Assembly (NCBI GenBank): GCA_028689055.1
Contig: JAQTWZ010000010.1
Location: 3,231 to 56,835, forward strand
DNA from: Sulfurimonas sp.
GTDB lineage: Bacteria > Campylobacterota > Campylobacteria > Campylobacterales > Sulfurimonadaceae
Length of the DNA stretch: 53,605 nt
Direction of reading: 5' to 3'
Shown: in pieces, positions 1 to 53,605 of the stretch
How the letters are laid out: each line of letters opens with the position of its first letter
Numbering within the stretch: the stretch's first letter is position 1
Made by a program: the position numbers and the translations under genes
The notes under the pieces: model-generated
The model's input: the letters and a program-made list of their open reading frames with translations, nothing else
Told to the model about the DNA's origin: nothing
Database searches by the model: none

Positions 1-506
1 TTGAAGTCGCGTTTTGGAGGTAACTCTTTTTTCTCTTTCTCTTTTTGTCGCATTGCTTTGAGCTCTTCTTTGAGTTTTGCGTTTGCTATATCTTTTTTGG
101 TGACATAACCATATCCGGGACGAATCTCTTGTTTGATAACTCGGCCGATAACAGTCTCTATCGGATAAAGAAGTTTTTGTTCGGCTATATCCACTATTGT
201 CACTGCTTTTACAGTCGCTTTGGAGACTCTATCAAAATAGCTTTGCGCGCTCTGAGGAAGGTCAAAGTTGATAAGAACTTCACATTTTGTCTGAGGCATT
301 TCAGAGAGTTCTTCATCGCTCATGACACGGATTTGTGGATTGTTGATATGTTCTTTGAGTTTGCCTGCGTTTTTAGAAGTGATGATTAGGATATCTGCGC
401 CTGCGTTTTCTTCCATCACCTCAGAAAGCAGTTGCTTTTTTTTGTGTTCAAAACATTGATAAATACGGTGATTGTTCGCTTTTATGGAGATAGAATTGGC
501 TGGCAT
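1..506 (-). CDS. Degenerate helicase-C-like protein (3' end outside window)
   Basis: An open frame runs on the minus strand from an ATG at 506 to the window edge (168 codons, no stop), so the C-terminus is missing. The start MPANSISIKANNHR is preceded by a weak AGGA. Residues about 75-125 (VLINFDLPQSAQSYFDRVSKA) follow the layout of the last part of a DEAD-box RecA2 domain, where the helicase next door has [20 protein letters not shown]. The arginine-rich motif VI is lost and there is no room for the ATP-binding first domain. The visible end is a charged helix (KLKEELKAMRQKEKEKKE). It is divergent from the helicase at 607. I infer a non-catalytic RecA2-like protein; the function is unknown. 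Confidence 0.75.
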   Translation of the reverse strand, partial: MPANSISIKANNHRIYQCFEHKKKQLLSEVMEENAGADILIITSKNAGKLKEHINNPQIRVMSDEELSEMPQTKCEVLINFDLPQSAQSYFDRVSKATVKAVTIVDIAEQKLLYPIETVIGRVIKQEIRPGYGYVTKKDIANAKLKEELKAMRQKEKEKKELPPKRDF

Positions 507-606
507 GAAGAGTTCCTAGGATGGAGGGATTTATATTATATTGAAATTATAGCGCATAGCTGCATAAATTATGCTATGATGGAAGGATATTAAGATTAGG
601 ATATTT

Positions 607-1875
607 ATGTCATTTGAAACTCTCGGATTATGCAAAGAGCTATTAAAAGCGATTAAAGAACAAGGCTATGAAACGCCGACACCCATTCAACGACAGGCCA
701 TACCTGTTATACTCGATAAAAAAGATATTTTAGCAGGAGCACAAACAGGAACCGGTAAAACGGCAGGTTTTACTCTGCCTATGCTTGAACTTCTCAGCCG
801 TGCGAAACACGCAAAAGGGCACCATATAAAAGCCCTCATCCTCACACCTACACGTGAACTGGCGGCGCAGGTCGGTGAGAGTGTAGAGCTTTATGGAAAA
901 CACCTTCCTTTCAAATCCACGGTCATATTTGGAGGCGTCAAAATAGGACCTCAAATAAGCAAACTAAAAGGCGGCGTTGACATCGTTGTCGCAACACCGG
1001 GAAGACTTCTCGACCACCTCATGCAAAAGACGATAGATCTCTCTCATGTAAGTTTTCTTATTCTTGACGAAGCGGATAGAATGCTTGATATGGGTTTTAT
1101 CAACGATATCAAAAAGGTTTTGGCAGTTTTGCCAAAACAAAGACAAAACCTTCTTTTCTCAGCGACCTATTCTCAAGAGATCAAACAACTCTCCGATAGA
1201 CTTCTCAATGCTCCGACGCTTATAGAAGTCGCGCGTGCGAATACTTCGAGTGAGATCGTTGAGCAGAGTGTTTATCTAGTGGATTGTGAGAGAAAACGCG
1301 AACTTTTGACGCATCTCATCAATGAAGGCAAATGGAAACAGGTTTTGGTATTTACCCGTACAAAACACGGCGCAAACCGCCTCAGCGCGCAGCTTGAAAA
1401 AGACGGTATCACATCTGCGGCTATTCATGGAAACAAGAGTCAAAACGCAAGAACAAAAGCCCTTGATGATTTCAAACAAGGGCTTGTGCGTGTTTTGGTA
1501 GCAACAGACATCGCAGCAAGAGGTATAGATATCGACCAACTCCCTCATGTAGTCAACTTCGAGCTTCCAAATGTGAGTGAGGATTATGTCCACAGAATAG
1601 GGCGAACAGGGCGTGCAGGCAATCAAGGTGAGGCTATCTCACTTGTCTGTATAGATGAACATGAGTATTTGGCAAATATCGAAAAACTTATCAAAAAAGA
1701 TATACAAAAAATAGCACTCAAAGGCTTCAAACCCGATCCTAGCATCAAAGCAGAAGCTATCAATATGGGCGGCAATCGCGGTGCGCGAAACAAACCAAGA
1801 GGCACAGGTGCAAAAGCTCCCGCAAATAAACCAAGATCTGGTCAAAGCAGAAACGCAGGCAGGCCGCAGAAATAA
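607..1875 (+). CDS. rhlE: DEAD-box ATP-dependent RNA helicase (RhlE-like)
   Basis: This 422-residue protein carries the full DEAD-box set in order: Q motif (TPIQRQAIP, 25-33), Walker A (AQTGTGKT, 45-52), PTRELAAQ (81-88), GG, TPGR (130-133), DEAD (154-157), SAT, ARGIDI and [10 protein letters not shown]. The last 40 residues are a basic Gly/Arg/Lys/Pro tail typical of RhlE-type helicases and likely bind RNA. Expected role: ATP-dependent RNA unwinding in ribosome assembly or mRNA decay. The ATG is preceded by TTAGGA, and a TATGAT -10-like box lies at about 572-577. The RhlE subfamily is inferred from length and tail. Confidence 0.93.
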
Positions 1876-1930
1876 GTTATCTGCCTTTTTTGCCGATGTA
1901 TCTGAAATATTTCGGTAGGGAGGGTGTGTT

Positions 1931-2950
1931 ATGAAAATACAAAACTCAAATGTCTCTTTGTCTTCTTCGCACGATCTGCATTATGAGCGAAGTGAAAAGG
2001 AGAGTTTAAAGATGTGGAATACTCCAGAAGAGGCTCCTGAACGTCTGCGAAATAGAGATCGTCTGGAGCTCAGCAAGGATTATAGGTATCAGAAGCAAAG
2101 CGCTGAACTAAGCGGAATTGAGGGTAGTGTCGAAGACGCTGGTTTGGATCCGAAGCTCATGAGTATTATTCGTGCTTTAGAGTCTCTTACCGGCAAGAAA
2201 ATCGATGTCTCATTTTTGAAAAAAGTTGCTCCATCAGACTCCTCTTTTGACTTTTTACAACAAACAGAACAACAAACGCAATTGCAGGGATGGGGAATAG
2301 ACTATCGCTATGAAAAGCATGAGATCCATCAGGAGAGTCTGCAGTTTTCTGCGCAGGGAACTGTGCAGACGCAAGACGGCAGGAAAATCGACTTTTCACT
2401 GGCCCTAAGTATGCAAAACCGTTCAGAGCTACATGAAAGCATAAGTCTCAAAGCTGGAGATGCGCTCATCGATCCGCTTGTTCTCAATTTTGGGACAGGA
2501 ACTGTTTCCTTAAGCACCCTCAAACACAGTTTCGATCTTGATCTTGACGGCAAAAGCGATACCTTCTCTTTTGCAGGAAGTGGAAGCGGATTTTTGGCAC
2601 TCGACAAAAACAGTGACGGTAGTATCAATGACGGAAGTGAACTCTTTGGTCCCTCTCTTGGCAATGGCTTTAAAGAGTTGTCCGCTTATGACAGTGACAA
2701 AAACAACTGGATTGATGAAAATGACAGTGTGTTTGAAAAGCTGCTTATCTGGACGAAAGATGAAAATGGAGAAGAGAATCTCTACGGTTTAAAAGAGAAA
2801 GGAGTTGGGGCACTTTATCTTGGAGCTGTATCCACTGCGTTTGAACTAGAAAGTGCCGGATATACAGCCGGAGCTTTGAAAGAGAGTTCTGTTTTTCTTC
2901 GGGAAAACGGCTCGGTCGGAACTTTGCAGGAGATGGATTTAAAGGCCTAG
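1931..2950 (+). CDS. EF-hand-like calcium-binding protein, function unknown
   Basis: This 339-residue protein has no signal peptide. The N-terminal half is polar and unrecognised. The C-terminal half has three acidic Asp/Asn-rich loops: DLDLDGKSD (about 201-209), DKNSDGSINDGSELFG (about 225-240) and DSDKNNWIDENDSVF (about 253-267). Their DxDxDG spacing is that of EF-hand or dockerin calcium loops. Similar bacterial proteins are usually annotated only as calcium-binding or VCBS-like proteins. The start ATG follows GGGAGGGTGTGTT. It lies 30 bases before the LolA-like gene and may be co-transcribed with it, but a functional link is not shown. Confidence 0.7.
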   Translation: MKIQNSNVSLSSSHDLHYERSEKESLKMWNTPEEAPERLRNRDRLELSKDYRYQKQSAELSGIEGSVEDAGLDPKLMSIIRALESLTGKKIDVSFLKKVAPSDSSFDFLQQTEQQTQLQGWGIDYRYEKHEIHQESLQFSAQGTVQTQDGRKIDFSLALSMQNRSELHESISLKAGDALIDPLVLNFGTGTVSLSTLKHSFDLDLDGKSDTFSFAGSGSGFLALDKNSDGSINDGSELFGPSLGNGFKELSAYDSDKNNWIDENDSVFEKLLIWTKDENGEENLYGLKEKGVGALYLGAVSTAFELESAGYTAGALKESSVFLRENGSVGTLQEMDLKA

Positions 2951-2986
2951 TTAGAATATTGGGAATACAATAAATCAGGAGTGGTG

Positions 2987-3715
2987 GTGCAAAGATTTTT
3001 GATACTTTTTTTACTCTGTGTAACGTTTCTTTTTGCCAATGAGGCGCAGGATATCATCAAAAAGCTTGATGCAAATATGCGCGGGGAAGATATCTATCTC
3101 AAGATGCGCATGCGCGTCGTCTCTGCGTCACATGAGCGAAGCATGGAGATAGAGAGCTTCTCCAAAGGTACGAAGAAAAGCTTCACAAAAATCCTTTATC
3201 CACCAAAAGACGCAGGCATCACTTTTTTGGGCCTTGAGAATCAGATGTGGCAATATGTACCAAAGATAGAACGCGTCATAAAGATCCCGCCTTCGATGAT
3301 GCTGCAAAACTGGATGGGAAGCGATATCACCAACGATGATATGGTCAAACAAAGCTCCATTGTTGATGATTATGATGCTTATATCCTCAAAAAAGAGGGC
3401 GATATCATCACGATAGAACTCATCCCAAAAGAGAGTGCGGCGGTTGTTTGGGGCAAAATCATCACCAACATAGACACTTCAAACTACACTCCCATCAAAG
3501 ATATCTTTTATGACGAAGAAAATAAAGAGGTGCGTTATTTTGTCTATAAAAATGTCAAGCAATTTGGGAAGTACTTTATCCCGACCTATTGGAAGGTAAG
3601 CTCACAAGAGAAACCGGAAAATTTTACGGAGATTTTTCTCGATGAAATCGCGTACGATAGCAAAATCGATGACGCCTACTTTAGCAAAAGTGCTTTAAAA
3701 CGGTTTTCAAAGTAG
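2987..3715 (+). CDS. Outer-membrane lipoprotein-sorting (LolA-like) periplasmic protein
   Basis: The protein starts with a hydrophobic signal peptide (QRFLILFLLCVTFLFA) and is then a beta-rich domain of about 225 residues with the pattern of the LolA-like family annotated as outer membrane lipoprotein-sorting protein (FLGLENQMWQYVPKIERVIKIP, then MMLQNWMGSDITNDDMV). Such proteins accompany FtsX-type ABC permeases, as here. Three GTG codons occur in tandem at 2981, 2984 and 2987. AGGAG ends at 2980, so the third GTG has the best spacing and is chosen. I infer that it carries a lipid or lipoprotein across the periplasm for the transporter encoded downstream. Confidence 0.82.
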   Translation: MQRFLILFLLCVTFLFANEAQDIIKKLDANMRGEDIYLKMRMRVVSASHERSMEIESFSKGTKKSFTKILYPPKDAGITFLGLENQMWQYVPKIERVIKIPPSMMLQNWMGSDITNDDMVKQSSIVDDYDAYILKKEGDIITIELIPKESAAVVWGKIITNIDTSNYTPIKDIFYDEENKEVRYFVYKNVKQFGKYFIPTYWKVSSQEKPENFTEIFLDEIAYDSKIDDAYFSKSALKRFSK

Positions 3716-3723
3716 GTTTGCTT

Positions 3724-4944
3724 ATGTTGCATCTTGCGTTTAAAAATATCCTTTTTTATAAAGGGCGTTCGGTGACTACGGCTGTTTTGACCTTTGTTTC
3801 TGCGATGCTTTTTATCCTCTTCGTCTCTATGCAGGACGGTTCTCACAAGGCTATGCTCAATAATTCTCTCAAAATATACACCGGTGCGATAGAGATCTAT
3901 CACAAAGAGTATAGAGAGCAAGGCGGTAACGAATATCTCATAGAAGATGTCGAGGCGATTACGCAAAAACTTACCAAAATCGAGGGCATAGAAGCCTTTA
4001 GCGCGCGTTACGAGACTTTTGGTCTGCTCAGTACGCATGAAAACTCCGCAGCTACCATGATAGCGGGAATAGTGCCGCAGAAAGAAGAGCAAATCAGCTC
4101 CATAGCAGAGGCTTTGATAGACGGTGAGTTTTTGTCGGAGGAATCGGGAAATTGTCTCTATATGGGTGCAGGTCTTGTGCAGAGACTCTCTTTGAAGTTA
4201 GGTGATGAGGTGGCTTTTGTCGGAGGTGCGAGCGATAACTCTTTTGCGGCGGATATTTTGAAACTCTGCGGTGTTTTTGCGACGGGTTCTTTTGAGTTTG
4301 ATCGCAGCAGTTCTTTTGTCAATAGAGAATATTTTGACACGCTCATGCTCTCACAAAACAAGGCGTCCTATATCACACTCAAAGTGGATGATCTCCAAAA
4401 TGTCGATGCGATAAACAAGAAGATAACGCAGGCACTTGATGATGCGGCGCTGGAATCTCTGACATGGAAAACGCTCATGAAGACGATGGTTGAGGCGATG
4501 GAGGTTGACAGTATCTTCGGTTATATCTCTTTGGCGCTGTTTTTGGTAGTCATCTTTTTTGTCATCATGATTTACGGTTTTATCAATGTCAGCTCACGCA
4601 TCAAAGAGTTCGGCGTGCTCAAATGTATCGGACTCTCAAACGCCAATATCTTTTGGCTGCTTTTGTACGAGATGCTGATCCTCACAAGCTTTGCCATCCT
4701 ACTTGCGGCTCCCATAGCGGGAGCTTTTTGTTATTATTATAGTATCAACCCCATCGTGATAGAAGGAATCGCCGAGATGTATAAGGACTACGGGATACTC
4801 TCTGATGAGATTCCTTTGGATTTTTCCATATTTACCATGAGCTGGAATATTCTGCTTCTCTATATGCTTAATTTTTTGAGTATCTTTTATCCCTATTTTT
4901 ATATCAACTCCTTTAAGCCGATAGAAGCGAGCAGACATGTTTAG
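3724..4944 (+). CDS. ABC transporter permease, FtsX/MacB (LolC/E-like) type
   Basis: This permease of about 406 residues has one N-terminal membrane segment (TAVLTFVSAMLFILFV), a large periplasmic region (MacB-type), and three C-terminal membrane segments (the first about IFGYISLALFLVVIFFVIMIYGF). The FtsX signature stretch RIKEFGVLKCIGLSNANIFW lies between the first and second of these. TTG at 3718 is also in frame, but ATG 3724 is better spaced from AGG at about 3713-3715. The gene overlaps the next permease by 8 bases (ATGTTTAG), which suggests translational coupling. The matching ATPase is about 6 kb downstream, beyond an inserted cassette. Confidence 0.87.
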   Translation: MLHLAFKNILFYKGRSVTTAVLTFVSAMLFILFVSMQDGSHKAMLNNSLKIYTGAIEIYHKEYREQGGNEYLIEDVEAITQKLTKIEGIEAFSARYETFGLLSTHENSAATMIAGIVPQKEEQISSIAEALIDGEFLSEESGNCLYMGAGLVQRLSLKLGDEVAFVGGASDNSFAADILKLCGVFATGSFEFDRSSSFVNREYFDTLMLSQNKASYITLKVDDLQNVDAINKKITQALDDAALESLTWKTLMKTMVEAMEVDSIFGYISLALFLVVIFFVIMIYGFINVSSRIKEFGVLKCIGLSNANIFWLLLYEMLILTSFAILLAAPIAGAFCYYYSINPIVIEGIAEMYKDYGILSDEIPLDFSIFTMSWNILLLYMLNFLSIFYPYFYINSFKPIEASRHV

Positions 4945-6148
4945 GCTTTTGTTGAAAATGGCATGGAAAAACGCATTTGCAAGACCCGCGCGTACTCTGC
5001 TTGTCGTGCTCATGATAGCCGTGAGTATGAGTATGATGCTAGGACTTCAGGGGCTTTATGACGGTATGGCGCAAAATATGTCGGACAAGAACAAACGCAG
5101 TGATAGCGGTGATGTGAGTATGTTTGCACATGAGCACCGTATCACCAGAGATATCAAATATCGCGTCCAAAACGCAGCCGCAATACAAAAAGAACTGGAA
5201 AAAACGCAAGGTGTAAAATCAGTCGTTTTGAGAATAAACGCTGAGGGACTTGCATCCACCGCAAGAAAATCATCTTTTGCCCAGATACGAGGGATAAATC
5301 TCAAGGAAGAAGAGGCGTTTGGAAGATTCAGCGAGTTTCTGCATGAGGGGGCGATAAATCTTGAGGGAAGGTCCGCCATCATCGGGATAGAACTGGCAAA
5401 AACGCTCAAAGTCGGCGTGGGCTCAAAAGTGATTTTTTCCACTCAGGAGAGTAGCGGTGAGATAAACTCTATGGCGCTCAATATCACTGCAATCGTGCAG
5501 ACTACCAATATCGCGCTGGACAATACGGCGATATTTGTTGCAAGAGAAAAAGTGAGCTCTTTTCTTGGGCTAGAAGTAGAGGAGGCGACACAGATAGCTC
5601 TCATGAGCGCTCATGCAGAACTTCCCGAGATACTCAAGGCAAAGTATCTGATGCTGGATGTGAAGAGTTTTTTTGAGATGCAGCCGATGATGCAGATGAT
5701 GGAAGATATGATGTTTATCTTCAACTCCATCACTTTTTTTATCGTCATGAGCGTTGTTTTTGTGGGGATTTTCGGCGTGATGTATGTCTCGGTACTCGAC
5801 CGTATCCGTGAGTTTGGTATTATGCAGGGGATTGGGATGGAGTTTGGTTATATACGCTTGCAGATTTATTTGGAGGCTCTGCTTGTGGGTGTCGCAGGGT
5901 ATATCTTCGGCTCACTACTGGGTTTTTTACTGCTCATCTACCTCAGAGACTATGGACTTGATTTTAGCACTTTTGCGGATGCTTTGCAGAGTTGGGGATA
6001 TGAGACCATCATCTACGGCACGATAAAAATCTCCTATTTTACCACCACATTTTTGGCGATCATGAGCGCCTCAATCTTAAGCGTACTTCTGCCTCTGAGA
6101 AAGATCAAAAAACTCAATCCCATTGATGTGATAAAAGCCGATAAATAG
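4937..6148 (+). CDS. ABC transporter permease, FtsX/MacB (LolC/E-like) type
   Basis: A 403-residue second permease with the same architecture as its neighbour: membrane segment near residues 17-37, a periplasmic domain, then three C-terminal segments (first SITFFIVMSVVFVGIFGVMYV) and the FtsX-like RIREFGIMQGIGMEFGYI. The two probably form a heterodimer. Met-rich stretches (MMQMMEDMM) lie just before the C-terminal membrane block. The gene holds a perfect palindrome built from two overlapping copies of the word CATGAGCG (5602-5615). It ends where the foreign cassette begins. Confidence 0.87.
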   Translation: MFRLLLKMAWKNAFARPARTLLVVLMIAVSMSMMLGLQGLYDGMAQNMSDKNKRSDSGDVSMFAHEHRITRDIKYRVQNAAAIQKELEKTQGVKSVVLRINAEGLASTARKSSFAQIRGINLKEEEAFGRFSEFLHEGAINLEGRSAIIGIELAKTLKVGVGSKVIFSTQESSGEINSMALNITAIVQTTNIALDNTAIFVAREKVSSFLGLEVEEATQIALMSAHAELPEILKAKYLMLDVKSFFEMQPMMQMMEDMMFIFNSITFFIVMSVVFVGIFGVMYVSVLDRIREFGIMQGIGMEFGYIRLQIYLEALLVGVAGYIFGSLLGFLLLIYLRDYGLDFSTFADALQSWGYETIIYGTIKISYFTTTFLAIMSASILSVLLPLRKIKKLNPIDVIKADK

Positions 6149-6343
6149 CCAAAAGATGGGATTCTCCATAAGTGTATCACTCTTTCTTAGGTACTTTTTT
6201 TAGCTGAGCTTTAGTTTTTGGTTTACACTTACTACGGTGAAAGTTGATAGTGAGAGTGTAAAATTTATCATGTTAATCACTAAATTTGACCCATTTCAGA
6301 GTTCGTTTGATACTCAGGATAATTTATTGGCTCCACTGATTTG
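6149..6343. other. Intergenic junction on the left side of the inserted cassette
   Basis: AT-rich gap between the permease stop and the stop of the first cassette gene. It holds a weak inverted repeat (TTTACACT 6222-6229 with AGTGTAAA 6256-6263, loop 26) and GTTCGTTTGATACT at 6301-6314, which recurs with one change on the other side of the cassette. No clear terminator or gene is visible. Confidence 0.5.
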
Positions 6344-7201
6344 TTATGTAGTTGTATGCTTCGCAAGACCTCTTAGAAATTCATAACCTTTATCAGTTAG
6401 CCCATTCTCAAATAGTCCTTCATGCTCTAAGTCTTCTAGATATTCTCTTGGTAACTCATCGGCAATCCTGTCAAATCGTCTTTTGATATATACCTTTGGT
6501 GCTTCTAAAATACGTTCAATACCAACTTTATGTAATATAGTGTCTTTTGTAAAACCAACGAGCATACTGTCTAAGTCAAAGTCAAAATGCTTTTTTCGTC
6601 TATTTATCCTTTCAACTAATAGGCGTTTATTCATTCTACTTAATTCTTTTTGAGCTTCTGTCAGTTCTGTTTCCTTCTCTTTTAACTCTTCTAAAACTTT
6701 TGATTTTTCTTCTTCTTGCAAAGTTGAACGTTCAAGTAGTTTTTGAATAATTTCATTTCTTTCTTGAACTACTTTTTCCACTTCCCCTTTTTCAGTTTCT
6801 ATTTTCTGCTTTGTTTTTTCGACATTGTCTTTTGGATTTTCTTGGAAATGTTGAAGATAATCTCTCATAGAAGTATAACCTTCATCAAGGTTTCGTAAAC
6901 GCTCGCCAAAACCGCTTTCAATTTTTACAAGAAGCTGTGCAATATCCTTGGTAAAATTATAGGTATTATCGTAAAATGTATTGCTTGTTTCAGTTGCTTT
7001 AAAATAAAAAAGAGATGCTAAAGCTACTGAAAACAATGCTAACAGGAGCGACAATAATGTCGGAAAATCTACTGTAAGGTTAATTGGTGTAGTATAAACT
7101 TTATATGACAACACGCCGACTATGCTTAACGTCGAAATTGCTTTTACCCATTCCCATAGATTAAACTTCATAGTTCTGGTTTCATTGGGCTTTTTTTTCA
7201 T
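6344..7201 (-). CDS. Two-TM membrane protein with long coiled coil
   Basis: This 285-residue protein is not a family I recognise by name. A short basic N-terminus (MKKKPNETRTMKF) is followed by two membrane segments (about 20-36, STLSIVGVLSYKVY; and about 47-69, LLSLLLALFSVALASLFYF). Residues about 120-200 are a strongly charged heptad-like coiled coil, and the C-terminal 80 residues are basic then winged-helix-like (EHEGLFENGLTDKGYEFLRG). The start has GGAG about 10 bases upstream. It is last in a minus-strand run after the dGTPase-like and nuclease-like genes, 78 bases behind the latter. I infer a membrane sensor or effector of that cassette. Confidence 0.65.
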   Translation of the reverse strand: MKKKPNETRTMKFNLWEWVKAISTLSIVGVLSYKVYTTPINLTVDFPTLLSLLLALFSVALASLFYFKATETSNTFYDNTYNFTKDIAQLLVKIESGFGERLRNLDEGYTSMRDYLQHFQENPKDNVEKTKQKIETEKGEVEKVVQERNEIIQKLLERSTLQEEEKSKVLEELKEKETELTEAQKELSRMNKRLLVERINRRKKHFDFDLDSMLVGFTKDTILHKVGIERILEAPKVYIKRRFDRIADELPREYLEDLEHEGLFENGLTDKGYEFLRGLAKHTTT

Positions 7202-7279
7202 TTTATCGAGTCTCCTTTTTTGTGCATAACGTTTATCTTCAGTGACACTTTTGTGTTCACTGCTAGTACTCGTTAGATT

Positions 7280-8818
7280 TTAGAATACACTTATAATCAG
7301 TTTTTCAAATTCATTTACATTTGTTTCACAAAAACTTTTTTCGAGTTTAACAAAATTGTCTATAGTCTGGATTTCATTTGAGTCATGTTTGAAAATACCA
7401 TTATGAAATTTCTCTATTCCATGTTCTGTAACTTTTATACTATTATATTCTAGATCTAAATATTCTAATATATCTTGATTCATCATAATATGATTACGTT
7501 GCGTGCATAGAATAAAAGACCTTTCCATGTGAAAATCATTACTTGAATAATACTTTTCTAAAATATTTTCTAGGGAATATTCTTTCTTTTTGTCCCAAAT
7601 TAATGTTCCCTTGTAATATATATTTTTATCTAATAATTTAATATTAAAAAATGGCAATGATGTTTGTGAATCATCTTTTACAAATTTTATTTCTTGATAT
7701 AAGGATAATAAAATATTGGTTGGATTATAAAGTTCAATTTGGATTTCACTTTCTTCATCATTTAAGCTATCTAAAATAATTAAAAATTGACTTTTCCATA
7801 GTTCATTGTTTGATAATATATTATTGACTCTTTCTTTTACTTTTGAAAGTTTTCGTTTATCCGTAATATAAAATTTTTCATTGTAAATAACATTCCCATT
7901 TCCCGTTAATTCTAATACCTCTTCAACTATCATACTGTCTGTTAATATGTCGTTTTTCAAACGACCATATGTATGTATTTCTTGTATCTTCCAGCCTTCT
8001 TTAACTATTAAACTATCAAAGTCCAATGGTCTTCCACGCTCAAGTGGCCCATCTCTGTGGGGAAAAGGATGTGTTAAGTTTAAAGATTTTTCAAAAGAAG
8101 ATAAACTATCTACTTTATGAGAGCCACTTCTTCCTAAGTAACTAGCTTCACCGGTTGGATCAATATTAAGTAGGATCTCATCATATTCTTCTTCAGTTTT
8201 TCGTAACATTGCAAAGTAAATTATAAACTTGTAATTATGAGAATATTCTATACCTTTAGGTCTTTTTAGAGTAAATAATACAAAATCAAATATTTTTTTT
8301 GTTTTCATTACATCAATAAAGCTTTTTAACCCTTTCTTTAATGAGTTTTCTTTTTTATAAAAGCAATATACATGTTCAGGTGAGAATATACGTTCATCTT
8401 TTATTGGCATTGGCTTTATATTGGTATGACTTAAGTACTTTCCAGTGTTGTCTACTTTTAGATCAATACCTTGTATATCATATAAATTATTACTGAAATA
8501 AAATTTTGAGAATGGGATAAATAATTCGTTCCATTCAGTTGAGATGATTATTAATTTGATTTCATCATCATTTACGGCATAAGTTTTTTTAACAAACTCA
8601 GTATATTTTATTACTTCATGAATCGCTTCTCTTGCAGCTGCATTCGACTTTTTTAATTCGATTATCACTAAATTACCATTTTGATCTCTTGCTAATATGT
8701 CAATAAAACAATATTTTTTATCATACTTAACATGTTTTTCTTGATCAATAGGTATTAAGTAAGGGAAATATTTATATAAATATTTATATAAATTTTCTCG
8801 TATATCATTTTCTGTCAT
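7280..8818 (-). CDS. PD-(D/E)XK (NucS/DUF91-like) nuclease-domain protein
   Basis: This 512-residue protein has an N-terminal region that matches the NucS/DUF91 type of PD-(D/E)XK fold: a helix, then FIDILARDQNGNLVIIELKK with D40, E54 and K56 as the likely metal and catalytic triad, followed by a helix with R63, E64 and Y72. Residues about 110-512 are polar, low in GC and unrecognised, and could be a recognition or regulatory domain. GGAGAG precedes the ATG. The gene starts 33 bases after the dGTPase-like gene on the same strand. I infer a DNA- or RNA-cleaving component of a defence-type cassette; its substrate cannot be read from sequence. Confidence 0.7.
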   Translation of the reverse strand: MTENDIRENLYKYLYKYFPYLIPIDQEKHVKYDKKYCFIDILARDQNGNLVIIELKKSNAAAREAIHEVIKYTEFVKKTYAVNDDEIKLIIISTEWNELFIPFSKFYFSNNLYDIQGIDLKVDNTGKYLSHTNIKPMPIKDERIFSPEHVYCFYKKENSLKKGLKSFIDVMKTKKIFDFVLFTLKRPKGIEYSHNYKFIIYFAMLRKTEEEYDEILLNIDPTGEASYLGRSGSHKVDSLSSFEKSLNLTHPFPHRDGPLERGRPLDFDSLIVKEGWKIQEIHTYGRLKNDILTDSMIVEEVLELTGNGNVIYNEKFYITDKRKLSKVKERVNNILSNNELWKSQFLIILDSLNDEESEIQIELYNPTNILLSLYQEIKFVKDDSQTSLPFFNIKLLDKNIYYKGTLIWDKKKEYSLENILEKYYSSNDFHMERSFILCTQRNHIMMNQDILEYLDLEYNSIKVTEHGIEKFHNGIFKHDSNEIQTIDNFVKLEKSFCETNVNEFEKLIISVF

Positions 8819-8851
8819 TTATTTCTCTCCAAAGTATTGTTATAAGCTTAG

Positions 8852-10075
8852 TTACTTAAAGTATAAATTTTCTGCACTGCCTTTACCAAAGTATTTTTCA
8901 TATTCTTGTGCTGCATATGAATCCATCATTCCAGATATATAGTCAGTAACAACACGTCCTCTACAATCATGACTTGCTCTTAATTCTGCTGGTAATAAAA
9001 TATTATCTTTATTGTATTTTTCATCGCTATATACTTCAAATAAACCTCTTATAATTTTCTCACCTCTACGTTCATAGAGTTGAATATCTTTTTTGCGCAA
9101 TATTGCATTAAATAATAATTTTTTTAAGCCTTCTGCTAATAAAGCATGATTTTTATATCCAAGTTCATCATTTCCATCTTCATTTTTTACTAAACCGATA
9201 TCAGAACATAAGGTATTTACAATTGTTGATGTCAATTCTTTTTTTAATACTATTGAGTATTCTTCTGAAGACTTTAAATTGTTTGATTTAGATGCTTCAG
9301 CTTGAACATTTTGTGCAATTTCTATTATTGATTGTAAAGCAGGTTTATACTTTTTATTAAGTCTAAATTCATGAACAATTTCTCCTAGACTTATCATGCC
9401 AAAACTTATTGCATCTTCTAAGTCATGAGCGGCATATGCTATTTCATCTGATAAATCCATGATTTGCGCATCTATACTTTTAGTAATTGATAGATTATGC
9501 TTTTTTAATTCAGTTGATATAAAGTTATAATCATCATCATATAAAAATTTTTTTGGATTTTGATCTTTAGTAAAAAAATATTTTGTTACTGCCATTAATG
9601 TTCTAATATTCAAATTAAGACCTGAATATTCGTGATGTTTTTTTTCTAGAGTATTGAGTATTCTAAATGCTTGAGCATTTCCTTCATAGCCTCCACAATC
9701 AGAACTCAACTCATTTAGAATTACTTCTCCATGATGACCAAATGGCGGATTTCCAATATCATGTGCAAGTGCAGCTGTTTCAGTAACAACAGTATCTCTT
9801 AATTCAAGTCCAAAAGCTATTGTTCGTGCAATTTGTGCTACCTCTAAACTATGAGTGAGCCTATTTCGATTAAATTTATTGGCATCTACTCCTAATAATT
9901 GCATTTTGCCTTGCAGTCGTCTAAATGAAGATGAATATAAAACTCTTGCATAATCTCTCATTAATGTTTGTCGATTGTCTGAGCGATTATCATTAGTACC
10001 ATGGATACGATACTCTAAACATTTAATCAATTTTTCTTGTTCTTGTGCATATTCTTTTGTTTCAGTATCGTACAT
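8852..10075 (-). CDS. dGTPase-like HD-domain dNTP triphosphohydrolase
   Basis: This 407-residue protein shows dGTPase family landmarks: RDYARVLYSSSFRRLQGKMQL (about 40-60), then the HD metal ligands H75 (RLTHSLEVAQIAR), H105-D106 (AALAHDIGNPPFGHHGE) and D210 (MDLSDEIAYAAHDLEDA). All catalytic positions look intact. The family hydrolyses dGTP or other dNTPs to the nucleoside and triphosphate; related enzymes are known to protect bacteria from phage by draining dNTPs. AAGGA lies 8 bases before the ATG. It is the first gene of a three-gene minus-strand unit inside a foreign-looking insert, which favours a defence role over housekeeping. The substrate is not determined. Confidence 0.88.
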   Translation of the reverse strand: MYDTETKEYAQEQEKLIKCLEYRIHGTNDNRSDNRQTLMRDYARVLYSSSFRRLQGKMQLLGVDANKFNRNRLTHSLEVAQIARTIAFGLELRDTVVTETAALAHDIGNPPFGHHGEVILNELSSDCGGYEGNAQAFRILNTLEKKHHEYSGLNLNIRTLMAVTKYFFTKDQNPKKFLYDDDYNFISTELKKHNLSITKSIDAQIMDLSDEIAYAAHDLEDAISFGMISLGEIVHEFRLNKKYKPALQSIIEIAQNVQAEASKSNNLKSSEEYSIVLKKELTSTIVNTLCSDIGLVKNEDGNDELGYKNHALLAEGLKKLLFNAILRKKDIQLYERRGEKIIRGLFEVYSDEKYNKDNILLPAELRASHDCRGRVVTDYISGMMDSYAAQEYEKYFGKGSAENLYFK

Positions 10076-10542
10076 GTTAATTCCTTATATTTTAGTTCTT
10101 ATGCTTATAACTATTTATTCAAGTATATTATATAAAGAACAACTTGAAATAACATAAATAACTTACATAATATTTGTGTGTTAATTAACAAAAATATAAC
10201 AAGTTGTCATATTTTAATAAAAAAGGAAGAAACTTCATAGCATTCTTAAAATTTGAGTGTTCGTTTAATACTGTATATGCAAATTAAATCACATAATGTA
10301 AGTTAATTTGCATATATCTTACATAACTTGCAAAATGTTGCTTAAGTGAAGGATTAAAAATGGAAGTTAAAAAGAAGTTATTAGATTTTCCTCGTTTGTC
10401 GTGAGGGAGTGCGTACTTAGGAAGCAATGCCCCCGTGAATGACTCTCCGTCTTCATGATTTGATTTTTTCCGCTTTTTTATTGGAGCGTTTATCTCTATT
10501 ATCTTTACTGCAATACACTTATGCAACTAAAGGAGATTAGAT
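10076..10542. other. AT-rich intergenic region with hairpin and GC-rich block
   Basis: No convincing gene. It should hold the promoter of the dGTPase-like unit and that of the plus-strand gene at 10543. It contains GTTCGTTTAATACT (10259-10272), a 14-bp inverted repeat at 10274-10316, repeated CTTACATAA words, and an unusual GC-rich block at about 10388-10450. An 80-codon minus frame (10284-10526) crosses these features, but it has no supporting family resemblance. Confidence 0.5.
10274..10316. repeat. Perfect 14-bp inverted repeat
   Basis: The arm at 10274-10287 (TATATGCAAATTAA) pairs perfectly with 10303-10316, with a 15-base spacer. It lies between the cassette and the next plus-strand gene. 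It could be an operator, a terminator stem without a U tract, or an insertion-related end. It is seen directly; its role is not known. Confidence 0.7.
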
Positions 10543-10986
10543 ATGAGTAAAAAGATTTTAATAATCACCGTTTTTCTAAGTAATATTGTCTTCGCTGCAG
10601 CTGTTCCTGTTCGTGCTTCACACAATTTCGTGAAGAACAATACCGTGCAATCACTCTCATCAATGGCGACGCTCAACCTTCACAAGAGGGGATTGGACAA
10701 AGATTTGGCGCAAAAAAAAGTTGCAGACTCTTTGGGTGAAAATGCGGCTATCAATAATCTGATGGCACAAAATATTACGGCAGGATTGGAGACAATCACA
10801 CACGAAGATATCGTTTCTTATGTAAGTGATGCGGCTTTGTACGCAAAGAGCGTAGATTTGAGCTCCTACGGAACACTTCTCTCTTTGGTTCAAAAGAGCA
10901 CGACGCTTGCCTTGGAGGGTGCGACTTTGCAAAAGATTGAAAAAATCGCACTTGAAAATCAAATAATAAAGTACGCATACAGCTAA
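10543..10986 (+). CDS. Small exported protein of the ABC operon, unknown
   Basis: A 147-residue protein with a signal peptide (KKILIITVFLSNIVFAAA) and a mostly helical mature part; no known domain is recognised. A strong AAAGGAG lies upstream of the ATG. It ends 10 bases before the ABC ATPase and so belongs to the same transcript. Given the LolA-like protein and permeases before the insert, I infer a periplasmic accessory of the same envelope system. Confidence 0.75.
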   Translation: MSKKILIITVFLSNIVFAAAVPVRASHNFVKNNTVQSLSSMATLNLHKRGLDKDLAQKKVADSLGENAAINNLMAQNITAGLETITHEDIVSYVSDAALYAKSVDLSSYGTLLSLVQKSTTLALEGATLQKIEKIALENQIIKYAYS

Positions 10987-10996
10987 GAGAGTATTT

Positions 10997-11662
10997 ATGA
11001 TAAAGCTGCAAAATGTCAACAAATATTTTTTCAAAGATGAAGCACGAGAAATTCACGCACTAGTGGATATAAACTTGGAGATTGAAGCCGGGGAGTTTAC
11101 CCTTCTCAGCGGTCCTTCGGGATGCGGCAAAACGACGCTTCTAAATGTTATAGGCGCACTGGACACGATAGAGAGCGGCAAGATTTATCTAGGTGATAAA
11201 GAGATTAGTTCTTTGGATGAAGCGGCGAGGGGACGGATACGCTTACATGAAATCGGTTTTGTATTTCAGGCTTACAACCTCATACCGGTGCTCAACGTAG
11301 AAGAAAATATAGGATTTATTATGAAGCTTCGCGGCTTTGGAGATGCAGAGATAAAACGCAGAGTTTTGGAAGTCGCTTCACTGCTTGAGATAGAAAATAA
11401 ACTCTCTTCACTCCCAAATACACTCAGTGGCGGGCAGCAGCAGCGTGTAGCTGTGGCACGAGCAGTCGCATCAAAACCTAAAATCATTTTAGCGGATGAG
11501 CCGACGGCAAATCTGGACTCCAAAAATTCTCAGGTATTGATACGGATGATGAAAGAGCTTAACGAAAAAGAGGGTATAAGCGTCGTATTTGCTTCGCATG
11601 ACGACCTGATTCGTGAGAGTGTCAGACGTATTATCAAACTTGAAGACGGCAGAGTGATTTGA
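10997..11662 (+). CDS. ABC transporter ATPase, LolD/MacB-like
   Basis: A 221-residue ATP-binding subunit with Walker A (GPSGCGKT, near residue 39), a Q-loop (FVFQAYNLIPVLNVEEN, typical of LolD/MacB ATPases), the signature [14 protein letters not shown], Walker B (IILADEPTANLDS) and the switch His in FASHDD. It should power the two FtsX-type permeases at 3724-6148. The pairing is inferred, because a foreign cassette separates them. Its last codons overlap the barrel gene by 4 bases. Confidence 0.93.
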   Translation: MIKLQNVNKYFFKDEAREIHALVDINLEIEAGEFTLLSGPSGCGKTTLLNVIGALDTIESGKIYLGDKEISSLDEAARGRIRLHEIGFVFQAYNLIPVLNVEENIGFIMKLRGFGDAEIKRRVLEVASLLEIENKLSSLPNTLSGGQQQRVAVARAVASKPKIILADEPTANLDSKNSQVLIRMMKELNEKEGISVVFASHDDLIRESVRRIIKLEDGRVI

Positions 11663-12810
11663 AATCTTTATATGCTTTTGGAGGCTTGTTTTGTTTTATA
11701 GCAAGCGCTTTGCAGGCAGATTTCGCATACAAGATAGAAAACAGTAACTTTAGTATTTCGCAAAATACACAGACGATAAATAAAGAAAAAAACTATCTCT
11801 ACAACTACAACAGGTTGCGTTTGCAAACGCAGTATAAAGAGGAGCGTTTTTTTGCTACTCTTATCGCAGACGGCGTGAACTATTTCGCAGACGAATATAG
11901 CGACTCTCCTGAGTTTGCCCTGCTCAAGTCCTACAGCGCAGATACGCCTCTCAAAACGCAGAGCAGCTTTCATGATTACGGCGATGGTCAAGCGTATGCG
12001 AAAATATACAGATTGTACGCTGGTTATGAAGATGGGCAAAACAGGGTCGTGGTAGGTCTGCAAAATATCTCTATGGGAGTAGGGCGCATCTGGACGCCGA
12101 CAAACAGTTTCAATCCAAAAAATATTTATGCACTCGAACCTGATGAGACTTTTGGAATTTACGGAGTGATGTACACACGATATTTGGATGAGACTTCTCA
12201 CATGAGCGGCGTTGTGAGCCAAAAAGAAGATGAGAGTTTGAAGTATGCGTTACGTTACAAAACATTTTTTGCATATACAGATCTTGCGTTTGATTTTATC
12301 GGTTCGGATGAGATGAAGATGTTTGGTGTGGAGCTTGAGGGCAATCTCGCAGATACGGGTATAGAGCTCCGAAGTGAGGCTGCGTTTATAAAAAGTGAGT
12401 TGCAAACACTTACTGGAGTCGAAGAACAATCGTTCACTCAAGCGATAATCGGAGCGGATTACGGTTTTGTAAACGGCGTCACGCTCGTGCTCGAAGGACT
12501 TTACAGCTCCAAAACGTTCGACTATGATACTCTCGCACGCAACCTGCACTCCGAAGTCCTGCAAAACCTTGTCCCATCCAAATTTTATACGGCGCTCTCT
12601 TTATCTTACAGCTTTACTCTATTTTTAGATGGCTCACTCACCTATATCAAAGGTTTTGGAGACGAAGATTCGGACTTTATCGCACCGCTTCTAAGCTACA
12701 CGATGAATGATTATACGGCCTTTAGTGCGGGAGCTATATTGCAAAAATCTGATAGTGAGATTGTAGATAAAGATGAGAAATATTATCTGAAGTGGGTATT
12801 TTCTTTTTAG
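11659..12810 (+). CDS. Putative outer-membrane beta-barrel protein
   Basis: This 383-residue protein starts with TTG inside the ATPase stop (TTGA overlap) and has a signal peptide (KSLYAFGGLFCFIASALQA). The mature part consists of alternating beta-strand-like segments with many Tyr and Phe, and it ends in KWVFSF, the aromatic C-terminus typical of barrel proteins recognised by BAM. I infer that it is the outer-membrane partner of the LolA-like/ABC system. No specific porin family is recognised. The gene contains four copies of AAACGCAG. Confidence 0.75.
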   Translation: MKSLYAFGGLFCFIASALQADFAYKIENSNFSISQNTQTINKEKNYLYNYNRLRLQTQYKEERFFATLIADGVNYFADEYSDSPEFALLKSYSADTPLKTQSSFHDYGDGQAYAKIYRLYAGYEDGQNRVVVGLQNISMGVGRIWTPTNSFNPKNIYALEPDETFGIYGVMYTRYLDETSHMSGVVSQKEDESLKYALRYKTFFAYTDLAFDFIGSDEMKMFGVELEGNLADTGIELRSEAAFIKSELQTLTGVEEQSFTQAIIGADYGFVNGVTLVLEGLYSSKTFDYDTLARNLHSEVLQNLVPSKFYTALSLSYSFTLFLDGSLTYIKGFGDEDSDFIAPLLSYTMNDYTAFSAGAILQKSDSEIVDKDEKYYLKWVFSF

Positions 12811-12868
12811 TCCTCTTTGAAACTAGAAACGAAACTGCGGATTCTGAATCAAGTTGGGCATGAAGCAA

Positions 12869-12894
12869 AGCAAAAGGAAGAGAAGCCTTTTGCT
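12869..12894. terminator. Hairpin between convergent barrel and leuA genes
   Basis: AGCAAAAGG (12869-12877) pairs with CCTTTTGCT (12886-12894) around an 8-base loop, in the 92-base gap between convergent genes. It probably terminates one or both transcripts, although the U tract is poor. Confidence 0.5.
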
Positions 12895-12902
12895 AAGAAG
12901 TT

Positions 12903-14561
12903 TTATTTAAACGCTCTGTTAAGTGCGCAGAAGAGTGCTTTGACGGAAGCGGTTGCGATATCCGTATCCACACCGACTCCGAAGCAGGAGAGGATATCTT
13001 TGCTGTGGATTTGTATATAAGCTACTGCGTTTGCAGAACTTTTGTCACCGCAAGAGTGTTCAGAATAGGAGCTGATGGAAAAATCATTTTTATAATTTTT
13101 CATGAGCGCATCTTTACACGCATCTATCGGACCGTTGCCTTCGCCCTCAGCGGTAATCTCTTCCCCGTTATAGATATAAGTCAAAGAACATTTCGCTATT
13201 TTTTTGTGTGAAGTGAGTGTAAAATCAATAAGTGAGATATGCTCTTTGATTTTAAAATAGTTCTCTTTAAAAATCTTGTATATCTCTTTTGCCTCTAACT
13301 CTCTTCCTTCTTCATCACTTACCATCTGCACCAAACGACCGACTTCCGGATGCATCGCTTTTGGAAGCTGATAGTTGTAATTTTTCTCCAAAATATACGC
13401 AACACCGCCTTTGCCTGACTGTGAGTTGATGCGGATGATACTCTCATACGTACGACCAACATCGGCAGGGTCTATCGGCAAATACGGTACTTCCCAAAAT
13501 GCATCATCTTTTGCTTTTTGGTAGGCAAGCCCTTTGTTGATGGCATCTTGGTGCGAACCCGAAAACGCAGTGTAAACAAGCTCTCCTACATACGGATGAC
13601 GGCAATGTGTCTCTATCTCAGTACATCGCTCCACTACTTCTAGAACTTCGTTGATGTTGGAGAAGTCAAGTTCAGGATCGACACCTTGTGTCAGCATATT
13701 GAGCGCTAGAGTGATGATATCTACATTTCCTGTTCTTTCGCCGTTACTCAAAAGTGTGCCCTCAACTCTATCAGCTCCTGCCAAAAGAGCAAGCTCCGTA
13801 GCTGCTACGGATGTGCCTCTGTCATTGTGCGTGTGTGTCGAGATGATGACATTTTCACGGTTATCTAAGTGTCTGCTCATCCACTCAATCTGGTCGGCAT
13901 AAAGATTCGGTGTGGACATCTCTACGGTTGCAGGCAAGTTGATGATAACTTTTCTACTCTCTGAGATACCCCAGCGCGCCGTGACTGCGTTTGCTATAGC
14001 CACTGCATATTCAAGCTCCGTTCCTGTAAAACTCTCAGGTGAATACTCCAAAAAGATTTGTCCCTCATGAGCTGCCTCATATTTTTTGACCAAATCAACA
14101 CCCTCAAGTGCAAGTTCGATAATCTCTTCTTTTGTTTTTGCAAAGACTATTTTTCTTTGCGCAACGGAAGTGGAGTTGTAGAGGTGAACAGTCGCTTTTT
14201 TGACGCCCTTTAAAGATTCAAAAGTTTTTGCGATAAGGTGTTCTCTGGCTTGTACCAAAACCTGAATCGTCACATCATCAGGAATAAGTTTGTCATCCAC
14301 CAAACGGCGTAAAAAATCAAATTCTACTTTGGAAGCGGAAGGAAAACCAACTTCTATCTCTTTGAAGCCGAGTTTGAGTAAGAGTGCAAAAAGTTCAAGT
14401 TTTTTCTCCATAGACATAGGGTTGATAAGAGCTTGATTACCGTCTCTTAAGTCAACACTACACCATTTTGGAGCGTGTGTAATAGTATTGTTTGGCCATT
14501 GTCTATTTGGCAAATCTATTTGTGGATAAGGTCTATATTTACCTTTTTGAATGTGATTCAT
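12903..14561 (-). CDS. leuA: 2-isopropylmalate synthase (type 2 LeuA)
   Basis: It makes 2-isopropylmalate from acetyl-CoA and 2-ketoisovalerate, the first committed step of leucine synthesis. Visible features are SVDLRDGNQAL (the R-D-G-N substrate and metal motif), the HTHNDRG metal ligands (THTHNDRGTSVAATELA), NGERTGNVD, and a C-terminal LeuA dimer/regulatory domain with VAYIQI. An upstream in-frame ATG exists at 14597, but ATG 14561 (MNHIQKGKYRPYPQ) has AAAGGA at good spacing and matches the family start. That gives 552 residues, in the range of the yeast/actinobacterial-like long form. It is monocistronic. Confidence 0.93.
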   Translation of the reverse strand: MNHIQKGKYRPYPQIDLPNRQWPNNTITHAPKWCSVDLRDGNQALINPMSMEKKLELFALLLKLGFKEIEVGFPSASKVEFDFLRRLVDDKLIPDDVTIQVLVQAREHLIAKTFESLKGVKKATVHLYNSTSVAQRKIVFAKTKEEIIELALEGVDLVKKYEAAHEGQIFLEYSPESFTGTELEYAVAIANAVTARWGISESRKVIINLPATVEMSTPNLYADQIEWMSRHLDNRENVIISTHTHNDRGTSVAATELALLAGADRVEGTLLSNGERTGNVDIITLALNMLTQGVDPELDFSNINEVLEVVERCTEIETHCRHPYVGELVYTAFSGSHQDAINKGLAYQKAKDDAFWEVPYLPIDPADVGRTYESIIRINSQSGKGGVAYILEKNYNYQLPKAMHPEVGRLVQMVSDEEGRELEAKEIYKIFKENYFKIKEHISLIDFTLTSHKKIAKCSLTYIYNGEEITAEGEGNGPIDACKDALMKNYKNDFSISSYSEHSCGDKSSANAVAYIQIHSKDILSCFGVGVDTDIATASVKALFCALNRAFK

Positions 14562-14718
14562 GATGAATCCTTTAACTTGAAAATTTTGACAGAGCACTCT
14601 TACATACCTATCAATGGCGGGATTATAGCAAATTTATAATTATAGAAATCTCAGTAGCTAAGAAATAGTTGTTGGATGTAAAGTTGTTATAAAGAAAAAA
14701 AGATTTTGAAGTAAGAAG

Positions 14719-14747
14719 TTTTTCTCTCACATATAGTGAGAGAAAAA
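14719..14747 (-). terminator. glnA terminator
   Basis: TTTTTCTCTCAC (14719-14730) pairs with GTGAGAGAAAAA (14736-14747) around a 5-base loop, just after the glnA stop on the minus strand. The arms are T-rich and A-rich, so it can work as an intrinsic terminator in either direction. Confidence 0.75.
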
Positions 14748-14752
14748 AGGAA

Positions 14753-16183
14753 CTAGCACTGGTATGTAGTTTTGAACTCGTACGCAGTTGGACGACCTTC
14801 ATCTGGCCATACATCACGCTCAAATCTGTAATGTCTGTATGCTTCGAGGAACTCTGCCGTAAATACAGGTTGTAAAAAGTCATTGTCTCTTACAAGTGCC
14901 TCTAATGCACCACGAAGTGTGTGTGGCATTTGAGGGATACCTCTTTCACGAATCTCATCAAGAGAAAGTTCGTAAAGGTCTTCATCCATTGGACCGACAG
15001 GGATATCTTTGTTTTTGATACCGTCAAGTCCAGCCATCATCATAACAGCAAACGCAAGGTAAGGACAAGCAGTAGAATCTGGGAATCTCATCTCAACACG
15101 TGTCGCTTTTTCACCTGCACCATAAGGAATACGGCAAGATGCTGAACGGTTTTGCATAGAGTATGTAAGAACACTTGGTGCTTCAAACCCCGGAAGTAAT
15201 CTTTTGTACGAGTTTGTTGTTGGGTTTGTAAACGCAGCAACAGCACGAGCGTGTTTGAAGATACCACCGATGTAGTGTACAGCCATTTCAGAAAGGTTTG
15301 CATAGTTGCCCGGTGCATAGAAAAGGTTTTTGCCGTCTTTCCAAAGTGATTGGTGTACGTGCATACCGTTACCGTTGTCACCAAACATTGGTTTTGGCAT
15401 AAATGTAGCTGTTTTACCGTTGAGGTGTGCTACCATTTTTACAACGTATTTGTATTTTTGTACATTATCAGCAGCGCCGATGATGTCAGAGAATACGATA
15501 CCGATTTCATGTTGCCCTTGCGCAACTTCGTGGTGACCTAGAACAACTTCAAGACCAACTTGCTCTAAAATCATCATCATTTCAGCACGCATATCAACGC
15601 CTGTGTCTGTTGGAGCTACTGGGAAGTAACCACCCTTTGTTCCAGGACGGTGAGCATTGTTGTATCCATCTGGATAAGAAGTGTTGGAATTCCATCCACC
15701 CTCTTCAGTATCGATTTTGTAACCCGCTTCATTGATATTGTCAACAAATTTAACATCGTCAAAAACAAAAAACTCATTTTCAGGTCCAAAATACGCAGTA
15801 TCGGCGATACCTAAAGACTCAGCATGTTTAAGTGCCGCTTTTGCGATAGAACGAGGACATCTTTCATACATTTGTCCTTTGTAAATATCGTAAACATCAC
15901 AGAAGATGATGATGGTTGGATCAGCAGTAAAAGGATCTAAAAACGCGGTTCCCACTTCTGGTTTTAAAAGCATATCAGACTTGTTAATCGGCTGCCAAGC
16001 TTCGATAGAAGAACCGTCAAATGGTAAACCACCCTCAAGTTGACCAGCACTTACAGCACTCATTCTATATGTAACATGGTGCCATGTACCTTTGATGTCT
16101 GTAAATCTAAAATCTACAAACTGAACATCATTTTCTTCACAAAAAGTAAAAAATTCTTCCGTAGTATTAACAAATTTTCCCAT
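14753..16183 (-). CDS. glnA: Glutamine synthetase, type I
   Basis: The 476-residue enzyme makes glutamine from glutamate, ammonia and ATP. Landmarks in order: the N-terminal beta-grasp [12 protein letters not shown], metal and ATP residues in [10 protein letters not shown], the [15 protein letters not shown] motif, the NRSASCRIP arginine/phosphate loop, and [18 protein letters not shown] Tyr sits in DLYELSLDE, where the adenylylation site of GSI-beta enzymes lies; whether it is modified here is unknown. AGGAG precedes the ATG. The promoter carries an 8-bp dyad at 16201-16226 that could be an operator. Confidence 0.96.
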
Positions 16184-16200
16184 TCATTTTCTCCTGAATT

Positions 16201-16226
16201 AAATCAGCGGATAGTATAGCTGATTT
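16201..16226 (-). promoter_or_regulatory. glnA promoter with operator-like dyad
   Basis: Perfect inverted repeat AAATCAGC (16201-16208) and GCTGATTT (16219-16226) with a 10-base spacer. On the minus strand the spacer contains TATACT (16212-16217), a good -10 box for glnA. A protein bound to the dyad would cover the -10. It is seen directly; the regulator is not known. Confidence 0.6.
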
Positions 16227-16309
16227 CAAAGCGATATATAAAAAAATAATGATTAAAAATGCATCAATTGTGCATCATGTTTCATTCTGTACAGTTCTAT
16301 CGGCTGCGT

Positions 16310-16981
16310 TTAGCTGTATTGACTGAGCTGTCCACCATTTTTTGCATACATCATGAGATGCGCTATATTGACACTTCTGTCACATGAGCGTTCAAGTTTT
16401 CTGAGTGTTCCAAGGACTTTTACATATTCTATGGAAAGATCTCTTTCAACTATAATCAGCCCCATAATCTCTTTTTCAAGAATAGAGAAAAGGTCATCGT
16501 TTTTGCTCTCTTCGACCATAATTTTTGCATGGTACTCTTCAATATTGCATTGTGGAAGGTTCGTAAAACACTCCAAAATATAGACAAGTGCGTTAATCGT
16601 GCTTTTGTGAAGCTGAATAATAGTCGAATTCAGGGGAATCAAATTGCACTCACTGCTCAAATGTTCTTTCATGCGTTTAGCATATTTTTTGATGCTGTCA
16701 CCGATACGTACAATCTCGTTTGTCATCTTCAAATAAGCGACTAGTGAACGAAGTTCCCTTGCCTCAGGGCCAAAAAGTGCAAAAGTTTTGATAATCTCGT
16801 TGTCGATGATATCTCCAGAAACAGCTATATTTCCAAGTATCTCCTGAGCCTCTTTAAAACCTATGAGATCTCTTGTCTCAAAGGCGCGAAGAGATATTTC
16901 ACTTGCGTTTTTTATGTTGTTCAATAGAGAAGTTATCTCTTCTTTGATTTGCTCTATTTTGTTGTCATATTTACTTATCAT
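16310..16981 (-). CDS. phoU: PhoU-family phosphate signalling regulator
   Basis: An all-helical protein of about 223 residues with the PhoU two-bundle layout; metal-binding-like ExxxD stretches occur (VEESKNDDLFSILEKE, LRKLERSCDRSVNIAHLMMY). PhoU links the PstSCAB transporter to the phosphate two-component system and dampens phosphate uptake. The start at TTG 16996 would overlap pstB, but ATG 16981 has AAGGAAAACA directly upstream and is preferred. It is last in the pstC-pstA-pstB-phoU run. Confidence 0.85.
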   Translation of the reverse strand: MISKYDNKIEQIKEEITSLLNNIKNASEISLRAFETRDLIGFKEAQEILGNIAVSGDIIDNEIIKTFALFGPEARELRSLVAYLKMTNEIVRIGDSIKKYAKRMKEHLSSECNLIPLNSTIIQLHKSTINALVYILECFTNLPQCNIEEYHAKIMVEESKNDDLFSILEKEIMGLIIVERDLSIEYVKVLGTLRKLERSCDRSVNIAHLMMYAKNGGQLSQYS

Positions 16982-16992
16982 TGTTTTCCTTA

Positions 16993-17778
16993 TCAACCAA
17001 ATTTGCCGGTAATATATTCTTCTGTAAGTTTCTCTCTCGGAGAAACAAACATCTCTTCTGTGCGACCTAACTCTATAAGCTCCCCTAGATACATAAAGCC
17101 TGTATAGTCACTTACACGGGCAGCCTGCTGCATATTGTGTGTTACTATGATGATGGAGACGCGCTCTTTGAGCTCTACGACTAGCTCTTCTATCCCGGCG
17201 GTTGAGATAGGATCGAGTGCGCTTGTCGGTTCATCAAAAAGTAAAACTTCCGGTTCAACAGCGATAGCGCGGGCGATACATAAACGCTGTTGCTGTCCGC
17301 CTGAAAGGCCATTTGCGTCATGTTTAAGCCTATCTTTGACTTCTTTCCAGATAGCGGCATCTTGAAGGGCTTTTTCGACACGATTTGAGAGTTCCGTTTT
17401 GTTTTTGATACCCTGAAGACGCATACCATAAGCAACATTATCATAGATACTCATAGGAAAAGCAGTCGGTTTTTGAAAAATCATCCCTATTTTTATGCGA
17501 AGATTGATGAGGTCTTCTTTGGATGATAAGATATTTTTATCATTGAAAAGTATCTCACCTTCGTATTTGTTGCCAGGATAAAGATCGTGAATACGGTTAA
17601 AACTTCTCAGAAGTGTAGTTTTTCCACAACCAGAAGGTCCAATAAGCGCCGTGATAGCGTTTTTGGCTATAGGCATATTGAGTTTTTTTATACTAGGAAG
17701 ATCCGCGCCCGCATAAGTAAACTCAAAGTTTTTGACTTCAAGTGCTTTTTCTTGTTGTATATCTACGATAGTAGCCAT
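16993..17778 (-). CDS. pstB: Phosphate ABC transporter ATPase
   Basis: A 261-residue ATPase: Walker A GPSGCGKT, the PstB-typical [11 protein letters not shown]-loop [18 protein letters not shown], signature [14 protein letters not shown], Walker [15 protein letters not shown], and [16 protein letters not shown]. It powers high-affinity phosphate import through PstA and PstC. The start meets the pstA stop, with a 1-base overlap. Confidence 0.97.
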
Positions 17779-18620
17779 TATTTACCTCTTTTTTTCATTA
17801 AAAATACTCTTGCGATGATGTTGAGTCCTAGAATAAACATACTCAAGATAAACGCAGCCGCCCATCCGAGTTTTTGCCAATCTTCATAGGGGCTTGTTGC
17901 ATAGTTGTACATAGTAACCGTCAGTGATGCCATAGGTTCGCTCATGTCGGTATTTAAAAAGTTGTCATTAAATGATGTAAAAAGAAGTGGAGCGGTCTCA
18001 CCTGCAACACGTGCAACACCTAAAAGAACACCTGTTAATATCCCGACTTTTGCACCTCTATATACTACCTGTAAAATCACTTTGTATTTTGGAGCACCCA
18101 AAGCAAACGCAGCCTCACGCAAAGTTGCAGGCACGAGACGAAGCATATCATCCGTTGTACGAAGAATGATAGGTAACATGATAATAGTCAGTGCGATAGA
18201 ACCTGCCCAACCACTAAAATGACCCATAGGTGTCACAACAATAGCATACACAAAAGCGCCGATAACGATACTCGGAGCAGACATCATGATATCTGAGACA
18301 TCACGGATAATCTCTGCAAGGCGGGACTTTTGTCCATATTCACTGAGATACGTTCCCGCCAAAATCCCAAGTGGAACACCTGCAAATGCAGCTACACCAA
18401 CGATATAAAGCTGACCGATAAGGGCGTGTTTGAGTCCGCTCTCTTCATAACCCGGAGGTGCACCGACCTCACTAAATGTCGTCCAGTTGAGGGCTTCTAT
18501 TCCATTGATAACAAGCACTCCGAGTATCCAAAATAAAAAGGTCATTCCTATCATAGCCGAAAGCGTAGAGAGGCTCATGACGACTTTGTTGATGATGATT
18601 CTTTTTTGCGTGTGTGTCAT
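17778..18620 (-). CDS. pstA: Phosphate ABC transporter permease PstA
   Basis: A 280-residue inner-membrane permease with about six membrane segments and the EAA-like loop ([24 protein letters not shown]) that contacts PstB. The C-terminus [13 protein letters not shown] is typical. It overlaps pstC by 4 bases, so the pst genes are translationally coupled. Confidence 0.95.
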
Positions 18621-19477
18621 GCGCCTACCCTTTTTCTTCTAAGAAAATAAAACTTAGCGATAGAGATGATAGTAAAACTTATCACAAGTAAAAGAAGTGA
18701 AAGCTCAAAAAGACTTGAATAGTAAATTTGTGTGTCAGCTTCCGTAAACTCATTTGCAAGTGCTACAGGGATAGATGTCGCAGGTTGTGTGAGATCGGTT
18801 GAGATTTTGTGTACATTTCCCATCACAAAAGTCACAGCCATAGTCTCACCGATAGCACGACCGAGTGCTAAGATAAATGAACCGATAATCCCTGCTTTAG
18901 CATAAGGGATAATGACATCTTTGATGACATCCCATTTTGTCCCGCCAAGTGCATACGCAGACTCTTTAAGGATATCGGGCGTTGTGTTCATCGCATCACG
19001 CGTCACAGCCGCCATAAATGGAAGAATCATAATAGAGAGTACGATACCGGCACTGAGCATACTGATACCGACACCGCCAAAGATGTCACGGACGATAGGC
19101 ACAAAATAAAAAAGTCCCCACATACCGTAGATAACGGATGGAATAGCGGCTAGGAGTTCGATACTTACACCTACGGGTGATTTGAGTTTTGCCGGAGCTA
19201 GTTCACTCAAAAAGATAGCGACCCCGATTGCTATAGGTACTGCAAGAACCATAGCTAAAAACGTCGAGACAACCGAACCGTAAATAGCAGGAAGTGCGCC
19301 AAATTTTTCGAGATTAGGCGCCCATAGAGTTTCAGTGATAAAATCAAAGCCTGAAGCCTGTAAAGAAAAGAGTGATTGTTCAAAGAGGGTAGTAAAAATC
19401 CATGCAACAATCAGTAACACAGACAATGCTATAAACTTTGTTGCATGAGCAAAAATTTTATCGAGTATTTGATTCAA
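18617..19477 (-). CDS. pstC: Phosphate ABC transporter permease PstC
   Basis: A 286-residue permease with six or so membrane segments and the EAA-like loop LKESAYALGGTKWDVIKDVIIPYA. The start is a TTG (MNQILDKIFAHATK) with AAGGA some 11 bases upstream; no ATG is available nearby. It is first in the minus-strand pstCAB-phoU operon. A Pho-box-like direct repeat lies upstream at 19531-19550. The binding-protein gene pstS is separate, 2.3 kb away on the other strand, with its own matching box. Confidence 0.93.
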   Translation of the reverse strand: MNQILDKIFAHATKFIALSVLLIVAWIFTTLFEQSLFSLQASGFDFITETLWAPNLEKFGALPAIYGSVVSTFLAMVLAVPIAIGVAIFLSELAPAKLKSPVGVSIELLAAIPSVIYGMWGLFYFVPIVRDIFGGVGISMLSAGIVLSIMILPFMAAVTRDAMNTTPDILKESAYALGGTKWDVIKDVIIPYAKAGIIGSFILALGRAIGETMAVTFVMGNVHKISTDLTQPATSIPVALANEFTEADTQIYYSSLFELSLLLLVISFTIISIAKFYFLRRKRVGA

Positions 19478-19530
19478 TGTAACTATGTCCTTTTTTTGAG
19501 GTATTAATATTGGAAGTGTAAATGAGTTTG

Positions 19531-19550
19531 GTTACAAAATTGTTACAAAA
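19531..19550 (-). promoter_or_regulatory. Pho-box-like direct repeat upstream of pstC
   Basis: Read on the minus strand, TTTTGTAAC occurs at 19550-19542 and again at 19539-19531, an 11-base period as in PhoB-type boxes. An AATATTAAT -10-like sequence follows near 19510-19502. The same word and period recur upstream of pstS. The region also faces the plus-strand gene at 19672. Confidence 0.65.
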
Positions 19551-19671
19551 CTCTTTGCCAAAACCCTTGCGTTTAAATAGAAAATTAAGTCTTTGAAGAA
19601 TATACTAAAACTATAGGTGTTACGGCAAAAAAGAGCGTGATGCTTGAAATTTTGCTCAAGGGGCAGAGGTC

Positions 19672-19926
19672 GTGGGTGTAAAAAAATTTATTAAAAGTAT
19701 GAAAAAGTTTTTAAAACTAGGCGACTCAGTAGCTGAGGGCAAAAAAAGATCAGTCAAGGAACTTCTCAAGCAGCTTGTGAAGCGTAAACGCAGCCTCAAA
19801 AAGCAACTGGAACTTGAGCTTGAAAAAAAACAAAAAAGAGAACTCAAAGAAGAACTTGAAATCGTCTCTGTAGAGATAAAAAAAGGAAAAGCTATCCTTT
19901 ATAAACTCTATGCCAAAAAAAAATAA
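19672..19926 (+). CDS. Small basic coiled-coil protein upstream of ppk2 pair
   Basis: An 84-residue lysine-rich, almost entirely helical protein (KKFIKSMKKFLKLGD, then repeated KKQLELELEKKQKREL); no family is recognised. It starts at GTG 19672 with GCAGAGG upstream and ends 13 bases before the first PPK2. Its position in a polyphosphate/phosphate transcript and its strong positive charge would suit binding to polyphosphate or nucleic acid, but that is speculation. Confidence 0.6.
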   Translation: MGVKKFIKSMKKFLKLGDSVAEGKKRSVKELLKQLVKRKRSLKKQLELELEKKQKRELKEELEIVSVEIKKGKAILYKLYAKKK

Positions 19927-19939
19927 AAGGAGAAAAGGT

Positions 19940-20836
19940 ATGAAAAAAAGCGATAAAGATATATTTGAAATCGACGGACAAATGATTTCACTCGAAGAAC
20001 TTATACATTATTACAAAAAAACGAAGTCGGATAAAAAATCTAAAAATAAAGCAGAGCAAAGACGCGACAACGAGCAACAGCTCAAACCCTATCAGGCAGA
20101 ACTTATCAAACTGCAAAAATATCTTGAACTGAGCAAGCAAAAGATGATTATCCTCTTTGAAGGGCGTGATGCGGCTGGAAAAGGCGGGACGATACGCAGG
20201 GTCACAAGATATATGGATGAGAAACACTACCGTATCGTAGCCCTTGGAAAACCGACGGAAGAGCAAAAAACGCAGTGGTTTTATCAAAAATATATCCAGC
20301 ATTTTCCACGAGCCGGAGAGATAGTTCTTTTTGATAGAAGTTGGTATAACAGAGCGATGGTTGAGCATGTTTTTAATTTTTGTACAGAAAAAGAGTATAG
20401 AGATTTTATGAACGGGGTGCAGAATTTTGAAAATGAGTTAACGCAGCAGGGTATCATCCTTATCAAACTCTATTTTAGTGTTACCAAAGATGAACAGGCG
20501 AGAAGGTTTGAACGCCGTAAAACGGATCCGCTCAGACAGTGGAAACTCAGCGAGATCGATTTACAAGCGCAAGAGCGATGGGATGATTTTACAAATACTA
20601 AATACAATATGATCAAACACACCCATTCGCACAGTGCGCCGTGGAAAATAATCCGTTCAAACGACAAACACAAAGCAAGACTTGAAGCGATGAAAGTCAT
20701 CCTAAACGCAGTGGATTATGATTTTAGAGATGCCTATCTCAACTATGCGCTTGACGCACAGGTCGTTATCTCAGGTTCAAGAGAGATAGAAATCATGGAT
20801 GCACAGATAGCACGCAGCGGTAAATTCATCAATTGA
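19940..20836 (+). CDS. ppk2: Polyphosphate kinase 2 (first of tandem pair)
   Basis: This 298-residue enzyme has Walker A GRDAAGKGG (75-83), the lid-associated KTQWFYQKYIQHFPRAGEI, Walker B FDRSWYNRAMVE (131-142) and the basic lid region RRFERRKTDPLRQWKLS. The PPK2 family transfers phosphate between polyphosphate and nucleoside diphosphates. Single-domain enzymes of this length are usually class I. An upstream in-frame ATG (19910) overlaps the previous gene; ATG 19940 has AGGAGAAAAGG and is chosen. It is followed 16 bases later by a paralogue. AAACGCAG occurs in frame as Lys-Thr-Gln here. Confidence 0.93.
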   Translation: MKKSDKDIFEIDGQMISLEELIHYYKKTKSDKKSKNKAEQRRDNEQQLKPYQAELIKLQKYLELSKQKMIILFEGRDAAGKGGTIRRVTRYMDEKHYRIVALGKPTEEQKTQWFYQKYIQHFPRAGEIVLFDRSWYNRAMVEHVFNFCTEKEYRDFMNGVQNFENELTQQGIILIKLYFSVTKDEQARRFERRKTDPLRQWKLSEIDLQAQERWDDFTNTKYNMIKHTHSHSAPWKIIRSNDKHKARLEAMKVILNAVDYDFRDAYLNYALDAQVVISGSREIEIMDAQIARSGKFIN

Positions 20837-20852
20837 TACAAAAGGAGATTAC

Positions 20853-21698
20853 ATGAGCGAAGCGGAAAAAGAGAAGCAAACTAAAAAACATCGTAATGAG
20901 GTCAAAGTTTGGATAAAAAAAGAGACTTTAGAATATGAAGCAGAGCTACAAAAGCTTCAAGTTGAGCTTTTAAAATTTCAAAATCATGTCAAAGATCAGG
21001 GCTTAAAAATATTGATGATATTTGAAGGACGCGACGCGGCTGGAAAGGGCGGTACTATCAAACGTATCACCGAACATCTCAATCCAAGGGGTGCAAGAGT
21101 TGTCGCACTTGAAAAACCAAGCGATAAAGAGAAAACGCAGTGGTACTTCCAAAGATATGTCGAGCATCTTCCCTCAGCGGGTGAGATAGTGTTTTTTGAT
21201 AGAAGCTGGTATAACCGCGCGATGGTTGAGCCTGTTATGGGATTTTGCAGTGAAAGACAGCATCATAAATTTCTCAAAGATGCTCCGAAGTTTGAGGTGA
21301 TGATAGCGGATGAAGATATCAAAATCTTTAAGTTTTATTTTTCGGTAACCAAAAAAGAACAAGCTAAACGCTTCAAAGAAAGAGAAACAGACCCGCTCAA
21401 ACAGTATAAACTCTCACCGGTGGACAAAGAGTCACAAAAACTTTGGGATGAATATACGCTTGCAAAGTTTATGATGCTGAGTGCGACGCATACGGAAGTC
21501 GCTCCGTGGACTATCGTCAAAAGTGATGACAAGAAAAAAGCGCGTATCAATGTATTTAAACATATCCTCAATTATGTTGACTATCCCCATAAAATCGATG
21601 CCAAAGAGATCATAGTAGATAAAGATGTGATCGTTTTTGGTCGTGATGAAGCGATAGAAATGGAGAAAAACTTCACTTTTGCCACAAAAGAGGGGTAA
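20853..21698 (+). CDS. ppk2: Polyphosphate kinase 2 (second of tandem pair)
   Basis: A 281-residue paralogue of the preceding gene with Walker A GRDAAGKGG (59-67), KTQWYFQRYVEHLPSAGEI, Walker B FDRSWYNRAMVE (115-126) and RFKERETDPLKQYKLSPVD. AAAGGAG precedes the ATG. The N-terminus is shorter and less polar than in its twin. Tandem class I PPK2s may differ in ADP or GDP preference; sequence alone does not settle that. They sit between divergent pst genes, which fits polyphosphate storage or use tied to phosphate supply. Confidence 0.93.
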   Translation: MSEAEKEKQTKKHRNEVKVWIKKETLEYEAELQKLQVELLKFQNHVKDQGLKILMIFEGRDAAGKGGTIKRITEHLNPRGARVVALEKPSDKEKTQWYFQRYVEHLPSAGEIVFFDRSWYNRAMVEPVMGFCSERQHHKFLKDAPKFEVMIADEDIKIFKFYFSVTKKEQAKRFKERETDPLKQYKLSPVDKESQKLWDEYTLAKFMMLSATHTEVAPWTIVKSDDKKKARINVFKHILNYVDYPHKIDAKEIIVDKDVIVFGRDEAIEMEKNFTFATKEG

Positions 21699-21737
21699 CT
21701 TTTTTGTAATCCTTTTGTAACATTTAAGATTTATACT
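21691..21737 (+). promoter_or_regulatory. Pho-box-like repeats and -10 of pstS
   Basis: GTAAC-centred repeats occur with an 11-base period: AGGGGTAAC (21691-21699), TTTTGTAAT (21702-21710) and TTTTGTAAC (21713-21721). A TTATACT -10-like box follows at about 21731-21737. The repeats stand where a -35 would be, as in PhoB-activated promoters, and match the pair upstream of pstC. Confidence 0.7.
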
Positions 21738-21770
21738 TTCGCCATCTTAAAACTACACAAGGATTTTACA

Positions 21771-22775
21771 ATGTTCAAAAAACTTGCATCTCTCGCACTT
21801 GTTGCAGCTGTAACCGTTACTGCATCAATGGCAGCTGATAAACTCAACGGCGCTGGAGCAACTTTCCCTGCACCACTTTACTACGACTGGGCTTTTAACT
21901 ATCAAAAAGATACAAAAAACAAAGTGAACTATCAATCAATCGGTTCAGGCGGCGGCGTGAAGCAGATCATGAGCAGAACGGTTGATTTTGGTGCTTCTGA
22001 TGAGCCGGTAAAACAAAAAGAACTTGACGAGTCAAAGCTTTATCAGTTTCCGGCTGCTATCGGTTCTATCGTTATAGCGCACAATATCGCAGGTATAGCT
22101 GATGAGGCTTTGAAGTTGAAAAATGAGGTTGTTGCCGAGATTTTTGCCGGAAAAATCAAAAAATGGAACGATCCAAAAATAGCAAGCGATAATCCTACAC
22201 TGAAACTTCCGGATGCAGAAATCGTGGTTGTACATCGTGCTGATGGAAGTGGTACGACTTATAACTTTACTTATTTTCTCACAGGTGCTTCAACAATGTG
22301 GAAAGAAAGTATTGGCACAGGAAAAGCGGTAAATTGGCCAGCTGGAATCGGCGGAAAAGGTAATGAAGGTGTTACAAGTCTTGTAAAACAAACACCAAAC
22401 TCTGTCGGATATGTTGAAAATGCTTATAAAGAGAAAAACAACCTCAGTGCAGCAACACTCCAAACAGCAAACGGCAAATGGGTAGCTGCGACTGAAGAAA
22501 ACTTTAAAGCCGCTGCAAAATATGCAAGCTGGACAAAAGAGAATAGTTTTTATGCAGTATTGGCACTCCAGCCGGGTGATAACTCTTACCCGATTGTAGC
22601 AGCTACATTTATTCTATTGCCACAAGAGAAAGCTGAAGATAACAAAAAAGTTATTACATTTTTTGATTACGCATTTACCAAAGGTGATGCAGCTGCCAAA
22701 AAACTCGGATATATCCCACTTCCGATAGAGACAAAAAATATGATTAGAGAGTATTGGGCAGCTAATATTAAATAA
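21771..22775 (+). CDS. pstS: Periplasmic phosphate-binding protein PstS
   Basis: A 334-residue protein with a signal peptide (KKLASLALVAAVTVTASMA) followed by the PstS phosphate site motifs: GAGATFPAPLY, GSGGGVKQI, DFGASDEPV and RADGSGTTYNF. It delivers phosphate to PstCAB. AAGGA precedes the ATG. It has its own Pho-box-like promoter and a terminator, so it is a separate unit from pstCAB-phoU. Confidence 0.97.
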   Translation: MFKKLASLALVAAVTVTASMAADKLNGAGATFPAPLYYDWAFNYQKDTKNKVNYQSIGSGGGVKQIMSRTVDFGASDEPVKQKELDESKLYQFPAAIGSIVIAHNIAGIADEALKLKNEVVAEIFAGKIKKWNDPKIASDNPTLKLPDAEIVVVHRADGSGTTYNFTYFLTGASTMWKESIGTGKAVNWPAGIGGKGNEGVTSLVKQTPNSVGYVENAYKEKNNLSAATLQTANGKWVAATEENFKAAAKYASWTKENSFYAVLALQPGDNSYPIVAATFILLPQEKAEDNKKVITFFDYAFTKGDAAAKKLGYIPLPIETKNMIREYWAANIK

Positions 22776-23085
22776 CTGACCTGACGCACTTTTACAAAAA
22801 GTGCGTCAAATACCTTTCATTCATAACTACTTTGCCTATGTAAAATTTTACTTATTAAATCCTCTGAACAAGCTCATTCTCAGAACTTTCTTTAACTGAT
22901 ATGGCTCAATTTTTGAGGATAATGTTCCCTTTTTTAAGACCGGTAAAACAATTTTGTTAATTCCACCTCATTATGACACTTGCGGTAACAATTTTATTCT
23001 TTTTGAGTTTAAATTATTGATTGCTTAATTTAGCAGTTCGTTTGACATCTGCTATAATAAATCAAAATAAACGCAAGGTTTCTCA
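22776..23085. other. Intergenic region after pstS
   Basis: Apart from the pstS hairpin and a TATAAT box at 23053-23058, I see no gene or RNA. The promoter core at 23050-23070 is identical over 21 bases to the one at 35763-35783. Confidence 0.5.
22782..22808 (+). terminator. pstS terminator hairpin
   Basis: TGACGCACTTTT (22782-22793) pairs with AAAAGTGCGTCA (22797-22808) around a 3-base loop, 7 bases after the pstS stop. A short T-rich stretch follows. Confidence 0.75.
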
Positions 23086-24249
23086 TTGCAAAACTTACAG
23101 AATAAAATATCTCAAGCCAAAGCGAAACTTTTAGTTGATTATCCTTATTTCGGCACTTTGGCTTCACGGTTGGACCTTGTGTGCAATGAAGATATAGAGG
23201 CTTTTCGGAGTGACGGCAAAAAAGTAGAGTACAGCACTGCGTTTTTGGATGCGGTGAGTGTGAGTGAGTTGGAGTTTGTTTTGGCAAACGGGGCGATGCA
23301 TATTTCTCTGGCTCATGAGGCGCGCAAAAATGGTCGCAGCGGTTGGTTATGGCAGATGGCGACTGATATGGCGATCAACGATATGTTGGTACAAAACGGC
23401 ATGGATATGCCCTACGGTGCGCAGTACCGTGTGCGATTTGCTGGGATGTATGCCGAAGAGATTTATGCCGAACTCAAATCCGATATGATCCGTGAAGAGG
23501 ACAACCTTGAGTATGAAGCGGATGATGCAGCAGATGTAGAGCCAAATCAAAAAGATAAAAAGAACAATGAGAATAAAACGCAGCAAGAACCGCAAACGCA
23601 GTTAGAGCGTGAACAAATATTACAAGAAGAACTCCTACATGAGCAGCTATTGGGAGCAGAAGCCATCTCGCTTTTGGAGCGTGAGTTCAAAAAAGGCGAA
23701 GCGCCTGTGCAGATTGAGCGTTTTTTTTGTATTGATTTTGTCGGTAAAATCGACTGGAGAGATGCCCTCAAATCCGCTATCGACAGACATTTTAGAGATG
23801 ATTACACACTGCTTCCGCCTAGCAAAAAACTCCTCTCTCAAGGGATATATCTGCCATCAAACGTGAGTCAAACTTTTCGGCTTGTCGTGGCTATCGACTC
23901 TTCTGCTTCTATAGATGATGTGCTTTTGGGTCAGTTTTTGAGTGAGGTCAATTTTTTGATGAGTCTTGTCGCGCGTTATGAGATAGAGCTTCTTGTCTGT
24001 GATGAGAAGATAAACTCACATCAGACTTTTTATAGCGGAGATACACTCGAATGTGATATTCAAGGCGGTGCGGGAACAGATTTTAGACCTGTGTTCGCGT
24101 TTGTAGAACAAAATTTTGATGATGTGAAACTGCTCTTATATTTTAGTGATCTTGAGGGTCTTTTCCCCGCTCATGTACCAAACTATGAGGTCAAATGGAT
24201 AAGTCCAAAAGAAAAAGAAGTTCCCTTTGGAGAGCTTATTCTTCTGTGA
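23086..24249 (+). CDS. DUF2201-type VWA/metallopeptidase-like protein
   Basis: A 387-residue protein starting at TTG (AAGG about 9 bases upstream). The N-terminal half has an HxxxxH-type helix (MHISLAHEARKNGR) and WQMATDMAINDML, as in putative metallopeptidases. A Gln/Glu-rich linker covers residues about 145-200. The C-terminal half has a VWA-like MIDAS motif DSSASID and GGAGTDFRPVF. This is the layout of the predicted metal-dependent peptidase family DUF2201, usually paired with an AAA+ ATPase; no such ATPase is adjacent here. The cellular role is unknown. Confidence 0.8.
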   Translation: MQNLQNKISQAKAKLLVDYPYFGTLASRLDLVCNEDIEAFRSDGKKVEYSTAFLDAVSVSELEFVLANGAMHISLAHEARKNGRSGWLWQMATDMAINDMLVQNGMDMPYGAQYRVRFAGMYAEEIYAELKSDMIREEDNLEYEADDAADVEPNQKDKKNNENKTQQEPQTQLEREQILQEELLHEQLLGAEAISLLEREFKKGEAPVQIERFFCIDFVGKIDWRDALKSAIDRHFRDDYTLLPPSKKLLSQGIYLPSNVSQTFRLVVAIDSSASIDDVLLGQFLSEVNFLMSLVARYEIELLVCDEKINSHQTFYSGDTLECDIQGGAGTDFRPVFAFVEQNFDDVKLLLYFSDLEGLFPAHVPNYEVKWISPKEKEVPFGELILL

Positions 24250-24270
24250 AAATTAGATTATAATTCCCCT

Positions 24271-25533
24271 ATGGATACTCTCAATACAATTATCACTATA
24301 CTCAAACAAAAGCAAAACGTCTTCTTAACGGGCGGTGCAGGGGTTGGGAAAACGACAATCACCAAAGAAGTCATCAAAGCATTTGAAGCAGAGGCCAAAA
24401 AAGTGGCGAAACTTGCTTCTACCGGGATGGCGGCAACACTTATAGGCGGACAGACTCTGCATAGTTTTTTGGATTTTGGCATCGCAAGTGACATACATGA
24501 GCTAGAACAAAACGGCAAACTTGAGATAAAAAACAAGACAAAAAAACTCATAGCAGGTATGGATCTCATCGTCATTGACGAGATATCTATGGTAAGTGAT
24601 AAACTCTTTGAGATCATAGAGCTCAGACTCAAACAAGCCGATTTTCGGGGCGTTCTTCTCATTGTCGGGGATTTTTTACAGCTTCCTCCCGTTGTGCGAG
24701 GCAGCAATGAAGTCTCTTTTGCCTTTGAATCAAAGGCATGGGAAAGTTGTGAATTTTGCAAGATTGAGCTCACTCATGTCTATCGAACGGATGACAAAAG
24801 ATTTATAGAGCTTTTAAATGAGATTCGTTTTGGGCATATTGATGAAGCTATCCACAATGAACTTAACGCCTTTATCAAGCCACTCCCAAACGAACTGGAT
24901 AAATTTACCTTTTTGTTTGGCAAAAATGCAAGTGCTGCGTTTCATAACAAAACGCAGCTCGCATCGATAGAAAATGAGCTTTTTATTAAAGAGGCGCAGA
25001 TCATCAAACATCTACAATCTTCAAGCGACAAAGAGGTGCTGCGTTTTATGGATGATGCACGTATCGAAAAAGAGTTGGAGCTAAAAGTCGGCGCACCCGT
25101 ACTTTTTACGCGAAATTCATGGAACTATTTCAACGGTGAACGCGGCGTGGTCATCAATGTCGAAGCAGGTTATGTTTACGTACAAAAAGCAGATATGAAA
25201 GTCGTCAAACTCGAAGCCGTCGCACAGAGCAAAGTGGCGTGGAAGGAAAAAACAGTAGAAGGTAAAAAAGAGCTCGTCGAAGAGCCGCTTTTTAGTGTCT
25301 ATCAGTTTCCCATCAAACTTGCGTTTGCTATAACAATACACAAATCACAAGGCATGAGCATAGAAGACCTTATCATCGAAACAAACGAGATTTTCGCACC
25401 GTCGCAGTTTTATGTAGCACTTTCAAGAAGTTCCAATCCCAAAAGGCTCACACTCATAGCACCAAAAACGCAGTGGCATCAACTTGTTTTTGTCAATTAC
25501 AAGGCGATTGATTTTACGCTAGATGCAATATAA
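24271..25533 (+). CDS. Pif1/RecD-like superfamily 1B helicase
   Basis: A 420-residue helicase with Walker A GGAGVGKTT (about 21-29), motif Ia (LASTGMAATLIGGQTLHSFL), Walker B IVIDEISMVS, motif III VGDFLQLPPV, and the C-terminal AITIHKSQGMSIED and QFYVALSRSS. This is the Pif1-type arrangement of 5'-3' DNA helicases. No Shine-Dalgarno is visible; a TATAAT at 24259-24264 puts the transcription start at about the A of the ATG, so the mRNA may be leaderless. AAACGCAG appears four times, twice as an inverted pair at 24935-24957. Confidence 0.9.
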   Translation: MDTLNTIITILKQKQNVFLTGGAGVGKTTITKEVIKAFEAEAKKVAKLASTGMAATLIGGQTLHSFLDFGIASDIHELEQNGKLEIKNKTKKLIAGMDLIVIDEISMVSDKLFEIIELRLKQADFRGVLLIVGDFLQLPPVVRGSNEVSFAFESKAWESCEFCKIELTHVYRTDDKRFIELLNEIRFGHIDEAIHNELNAFIKPLPNELDKFTFLFGKNASAAFHNKTQLASIENELFIKEAQIIKHLQSSSDKEVLRFMDDARIEKELELKVGAPVLFTRNSWNYFNGERGVVINVEAGYVYVQKADMKVVKLEAVAQSKVAWKEKTVEGKKELVEEPLFSVYQFPIKLAFAITIHKSQGMSIEDLIIETNEIFAPSQFYVALSRSSNPKRLTLIAPKTQWHQLVFVNYKAIDFTLDAI

Positions 25534-25581
25534 ACGCCTCGTAGGCTATAATTTGAAAATAAATTAATATGGAGAAACGCA

Positions 25582-25719
25582 ATGGGTAAAATAACAATGA
25601 TTTTATATGTCATGATAACAATAGGCTTCACTGCATGTGCAAAAACACCACAAGATAATTATTATGACAGAGCTACGAATTCGTCAAATGAGGCGACACA
25701 GAGTTTAGATAATGAGTAA
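25582..25719 (+). CDS. Small lipoprotein (45 aa)
   Basis: ATG at 25582 with GGAG 7-8 bases upstream and a TATAAT -10 at about 25548. The 45-residue product has a lipoprotein signal (ITMILYVMITIGFTAC, with Cys at the lipobox), then a short polar tail rich in Asn, Thr and Ser. It resembles small entericidin-like lipoproteins only in architecture. The stop overlaps the terminator stem. Confidence 0.65.
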   Translation: MGKITMILYVMITIGFTACAKTPQDNYYDRATNSSNEATQSLDNE

Positions 25720-25741
25720 GCTCTCACATTTGTGAGAGCTT
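25718..25741. terminator. Bidirectional terminator
   Basis: AAGCTCTCACA (25718-25728) pairs with TGTGAGAGCTT (25731-25741), between the convergent small lipoprotein and peroxiredoxin genes. Confidence 0.75.
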
Positions 25742-25762
25742 GAAGAGAGAGTTAAATAGGGA

Positions 25763-26359
25763 TTAGAGGTTGTTCTCGTGTTTTGCTAAATACTCGGCAA
25801 CACCTTCAGTAGAAGCTTTCATACCTTCGTCACCTTTTTGCCAACCCGCAGCACATACTTCACCGTGTTCATCAGTAAACTGCATTGCATCTACCATACG
25901 AATCATCTCGTCGATGTTACGACCAAGTGGTAGGTCGTTGATAACTGCGTGACGCACGATACCTTTGCCATCAATAAGGAATGAACCGCGAAGAGCAACT
26001 GCTTCACCGAAAAGTACATCATAATCTTTAGATATTTGTTTTGTTAAATCCGCTACAAGTGGGTATTTGATACGACCGATACCGCCGTTGTTTACCGGAG
26101 TTTCTCTCCATGCAAAGTGTGAAAATTGAGAGTCAACAGAAACACCGATAACATTTACGCCACGGCTTTTGAAGTCTTCGATTCTGTGTGAAAACGCAAT
26201 GATTTCTGAAGGACAAACAAATGTAAAGTCAAGTGGATAGAAGAAAAGTACAGTACCTTTTTCACCTAAATTTTCTGATAATTTAAAGTTATCTACTATT
26301 GAACCATCTGCTAAAACTGTTGTTGCCGAGAAATCCGGAGCTGGGTTTGTTACTAACAT
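25763..26359 (-). CDS. 2-Cys peroxiredoxin (AhpC/TSA family)
   Basis: A 198-residue protein with the peroxidatic Cys in DFTFVCPSEI, a catalytic Arg region (RGSFLIDGKGIVRHAV) and the resolving Cys in HGEVCAAGWQ. It reduces hydrogen peroxide and organic peroxides using thioredoxin or a similar donor; the Tsa-like form is common in Campylobacterota. It is monocistronic. Confidence 0.95.
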   Translation of the reverse strand: MLVTNPAPDFSATTVLADGSIVDNFKLSENLGEKGTVLFFYPLDFTFVCPSEIIAFSHRIEDFKSRGVNVIGVSVDSQFSHFAWRETPVNNGGIGRIKYPLVADLTKQISKDYDVLFGEAVALRGSFLIDGKGIVRHAVINDLPLGRNIDEMIRMVDAMQFTDEHGEVCAAGWQKGDEGMKASTEGVAEYLAKHENNL

Positions 26360-26594
26360 ATATATTTCCTTTGGGGTTTATTTTTAATATAGCAGCAGTG
26401 TAACAAAAAATTATTAATACGAATCTGATGAGACAAACAAGTAAAATTATTTAAGGAAAATTTTTATCTTTTATACTATTAAATTTTCTTTGAGTGAATA
26501 CGAAGCGGTATCTGAGGTGTATTAGTTTTAGAATTATTTGATATAATTTGCGCGATTTATGGAGCGAGACTCTGTACTTCAATAAGGAAAATCG

Positions 26595-27752
26595 ATGACG
26601 AAAGAGTATATTTTTACCTCAGAGTCTGTAACAGAAGGGCACCCTGATAAGATGGCAGATCAAATCAGTGATGCAATTCTGGATTATATTATTGAGCATG
26701 ATCCAAAGGCACGCGTTGCGTGCGAAACTTTGGTATCAAATGGTTTTTGTGTAATTGCAGGCGAACTGAAAACAACGGCATATGCCCCTATGCAAGAGAT
26801 TGCAAGAAAAGTTATCCAGGAGATCGGATATACTGATGCGACCTACGGTTTTGATTATCGTTCTGCTGCAGTATTAAATGGAATCGGTGAACAATCGCCT
26901 GACATTAATCAGGGTGTTGACCAAGCTGATGGAGAAATCGGTGCAGGCGATCAGGGTCTTATGTTTGGATACGCTTGTCGTGAGACAGATGTTTTGATGC
27001 CTTTGCCAATTTATTTGGCACATCGCTTGACACAAAAGCTTGCTGAAGTACGTAAAGAGGGAATTATTCCATATTTACGTCCAGATGGAAAAGCACAGAT
27101 AAGCGTAAAGTATATAGGAGATAAGCCTGTTTCGGTTGAAACAGTGGTAGTTTCTACGCAGCATGCTCCTGATGTTTCTCAAGAAAAAATTCATGAAGAT
27201 GTTATCAATGAAGTAATAAGAAAAGTTATCCCTGCGGAGTTACTCAGTGAAAGCACTGTATTTCATATCAATCCGACAGGAAAATTTGTAATCGGCGGAC
27301 CGCAAGGTGATGCAGGTCTCACTGGACGAAAAATCATCGTAGATACATATGGTGGAAGTTGTCCTCACGGCGGCGGTGCATTTAGTGGTAAAGATCCAAC
27401 CAAAGTTGACAGAAGTGCTGCATACGCCGCAAGATGGGTTGCAAAAAATCTAGTTGCATCGGGTGCCTGTGACAAAGCAACTATTCAGGTTGCATACGCA
27501 ATCGGTGTTGCAAAACCTGTATCTATTATGGTTGATACGCATGGAACGGGTGTCGTTGCTGAAGAGAAAATAGAAGAGTGTGTAAAACATCTCTTTGACT
27601 TGTCTCCAAAAGGTATTATCACTTCACTCGATTTGCTTCGCCCAATTTATAGAAAAACTGCTGCTTATGGTCACTTTGGCCGTGAGGAAGAGGGTTTTAC
27701 TTGGGAAGTTACAGATAAAGTAGATGCTATAAAAGAGTATTTGGGTCTTTAA
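26595..27752 (+). CDS. metK: S-adenosylmethionine synthetase
   Basis: A 385-residue enzyme that makes SAM from methionine and ATP. Motifs: [29 protein letters not shown] and [24 protein letters not shown] precedes the ATG, and GATATAATT (about 26539) is a likely -10. No SAM riboswitch was recognised in the 235-base upstream gap. Confidence 0.97.
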
Positions 27753-27904
27753 GAAATGATGCGCCAAAATGACGGCTAAATTCGTTATAAGGCGTCTTCT
27801 TGATATGTAACGAATAGTTGAATTTTAAGTAGTTAGAAACTAGTTTTAGCTACATTTAAAAATCTTCTGTGTATAGTTACTGCAACAAAAATTAGGAGAA
27901 AATA

Positions 27905-28189
27905 ATGGCTGTATATATTAATGATACTTGTATTAACTGTGGCGCTTGTATTGACGAATGTCCGGTAGAAGCAATCGTAGATGAGGATGATAATCCAACT
28001 GGTGAAGAAATTTACTATGTATATGGTGATAAATGTGTAGAGTGTGTTGGACATCACGATGAGCCAGCATGTGCTACTGCATGTCCTACTGAGGGTTGTA
28101 TTACTTGGGATGCTATCGGTGATAGCCCTTCACACCGTGATGATATTACGGATGCACAACGTTCAAGCAAAGAGCCTGTTGTAGAATAG
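27905..28189 (+). CDS. 2[4Fe-4S] ferredoxin
   Basis: A 94-residue protein with two cluster motifs: CINCGACIDECP (Cys 9, 12, 15, 19) and CVECVGHHDEPACATACP, whose wider spacing between the second and third Cys is typical of the Allochromatium-type ferredoxin subfamily. It is acidic and carries low-potential electrons in the cytoplasm. TTAGGAGAAA lies upstream. Confidence 0.93.
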   Translation: MAVYINDTCINCGACIDECPVEAIVDEDDNPTGEEIYYVYGDKCVECVGHHDEPACATACPTEGCITWDAIGDSPSHRDDITDAQRSSKEPVVE

Positions 28190-28197
28190 TCTCAAGA

Positions 28198-28243
28198 GGT
28201 ACTCGCTAGAGTACCTTAAAATCAATGGGTCTTTTACCCATTG
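28198..28243 (+). terminator. Two adjacent hairpins after ferredoxin gene
   Basis: GGTACTC/GAGTACC (28198-28215, loop GCTA) and CAATGGGT/ACCCATTG (28223-28243, loop CTTTT) follow the ferredoxin stop. They probably form its terminator. Confidence 0.6.
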
Positions 28244-28338
28244 AAACAAAAAATCCCCTCTAAATTTCTAAACTTCAATTAAAATACATTATTTTTTAGA
28301 TACAATTCCACTCTAATTTTATATTAACAGGAGATTTG

Positions 28339-28752
28339 ATGGAAAGAACTCTATCTATAATCAAACCAGATGCAGTTGCTAAAGGTGTTATCGGCAAAAT
28401 CTTAGATCGTTTTGAGACTGATGGCCTTAAAATAGCAGCAACAAGAAAAATTCAACTTTCACGCGCTGATGCAGAAGCATTTTATGCTGTACACTCTGAG
28501 AGACCATTTTTCAACGACTTAGTTGATTTCATGATCAGTGGTCCAGTAGTTGTTTCAGTTCTTGAGGGCGAAAACGCTATGCAAAGAAATCGTGATTTAA
28601 TGGGTGCTACAAACCCTAAAGACGCTGAAGCTGGAACAATTCGTGCAGATTTCGCTGAAAATATAGATGCAAACGCAGTTCACGGTAGTGATTCTGTTGA
28701 AAACGCAGCTGTAGAAATCGCATTCTTTTTCTCTGAGAGAGAAATTTCTTAA
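28339..28752 (+). CDS. ndk: Nucleoside diphosphate kinase
   Basis: A 137-residue enzyme that equilibrates NTP and NDP pools. [15 protein letters not shown] is the family start, and the active-site His lies in [15 protein letters not shown] at 28336 is in frame, but ATG 28339 with AGGAG upstream is chosen. It has two AAACGCAG copies 30 bases apart. Confidence 0.96.
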
Positions 28753-28761
28753 GTAATAATT

Positions 28762-29118
28762 GTGAAGTTTTTACTCAGAAAAGTCACAAAGACGCCTTTA
28801 GACTTTGAACTTGAATCTCAAGAGGCAAATTTTAAAGGTTATTTACAGTACCATTCTGGCAATTTGATTTTACTCAAAGCAGAACTTAGTGGTTTTGTAG
28901 ATATAGAATGTAGTCAGTGTGCTCAAGATATTAAATTACCATTGGAAGAGAATATAGAGCTTTTTATTTCGGATGGTCTTTTTAATGGAGATGAGCGCAT
29001 AGAGCTTGATGTTGTAGAGTCTTTTGACGGTTATGCTGATATTGATGAAATATTACACTCTGAGCTTGAGCTTATCAAAAGCGACTATTACAGTTGCGAA
29101 AATTGTCAAAACTCTTAA
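28762..29118 (+). CDS. DUF177 (YceD-like) protein
   Basis: A 118-residue protein with GTG start. The pattern VDIECSQCAQDI and the acidic DIDEILHSELELI place it in the DUF177/YceD family, which is widely found immediately before rpmF, as here. In E. coli and plants the family is linked to 23S rRNA/L32 assembly. Two Cys pairs (CSQC, CENC) could bind metal. Confidence 0.8.
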   Translation: MKFLLRKVTKTPLDFELESQEANFKGYLQYHSGNLILLKAELSGFVDIECSQCAQDIKLPLEENIELFISDGLFNGDERIELDVVESFDGYADIDEILHSELELIKSDYYSCENCQNS

Positions 29119-29192
29119 CGTAGATAAGAGAAGATGTAAAAGGGACTTGTTCCTTTTACTGTATTAATTAAAATAAGAAAGGAATTAAAACT

Positions 29193-29342
29193 ATGGCAGT
29201 ACCTAAGAGAAGAGTATCACACTCTCGTTCAGCTAAAAGAAGAACTCACTATAAGATTTCTTTAGCACGTCCAGTTAAAGACAAAGACGGAACTTACAGA
29301 TTACCACACCACGTTAACCCAACGACTGGTGAGTATAAATAA
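29193..29342 (+). CDS. rpmF: 50S ribosomal protein L32
   Basis: A 49-residue protein starting [20 protein letters not shown], a clear L32. AAAGGA precedes the ATG. It sits between DUF177 and plsX in the widely conserved order. It lacks the zinc-binding Cys found in some L32 forms. Confidence 0.95.
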
Positions 29343-29345
29343 TTA

Positions 29346-30344
29346 ATGGTTAAGATTGCAGTTGATGCAATGGGCGGGGACTTCGGTCCTGAGCCAATTG
29401 TAAAAGGTTGTGTAGAAGCACTCAAGAGAAAATCGTTTGAACTTATTTTAGTAGGTAAAAAGTCTGAAATTTTACCTCTGTTACCAAAACGTTATAGAGA
29501 TAAGATTTTAATTATTGAATCAGATGATGTTATCTCAATGAGTGATGCCGCTACTGATGCTGTGAAACGAAAAGAAAGCAGCATATATAAAGCAATCGAA
29601 CTTGTCAAAAATGGTGAAGCTGACGGTGTTGTTTCTGCTGGACATAGCGGAGCAACGATGACACTTGCAACACTTAGACTTGGTCGTCTTGAAGGCGTAT
29701 TGCGTCCTGCGCTTGTTGCTCTAATGCCAACAAAAACTGGCCGTCGCTCTATCATCCTAGATGTGGGCGCAAATGTTGATTCAAAACCTGAACATTTAGC
29801 GCAATTCGCAATTATGGGCGGTTGTTATGCTGAAGATATGTTCAAAATCGAAACACCGAGCATCGGTATTCTTGCAAATGGTGAAGAAGATTCAAAAGGC
29901 AATGAAGTAACAAAAGCTGCATTTAAAATTCTCAAAGGCGCTAAAGGCTTCAAGGGAAATGTAGAAGGTAGTGATATCTTCAACGGAACATGTGATGTTA
30001 TCACTTGTGATGGTTTTGTAGGGAATCTTGTTCTCAAAGCAAGTGAAGGTGTTGCTTCAACAATCAGTGGACTTATAAAAGACTATATTAGAAAATCACC
30101 GATTGCTATTACAGGCGCATTACTTATGAGAAAAGTATTTAAGCTTCTCAAAAAACAGATAGATTATGCAGAAGTAGGCGGCGCTCCTCTTATTGGGATA
30201 AAAGGCTGTGTTATAGTAAGTCACGGAAAAAGTAATCCAAAAGCTATGGAAAATGCTATTTATCAAGCCATCCGATATGTAGATACGGGTGTTAATGAAA
30301 GTATCATCTCCAGATTGCAACAGTTAAAACAAAAGGAAGCTTAA
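29346..30344 (+). CDS. plsX: Phosphate acyltransferase PlsX
   Basis: A 332-residue enzyme that converts acyl-ACP to acyl-phosphate for phospholipid synthesis. The start [21 protein letters not shown] and the internal SAGHSGATM and [16 protein letters not shown] are family motifs. It starts 3 bases after rpmF and overlaps fabH by 1 base. Confidence 0.95.
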
Positions 30345-31345
30345 TGGCTTATGCAGCATTTCGTTCTATTGGTGCGTATGTTCCAAAAAAAATCTTGACT
30401 AATGAAGCGTTATCTCAAATGGTTGATACCACTGATGAATGGATTCTTCAAAGAACTGGAATAAAAGAGCGTCATATTGCCGCTACTGATGAAACAACAA
30501 GCGATATGGGTGTTGAAGCAGCAAAAAAGGCTATAGAACGTAGCGGTATCGCTAAAGAAGATATTGATATGATCGTATGTGCGACTATTTCACCTGATTA
30601 TTTTTGTATGCCATCAACTGCGACTATTATCTCAAATAAGCTTGGACTTGCGAATGTAACAGCGTTTGATATCTCTGCTGCGTGTACAGGTTTTGTGTAT
30701 ATTCTCTCAATAGCAAAAGCATTTATAGAATCAGGTATGAAAAAAAATGTACTGATAATCGGTGCAGAAAAGCTTTCAGCTATAACCGACTATAGCGACA
30801 GAGGGACATGTATCCTCTTTGGTGATGGTGCTGGTGCTGCGATTATCAGTGCTACAGATAATAAAGAAGAAGCGATTATTGACATCCAAACGGGAGCTGA
30901 CGGTGCGTTTGCAGATTTACTTATGACGCCAAATGGTGGAACGGGTTCCCCTCATGATTCACTTGAACAAGAGGCTGCAGGCTGCTTTATGCAGATGAAA
31001 GGCAACGAAACTTTTAAAGTTGCCGTCCGTACTCTTACAAAAGATGTTGTAGAGATTTTAGAAAATAACAATATTGCTAGTGCTGATGTCAAACATTTTG
31101 TACCGCATCAAGCGAACTATAGAATCATCAAAGCTGTCGGTGATGCACTCAAGATGAAAGAAGAGCAGGTGGTGCTTACTGTACACAAATACGGTAATAC
31201 TTCAGGGGCATCAATCCCTATGGCTATCAATGATATCTACGAAAGTGAGGAACTCAAAGCAGGAGAACTTTTACTTCTTGATGCTTTTGGCGGCGGACTT
31301 ACATGGGGATCGGCGTTAGTCCCATTCTCACCTCTCAAAAAATAA
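30344..31345 (+). CDS. fabH: 3-oxoacyl-ACP synthase III
   Basis: A 333-residue initiating condensing enzyme of fatty acid synthesis. The catalytic triad is visible: Cys in [11 protein letters not shown], His in [10 protein letters not shown] and Asn in [18 protein letters not shown] lies upstream and TAATG joins it to plsX. A large palindrome begins just after the stop. Confidence 0.96.
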
Positions 31346-31480
31346 ACTTCTTTAAAAATAGCTCTTTTGCTCGATTTCTTCGTTGCAGTTGAGTTCCTTT
31401 TCGTCACTTACTTCAGTAAGCTCCTCAAATAAACGCAACTACGCCTTGAACCAGAACAAAATAGAGAATTTTTAAACTTC
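31344..31480. repeat. Large imperfect palindrome after fabH
   Basis: Outer arms at 31351-31369 and 31457-31476 are imperfect inverted copies (TTTAAAAATA... and ...GAATTTTTAAA). A second tier pairs GTTGC (31382-31386) with GCAAC (31435-31439), and the centre is a perfect CTTACT-TC-AGTAAG (31407-31420). AAACTTC flanks it on both sides (31344-31350, 31474-31480). It may be a mobile-element-like palindrome, a transcription end, or both. Confidence 0.55.
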
Positions 31481-31519
31481 GATGGCTTTTACTCTTTATT
31501 ATATCATCCTAGTTGTCAT

Positions 31520-31894
31520 TTAGATGCCCTGCAGCGCGTGAAATATACGTTTATGAAACTCTTCTTCTTTGTTTTTAAAATCTAGTGTGCTCTCACGAAG
31601 TTTTTCACCCCACATTGGATTTGGGAAGTGGCTATCATCTTCAAATCGTGCCATGACATGAATATGGACACGTGGGAGCATATTGGCAAAGGATGCCATA
31701 TTTATCTTTGTAGGAGAGTAGAAATACTTCATCTCATGTTCTACAATGTCATAAATTTCCCATAGTTTGACACGAAGTTCTTTGGGCATATCGCCAAGTT
31801 CTTTAAAGGGTTCTATGGTAAATATTTTCAACCAAGGAATCTGAGCATCTTCCTTTTCGATATAAAATTGATGATTTTCAAATATAATATGCAT
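31520..31894 (-). CDS. HIT-domain nucleotide-binding protein
   Basis: A 124-residue protein with the HIT signature region PRVHIHVMARFEDDSHFPNPMW. The first two histidines of HxHxHxx are present; the third position is Met and an Arg follows. This form is seen in a HIT subfamily with (V/I)xAR at that site. It probably hydrolyses or binds a dinucleoside or adenylylated compound. It is convergent with fabH across the palindrome. Confidence 0.85.
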   Translation of the reverse strand: MHIIFENHQFYIEKEDAQIPWLKIFTIEPFKELGDMPKELRVKLWEIYDIVEHEMKYFYSPTKINMASFANMLPRVHIHVMARFEDDSHFPNPMWGEKLRESTLDFKNKEEEFHKRIFHALQGI

Positions 31895-31992
31895 TGTTTC
31901 TACTTTTTTGAAAAATTATAGCGCATTATCCTCAAAATTCAAATTTGAAGTGCAATCTTTAGAGTAAAAAATACTACTTTTTCCTTCCTTAA

Positions 31993-32067
31993 GCTGCTAT
32001 TTTCAAACCGTAAAAAGCCTCCTTGGGCAAAGCTTTTCTCGGTCAATTATTCAATCTATCTTTAATT
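31993..32067 (-). pseudogene. Possible IS30-like transposase 3' relic
   Basis: Read on the minus strand toward 31993, the frame gives IKDRLNN, a TGA, then PRKALPKEAFYGLKIAA and a stop. This resembles the C-terminal LNxRPRKxLxxxTPxEvF of IS30-type transposases, with the usual Arg codon CGA changed to the stop TGA. Only about 25 codons remain. The match is short, so the assignment is tentative. Confidence 0.35.
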
Positions 32068-32108
32068 GAGCCCTCTGATTAATCATCAAGATTTCAGAGG
32101 GCTCAATT
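32064..32108. terminator. Strong 15-bp hairpin
   Basis: AATTGAGCCCTCTGA (32064-32078) pairs perfectly with 32094-32108 around a 15-base loop. It is the most stable stem in the window by eye. It borders the transposase relic and may be an insertion end or a transcription stop. Confidence 0.65.
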
Positions 32109-32425
32109 CTTATTGTTTAGGTCTCAATACCACCAGCTTTTTTAAAGTTGCAATATGACAGCTTTAATCCAAGGCTAAATGTTTATATTTCAATCTTTAC
32201 TTCCTCCTGTTTTGTAGTTAGAATTTAAAATATATTATAGAGTTTAAGCTCTTCAAAATCTAAAATTAAAACTTTTATTTTTTAATTCTCAAAAATTGCA
32301 CTTCAGATTTAAATTTTGGTAAGATTGATGGGAGTTTATTCATTAAAAGGCTCTTTAATCTAAGTTGTTGTATCATTCTTTTCATATTATTAAATTTAAC
32401 TCACCCCCCTACAAAAGGCATTCAT

Positions 32426-33976
32426 ATGACAAATGTTAGCATCATAGTTTTAGACTTTGGTTCTCAATATACACAACTTATCGCACGTCGTTTGCGTGAA
32501 GATAAGATTTATTGTGAAATTCTTCCGTATCATACTTCCGTTTCGGATATCAAGACAAAAAATCCAAAAGGTGTTATTCTTAGTGGTGGACCATCTTCTG
32601 TGTATAACAAAGACGCATACGAAGTAGATCAAGGTGTTTATGCCATGGGTATTCCTGTTTTAGGCATCTGTTACGGTATGCAAAGAATCGCTGTGGATTT
32701 TGGCGGAAGTGTTGTGCGTTCAGATCATCATGAATACGGAAAAGCAGAACTACAAATCCTAAACGCGGGAGAAAACTGTTCGCCATTGCTCAAAGATTGT
32801 GATGATGGACGCGTTGTTTGGATGAGCCATAGTGATAAAGTGGATGTGCTTCCAGAAGGCTTTACGCCGATTGCAGTTTCTGAAAATTCTCCGTTTGCAG
32901 CTATCGCCAATGAAGAAAAGCGTGTTTATGCGATGCAATATCATCCAGAGGTACAACATTCAGAAGAGGGCTATTTGATGCTTCGTAACTTCGCAAAAAA
33001 TATTTGCGGTGTTACTGAAAAATGGAAGATGGAACATTTCTTAAAAGAGCAGATAAAAATTATTCGTGAAAAAGTAGGAACGGGCAAAGTTCTTTGTGGA
33101 CTAAGTGGCGGAGTTGATAGTTCTGTTGTTGCAGCTTTATTGTATGAGGCAATCGGTGATCAGCTTGTTCCCGTATTTGTTGATAACGGACTTTTAAGAA
33201 AAGGCGAAAGAGAACAGGTTGAAGAAGTTTTTAAAGTAAATCTTAAAACGCCTCTTATTACAGTGGACGCAGTGGATAATTTTTTGGGCAAACTTGCAGG
33301 TATCTCGGATCCGGAACAAAAACGCAAGATTATCGGGCATACTTTTATAGAAGAATTTGAAAAAGAAGCGAAAAAACATGACGGCATTAAGTTCCTAGCA
33401 CAAGGGACACTTTACCCTGACGTTATCGAGTCTATCTCGGTGAATGGTCCTTCGGAAGTCATCAAATCTCACCACAATGTTGGCGGTTTACCTGATTGGA
33501 TGGACTTTGAGCTTATAGAACCATTGCGTGAACTTTTCAAAGATGAAGTACGCAAAATCGGACTTGAACTTGGACTTCCTGAGTCAATGATCAACCGTCA
33601 TCCATTCCCTGGGCCTGGACTTGCTATCCGTATTATGGGTGATGTGAATGTTCCTGACTTGACACTGCTTCGTGAAGCGGATGTTATTTTGTTGGATGAA
33701 CTCAAGGCTAGCGGATATTATGCGAAAACATGGCAAGCATTCGCGGTACTTTTAAATGTAAAATCTGTAGGTGTTATGGGTGATAATCGTACTTATGACA
33801 ATACAATTTGTGTGAGGGTTGTGGAGGCTGTTGATGGCATGACAGCGACTTTTGCACATTTACCGCACACGCTTCTTGAGAGAATTTCCAGAAGAATCAT
33901 CAATGAAGTGGACGGTATTAACCGTGTGGTTTATGACATTAGTTCTAAACCACCTGCAACGATAGAGTGGGAATAA
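32426..33976 (+). CDS. guaA: GMP synthase (glutamine-hydrolysing)
   Basis: A 516-residue enzyme that converts XMP to GMP. The N-terminal class I amidotransferase has Cys82 in GICYGMQ and the His-Glu pair in QYHPEVQHS. The ATP-pyrophosphatase P-loop is [10 protein letters not shown], and the C-terminal dimer domain ends in [15 protein letters not shown] lies 8 bases before the ATG. Confidence 0.97.
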
Positions 33977-34000
33977 AGTCCCCCTCCACCCGCCCATTAT

Positions 34001-35680
34001 CTACGAAAAAAGTTTTTGATTAAGAATCACTTCTGAACGTTTGAGCGCTTTGTCGATATGATTGACTATATTTTCTTCACCTATAGCTCTGTCTAGTTTT
34101 GTTTTTTGCAGATAGACATGGACACTTTTGTGTACCCCCGAGAGGATAAGTGTTGCATTATTGTGTCGTAATCTTTCGTTGAGCACTTCAAGAGAGTGCA
34201 GCCCTGCAGCATCTATCATCGGCACATGTCTGAGTCTAAGGATAAAAACATCAGGCATCGTCTCAAATGAGATAAGGGTATCGACGAGTTTTTCAGAGAT
34301 ACCAAAAAACAGAGGTCCATCAAGCTCATAGACTTCCACTCCTTTTGGGATGACTTTTTTCACAATCGAATCCGGATCATCCGTATCTTCATCTTCGCTG
34401 TAAGCGCGTATTTTTGTGGATTTCATCATGGAGTTTATAAAGAGAATAGATGCAAGTGAGATACCGGCTTGAATAGCGATATTGAGATCCACAAGTACCG
34501 TGAGCGTAAAAGTCACAAACAAAACACCGATATCTGCCGCAGGCGCTTTGACGATGGATTTGAGGTGTTTTATCTCTGCCATATTCCAAGCGACGACTAT
34601 CAGTATAGCGCTCAAAGCCGCCAAAGGAATTTTCACAATCAATGGAGCTAAAAGCATCATAAATACAAGCAGCCACAAAGCGTGCATGATACCTGATATC
34701 GGAGAGACAGCCCCTGCTTTGACATTGGTCGCGGTTCTGGCTATTGCTCCTGTCGCAGGAAGTCCACCGAAGATAGATGAAGCGATATTTGCAATACCTT
34801 GACCGAAAAGTTCGGTATTTGATTTATGTTTTGTACCGCTCATACCATCTGCTACGACCGCTGAGAGCAGAGACTCTATAGCTGCTAATAGCGCTATAGT
34901 CATCGCATCAGGAAAGAGAAGTCTTATCTTCTCAAAAGTAATCTCAGGAAAACTCGGACTCGGAAGCATAGAGGGAATCGCACCAAAACGGCTCTCTATA
35001 GTATCTACAGGAATCCCAAAAACCCAAACCAGCAAAGCAGACAAAGTAACAACCACTATCGGCGCAGGAATAGCAGGATAATTTTTGCGTACATAAAAAG
35101 TAATATAAATACTCAAAAGCGCTATTGCGAGGGCGAAAAAATTTGTCTCGCCTATATGCTCAACATATAAAATAAGTTTTTCGATAAAATCCGGTGGCAT
35201 ATTTTCGATACTGAGTCCAAAAAAATCTTTGAGCTGAGAAAAAACGATAAGCAGTGCGATACCTGAGGTAAAACCTATGATAACAGGATAGGGAATAAAC
35301 TTTATAAGCTCACCGGCGCGAAGCAAAGACATCACAACCAACATCACTCCCGCCATCATCGTGGCAATCACCAAACCTTCATATCCATGTTTCATCGCCA
35401 CAAGCGCTACCGTGACGATAAATGCAGCAGTAGGACCACCTATCTGGAAGCGGCTTCCACCCAGTGCGGAGATAAGAAATCCCGCAACTATCGCCGTAAA
35501 AAGACCGCGTTCAGGAGGAAGATTTGAAGCGATAGCAATAGCCATAGCCAGAGGAAGTGCGACAATAGCGACACTCAGACCTGAGAGACAATCTTGAAAG
35601 AACTCTTTTTTTGTATATCTGTTTTTTCTGAGATATGTGACCAACATAGGTTCAAGCGTATGGAGTATATTTTTTATCAT
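34001..35680 (-). CDS. SulP-family anion transporter with STAS domain
   Basis: A 559-residue protein with about 10-12 membrane segments. SulP landmarks are GLSVAIVALPLAMAIAIASNLPPERGLFTAIVAGF and the FGGLPATGAIARTATN loop; the C-terminal STAS domain follows (VYELDGPLFFGISEKLVDTL, MIDAAGLHSLEVL). SulP proteins carry sulfate, bicarbonate or other anions, and the substrate cannot be told from sequence. It is convergent with guaA. Confidence 0.92.
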   Translation of the reverse strand: MIKNILHTLEPMLVTYLRKNRYTKKEFFQDCLSGLSVAIVALPLAMAIAIASNLPPERGLFTAIVAGFLISALGGSRFQIGGPTAAFIVTVALVAMKHGYEGLVIATMMAGVMLVVMSLLRAGELIKFIPYPVIIGFTSGIALLIVFSQLKDFFGLSIENMPPDFIEKLILYVEHIGETNFFALAIALLSIYITFYVRKNYPAIPAPIVVVTLSALLVWVFGIPVDTIESRFGAIPSMLPSPSFPEITFEKIRLLFPDAMTIALLAAIESLLSAVVADGMSGTKHKSNTELFGQGIANIASSIFGGLPATGAIARTATNVKAGAVSPISGIMHALWLLVFMMLLAPLIVKIPLAALSAILIVVAWNMAEIKHLKSIVKAPAADIGVLFVTFTLTVLVDLNIAIQAGISLASILFINSMMKSTKIRAYSEDEDTDDPDSIVKKVIPKGVEVYELDGPLFFGISEKLVDTLISFETMPDVFILRLRHVPMIDAAGLHSLEVLNERLRHNNATLILSGVHKSVHVYLQKTKLDRAIGEENIVNHIDKALKRSEVILNQKLFS

Positions 35681-35797
35681 TTCTAGCCTGCGAAGTTTTT
35701 TTGTGATATTTTATAAGAATTCGCATTCTTTGGTACTTAAAAAAAAGCTGTTTTTTCTTCTTTGCTATAATAAATCAAAATAATCAAAAGGATCATT

Positions 35798-36061
35798 ATG
35801 TCTCTTACTGTTGAAGATGGATTTAGACTTTACGAAGAACGCAAATTTGCCGAAGCTTTTGAGGTTTTGTTTGATGCCGCAGCCTATAAAAACAATGGGG
35901 AAGCGCAATATTATGTAGGGCTCATGTACCGCAACGGCTTTGGCGTAGAACAAAGTGAAGAAAAAGCGATAACATGGTGGACAAAAGCCAGAAGAAATGG
36001 ACAAAGAGACGCTGCGTTTGCTATGTCAGAGATAAAGACATCTACAAAAAATATGTTTTAG
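35798..36061 (+). CDS. Small Sel1/TPR-repeat protein
   Basis: An 87-residue protein with about two Sel1-like helical repeats (YYVGLMYRNGFGVEQSEEKAITWWTKA is one). It is probably a small protein-protein interaction module without a signal peptide. It has the TATAAT promoter at 35766-35771 and ends 9 bases before nhaA, so the two may be co-transcribed. Confidence 0.8.
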   Translation: MSLTVEDGFRLYEERKFAEAFEVLFDAAAYKNNGEAQYYVGLMYRNGFGVEQSEEKAITWWTKARRNGQRDAAFAMSEIKTSTKNMF

Positions 36062-36070
36062 GAGATTGCC

Positions 36071-37414
36071 ATGAAACTTTATGCACCTTGGGAGAAAGCT
36101 TTTAAAAAAGTAGCCACACCTTTTGAGCACTTTTTACATGCACAGACGACAACAGGTATCGTACTGATGAGTATGACTATCATCGCACTTATCCTTGCGA
36201 ACACACCTCTTGCGCAAGCGTATCTGCATCTTTTTCACACCGATATCACTCTGAGCATCGGCTCATGGAGTATCTCACACTCCATCCATCACTGGATCAA
36301 CGACGGGCTGATGGCGATCTTCTTTTTTATCGTCGGTTTGGAGATCAAACGTGAGATATTAGTAGGCGAACTCTCCAACATCAAAGTCGCTATTTTACCT
36401 ATTCTTGCCGCTTTTGGCGGGATGGTTTTACCGGCACTTATCTATCTGAGTATCAACTACGGCTCAGAGAGTGCCAATGGCTGGGGTATTCCTATGGCTA
36501 CGGATATTGCCTTTGCTATTAGTGCTCTTGTTTTGCTTGGCAAAAGAGTCTCTACTGCACTTGTCACCTTTTTAGTGGCACTTGCTATCGTCGATGACTT
36601 AGGTGCTGTTGTCGTTATCGCTCTTTTTTATACGGAACAGATTCATCTTCTGCCGCTGGCACTTGCGGGAGTTTCATTTTTGGTGCTTGTTGCGTTTAAC
36701 CGTTTTGGTATTCACGCCGTATTGCCTTACTTTATCGTGGGTGTGGTAATGTGGCTTTTTATGCTTGACTCAGGTGTTCATGCGACTATTGCGGGAGTTA
36801 TAGCCGCTATGGCGATTCCCTCAAGACCAAAACGTGCGCCTGTTGGTTTTACAAATCACATGAGCAATATGCTTGATGAGTATGACAGTTATCCCGTGGC
36901 GACCGATCATACGATACACGAAAATCAAAAAGCGATACTGCAAAACATAAAAGACAGAATCGACTCCGTAAATGCACCGGCTTTACGACTTGAACATGAG
37001 CTGCATCTGCCTGTGAGTTTGATAGTTATCCCTCTTTTTGCACTTGCAAACGCAGGCATATCTATAGATTTTTCTTCTATAGGTGAGACTATTGCGACAC
37101 CTGTGTCCCTTGGTGTTATAGCGGGTCTTGTTTTTGGCAAAGTTCTCGGTATCGCAGGTGTCGCATGGCTTGCCATCAAATCCGGTATAGCAAGACTTCC
37201 TGAGGGAAGTACTATGAACCAGATATTTGGTGTTGCGTTTTTAGGCGGGATAGGTTTTACTATGAGTATATTTGTCGCGGATTTGGCATTTGTAGGGAAT
37301 GACGCCTTTATCTTTCAAGCCAAAGTCGGTATCCTCGCAGCTTCACTTTTTGCAGGTCTCTTTGGATTTTTCTGGCTGAGATATATCGCAAAATCCCCAA
37401 GCCAAAATGCTTAG
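36071..37414 (+). CDS. nhaA: Na+/H+ antiporter NhaA
   Basis: A 447-residue membrane protein with GLEIKREILVGELS, ATDIAFAISALVLLGKRVS and LAIVDDLGAVVVIALFYT, where the two adjacent Asp are the ion-binding pair of NhaA. It exports sodium in exchange for protons. It is longer than E. coli NhaA because of a cytoplasmic loop (about residues 258-300). The stop overlaps the end of pyk by 4 bases, tail to tail. Confidence 0.95.
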   Translation: MKLYAPWEKAFKKVATPFEHFLHAQTTTGIVLMSMTIIALILANTPLAQAYLHLFHTDITLSIGSWSISHSIHHWINDGLMAIFFFIVGLEIKREILVGELSNIKVAILPILAAFGGMVLPALIYLSINYGSESANGWGIPMATDIAFAISALVLLGKRVSTALVTFLVALAIVDDLGAVVVIALFYTEQIHLLPLALAGVSFLVLVAFNRFGIHAVLPYFIVGVVMWLFMLDSGVHATIAGVIAAMAIPSRPKRAPVGFTNHMSNMLDEYDSYPVATDHTIHENQKAILQNIKDRIDSVNAPALRLEHELHLPVSLIVIPLFALANAGISIDFSSIGETIATPVSLGVIAGLVFGKVLGIAGVAWLAIKSGIARLPEGSTMNQIFGVAFLGGIGFTMSIFVADLAFVGNDAFIFQAKVGILAASLFAGLFGFFWLRYIAKSPSQNA

Positions 37415-38856
37415 CGGAGGGATTTGAAAAACTCCATTTCACTCTCTCTGAGGATACGAATCATGTTTGTACTTCCAGCCACGCCCGAAGGGTCTCCGGC
37501 TGTGAGTATATAACTCTTATCACGTTTGAGCACCTTTCTCTGCAGTCCTTGTCGCATCACCTCACTCATCATCTGCCCTAGTGAACCTTCGTTGACCACA
37601 AACGCAGGAACAACGCCCCAACAAAGTGTCAGCAATCGTGCTACCTTGAGATTGTGTGCGATTGCATAGATATCTCTACGCGGTCTGTAACGTGAAATCT
37701 TTTTCACGGAAGCACCACTCATCGTCATACATAAAAGTCCCCACGCTTCTACATCTTCACAAAGTTTTACCGCCGCTTCATTGATACTGTCCGTGGCATC
37801 ATGCAGCTCAAAAACAGAACATTTGTTAAAAGGATAGATTTTCTCTGCACCTTGTATCGTCTGTACCATCGTCTCGACCGCCAAAATAGGATTATGCCCT
37901 ACCGCACTCTCTTCTGAGAGCATCACGGCATCTGTTCCATCAAGGACTGCGTTTGCGATATCGCTGATTTCGGCGCGCGTGGCTCTCTCTTTGTCTGTCA
38001 TCGACAAAAGCATTTGTGTCGCCGTTATAACGGGTTTAGAAGCTGCGTTTGCTTTATGTATCAACATCTTTTGCAAAGAAGGCACTTCATAAAAAGGCAC
38101 TTCAATACCCAAATCTCCGCGTGCTACCATAATACCGTCACTCGCCTCAAGAATTGCGTCGATATTTTCTATCGCATCAAATTTCTCTATTTTTGCATAA
38201 AGCTCGACACTGCCGCCGTATTGTGAGATTATCTCACGCGCACGCAACATATCACTCGCTTCTTGGACAAAGGAAATAGCCATAAAGTCCACATCGTTTT
38301 GTACACCCCAGAGCATATCTAGCTTATCTTTTTGGGTGAGGATATCGATGCCAAGACGAGTATTTGGGAAGTTTACCCCTTTTTTGGAACTCAGCAAACC
38401 GCTGTTTTCTACGATAACGCAAACGCCATCTTCTGCACAATCAACGACTTTCGTACGGATAATCCCATCATAAAGATAGACATAATCACCACACTGAAGC
38501 TGCTCCAAAATAGAAGGCTCACTCAAAGAGACGACATAACTCTTCGCATCTTTTTGATACCCGATGATCTCTTTTTTGACAAAAGTAAGCATGTCGTCTT
38601 TTTGCAAAGAAAACGACTCTTCAAGCTTGCCGATGCGTATCTTAGGACCGCTGATATCTTGCAATACACCGACTAAAAGCCCCGTCTCTTTTTCCGCCTG
38701 ACGGATTCTTTGGAGCACCTCACTATGGTATTCATGAGTACCATGTGAAAAGTTCAGACGAAAAGCATTGACCCCTGCGTGAAGCAGTGCAGTAATTTTT
38801 TCAAGTGAATCAGAAGTAGGTCCGAGTGTTGCTAAAATCTTTGTACGTTTTTTCAT
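37411..38856 (-). CDS. pyk: Pyruvate kinase
   Basis: A 481-residue glycolytic enzyme. RTKILATLGPTSDS is the family start; NFSHGTHEYH, MVARGDLGIEVPF and the substrate loop ITATQMLLSM are clear. It converts PEP and ADP to pyruvate and ATP. Four AAACGCAG copies (two each way) lie in the gene. Confidence 0.96.
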   Translation of the reverse strand: MKKRTKILATLGPTSDSLEKITALLHAGVNAFRLNFSHGTHEYHSEVLQRIRQAEKETGLLVGVLQDISGPKIRIGKLEESFSLQKDDMLTFVKKEIIGYQKDAKSYVVSLSEPSILEQLQCGDYVYLYDGIIRTKVVDCAEDGVCVIVENSGLLSSKKGVNFPNTRLGIDILTQKDKLDMLWGVQNDVDFMAISFVQEASDMLRAREIISQYGGSVELYAKIEKFDAIENIDAILEASDGIMVARGDLGIEVPFYEVPSLQKMLIHKANAASKPVITATQMLLSMTDKERATRAEISDIANAVLDGTDAVMLSEESAVGHNPILAVETMVQTIQGAEKIYPFNKCSVFELHDATDSINEAAVKLCEDVEAWGLLCMTMSGASVKKISRYRPRRDIYAIAHNLKVARLLTLCWGVVPAFVVNEGSLGQMMSEVMRQGLQRKVLKRDKSYILTAGDPSGVAGSTNMIRILRESEMEFFKSLR

Positions 38857-39058
38857 ATTTTTCCTAGTATTTAGAGCCTTTTGAAAATCTCCAAATTCAC
38901 CACATAATTTAAGTCATTTGGAAGTTTGAAAAAAAAGCTCATTCAAGCTAGATTTTATTTGCAAGGGGGCTCGATGCTTAATGTTTCAGGTAAAATTTTT
39001 TACTATAAGAAACAACCAAAACACAAGAAACTCTATAAAAAATATTATACCAACACTA

Positions 39059-39159
39059 TCAAAAATGTCCCTTAAAATTCTTAACTTTAAAACAACTCTT
39101 TTTCCTACACTACAAGAAAAGCTGATGTGGATATTGAGAATTTTAAGGGAGATTTTTGA
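39059..39159. repeat. MITE-like element with 23-bp inverted ends
   Basis: The left arm 39059-39081 and the right arm 39137-39159 are inverted copies with one mismatch in 23; the perfect inner part is TCCCTTAAAATTCT. The 55-base core has no coding capacity. This is the build of a small non-autonomous insertion, or of a very long hairpin in the transcript. Confidence 0.65.
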
Positions 39160-39300
39160 AAGAGAGGGGATGAGGGCATCTTCAACCCCTTTATTCGGGA
39201 GAAAACATACTTTTTTTGGAGATGAAATGCATGAAAGATATGTTTTGCCCTTGAGTCTATTTTTAGTTAGGAATTTTTGTTAAACTGACAAACCAGTCAT

Positions 39301-39317
39301 CCTGAACTTGATTCAGG
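39301..39317. repeat. REP-like palindrome
   Basis: CCTGAA-CTTGA-TTCAGG, preceded by GTCAT. Sequences of the type GTCATCCTGAACTTG-TTCAGG recur in the intergenic DNA of many bacteria. Only one copy is seen in this window. Confidence 0.5.
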
Positions 39318-39420
39318 CGCTAGGTTGTGTAAGAAGTCTAATAAAAAATACTAGAGAGAGTAGATTTTGCTTGTGTCCCGTTTTTTGTAAATATTAAGTA
39401 GAAAAAGACTACTATTTCGC

Positions 39421-40272
39421 ATGCAAAACTTTGAAACATTTTTACTTGAAAATTTACCACATTCGGTAAGTATCCATCCAGATTACGAAAAAGCGCTTCA
39501 GGCAATGCTTATTGCAGGTGGAAAACGCTTTCGTCCGGCACTTTTGCTTGGCGTTGTGAATGCCTATAATCCGCTCATGTTGGGTAGTGCGAGACATGCT
39601 GCTTATGCGATAGAACTTTTGCATACCTATTCGCTTATCCATGATGATTTACCTGCGATGGATAACTCACCTCTGCGTCGCGGCAAACCGACATTACATG
39701 TGCTTTATGACGAAGTAACGGCGATTTTGGTTGGGGATGCACTCAATACCTATGCGTTTGAAGTGCTCTCCAAAGCACCGTTTTCTGATGCTACGCGGGT
39801 GGATCTTATCCGTGAGCTTGCAAGCAATGGCGGTTTGAACGGTATGGTTTTAGGGCAGGCAATTGATTGTTATTTTGAAAATAAACCTCTGAGTATTGAT
39901 GAGGTAAAAATCCTCCACACCAACAAAACAGCTAAACTTATCGCCGCTTCTTTGAAAATGGGTGCACTTATAATCGGAGATGAAACACTTGGCGAAAAAT
40001 TGTATGATTTTGGAATCAAACTTGGTCTTTTGTTTCAGATTCAAGATGATATTTTGGATGTGACACAAACCTCAAGTGAAGCGGGCAAACTTACAAATAA
40101 TGATGAAGCCAAAAACAGTTTTGTGACTATTTTGGGGCTTGATGAGGCGATGCGTGAAGCAAATCTTTTGGCAGATGCGCTTCTCCATGAGCTGCATAGT
40201 TTGGACGAGAACTTACAAAGTGAGTTGTCACCTTTGCTAACGCAGTATATAAACAGACACAAAATAAACTAA
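39421..40272 (+). CDS. ispA: Polyprenyl (farnesyl/geranylgeranyl) diphosphate synthase
   Basis: A 283-residue short-chain prenyltransferase with the first Asp-rich motif in LIHDDLPAMDN (DDxxxxD) and the second in FQIQDDILD (DDxxD), plus GGKRFRPALLLG. It builds farnesyl or similar diphosphate from IPP. The start lacks a clear Shine-Dalgarno sequence. Product length cannot be settled here. It lies 12 bases before tkt. Confidence 0.92.
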   Translation: MQNFETFLLENLPHSVSIHPDYEKALQAMLIAGGKRFRPALLLGVVNAYNPLMLGSARHAAYAIELLHTYSLIHDDLPAMDNSPLRRGKPTLHVLYDEVTAILVGDALNTYAFEVLSKAPFSDATRVDLIRELASNGGLNGMVLGQAIDCYFENKPLSIDEVKILHTNKTAKLIAASLKMGALIIGDETLGEKLYDFGIKLGLLFQIQDDILDVTQTSSEAGKLTNNDEAKNSFVTILGLDEAMREANLLADALLHELHSLDENLQSELSPLLTQYINRHKIN

Positions 40273-40284
40273 GGAATAGAAAAT

Positions 40285-42204
40285 ATGAGTAATGTAATGC
40301 GTCAAAAAATGGCAGACAGTATAAGATTTTTAGCGGCTGATATGGTTCAAGCGGCAAATAGTGGTCATCCGGGCGCACCTATGGGTCTTGCGGATATCGC
40401 AGTAGTTTTGAGTGAACATCTCAACCACAACCCTAAAAACCCTCACTGGCTTAACCGTGACAGACTTGTATTTTCAGGCGGACATGCAACAGGACTTATC
40501 TATTCTCTTTATTATCTTTGGGGATATGGTTTAGAGCTCAATGATCTGAAAAATTTCCGTCAGCTTGACTCAAAAACTCCCGGACATCCAGAATTTGGTC
40601 ACACGCAAGGTGTTGAGATAACAACTGGACCGCTTGGTCAAGGTATCGCAAACGCAGTCGGTTTTTCTATGGCATCAAAGTTCGTCGGTGCACAGGTAAA
40701 CTCTGAGACAGCAGAACTGATAGACCATACTGTTTACTGTTTATGTGGAGACGGGGACCTTGAAGAGGGTATCTCGTATGAAGCATGTTCAATCGCCGGA
40801 CACAACAAACTTGACAATTTAATCGTGATTTACGACTCAAACCGTATCACTATCGAAGGTGCGACGGATTTAAGTATCTCTGAAAATATTCGTATGCGTT
40901 TTGAGTCGCAGGCTTGGGATGTTTTAGAGTGTGACGGTCATGACTTTGATGCGATTGACGCTGCGTTACTACAGGCAAAAGCAAACAAAAAACCGACACT
41001 TATCATTGCAAATACTATGATTGCAAAAGGTGCAGGCAAACTTGAAGGTTCACACCACGCACACGGTGCACCACTTGGCGCAGATGTAATCGCAGAGGCA
41101 AAGAGCGCAGCAGGATTTGATCCTCAACTTGCGTTTCATGTAGATGAAGATGTGATGGCACGTTTTAGATGTGCGATCGAGAAGGGTGATTTGTTGGAGC
41201 GTGAGTGGATTCATAGACAAAAAACTCTGCCGCTCATGGAGCAAAACGAAGCACTTGCAGCTTTGCAAAATCCCGATTTTTCTCGCATCGAGTGGCCTGC
41301 GTTTGATAAAGCGGATGCGACGAGAAATACAAACGGCAAGATCATGAACGCAATCGCAAAAGGCATTCCATCTTTCCTCGGTGGTTCAGCAGATTTGAGC
41401 CCATCGAACAAAACAAACCTAAACGACATGGGCGTATTTCCAAAGGGTAGAAATATCTACTTTGGTATTCGTGAACACGCGATGGCTTCCATCGTAAACG
41501 CAATGGCGCTTTATGGTCCGCTCATGCCGTTTTCTGCGACATTTTTTGTCTTCTCGGATTATCTCAAACCAGCTGCGCGTATTGCTGCACTGACAGGTAT
41601 CCAGCAGTTTTTTATCTGGACGCATGACAGTATCGGCGTAGGTGAAGATGGTCCGACACACCAGCCGATAGAACACCTTTCACAGTTCCGTGCACTGCCT
41701 AATTTCTATGTTTGGCGTCCGGCAGATGGAGCAGAAAATGTTGTCGCATGGAAGAGCGCGCTTGAGATGAAAAATTCACCTTCTGCGTTTGTATGTTCTC
41801 GTCAAAACCTCTCAGTGCTTCCAAACGCAGTCTATGGTGATGCAAGCCGTGGCGGATATCTTCTCTCAAGTGATGCAAACGCAACTCTAACGCTTATGGC
41901 TTCAGGGAGTGAAGTAGAACTTGCACTTAATGTAAAAGCGAAACTCAATGAGTCCGGCGTACAAGTAAATGTTGTCTCCGTTCCTTGTTATGATCTTTTT
42001 ATCGAACAAGAGAAAGAGTACATGAGTGAAGTGATCAAAGCAGATACAAAAAAAGTAGCTATAGAAGCAGCACGCGGACTTGAGTGGTACAGACTTGCTG
42101 ATGAAGTGATCGCAATGAATAGTTTTGGTGCTTCTGCTCCAGCAGAACAACTCTTTGAGAAGTTTGGCTTTAGTGTTGATGCTGTCATAGGGAAAATCAA
42201 CTAA
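40285..42204 (+). CDS. tkt: Transketolase
   Basis: A 639-residue thiamine-diphosphate enzyme of the pentose phosphate or Calvin cycle. NSGHPGAPMG, the TPP motif (GDGDLEEGISYE), GGSADLSPSNKT and the pyrimidine-domain FGIREHAMASIVNAMA are clear. AAGGA precedes the ATG. It is probably co-transcribed with the prenyltransferase. Confidence 0.96.
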   Translation: MSNVMRQKMADSIRFLAADMVQAANSGHPGAPMGLADIAVVLSEHLNHNPKNPHWLNRDRLVFSGGHATGLIYSLYYLWGYGLELNDLKNFRQLDSKTPGHPEFGHTQGVEITTGPLGQGIANAVGFSMASKFVGAQVNSETAELIDHTVYCLCGDGDLEEGISYEACSIAGHNKLDNLIVIYDSNRITIEGATDLSISENIRMRFESQAWDVLECDGHDFDAIDAALLQAKANKKPTLIIANTMIAKGAGKLEGSHHAHGAPLGADVIAEAKSAAGFDPQLAFHVDEDVMARFRCAIEKGDLLEREWIHRQKTLPLMEQNEALAALQNPDFSRIEWPAFDKADATRNTNGKIMNAIAKGIPSFLGGSADLSPSNKTNLNDMGVFPKGRNIYFGIREHAMASIVNAMALYGPLMPFSATFFVFSDYLKPAARIAALTGIQQFFIWTHDSIGVGEDGPTHQPIEHLSQFRALPNFYVWRPADGAENVVAWKSALEMKNSPSAFVCSRQNLSVLPNAVYGDASRGGYLLSSDANATLTLMASGSEVELALNVKAKLNESGVQVNVVSVPCYDLFIEQEKEYMSEVIKADTKKVAIEAARGLEWYRLADEVIAMNSFGASAPAEQLFEKFGFSVDAVIGKIN

Positions 42205-42221
42205 AAAAAAGCAGAGCAAAG

Positions 42222-42365
42222 ATGAAAGTACTCTTATTTGTCATACTGATTGATATGATAATCTTTACGCTTTCATCTATTTTTTTAAATGACAAAACCT
42301 TTCCTCATGACCACAATGATACTTCGCACAAGTATCGTTACGGTTATGAATGGGATAGAAAATAG
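42222..42365 (+). CDS. Small single-TM protein (47 aa)
   Basis: An ATG at 42222, 18 bases after tkt, opens a 47-residue frame: one membrane helix (VLLFVILIDMIIFTLSSIFL) then a polar His/Asp/Tyr-rich tail ending YGYEWDRK. AGAGCAAAG is a weak ribosome site. The clean hydrophobic-then-polar design favours a real gene; no family is recognised. Confidence 0.5.
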   Translation: MKVLLFVILIDMIIFTLSSIFLNDKTFPHDHNDTSHKYRYGYEWDRK

Positions 42366-42444
42366 TCTTAAATCAAACTCTCCAAATCCTCTCACTTTGA
42401 AATAACTATCTTTTTTTTAAAGTCACTCATGTTACAAACCGGAC

Positions 42445-43884
42445 ATGAAATTTTTAAACCTCAAACTCACCACACCTTATCTGGAACTTGACCCGCTTTT
42501 TTATGACAAAGTCGAACCGACTCCGCTTGCAAAACCGTATCTTATCTCTGTGTCTCAAAACGCAGCCAAACTTTTGGGTGTCAAAGATGATGATCTTAGA
42601 GATGAATTACTTGTAAAAGTCGTAAACGGTTCACACAAACTTGAAGGTTCGCAAACTTTTGCTATGTGTTATGCAGGACATCAGTTTGGCTACTTTGTAC
42701 CGCGTTTAGGTGATGGAAGAGCCATAAATCTTGGCAAAGTCAATGGATGGAATTTGCAGCTCAAAGGCTCAGGAGAGACGCTCTATTCACGTCAGGGTGA
42801 CGGACGTGCTGTGCTTCGTTCTTCTATCAGAGAGTATTTGATGTCAGAAGCGATGCATGGTCTTGGCATCGCCACTTCTCGTGCTTTGGCGCTTATCGGA
42901 AGTGATACCGACGTTGCCCGTGAACGTTGGGAAAAAGGTGCGATAGTGCTGCGTTTATCCCCGACATGGGTGCGTTTTGGTACATTTGAGTACTTTAATC
43001 TTAAAGGCAGACACGAAAAGCTTCAAGCGTTGGCGGATTATGTCATTGATGAATCTTTCCCGCATCTCAAAAACGCAGAGGGAATGTACCTCAAAATGTA
43101 TGAAGAAATTGTCCGAAATACGGCGACTACGATTGCGCACTGGCAGAGTGTGGGCTTCAACCACGGGGTCATGAACACAGACAATATGTGTATAGACGGC
43201 AGGACAATCGACTATGGACCTTTTGCCTTTTTGGATGATTATGATGCGGATTATATCTGCAATCATACGGATACAGAAGGACGATACAGCTTCAAAAATC
43301 AACCCGGTATCGGGCACTGGAATCTGGGACAGCTTGCAAAAGCACTCTCTCCAATTGTTAATTACGAAAGTGCACAAGAGGCACTCGATAGACATTTCGG
43401 TACAACTTACGAAGCAAAATATCTCTCGCTCATGTATGCGAAGATGGGGTTTTTTGAGAGTGATGCAAAAGATGTAGAACTCCTCAAATGGATGCTTGGA
43501 AGCTTGCAGAGTGCTACGATAGACTACACTGCGTTTTTTAGAAAACTCTCTCGTTATGATGGAAATAAATCAGATATTTTGGATATCTGCGTTTATAGAA
43601 CGCCGCTTGAAGAGTGGCTCGAAGCGTACGAGTTGCGCCTGCAAAAAGAGAAGATAACGGCACATGAGCGACATATAAAAATGCTTGGAGTCAATCCGAA
43701 ATATATCCTCAAAAATCATATTCTTCAAGAAGCAATAGACGAAGCAAAGCAAGGTGATTTTACTATGGTAAATGATTTGCTAAAAGTAGCTCATGCACCG
43801 TTTGATGAGCATGAAGCTTTAGAACACCTTGCCAAAGCGACACCGCAAAAAGCAAAAAATATCAAGTTGAGCTGTTCTTCATGA
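42445..43884 (+). CDS. selO: SelO (YdiU) pseudokinase-like AMPylase
   Basis: A 479-residue protein. QTFAMCYAGHQFGYFVPRLGDGRA, the nucleotide-binding KGSGETLYSRQGDGRAVLRSSIREYL and the NHGVMNTDNM...DYGPFAFLD metal motif define the SelO family, which transfers AMP to protein Ser/Thr/Tyr under redox stress. It ends in SCSS, with Ser where some eukaryotic homologues have selenocysteine. The start has only a weak ribosome site. Confidence 0.93.
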   Translation: MKFLNLKLTTPYLELDPLFYDKVEPTPLAKPYLISVSQNAAKLLGVKDDDLRDELLVKVVNGSHKLEGSQTFAMCYAGHQFGYFVPRLGDGRAINLGKVNGWNLQLKGSGETLYSRQGDGRAVLRSSIREYLMSEAMHGLGIATSRALALIGSDTDVARERWEKGAIVLRLSPTWVRFGTFEYFNLKGRHEKLQALADYVIDESFPHLKNAEGMYLKMYEEIVRNTATTIAHWQSVGFNHGVMNTDNMCIDGRTIDYGPFAFLDDYDADYICNHTDTEGRYSFKNQPGIGHWNLGQLAKALSPIVNYESAQEALDRHFGTTYEAKYLSLMYAKMGFFESDAKDVELLKWMLGSLQSATIDYTAFFRKLSRYDGNKSDILDICVYRTPLEEWLEAYELRLQKEKITAHERHIKMLGVNPKYILKNHILQEAIDEAKQGDFTMVNDLLKVAHAPFDEHEALEHLAKATPQKAKNIKLSCSS

Positions 43885-44117
43885 GCAGCTTGAATCTCTT
43901 AAACTGCTGCAAAAAGAACTTCTAGCTCTCTTCATCTTTATAAAGAAGCTCACAATCCAAACAAATTATATACTCATAAAATCACTTCAAAATATAAATC
44001 TATGCAGAGGCATCTGCTTTTACTAAATTATAACGGTTTCGTTGCTTTATTGTTCTCTGCGTGTAATAAGAATGTTATTTAGATGAACTACTATTCATAA
44101 AAATTTCAGGAGTTGAT

Positions 44118-47006
44118 ATGTACAAGTATATAACTATGACGTCGGTTTTGTCTTTGAGTGCGGCAATGATTTTAGGTATCTCTGGTTGTAGCAGTACAGA
44201 TGAGGAGAGCAATACAGGCGTTTCTTATCTTGGAAGTGTACTTGATAGCGGGTCTTTTTTTCCATATACAGTGATGGATAATACTATCTTGGATGGTACG
44301 AAAACAGATGGTACGAAAATAGAAGTACGCAATGGCGGTTTTGGCTCTGCAGCAGCTGCTGATCCAAAAAATATCAATAGATTTTATGCATTAACAGATA
44401 GAGGTCCAAATGCTGTATATACTGGGCTAGATGGAAAAGGAATACTGTTTCCAACACCTGAATATACTCCTCGAATAGGACATTTTGAGATTCAAAGCGA
44501 TGGAACTATTAAAAAATTAGATGAAATTTTGTTTAAGGATAGAGATGGGAAAAACATTAGCGGTTTACCAAACTCTTCTTTACTTGGCGCAACAGGAGAG
44601 ATTCCATATGATAAAGATGGAGTGACTATTAAAAATTCTGATGGTTCCATAAAAACTGATGATTATGGTTTAGATTCTGAAGGTCTTGCGGTGATGCAAG
44701 ATGGAACATTTTGGGTAAGTGATGAGTATGGCCCACATATCGTGCATCTCGATGCAACTGGAAAAGAGCTAGAGAGAATTAATCCTTTTATCGCTGATAC
44801 AAGAAATAAATGGGTACTTCCAGAAGAGTTTAAATATAGACGTGCAAACCGCGGTATGGAAGGGATAGCAATTACCCCAGATCAAAAAACACTTGTAGGA
44901 ATAATGCAATCAACTATGGCACTTCCAAGTTCATCTGTACAAAAGTCTAGTATTACACGTATCGTGACAATAGACATTGAAACAGGAAAAGTTGGGCAGT
45001 ATCTATACAAACAAGATAAAAATGAAAATTCAAATTCTGAGATAGTTGCGTTAAGCAATGATAGCTTTTTGGTTATTGAACGCGATGGCTCTTTTAGTAG
45101 AGATACAGCAACAGGGCAAAAACATATTTATAAAATTACACTCAGCAGTGGAACAAATCTTGAAGAGGTGACGCTAGAAAATGGCAGGGCACAAGATGCT
45201 GCTCTAGGACTTACAATAGATGGAAAAACATTAGAGGAAACTGTAATAAATGCAAGCGGAAACTGGGATACACTTGCTATGAATGGTATTTATCCTGTTG
45301 CAAAATCTCTTGTTGTAGATATGATCAAAGAGAATAACTACATGCATGATAAGATGGAAGGACTTATCGTTTTCAACGAGAGTACGCTTGGTATATTAAA
45401 TGATGATGATTTTGCAACATGGTCAACAGCTGGTGTGTTAGAGCAAAAATATCTTGATACAGAAAAAACAAAAGTTGATATGAATACATTATATGTGGTA
45501 AATGATTTGAATTTAAGTGCTATAGATAACTCGCAACCAGTTATGCCACTTACTAAATTAGGTTCATATGCTACAAATAAAGAAGCTGGAAGTGAGATTG
45601 TTGCTTATGACAAAACTTCAAAAAGAATGTTCTCTACGAATGGAACAGAAAATAAAATAGATATCATAGATATTGAAGATGTGAAAAATCCTACACTAGT
45701 AAGTCAAATTGACCTCTCTTCATACGGAACGGGTGTAAATTCAGTAGCCGCTCATGATGGTAAGATTGCTGTGGCTGTTGAAGTAAAATCCGCAGACGGA
45801 CTGAAGACAAACTCTCAAGGCAAGGTAGTTTTTTTTGATAAAGACGGTACTTTTGAAAAGAGTGTGATAGTTGGATATCTCCCAGATATGGTGACTTTCA
45901 ATGAAGATGGTTTAAAAGTAATTGTTGCAAATGAAGGTGAGCCAAATGGCGACTATAGTGTGGATCCTATAGGTTCTATAGGTGTTATAACGGTGTCTAA
46001 TGGCTCATATGTTGATATTAATTTCTCCGGAGTATCTCTTACTGATGCAATAGATACAACCCCTGTAAGACTTGGTGAAACTCCAAGCAATGATCAGGCA
46101 AAAGATATTGAGCCAGAATATATAGCAGTGAAGGGCAATTATGCTTATGTTACACTTCAAGAGAACAATGCAATGGCAAAAGTCAATCTTACAAATAACA
46201 CTTTAGAGTATGTTAAATCATTTGGTGCAAAAAGTTGGGAGGCCAGCTCTGGAAATACTATAGATATTGAAGAAGAGGGAGCGATAAATATGAAATCATA
46301 TACAGCTCTTTTTGGTCTTTATATGCCAGATTCAATTGTTGCTTATGAGACAAATGCTGCGACATATCTTGTGACTGCAAATGAAGGTGATGGAAGAGAA
46401 TATCCTGTATCTGATATAAATTCTTCATTAAAAACAGGGGATGTACTTACGGATGAGAAAAAAATATCTAAACTCACTTTAGATTCATCTATAGCTTCTG
46501 AATATGTAAATGAGAATGACTTAAAAGTTGTTATTGATATGGGTGATATAGATAAAGATGGTGATTATGACAAGCTTTATTCCTATGGTGCAAGAAGTTT
46601 TTCAATCTGGGACGCAAATGGCACACAAATTTTTGATAGTGGTGATGAGATAGAAAAAAAAGTGGCATTGTATGAGTCTGCTCTTTTCAACCAAGATAAT
46701 GGTGCAATAGATGGAAGAAGTGGTAACAAAGGAGCTGAGCCAGAAGCACTAGCAATAGGATATATAAATGGTAAAACGGTTGCGTTTGTTGGTCTTGAGC
46801 GTCAAAATGCGATAGTAATGTATGATATTACAACGCCAAATAAAGCAAAATTTTTGGCTTATATCAAAACAGGCAATGAGGGTGATATATCAGCAGAGGG
46901 AATGAAATTTATTCCAGCATCCCAATCTCCAAATGGAAAAAATCTACTCCTTGTATCCTATGAAATAAGTGGTTCTGCAGTTGTTTATGAAATAAAAAAT
47001 TTATAA
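44118..47006 (+). CDS. Lipoprotein: phytase-like esterase plus choice-of-anchor I domains
   Basis: A 962-residue protein with a lipoprotein signal (SAAMILGISGC, lipobox Cys). Residues about 35-430 match the esterase-like-activity-of-phytase propeller (FYALTDRGPNA, DSEGLAVMQDGTFWVSDEYGPHI, NRGMEGIAITPD). Residues about 480-960 match the choice-of-anchor I family (SEIVAYDKTSKRMFSTNG, VIVANEGEPNGDYSVDP, GAEPEALAIGYINGKTVAFVGLER). These two usually occur as separate proteins. It is likely a surface or periplasmic phosphoester enzyme; activity is unproven. AGGAG precedes the ATG. It lacks AAACGCAG, unlike its neighbours. Confidence 0.85.
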   Translation: MYKYITMTSVLSLSAAMILGISGCSSTDEESNTGVSYLGSVLDSGSFFPYTVMDNTILDGTKTDGTKIEVRNGGFGSAAAADPKNINRFYALTDRGPNAVYTGLDGKGILFPTPEYTPRIGHFEIQSDGTIKKLDEILFKDRDGKNISGLPNSSLLGATGEIPYDKDGVTIKNSDGSIKTDDYGLDSEGLAVMQDGTFWVSDEYGPHIVHLDATGKELERINPFIADTRNKWVLPEEFKYRRANRGMEGIAITPDQKTLVGIMQSTMALPSSSVQKSSITRIVTIDIETGKVGQYLYKQDKNENSNSEIVALSNDSFLVIERDGSFSRDTATGQKHIYKITLSSGTNLEEVTLENGRAQDAALGLTIDGKTLEETVINASGNWDTLAMNGIYPVAKSLVVDMIKENNYMHDKMEGLIVFNESTLGILNDDDFATWSTAGVLEQKYLDTEKTKVDMNTLYVVNDLNLSAIDNSQPVMPLTKLGSYATNKEAGSEIVAYDKTSKRMFSTNGTENKIDIIDIEDVKNPTLVSQIDLSSYGTGVNSVAAHDGKIAVAVEVKSADGLKTNSQGKVVFFDKDGTFEKSVIVGYLPDMVTFNEDGLKVIVANEGEPNGDYSVDPIGSIGVITVSNGSYVDINFSGVSLTDAIDTTPVRLGETPSNDQAKDIEPEYIAVKGNYAYVTLQENNAMAKVNLTNNTLEYVKSFGAKSWEASSGNTIDIEEEGAINMKSYTALFGLYMPDSIVAYETNAATYLVTANEGDGREYPVSDINSSLKTGDVLTDEKKISKLTLDSSIASEYVNENDLKVVIDMGDIDKDGDYDKLYSYGARSFSIWDANGTQIFDSGDEIEKKVALYESALFNQDNGAIDGRSGNKGAEPEALAIGYINGKTVAFVGLERQNAIVMYDITTPNKAKFLAYIKTGNEGDISAEGMKFIPASQSPNGKNLLLVSYEISGSAVVYEIKNL

Positions 47007-47020
47007 TAGTTGCTAGCGTT

Positions 47021-47929
47021 TTATAAAAACGCAAGTAGCTTCACTGCGACAAAGATGATCCCCAAAAAGAAAACTGAAGAGATAAAGACCAAAGCAGTCA
47101 CGACTCTGGGGCTGCAGTCGTAGAGTGAAGCAAGATTGACATTTGCCACGGCGAGAGGCATCATGAGCTCTATAAAAATAATCCCTTTTATCATCGGCTC
47201 GATATCGATGCGAGAGAGAATAATAAACGCAATAAGAGGTAAAAGTAAAAACTTCAACGCCAGTACCCAAAGTACAAGGGTTTTGTTTATCTCTGCTATT
47301 TTTGTACCATAAAGATAGATACCAAACAAAAAAAGCTGCATGGTCATCGAAGCATAAGCTCCCATCATGAGCGTGTTCAAAACATTTGCAGAAGGCTCAT
47401 AACCATAAATACTCAGAGCGATAGCAAGCAAAGCTGCCCAGAGAATAGGGAGTTTGACTATGTTGATCAAAGATGTCCGTGTATCAAAACTGCCACGCGA
47501 ATAGTAAAATACTCCAATGGTATAGACGACAAACACATTTACAAGGTTGACAACCGTTGTGTAGGGGATGGAAGCCTCTCCAAAGATGGCGATGTTTATC
47601 GGTATGCCGAGATTTCCTGTGTTGCCTATGATAGCGGCGACTGTGGCAATAGAGTACTCTTTTTTATTCTCAAACAAAAATTTCGCACCAAACGCAGCTA
47701 GAATAACTACAAACGCAACAATCAGCAGATAGAGCGAAGGAGCGTAGAGGAGAGTGATATCTATGGGACGGATGAGAAGTCCCCAAAAAGTCAAAAAGAC
47801 TTGCAGAAAATAGACATTGACAAGGGTGATGGTCTTATCATCTATCTCTTCTTTGAAACTCATCTTGGCAATAAAACCGATGAGGATAAAAATATAAACA
47901 CCAAGAATAGAAAATAGTATTGAACTCAT
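47021..47929 (-). CDS. AEC-family (auxin efflux carrier-like) transporter
   Basis: A 302-residue membrane protein with about ten segments; the GNTGNLGIPI motif and the C-terminal LMMPLAVANVNLASLY are typical of AEC permeases, which export small carboxylates or related compounds. The substrate is unknown. It diverges from the thioredoxin-like gene. Confidence 0.9.
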   Translation of the reverse strand: MSSILFSILGVYIFILIGFIAKMSFKEEIDDKTITLVNVYFLQVFLTFWGLLIRPIDITLLYAPSLYLLIVAFVVILAAFGAKFLFENKKEYSIATVAAIIGNTGNLGIPINIAIFGEASIPYTTVVNLVNVFVVYTIGVFYYSRGSFDTRTSLINIVKLPILWAALLAIALSIYGYEPSANVLNTLMMGAYASMTMQLFLFGIYLYGTKIAEINKTLVLWVLALKFLLLPLIAFIILSRIDIEPMIKGIIFIELMMPLAVANVNLASLYDCSPRVVTALVFISSVFFLGIIFVAVKLLAFL

Positions 47930-47973
47930 GAGGGATTATATTATAATTGCGCAATATAAAGAAAGGTATAGCG

Positions 47974-48294
47974 ATGCAAACTATAGAAAATATTGAGAAG
48001 ATTATAGATGAAAATATCGCGGTGATGCTTTATTTCTCAGCACCAACTTGTAATGTCTGCCACGCACTCAAACCAAAACTCCTTGAAGCGATTGACGCAA
48101 ATTTTGAAAAGTTTGAGATAATAAGTATTGATACATCCATCGAACAAGAGACAGCGGCGCATTTCAGCGTTTTTACTATTCCTACAGTTTTGGTCTTCCT
48201 CGATGGTAAAGAGTTCCTAAGGAAATCCCGTCACATGAGCGTAGATGAAGTTATCCGCGAAATCAAACGTCCATATGAGATTATGAATTCGTAA
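47974..48294 (+). CDS. Thioredoxin-like protein
   Basis: A 106-residue thioredoxin fold with active site TCNVC in place of WCGPC and the cis-Pro loop FTIPTVLVF. A TTG upstream would add nine residues, but it lies in the promoter; ATG 47974 with AAAGG is chosen. TATAAT is at about 47941. It probably acts as a thiol-disulfide exchange protein in the cytoplasm. Confidence 0.88.
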   Translation: MQTIENIEKIIDENIAVMLYFSAPTCNVCHALKPKLLEAIDANFEKFEIISIDTSIEQETAAHFSVFTIPTVLVFLDGKEFLRKSRHMSVDEVIREIKRPYEIMNS

Positions 48295-48349
48295 ATCTTG
48301 TTTTTAAAGAAATTCCGGAGTACAATGAGAAAAAGTACAAGGAATAAGC

Positions 48350-48613
48350 ATGAGTCATAAGCATATTAAAAAGATAGAAAAAGTGTTTGAACATCCGGTT
48401 GCGACGGATTTGGATTCGAGAAAATTGGTGGCTGCGTTGGAACATTTTGGATGCAGTGTCGAGCAGACAAAAAGTAATAAGTTGAAGATATCTTATGATG
48501 ATAAAGAGTTTGTTTTGGGCTTGCACCATTCTGGCAATTTGTCCAAAGATGAAGTCGTAGGATTGCGTCATTACCTTGAAGAGATTGGGCTTACTCCAGC
48601 AAAATTGGCTTAG
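48350..48613 (+). CDS. HicA-like small protein
   Basis: An 87-residue protein whose sequence (RKLVAALEHFGCSVEQTKSNKLKISYDDKEFVLGLHHSGNLSKDEV) follows the HicA-type dsRBD-like fold, including a His near the expected catalytic place (LHHSG). No HicB antitoxin gene is adjacent, so it is either an orphan or a non-toxin relative. AAGGAATAAGC precedes the ATG. Confidence 0.6.
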   Translation: MSHKHIKKIEKVFEHPVATDLDSRKLVAALEHFGCSVEQTKSNKLKISYDDKEFVLGLHHSGNLSKDEVVGLRHYLEEIGLTPAKLA

Positions 48614-48734
48614 TAGATATAATAAAACATTATATAAAACAGCTTAAAAAAAGTAAGTAGCAAAGAATACTAATAGTGTTAGGATAGTAACGAGGGATAT
48701 ACTCTCCATAGATTTTATCTTTTGGAGGTGTGAT

Positions 48735-49304
48735 ATGAAATTTTTTACTCTTGCGTTTATTTCTCTATTTTTTGGTGTGGGTTCGCTTCTTGGTGCTGCG
48801 TTTACAGTGGACGGTTCACATACAAATGTTGCTTTTAAAGTCAAACATATGATGATAAGTACAGTCAACGGTGAATTTCAAAAGTTCAGCGGTAGCTTTG
48901 AACTTGATGATAAAACAAAAGCACTCAAAGCTCTTAGCGGTGATATAGATGTCGCTTCTATCAATACAAATATCGATAAAAGAGACGAACATCTTCGTTC
49001 AGATGAGCTTTTTGATGCACAAAAATATCCAAAAATCACTTTTGTATTAGACAAAGTCAAAGGTGACAAAGTCTATGGGAAACTGACTATAAAAGATGTT
49101 ACGAAAGATGTGGTTCTTGATTATGAGTTTGGCGGCATCGTCAAAGATCCTTGGGGCAATACACGCGCAGGTCTCTCACTCAGTGGAGAAATCAACAGAC
49201 TAGACTATAATATCAAATGGAATAAAGTGCTTGAAACGGGTGGTGTTGCCGTGAGTGAAAAAGTGAAACTCGAAATTAATATCGAAGGTATCGAAGCAAA
49301 ATAG
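48735..49304 (+). CDS. YceI-family periplasmic lipid-binding protein
   Basis: A 189-residue protein with signal peptide (KFFTLAFISLFFGVGSLLGA) and YceI motifs (FTVDGSHTNVAFKVKHMMIS, DEHLRSDELFDAQKYPKITF). The family is a lipocalin-like barrel that binds isoprenoid-type lipids. GGAGG precedes the ATG. The stop overlaps a hairpin shared with the convergent methyltransferase. Confidence 0.93.
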   Translation: MKFFTLAFISLFFGVGSLLGAAFTVDGSHTNVAFKVKHMMISTVNGEFQKFSGSFELDDKTKALKALSGDIDVASINTNIDKRDEHLRSDELFDAQKYPKITFVLDKVKGDKVYGKLTIKDVTKDVVLDYEFGGIVKDPWGNTRAGLSLSGEINRLDYNIKWNKVLETGGVAVSEKVKLEINIEGIEAK

Positions 49305-49311
49305 CTTCGAT
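49290..49311. terminator. Hairpin overlapping YceI stop codon
   Basis: ATCGAAGC (49290-49297) pairs with GCTTCGAT (49304-49311) around a 6-base loop, between convergent genes. Confidence 0.5.
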
Positions 49312-49316
49312 GTACC

Positions 49317-50066
49317 CTAACGCATAAACGCGATGAGTGAAGCGGTTACTGCGACATTAAGTGATTCTACGCCGCGTTTCATAGGAATTGCAAGTGTGTC
49401 ATTACAAAGTTTTGCAACTTCAGGACTGACTCCTTCGCTTTCATTTCCCAAAACAAATATCGACTTTTGAGTAACTTTCAAATCATAAATACTGTGCGTC
49501 GCATGTGAAGAGAGGGCATAGATTTTTGTGTCATGTAATTCGCCGAGTATATCTTCCAAAGCGTTACAGTAGTACAAGGGTAACTTAAAAAGCGTTCCGG
49601 CACTTGCTTTGATGACAAGTGGGGAAATCTTTGCCGAACTTTTTTTTGGAAGTATGACGCCGTCTATATCTCCAGCCGCACATGAGCGGATGATCATCCC
49701 AAGGTTTTGAGGGTTTTGTATCCCATCAAGGGCTATAAGCCGAAAAGATTTGAGGTTTTTTATCTCTTTTGCGTTTGTGTAGCTTTGCGCGATAATATCT
49801 ATAGCTACACCTTGATCTTGTTTTGCATTTTTACTGATACGGCTGAGAGCATTTTTGTCATGAGTACTTATCTCTATATTTCTTTCTTTTGCAAGGCTAA
49901 GTATTTCCGCAATAGCACCGTCTTGTTTGTTAGAACTTGCCATGTGAAGTTTGTGGATTTTCACGCTTTTATCTTGAAGAATCTCTATGACAACATTTCT
50001 TCCATAAAGCGTGATGATTTTCTCAAAATACGCTTTTTTATCTAAATACTCTTGTGAATCTTTCAA
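49317..50066 (-). CDS. SpoU/TrmH-family RNA 2'-O-methyltransferase
   Basis: A 249-residue protein. The N-terminal substrate domain (YGRNVVIEILQ) is followed by the SPOUT knot motifs: ALDGIQNPQNLGMIIRSC, FVLGNESEGVSPEV and IPMKRGVESLNVAVTASL. This is the RlmB-like layout, predicted to methylate a ribose in 23S rRNA or tRNA; the target is not certain. Confidence 0.92.
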   Translation of the reverse strand: MKDSQEYLDKKAYFEKIITLYGRNVVIEILQDKSVKIHKLHMASSNKQDGAIAEILSLAKERNIEISTHDKNALSRISKNAKQDQGVAIDIIAQSYTNAKEIKNLKSFRLIALDGIQNPQNLGMIIRSCAAGDIDGVILPKKSSAKISPLVIKASAGTLFKLPLYYCNALEDILGELHDTKIYALSSHATHSIYDLKVTQKSIFVLGNESEGVSPEVAKLCNDTLAIPMKRGVESLNVAVTASLIAFMR

Positions 50067-50131
50067 AATCTGCCTTTAGTTTACTTTTGGAACGTATTTT
50101 ACACTATTTTCATACTATCTTTTGAGAGGAT

Positions 50132-50857
50132 TTAGAGGATGTTGTAAACTATCTCTGTTTTCTTTTTGACGACTTTTATCTCAGCAACACTCAGACCTTC
50201 TATCTCAAGTGACATAAACTCTTTGAGGGAGTTGATGTTGTATTTCGCAAGTTCGCGCAAAACTTTGCCTCTGTATGCCTTCGCCCAATGACTCACGCTT
50301 TTCCCCTCTTTTAAAAATTTAAGTGTCGTGTAGTTTTTATTGACTTTATAAAATTTGTCATAATAACCGGCACGAAGGTCTAAGATCTCGTCATGAGCGA
50401 GATACAAATCCAGTTGGTAGGAAAATCTTTCTCTGTAAAATTTATCAGGTTCTATTGTTCCTATGGCGTTTGTTTGTTTGACTTTATAATTTGCAATCGT
50501 ATCCGAGCCAAGAACAGCCCCGTAAAGGTTTGAAAATATGATGGTGTTCTGTTTAAGATACTCTTGCGAAGCCTTTTCAAGTGAAGCAAAATCAAGATAT
50601 TCATACGCTACGCCACTGTAGCGTTCAATGGCGCACATGAGCGGGGAGGCAAAGAGGTCTTCTATGTAAGGCTCACAATCCTCAAATTTTTTAAGTCCGA
50701 AAAGTTTGAGTATATTCTTTTCGTTGCCGCTCATGATGATTGCATTGTATTGATTTAGGATTTCATCTCTTGCTGCGTTGGAGCCGAGTAACTCTTTCTT
50801 TTTTTCAGTACCGCCGCTTAGTTTTCCCTCAGAAGGAGAAAATAGAATTTTTAACAT
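50132..50857 (-). CDS. yaaA: Peroxide stress protein YaaA (DUF328)
   Basis: A protein of about 241 residues starting MLKILFSPSEGKLSGG, with YSGVAYEYLDF, LYGAVLGSDTI and RAGYYDKFYKV typical of YaaA, which limits iron-driven oxidative damage. An in-frame ATG further up (50899) is possible, but ATG 50857 with AAAGG spacing fits the family start. Confidence 0.9.
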   Translation of the reverse strand: MLKILFSPSEGKLSGGTEKKKELLGSNAARDEILNQYNAIIMSGNEKNILKLFGLKKFEDCEPYIEDLFASPLMCAIERYSGVAYEYLDFASLEKASQEYLKQNTIIFSNLYGAVLGSDTIANYKVKQTNAIGTIEPDKFYRERFSYQLDLYLAHDEILDLRAGYYDKFYKVNKNYTTLKFLKEGKSVSHWAKAYRGKVLRELAKYNINSLKEFMSLEIEGLSVAEIKVVKKKTEIVYNIL

Positions 50858-50934
50858 ACATAACCTTTTAATTTTCATCTTATATAATGATATAATCAAG
50901 GAAAATTATACTCAAGCTTAACCAATAAAGCTTA

Positions 50935-51738
50935 GTGAATAAAATAAGTGTAGCTGAGATGAAAAACAAAATCAAAATATTGGGTGCATACGGAAGCAGA
51001 GCTAAAGGATTTGGTACAAGTTCCTTTTATCTCAATACCGCTCATGTCATAGATGCAGGTAATCTTCTCAATACATTGCAAGATGCCTGTGCGGATATAG
51101 AAAATATATGGCTCACGCATTCACACCTCGATCATATAGCCGACATAGCGTATATATTGGATAATTATTACATACAAAGAAAAAAACCACTCAATATACT
51201 TGGACTCAGCACAACGCTAAACGCAATCAAAAAACATTTTTTAAATGATGTCATCTGGCCTGATTTTTCAAAGATTAAACTTCACAATTCAGATGAGATG
51301 TGTGTAACATATACAAATATAATATTGGGGGAGACCTATACACTTCAAGAGGGTGAATATTTAAAAGCAGTAGCAACTGACCATACAGTTCCAAGTTGTG
51401 GATATGTATATACAAAAAATCAAAGCAGCATCATCATATCAGCGGATACATATTCTCTAACAGAGATCATCAAAGAAATCAATGAAAATGATTTGATAAA
51501 CGCAGCAATCATTGAGTGCTCATTTACATCAAATATGCAAAAACTTGCTTTTGAGAGTAAGCACCTAACACCAAAAATCTTGTTTGAAGAGATAAAAAAG
51601 ATAAAAAAAGATGAAATTAAGCTCTATATTAATCATATGAAACCGAGTTTATTAGAAAAAATAACAGAAGAAATCGCACAAAATAGGGATAAATACGAGA
51701 TATTTATACTAAAAGATGAAGAAATTATAAACTTTTAG
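50935..51738 (+). CDS. MBL-fold phosphodiesterase-like hydrolase
   Basis: A 267-residue metallo-beta-lactamase fold with the metal motif THSHLDHIAD, then H in TDHTVPS, D in ISADTYS and a late H in YINHMKPS. The size and order recall class II 3',5'-cyclic-nucleotide phosphodiesterases. The start may be GTG 50935 or ATG 50959; neither has a strong ribosome site. TATAAT lies at about 50890. Confidence 0.75.
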   Translation: MNKISVAEMKNKIKILGAYGSRAKGFGTSSFYLNTAHVIDAGNLLNTLQDACADIENIWLTHSHLDHIADIAYILDNYYIQRKKPLNILGLSTTLNAIKKHFLNDVIWPDFSKIKLHNSDEMCVTYTNIILGETYTLQEGEYLKAVATDHTVPSCGYVYTKNQSSIIISADTYSLTEIIKEINENDLINAAIIECSFTSNMQKLAFESKHLTPKILFEEIKKIKKDEIKLYINHMKPSLLEKITEEIAQNRDKYEIFILKDEEIINF

Positions 51739-51747
51739 CCAAATGTC

Positions 51748-51776
51748 TTGACATTGGAAATATATTGCACTATAAT
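51748..51776 (+). promoter_or_regulatory. Consensus sigma-70 promoter of the tRNA-tuf cluster
   Basis: A perfect TTGACA (51748-51753) and a perfect TATAAT (51771-51776) with a 17-base spacer. Transcription should begin near 51783, about 10 bases before the first tRNA. It is the best promoter in the window, as expected for a stable-RNA operon. Confidence 0.9.
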
Positions 51777-51793
51777 TCTGGCTCAAATTCGAT

Positions 51794-51870
51794 GCCGACA
51801 TAGCTCAGTTGGCTAGAGCAGCTGATTTGTAATCAGCAGGCCCGGGGTTCGAATCCTCGTGTCGGCACCA
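51794..51870 (+). tRNA. tRNA-Thr (TGT)
   Basis: 77 bases with encoded CCA. Acceptor GCCGACA pairs with TGTCGGC; the D-arm AGCTCAGTTGGCTAGAGC, the anticodon loop TTTGTAA and a T-arm with GGTTCGAATCC are all present. Confidence 0.95.
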
Positions 51871-51927
51871 TTGAATTTTGAATATTAGAAACAGTGTTAG
51901 ACCAGATAAAACATATAATTATGTAAT

Positions 51928-52012
51928 GGTGAGATAGTCAAGTGGCCAACGACGGCGGACTGTAAATCCGCTCCCTACGGGTTCAGAGGTTCGACTCCTC
52001 TTCTCACCACCA
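51928..52012 (+). tRNA. tRNA-Tyr (GTA)
   Basis: 85 bases with encoded CCA and a long variable arm. Acceptor GGTGAGA pairs with TCTCACC; the anticodon loop is CTGTAAA and the T-loop is GGTTCGACTCC. Confidence 0.95.
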
Positions 52013-52025
52013 TTCAATGGCACAT

Positions 52026-52102
52026 GCGGGCGTAGCTCAGTTGGCTAGAGCGTCAGCCTTCCAAGCTGAGGGTCGAGGGTTCGAGTCCCTTCACCCGCTC
52101 CA
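52026..52102 (+). tRNA. tRNA-Gly (TCC)
   Basis: 77 bases with encoded CCA. The anticodon loop is CTTCCAA. The acceptor stem GCGGGCG/CACCCGC has one C-A mismatch at the sixth pair; the other arms are regular. Confidence 0.93.
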
Positions 52103-52247
52103 TTGAAACTCTGGAAGCTGAAGTACAAATTCACCCTACTTCATACTACTATATACAATAGAGATATTTATATAGAAATCTAATCATTTAAAACTAATAT
52201 TGTTACTGAATTATGCAATTATTGCTTGTTCTTATATCAAATTTTAT

Positions 52248-52322
<75 letters not shown>

Positions 52323-52376
52323 GAACATAAAAATAATATGTTTTGTTTTGATTAAGCAATAATTGAATAATTTTTG

Positions 52377-52383
52377 GGTATAA
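52377..52383 (+). promoter_or_regulatory. -10 box before tuf
   Basis: GTATAATTCC, just upstream of tuf and after the last tRNA, looks like an internal -10 that gives tuf extra transcription. No clear -35 is visible. Confidence 0.45.
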
Positions 52384-52419
52384 TTCCATTTCTATTCACA
52401 AATTAAGTCGGAGGACACA

Positions 52420-53605
52420 ATGGCAAAAGAAAAGTTTGAGCGTAATAAGCCTCACTGTAATATCGGTACTATCGGTCACGTTGACCACGGTAAAACAACT
52501 TTAACGGCAGCAATTACTGCAGTACTAGCAGTAACAAATGGTGCTAAAATGATGGATTACGATGCAATCGACAATGCACCTGAAGAAAGAGAGCGTGGTA
52601 TTACTATCGCTACTTCACATGTTGAGTACGAAACTGATAATCGTCACTACGCACACGTTGACTGTCCAGGTCACGCGGACTACGTTAAAAACATGATTAC
52701 TGGTGCTGCTCAAATGGACGGTGCTATTCTTGTTGTTTCTGCAGCGGATGGCCCAATGCCACAAACACGTGAGCACATTCTTCTTTCAAAACAAGTTGGT
52801 GTACCATACATCGTTGTTTTCATGAACAAAGAAGATATGGTTGACGATGAAGAATTATTAGAACTAGTAGAAATGGAAATTCGTGAACTTTTGGATATGT
52901 ATGATTTCCCAGGTGACGATACTCCAATCGTAGCGGGTTCTGCAAAAGAAGCTCTTGAAGAAGCTAAATCTGGAACACTTGGTGTTTGGTCAGCTAAAAT
53001 CCAGAAGTTAATGGCTGAAGTTGATAGATATATTCCTCAACCACAACGTGAAACTGATAGAGATTTCCTTATGCCAGTTGAAGATGTTTTCTCAATCTCT
53101 GGACGTGGTACAGTTGTAACAGGTCGTATTGAACGTGGTACAGTAAAAATCGGTGATTCAATTGAAATCGTTGGTATTAGAGATACACAAACTACAACTG
53201 TAACTGGTATCGAAATGTTCCGTAAAGAAATGGCTGAGGGTGTTGCAGGTGATAACTGTGGTATTCTAGTTCGTGGTATTACAAAAGATGGTGTTGAGCG
53301 TGGTCAAGTACTTTGTAAACCAAAGTCAATTACTCCTCATACTAAATTTACAGCTGAGATCTATGTACTAAGTAAAGATGAAGGTGGTCGTCATACTCCA
53401 TTCTTCACTAACTACCGTCCACAATTCTATGTACGTACAACAGACGTAACTGGTGCTATTACTTTACCTGAAGGTACAGAAATGGTTATGCCTGGTGATA
53501 ACGTAAGTATCACTGTTGATTTAATTCACCCAATCGCTATGGAAAAAGGTACTAAGTTCGCTATCCGTGAGGGTGGAAGAACTGTTGGTGCTGGTGTTGT
53601 AGCTG
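52420..53605 (+). CDS. tuf: Elongation factor Tu (cut by window end)
   Basis: 395 codons are visible, lacking only the last few. GTP motifs: [32 protein letters not shown] (NKxD) and the SAK-type GSAKEAL. EF-Tu brings aminoacyl-tRNA to the ribosome. GGAGGACACA precedes the ATG. It is codon-biased and carries none of the two over-represented words. The tRNA-Thr-Tyr-Gly-Thr-tuf order equals that of E. coli tufB. Confidence 0.98.

Follow-up and report, generated by a model that had tools for sequence, protein, structure and literature searches.

Anatomy and decay of a 316-bp unit upstream of pyk

The window, i.e. the whole stretch of 53,605 nucleotides that was analysed, is located on contig C6 of a Sulfurimonas genome of 2.3 Mb in 82 contigs. 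It contains a pyruvate kinase gene (pyk; 37411-38856, minus strand) and, on the other side of an intergenic gap, a polyprenyl synthetase gene (39421-40272, plus strand). The gap harbors a repeated unit of 316 bp (38874-39189, plus strand), which comprises the left end of an insertion sequence (IS), a decayed transposase start and an inverted transposase fragment. A second copy is found on contig C22; the match covers 38872-39193 (98%), and the unit is defined as this match minus a few flanking bases that also match.

The true left terminus of the unit is GAGCC at 38874, adjoining pyk, whose start codon is 17 nt away; the native upstream region of pyk is therefore displaced by 316 bp or gone. 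The left terminal inverted repeat of the IS family (38874-38890, plus strand; GAGCC...) was identified by alignment and is partly decayed; full-length copies mostly begin GAGCCACTTGCAGATT. The left part of the unit aligns with IS left ends of relatives, several of which run on into a transposase frame with LSKMWLK near its start. The window copy retains the left end together with ~28 initial transposase codons; the decayed transposase start (39035-39117, plus strand) has lost its start codon, reads NIIPTLSKMSLKILNFKTTLFPTLQEK, and is homologous to the starts in L035, L038 and L089. It adjoins a fragment of another, diverged transposase start, which lies in inverse orientation (39116-39189, minus strand). 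The other end of the unit, at 39189, reads GGGGTTGAAGATG and differs from the right terminal repeat of the family. The unit is flanked by TTTA on the left (38870-38873) and on the right (39190-39193), a possible 4-bp target duplication; there is none at the C22 copy (TAAT vs TATA). As judged from these alignments, it is well supported that the feature represents a decayed IS1182-like left end joined to an inverted transposase fragment.

The initial annotation had described a 101-bp MITE-like element at 39059-39159, with 23-bp inverted ends around non-coding bases. The same figures were obtained on recount: the left arm (39059-39081) and the right arm (39137-39159), when compared, pair at 22 of 23 bases around a 55-base spacer. 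A chance palindrome is ruled out by shuffle controls of both pairing and folding; when the intergenic stretch was dinucleotide-shuffled 30 times, no 23-bp inverted pair (loop <=100) exceeded 17 matching bases, and folding of the 101 bases as single-stranded DNA yielded -19.5 kcal/mol, compared with a shuffle mean of -6.65 (z = -5.98). The enclosed bases are largely decayed transposase codons. The plus strand reads IIPTLSKMSLKILN through the left arm, and the right arm reads LIPSLSKISLKILNIHIS on the minus strand (by-eye translation); the right-arm region (39116-39171) resembles the transposase start of G077 (L052; 77% DNA match, inverse orientation, E = 1.7e-4). Going by these readings, the 23-bp repeat is the most alike codon run of two non-identical transposase starts placed head to head, i.e. 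two homologous coding pieces that face each other and therefore form an inverted repeat. An open frame of 100 codons (38981-39283) spans the whole palindrome; it crosses the decayed transposase codons and is unlikely to be a gene.

The designation as MITE-like thus holds insofar as the element is IS-derived and repeated in the genome, but the 23-bp arms lie internally and do not terminate a mobile element, and the unit that recurs measures 316 bp. This unit is short and without an intact transposase gene, since its start codon is lost and only decayed codons remain. An IS family with a matching left end exists, whereas the end at 39189 lacks the right terminal repeat of this parent. A strong intergenic inverted repeat hence need not be a MITE; conserved codons of two dead copies in facing orientation present the same picture.

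A separate dispersed repeat is located in the same gap at 39290-39348 and includes the palindrome CCTGAACTTGATTCAGG (39301-39317; one occurrence in the window); elsewhere in the genome, parts of this repeat recur at nine places, distributed over seven contigs. An empty site of the window copy, as sought by the initial annotation, was not found: no polyprenyl synthetase match is located near pyk in the pyk loci of the 23 relatives that were read, and the empty site is therefore not comparable. In several of these 23 relatives, pyk comes directly after another reading frame, which these relatives have in common.

The parent insertion sequence and its remnants in the window genome

The parent element is IS1182-like, about 1.5 kb in length with ends GAGCCACTTGCA.., and encodes one DDE transposase. 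A copy of this transposase from a congeneric Sulfurimonas symbiont (L041, on the contig of L083) comprises 387 residues with DUF772 and DDE_Tnp_1 domains (PF01609 present). Copies in other Campylobacterota have GAGCCACTTGCAAATTC as right end and, in most cases, GAGCCACTTGCAGATT as left end, and unbroken copies exist among them: in L085, L088 and L089, unbroken frames of 391, 388 and 384 residues, respectively, for the DDE transposase lie between terminal inverted repeats, with GAGCCACTTGCA(A/G)ATT at both ends. Of 11 copies with both ends readable, six have clean 4-bp flanking duplications when inspected by eye (L085, L088, L091, L095, L097, L113) and five do not (L087, L089, L092, L093, L120).

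The likeness to IS1182 is based on the best NCBIfam model match, although its score of 51.7 bits is far under the cut-off of 270, on the two domains, and on nine plasmid records with coverage of 80% or more of the transposase; eight of these nine are annotated as IS1182 family, at 34.5-35.9% identity. The nearest plasmid match is an Aliarcobacter transposase without family name (74% over 63%). The closest known elements are IS1182 family insertion sequences, such as ISUnCu17-like elements and IS1272; IS1272, in the cited part of the source, makes no target duplications and replaces inverted repeats (PMC5678879); the elements examined here differ by the 4-bp duplications in six of 11 full-length copies. 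No published work on this IS or its remnants was found in literature searches, which is no proof of absence.

Four left ends of this IS type are present in the window genome (contigs C6, C22, C67 and C64). With the 101 bases as query, C22 matches at 99%, C64 with bases 3-53 at 92%, and C67 with bases 1-27 at 100%; with a longer query, the matches are 322 bp at 98% (C22), 214 bp at 100% (C67) and ~240 bp at 79% (C64). The search for copies proposed in the initial annotation thus returns a second one on C22, and the element is not unique. Two copies have both ends in common and two more share only the left part: the C67 copy shares the left 214 bp and then ends elsewhere, and the right arm is absent from the copies on C67 and C64. 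The transposase start codon is lost on C6, C22 and C67 and kept on C64. The initial annotation had reported that a parent transposase is absent from the window, and this is borne out for the entire genome, in which the 387-residue family transposase as query has no match; the same query matches 17 of the 135 genomes of the genus. Similarly, no IS right end was detected in the window genome at E<=0.01 (strict filters) with a query that matches other genomes of the genus.

All four left ends have a predicted gene start directly outside the IS end, with the gene facing outward. The start codons lie at distances of 17 (C6), 34 (C22), 35 (C67) and 23 nt (C64), and the genes are predicted to encode pyruvate kinase, an OmpA family protein, a histidine kinase and a RadA-like ATPase, respectively.

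A 17-base end pattern, searched with three mismatches, was found at 13 places in the window genome (four for the reversed control), two of which are the remnants on C22 and C64. These two and the places on C41, C59 and C14 were inspected and the other eight left out; C41 and C59 were ruled out as IS ends because they are in coding sequence, and C14 was rejected since it has no further likeness by eye and no match to either left-end model.

Orientation of genes beside IS ends across the genus

The search set comprised 135 genomes of the genus, including the window genome, and was searched with two left-end models (R1, long-leader; R2, short-leader) and one right-end model (R3). Flanks were taken for matches at E<=1e-4, and weaker matches were left out on both sides. 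The left count includes every such match whose start lies within model positions 1-10, compiled by reading lists; G091_C146 was dropped (end undefined). Ends were extrapolated where the match begins inside the model (e.g. G005_C3, G095_C58, G011_C1). An end was called broken if less than 200 bp remain before the contig end, such copies being only presumed recent and multi-copy, and complete if at least 300 transposase residues are nearby or if it is one of 13 copies of named genomes outside the search; remnants are neither broken nor complete, and recent ends are broken plus complete. The complete group consists of 13 copies on each side from other genera or bins, placed by name, plus one G107 copy on the right; within it, L096 covers only 265 transposase residues, several copies have broken frames, and for L084 and L096 the search yielded no right end. 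On the right side, G107:C73:49163, which overlaps a left-end match, was left out, and one remnant (G025_C71) is cut by the contig end. G063_C99 is an inward remnant by rule and was initially grouped by hand with the recent copies, as was G091_C146.

For each end, up to 1.5 kb was examined, and the nearest outward open reading frame with 100 or more residues was scored as reading away from or toward the end. Left remnants gave 32 away, five toward and four without such a frame (n=41), and recent left ends 37 away, 27 toward and two unassigned (n=66; broken, 30:23, n=53; complete, 7:4 with none in two, n=13). Right remnants gave 14 away, 10 toward and one without (n=25), and recent right ends 26:20 (n=46; broken, 16:16, n=32; complete, 10:4, n=14). 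Left remnants differ from recent left ends (Fisher, P = 0.0036; 0.018 at 70 residues, 0.0025 at 150) and from right remnants (P = 0.017; 0.047 at 70 residues, 0.0046 at 150), where all P values are nominal because a first table had been seen before the grouping and the orientation rule were fixed, and because copies of the same genome are not independent; right remnants do not differ from recent right ends (P = 1.0).

When counted by genome, left remnants were outward in 15, inward in one and tied in one of 17 genomes (i.e. 14, 0 and 1 of 15 genomes, plus G017 as outward and G011 as inward; signs compiled by hand), and right remnants were outward in six, inward in six and tied in two of 14. 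The left count had been 31:4 before eight further left-end matches joined; omission of the four ends of the window genome and of one of two like-flanked G152 copies from this earlier set left 26:4 (nominal P = 0.008 and 0.028). On the far side of 37 left remnants, beyond 450 bp, genes read 18:19, and a simple preference of the IS for positions upstream of genes therefore does not explain the bias. That left remnants face genes more often than recent copies do suggests that they are kept as promoters.

In G140, G098, G004 and G113, left ends of near-equal score are found at many contig ends (L233-L243, L244-L251, L253-L259, L263-L270); this crowding points to recent multi-copy activity of related IS elements in the genus. 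Several long-leader remnants (L020, L035, L036, L037) break off at similar places, around transposase codons 17-28 as judged by eye.

A putative outward promoter and competing explanations

A putative promoter toward pyk is represented by an extended -10 box, TGGTATAAT (39044-39052, minus strand), antisense to the decayed transposase start; transcription would be expected to start near 39037. For C. jejuni, the cited part of one study gives TGxTATAAT as the sigma-70 extended -10 and describes promoters with mostly a periodic A/T-rich pattern instead of a clear -35 box (PMC3656092). The box fits this consensus exactly. A promoter scan of the gap predicted five sites, box included, compared with 2.0 expected, and promoter-like sites are cheap here; the scan predicted no terminator-like site.

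The box was surveyed in 33 left ends (one broken end and 32 remnants from a set of 39, of which the seven with short homology were left out), of which three could not be aligned; TGnTA[T/C]AAT is kept in 20 of the 30 aligned and missing in 10. The box is formed by two codons, both of which have A at the wobble position in all 16 transposase starts compared, with varying residues; this count was taken by eye, since the codon alignment misplaces a four-residue insert, and the starts are not independent. In that alignment, the wobble base is invariant in four of 98 columns with at least three residues, one of which is the misaligned column itself. Among the remnants, the box window is conserved at 85%, hardly better than the neighboring SKMW codons (84%). 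Some outward remnants retain only 75-113 bp of the IS (G019_C59, G094_C22, G019_C39), and the deep antisense box therefore cannot be the promoter in all; a second promoter may be located nearer the IS end.

We consider it fairly probable that the dead IS1182-like left end upstream of pyk has been kept as an outward promoter; promoter function of the retained left end, as deduced from sequence, is likely. An IS1182-like element came to lie just upstream of pyk; of this element, only the left end with ~28 initial transposase codons remains, fused to an inverted piece of the transposase start of another copy, and the alignments show that these two homologous pieces make up the 23-bp inverted repeat. 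The left end would drive outward transcription and supply pyk, from the antisense box in the first transposase codons or from a second promoter nearer the end, and the remnant would probably be kept for that. More tentative, and somewhat doubtful as yet, is the wider proposal of a Campylobacterota IS1182-like family whose left end would contain an outward promoter, encoded in part antisense to the first codons of the transposase; dying copies would survive mainly when their left end points at a gene.

It is somewhat unlikely that the feature is a functionless IS remnant in neutral decay, with the orientation bias due to sampling, or produced artificially by copies broken at contig ends and by crude gene prediction. 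Such a view could draw on the small numbers (37 assigned left remnants, 17 genomes), on the post hoc groups, and on P values that are weaker at one of the thresholds; however, right remnants and recent ends under identical treatment have no clear bias, 15 of the 17 genomes agree, and the left ends in the window genome lie within 17-35 nt of start codons. A non-autonomous mobile unit (a MITE in the wide sense), i.e. a 316-bp unit moved by a related transposase with a 4-bp duplication and with no host function, is unlikely. It would account for the occurrence, at unrelated sites, of two 98% copies that agree in both ends, and for the TTTA flanks in the window, whose length is that of the duplications in six of 11 full-length copies (by eye), but the terminal repeat of the family is not what the right end shows (GGGGTTGAAGATG), the C22 copy has no matching duplication, the C67 copy diverges after its left 214 bp (100%), the window genome has no transposase match, and the orientation bias would be left unexplained.

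A role of the hairpin as RNA, i.e. as an attenuator, terminator or small RNA, possibly antisense to the transposase as in IS10, is very improbable. The strong fold, the antisense promoter-like box at the transposase start and a T-run downstream are in line with such an RNA; opposed to it are the lack of a terminator-like site and of the right arm on C67 and C64, and the absence of a transposase match in the genome that could be regulated. Moreover, no Rfam family scored above its gathering score, the sub-threshold matches being mostly microRNA hairpin models, and of 12 pairs in the left-end alignment none is changed on both sides, i.e. there are no compensatory pairs.

Synteny among epsilonproteobacterial genomes is very low, and genes that have been reshuffled need rewiring for their transcription, as stated in the cited part of one analysis (PMC3847290). 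If the outward-promoter reading is true, the left end would be a standing promoter for relocated genes and a concrete source of new promoters where gene order is heavily reshuffled; pyk would be an example, as its neighbors in the window differ from those in relatives. The origin of new promoters is seldom visible, and dead IS ends retained mainly in outward orientation would be a visible and countable source.

In IS10, the outward promoter pOUT, with its RNA-OUT, is antisense to the transposase start. IS10 belongs to a different IS family, and the resemblance concerns the way of working only, with the box here putative from its sequence. Bacterial MITEs that carry outward promoters, Correia elements among them, are, in the cited part of the source, short, often immediately upstream of genes, and equipped with sigma-70-like promoters (PMC10969869). 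The remnant resembles them in shortness, in its position before a gene, and in the (putative) sigma-70-like promoter; it differs as a one-ended remnant without matching right terminal repeat and with the putative box inside decayed transposase codons. In Amoebophilus, some genes start too near an upstream IS for a promoter of their own and may depend on IS promoters (PMC3196728, as described in the part cited). The likeness is the gene start close to an upstream IS; that case concerns whole or partial IS in one genome, whereas here a preferential survival of one dead end is proposed genus-wide.
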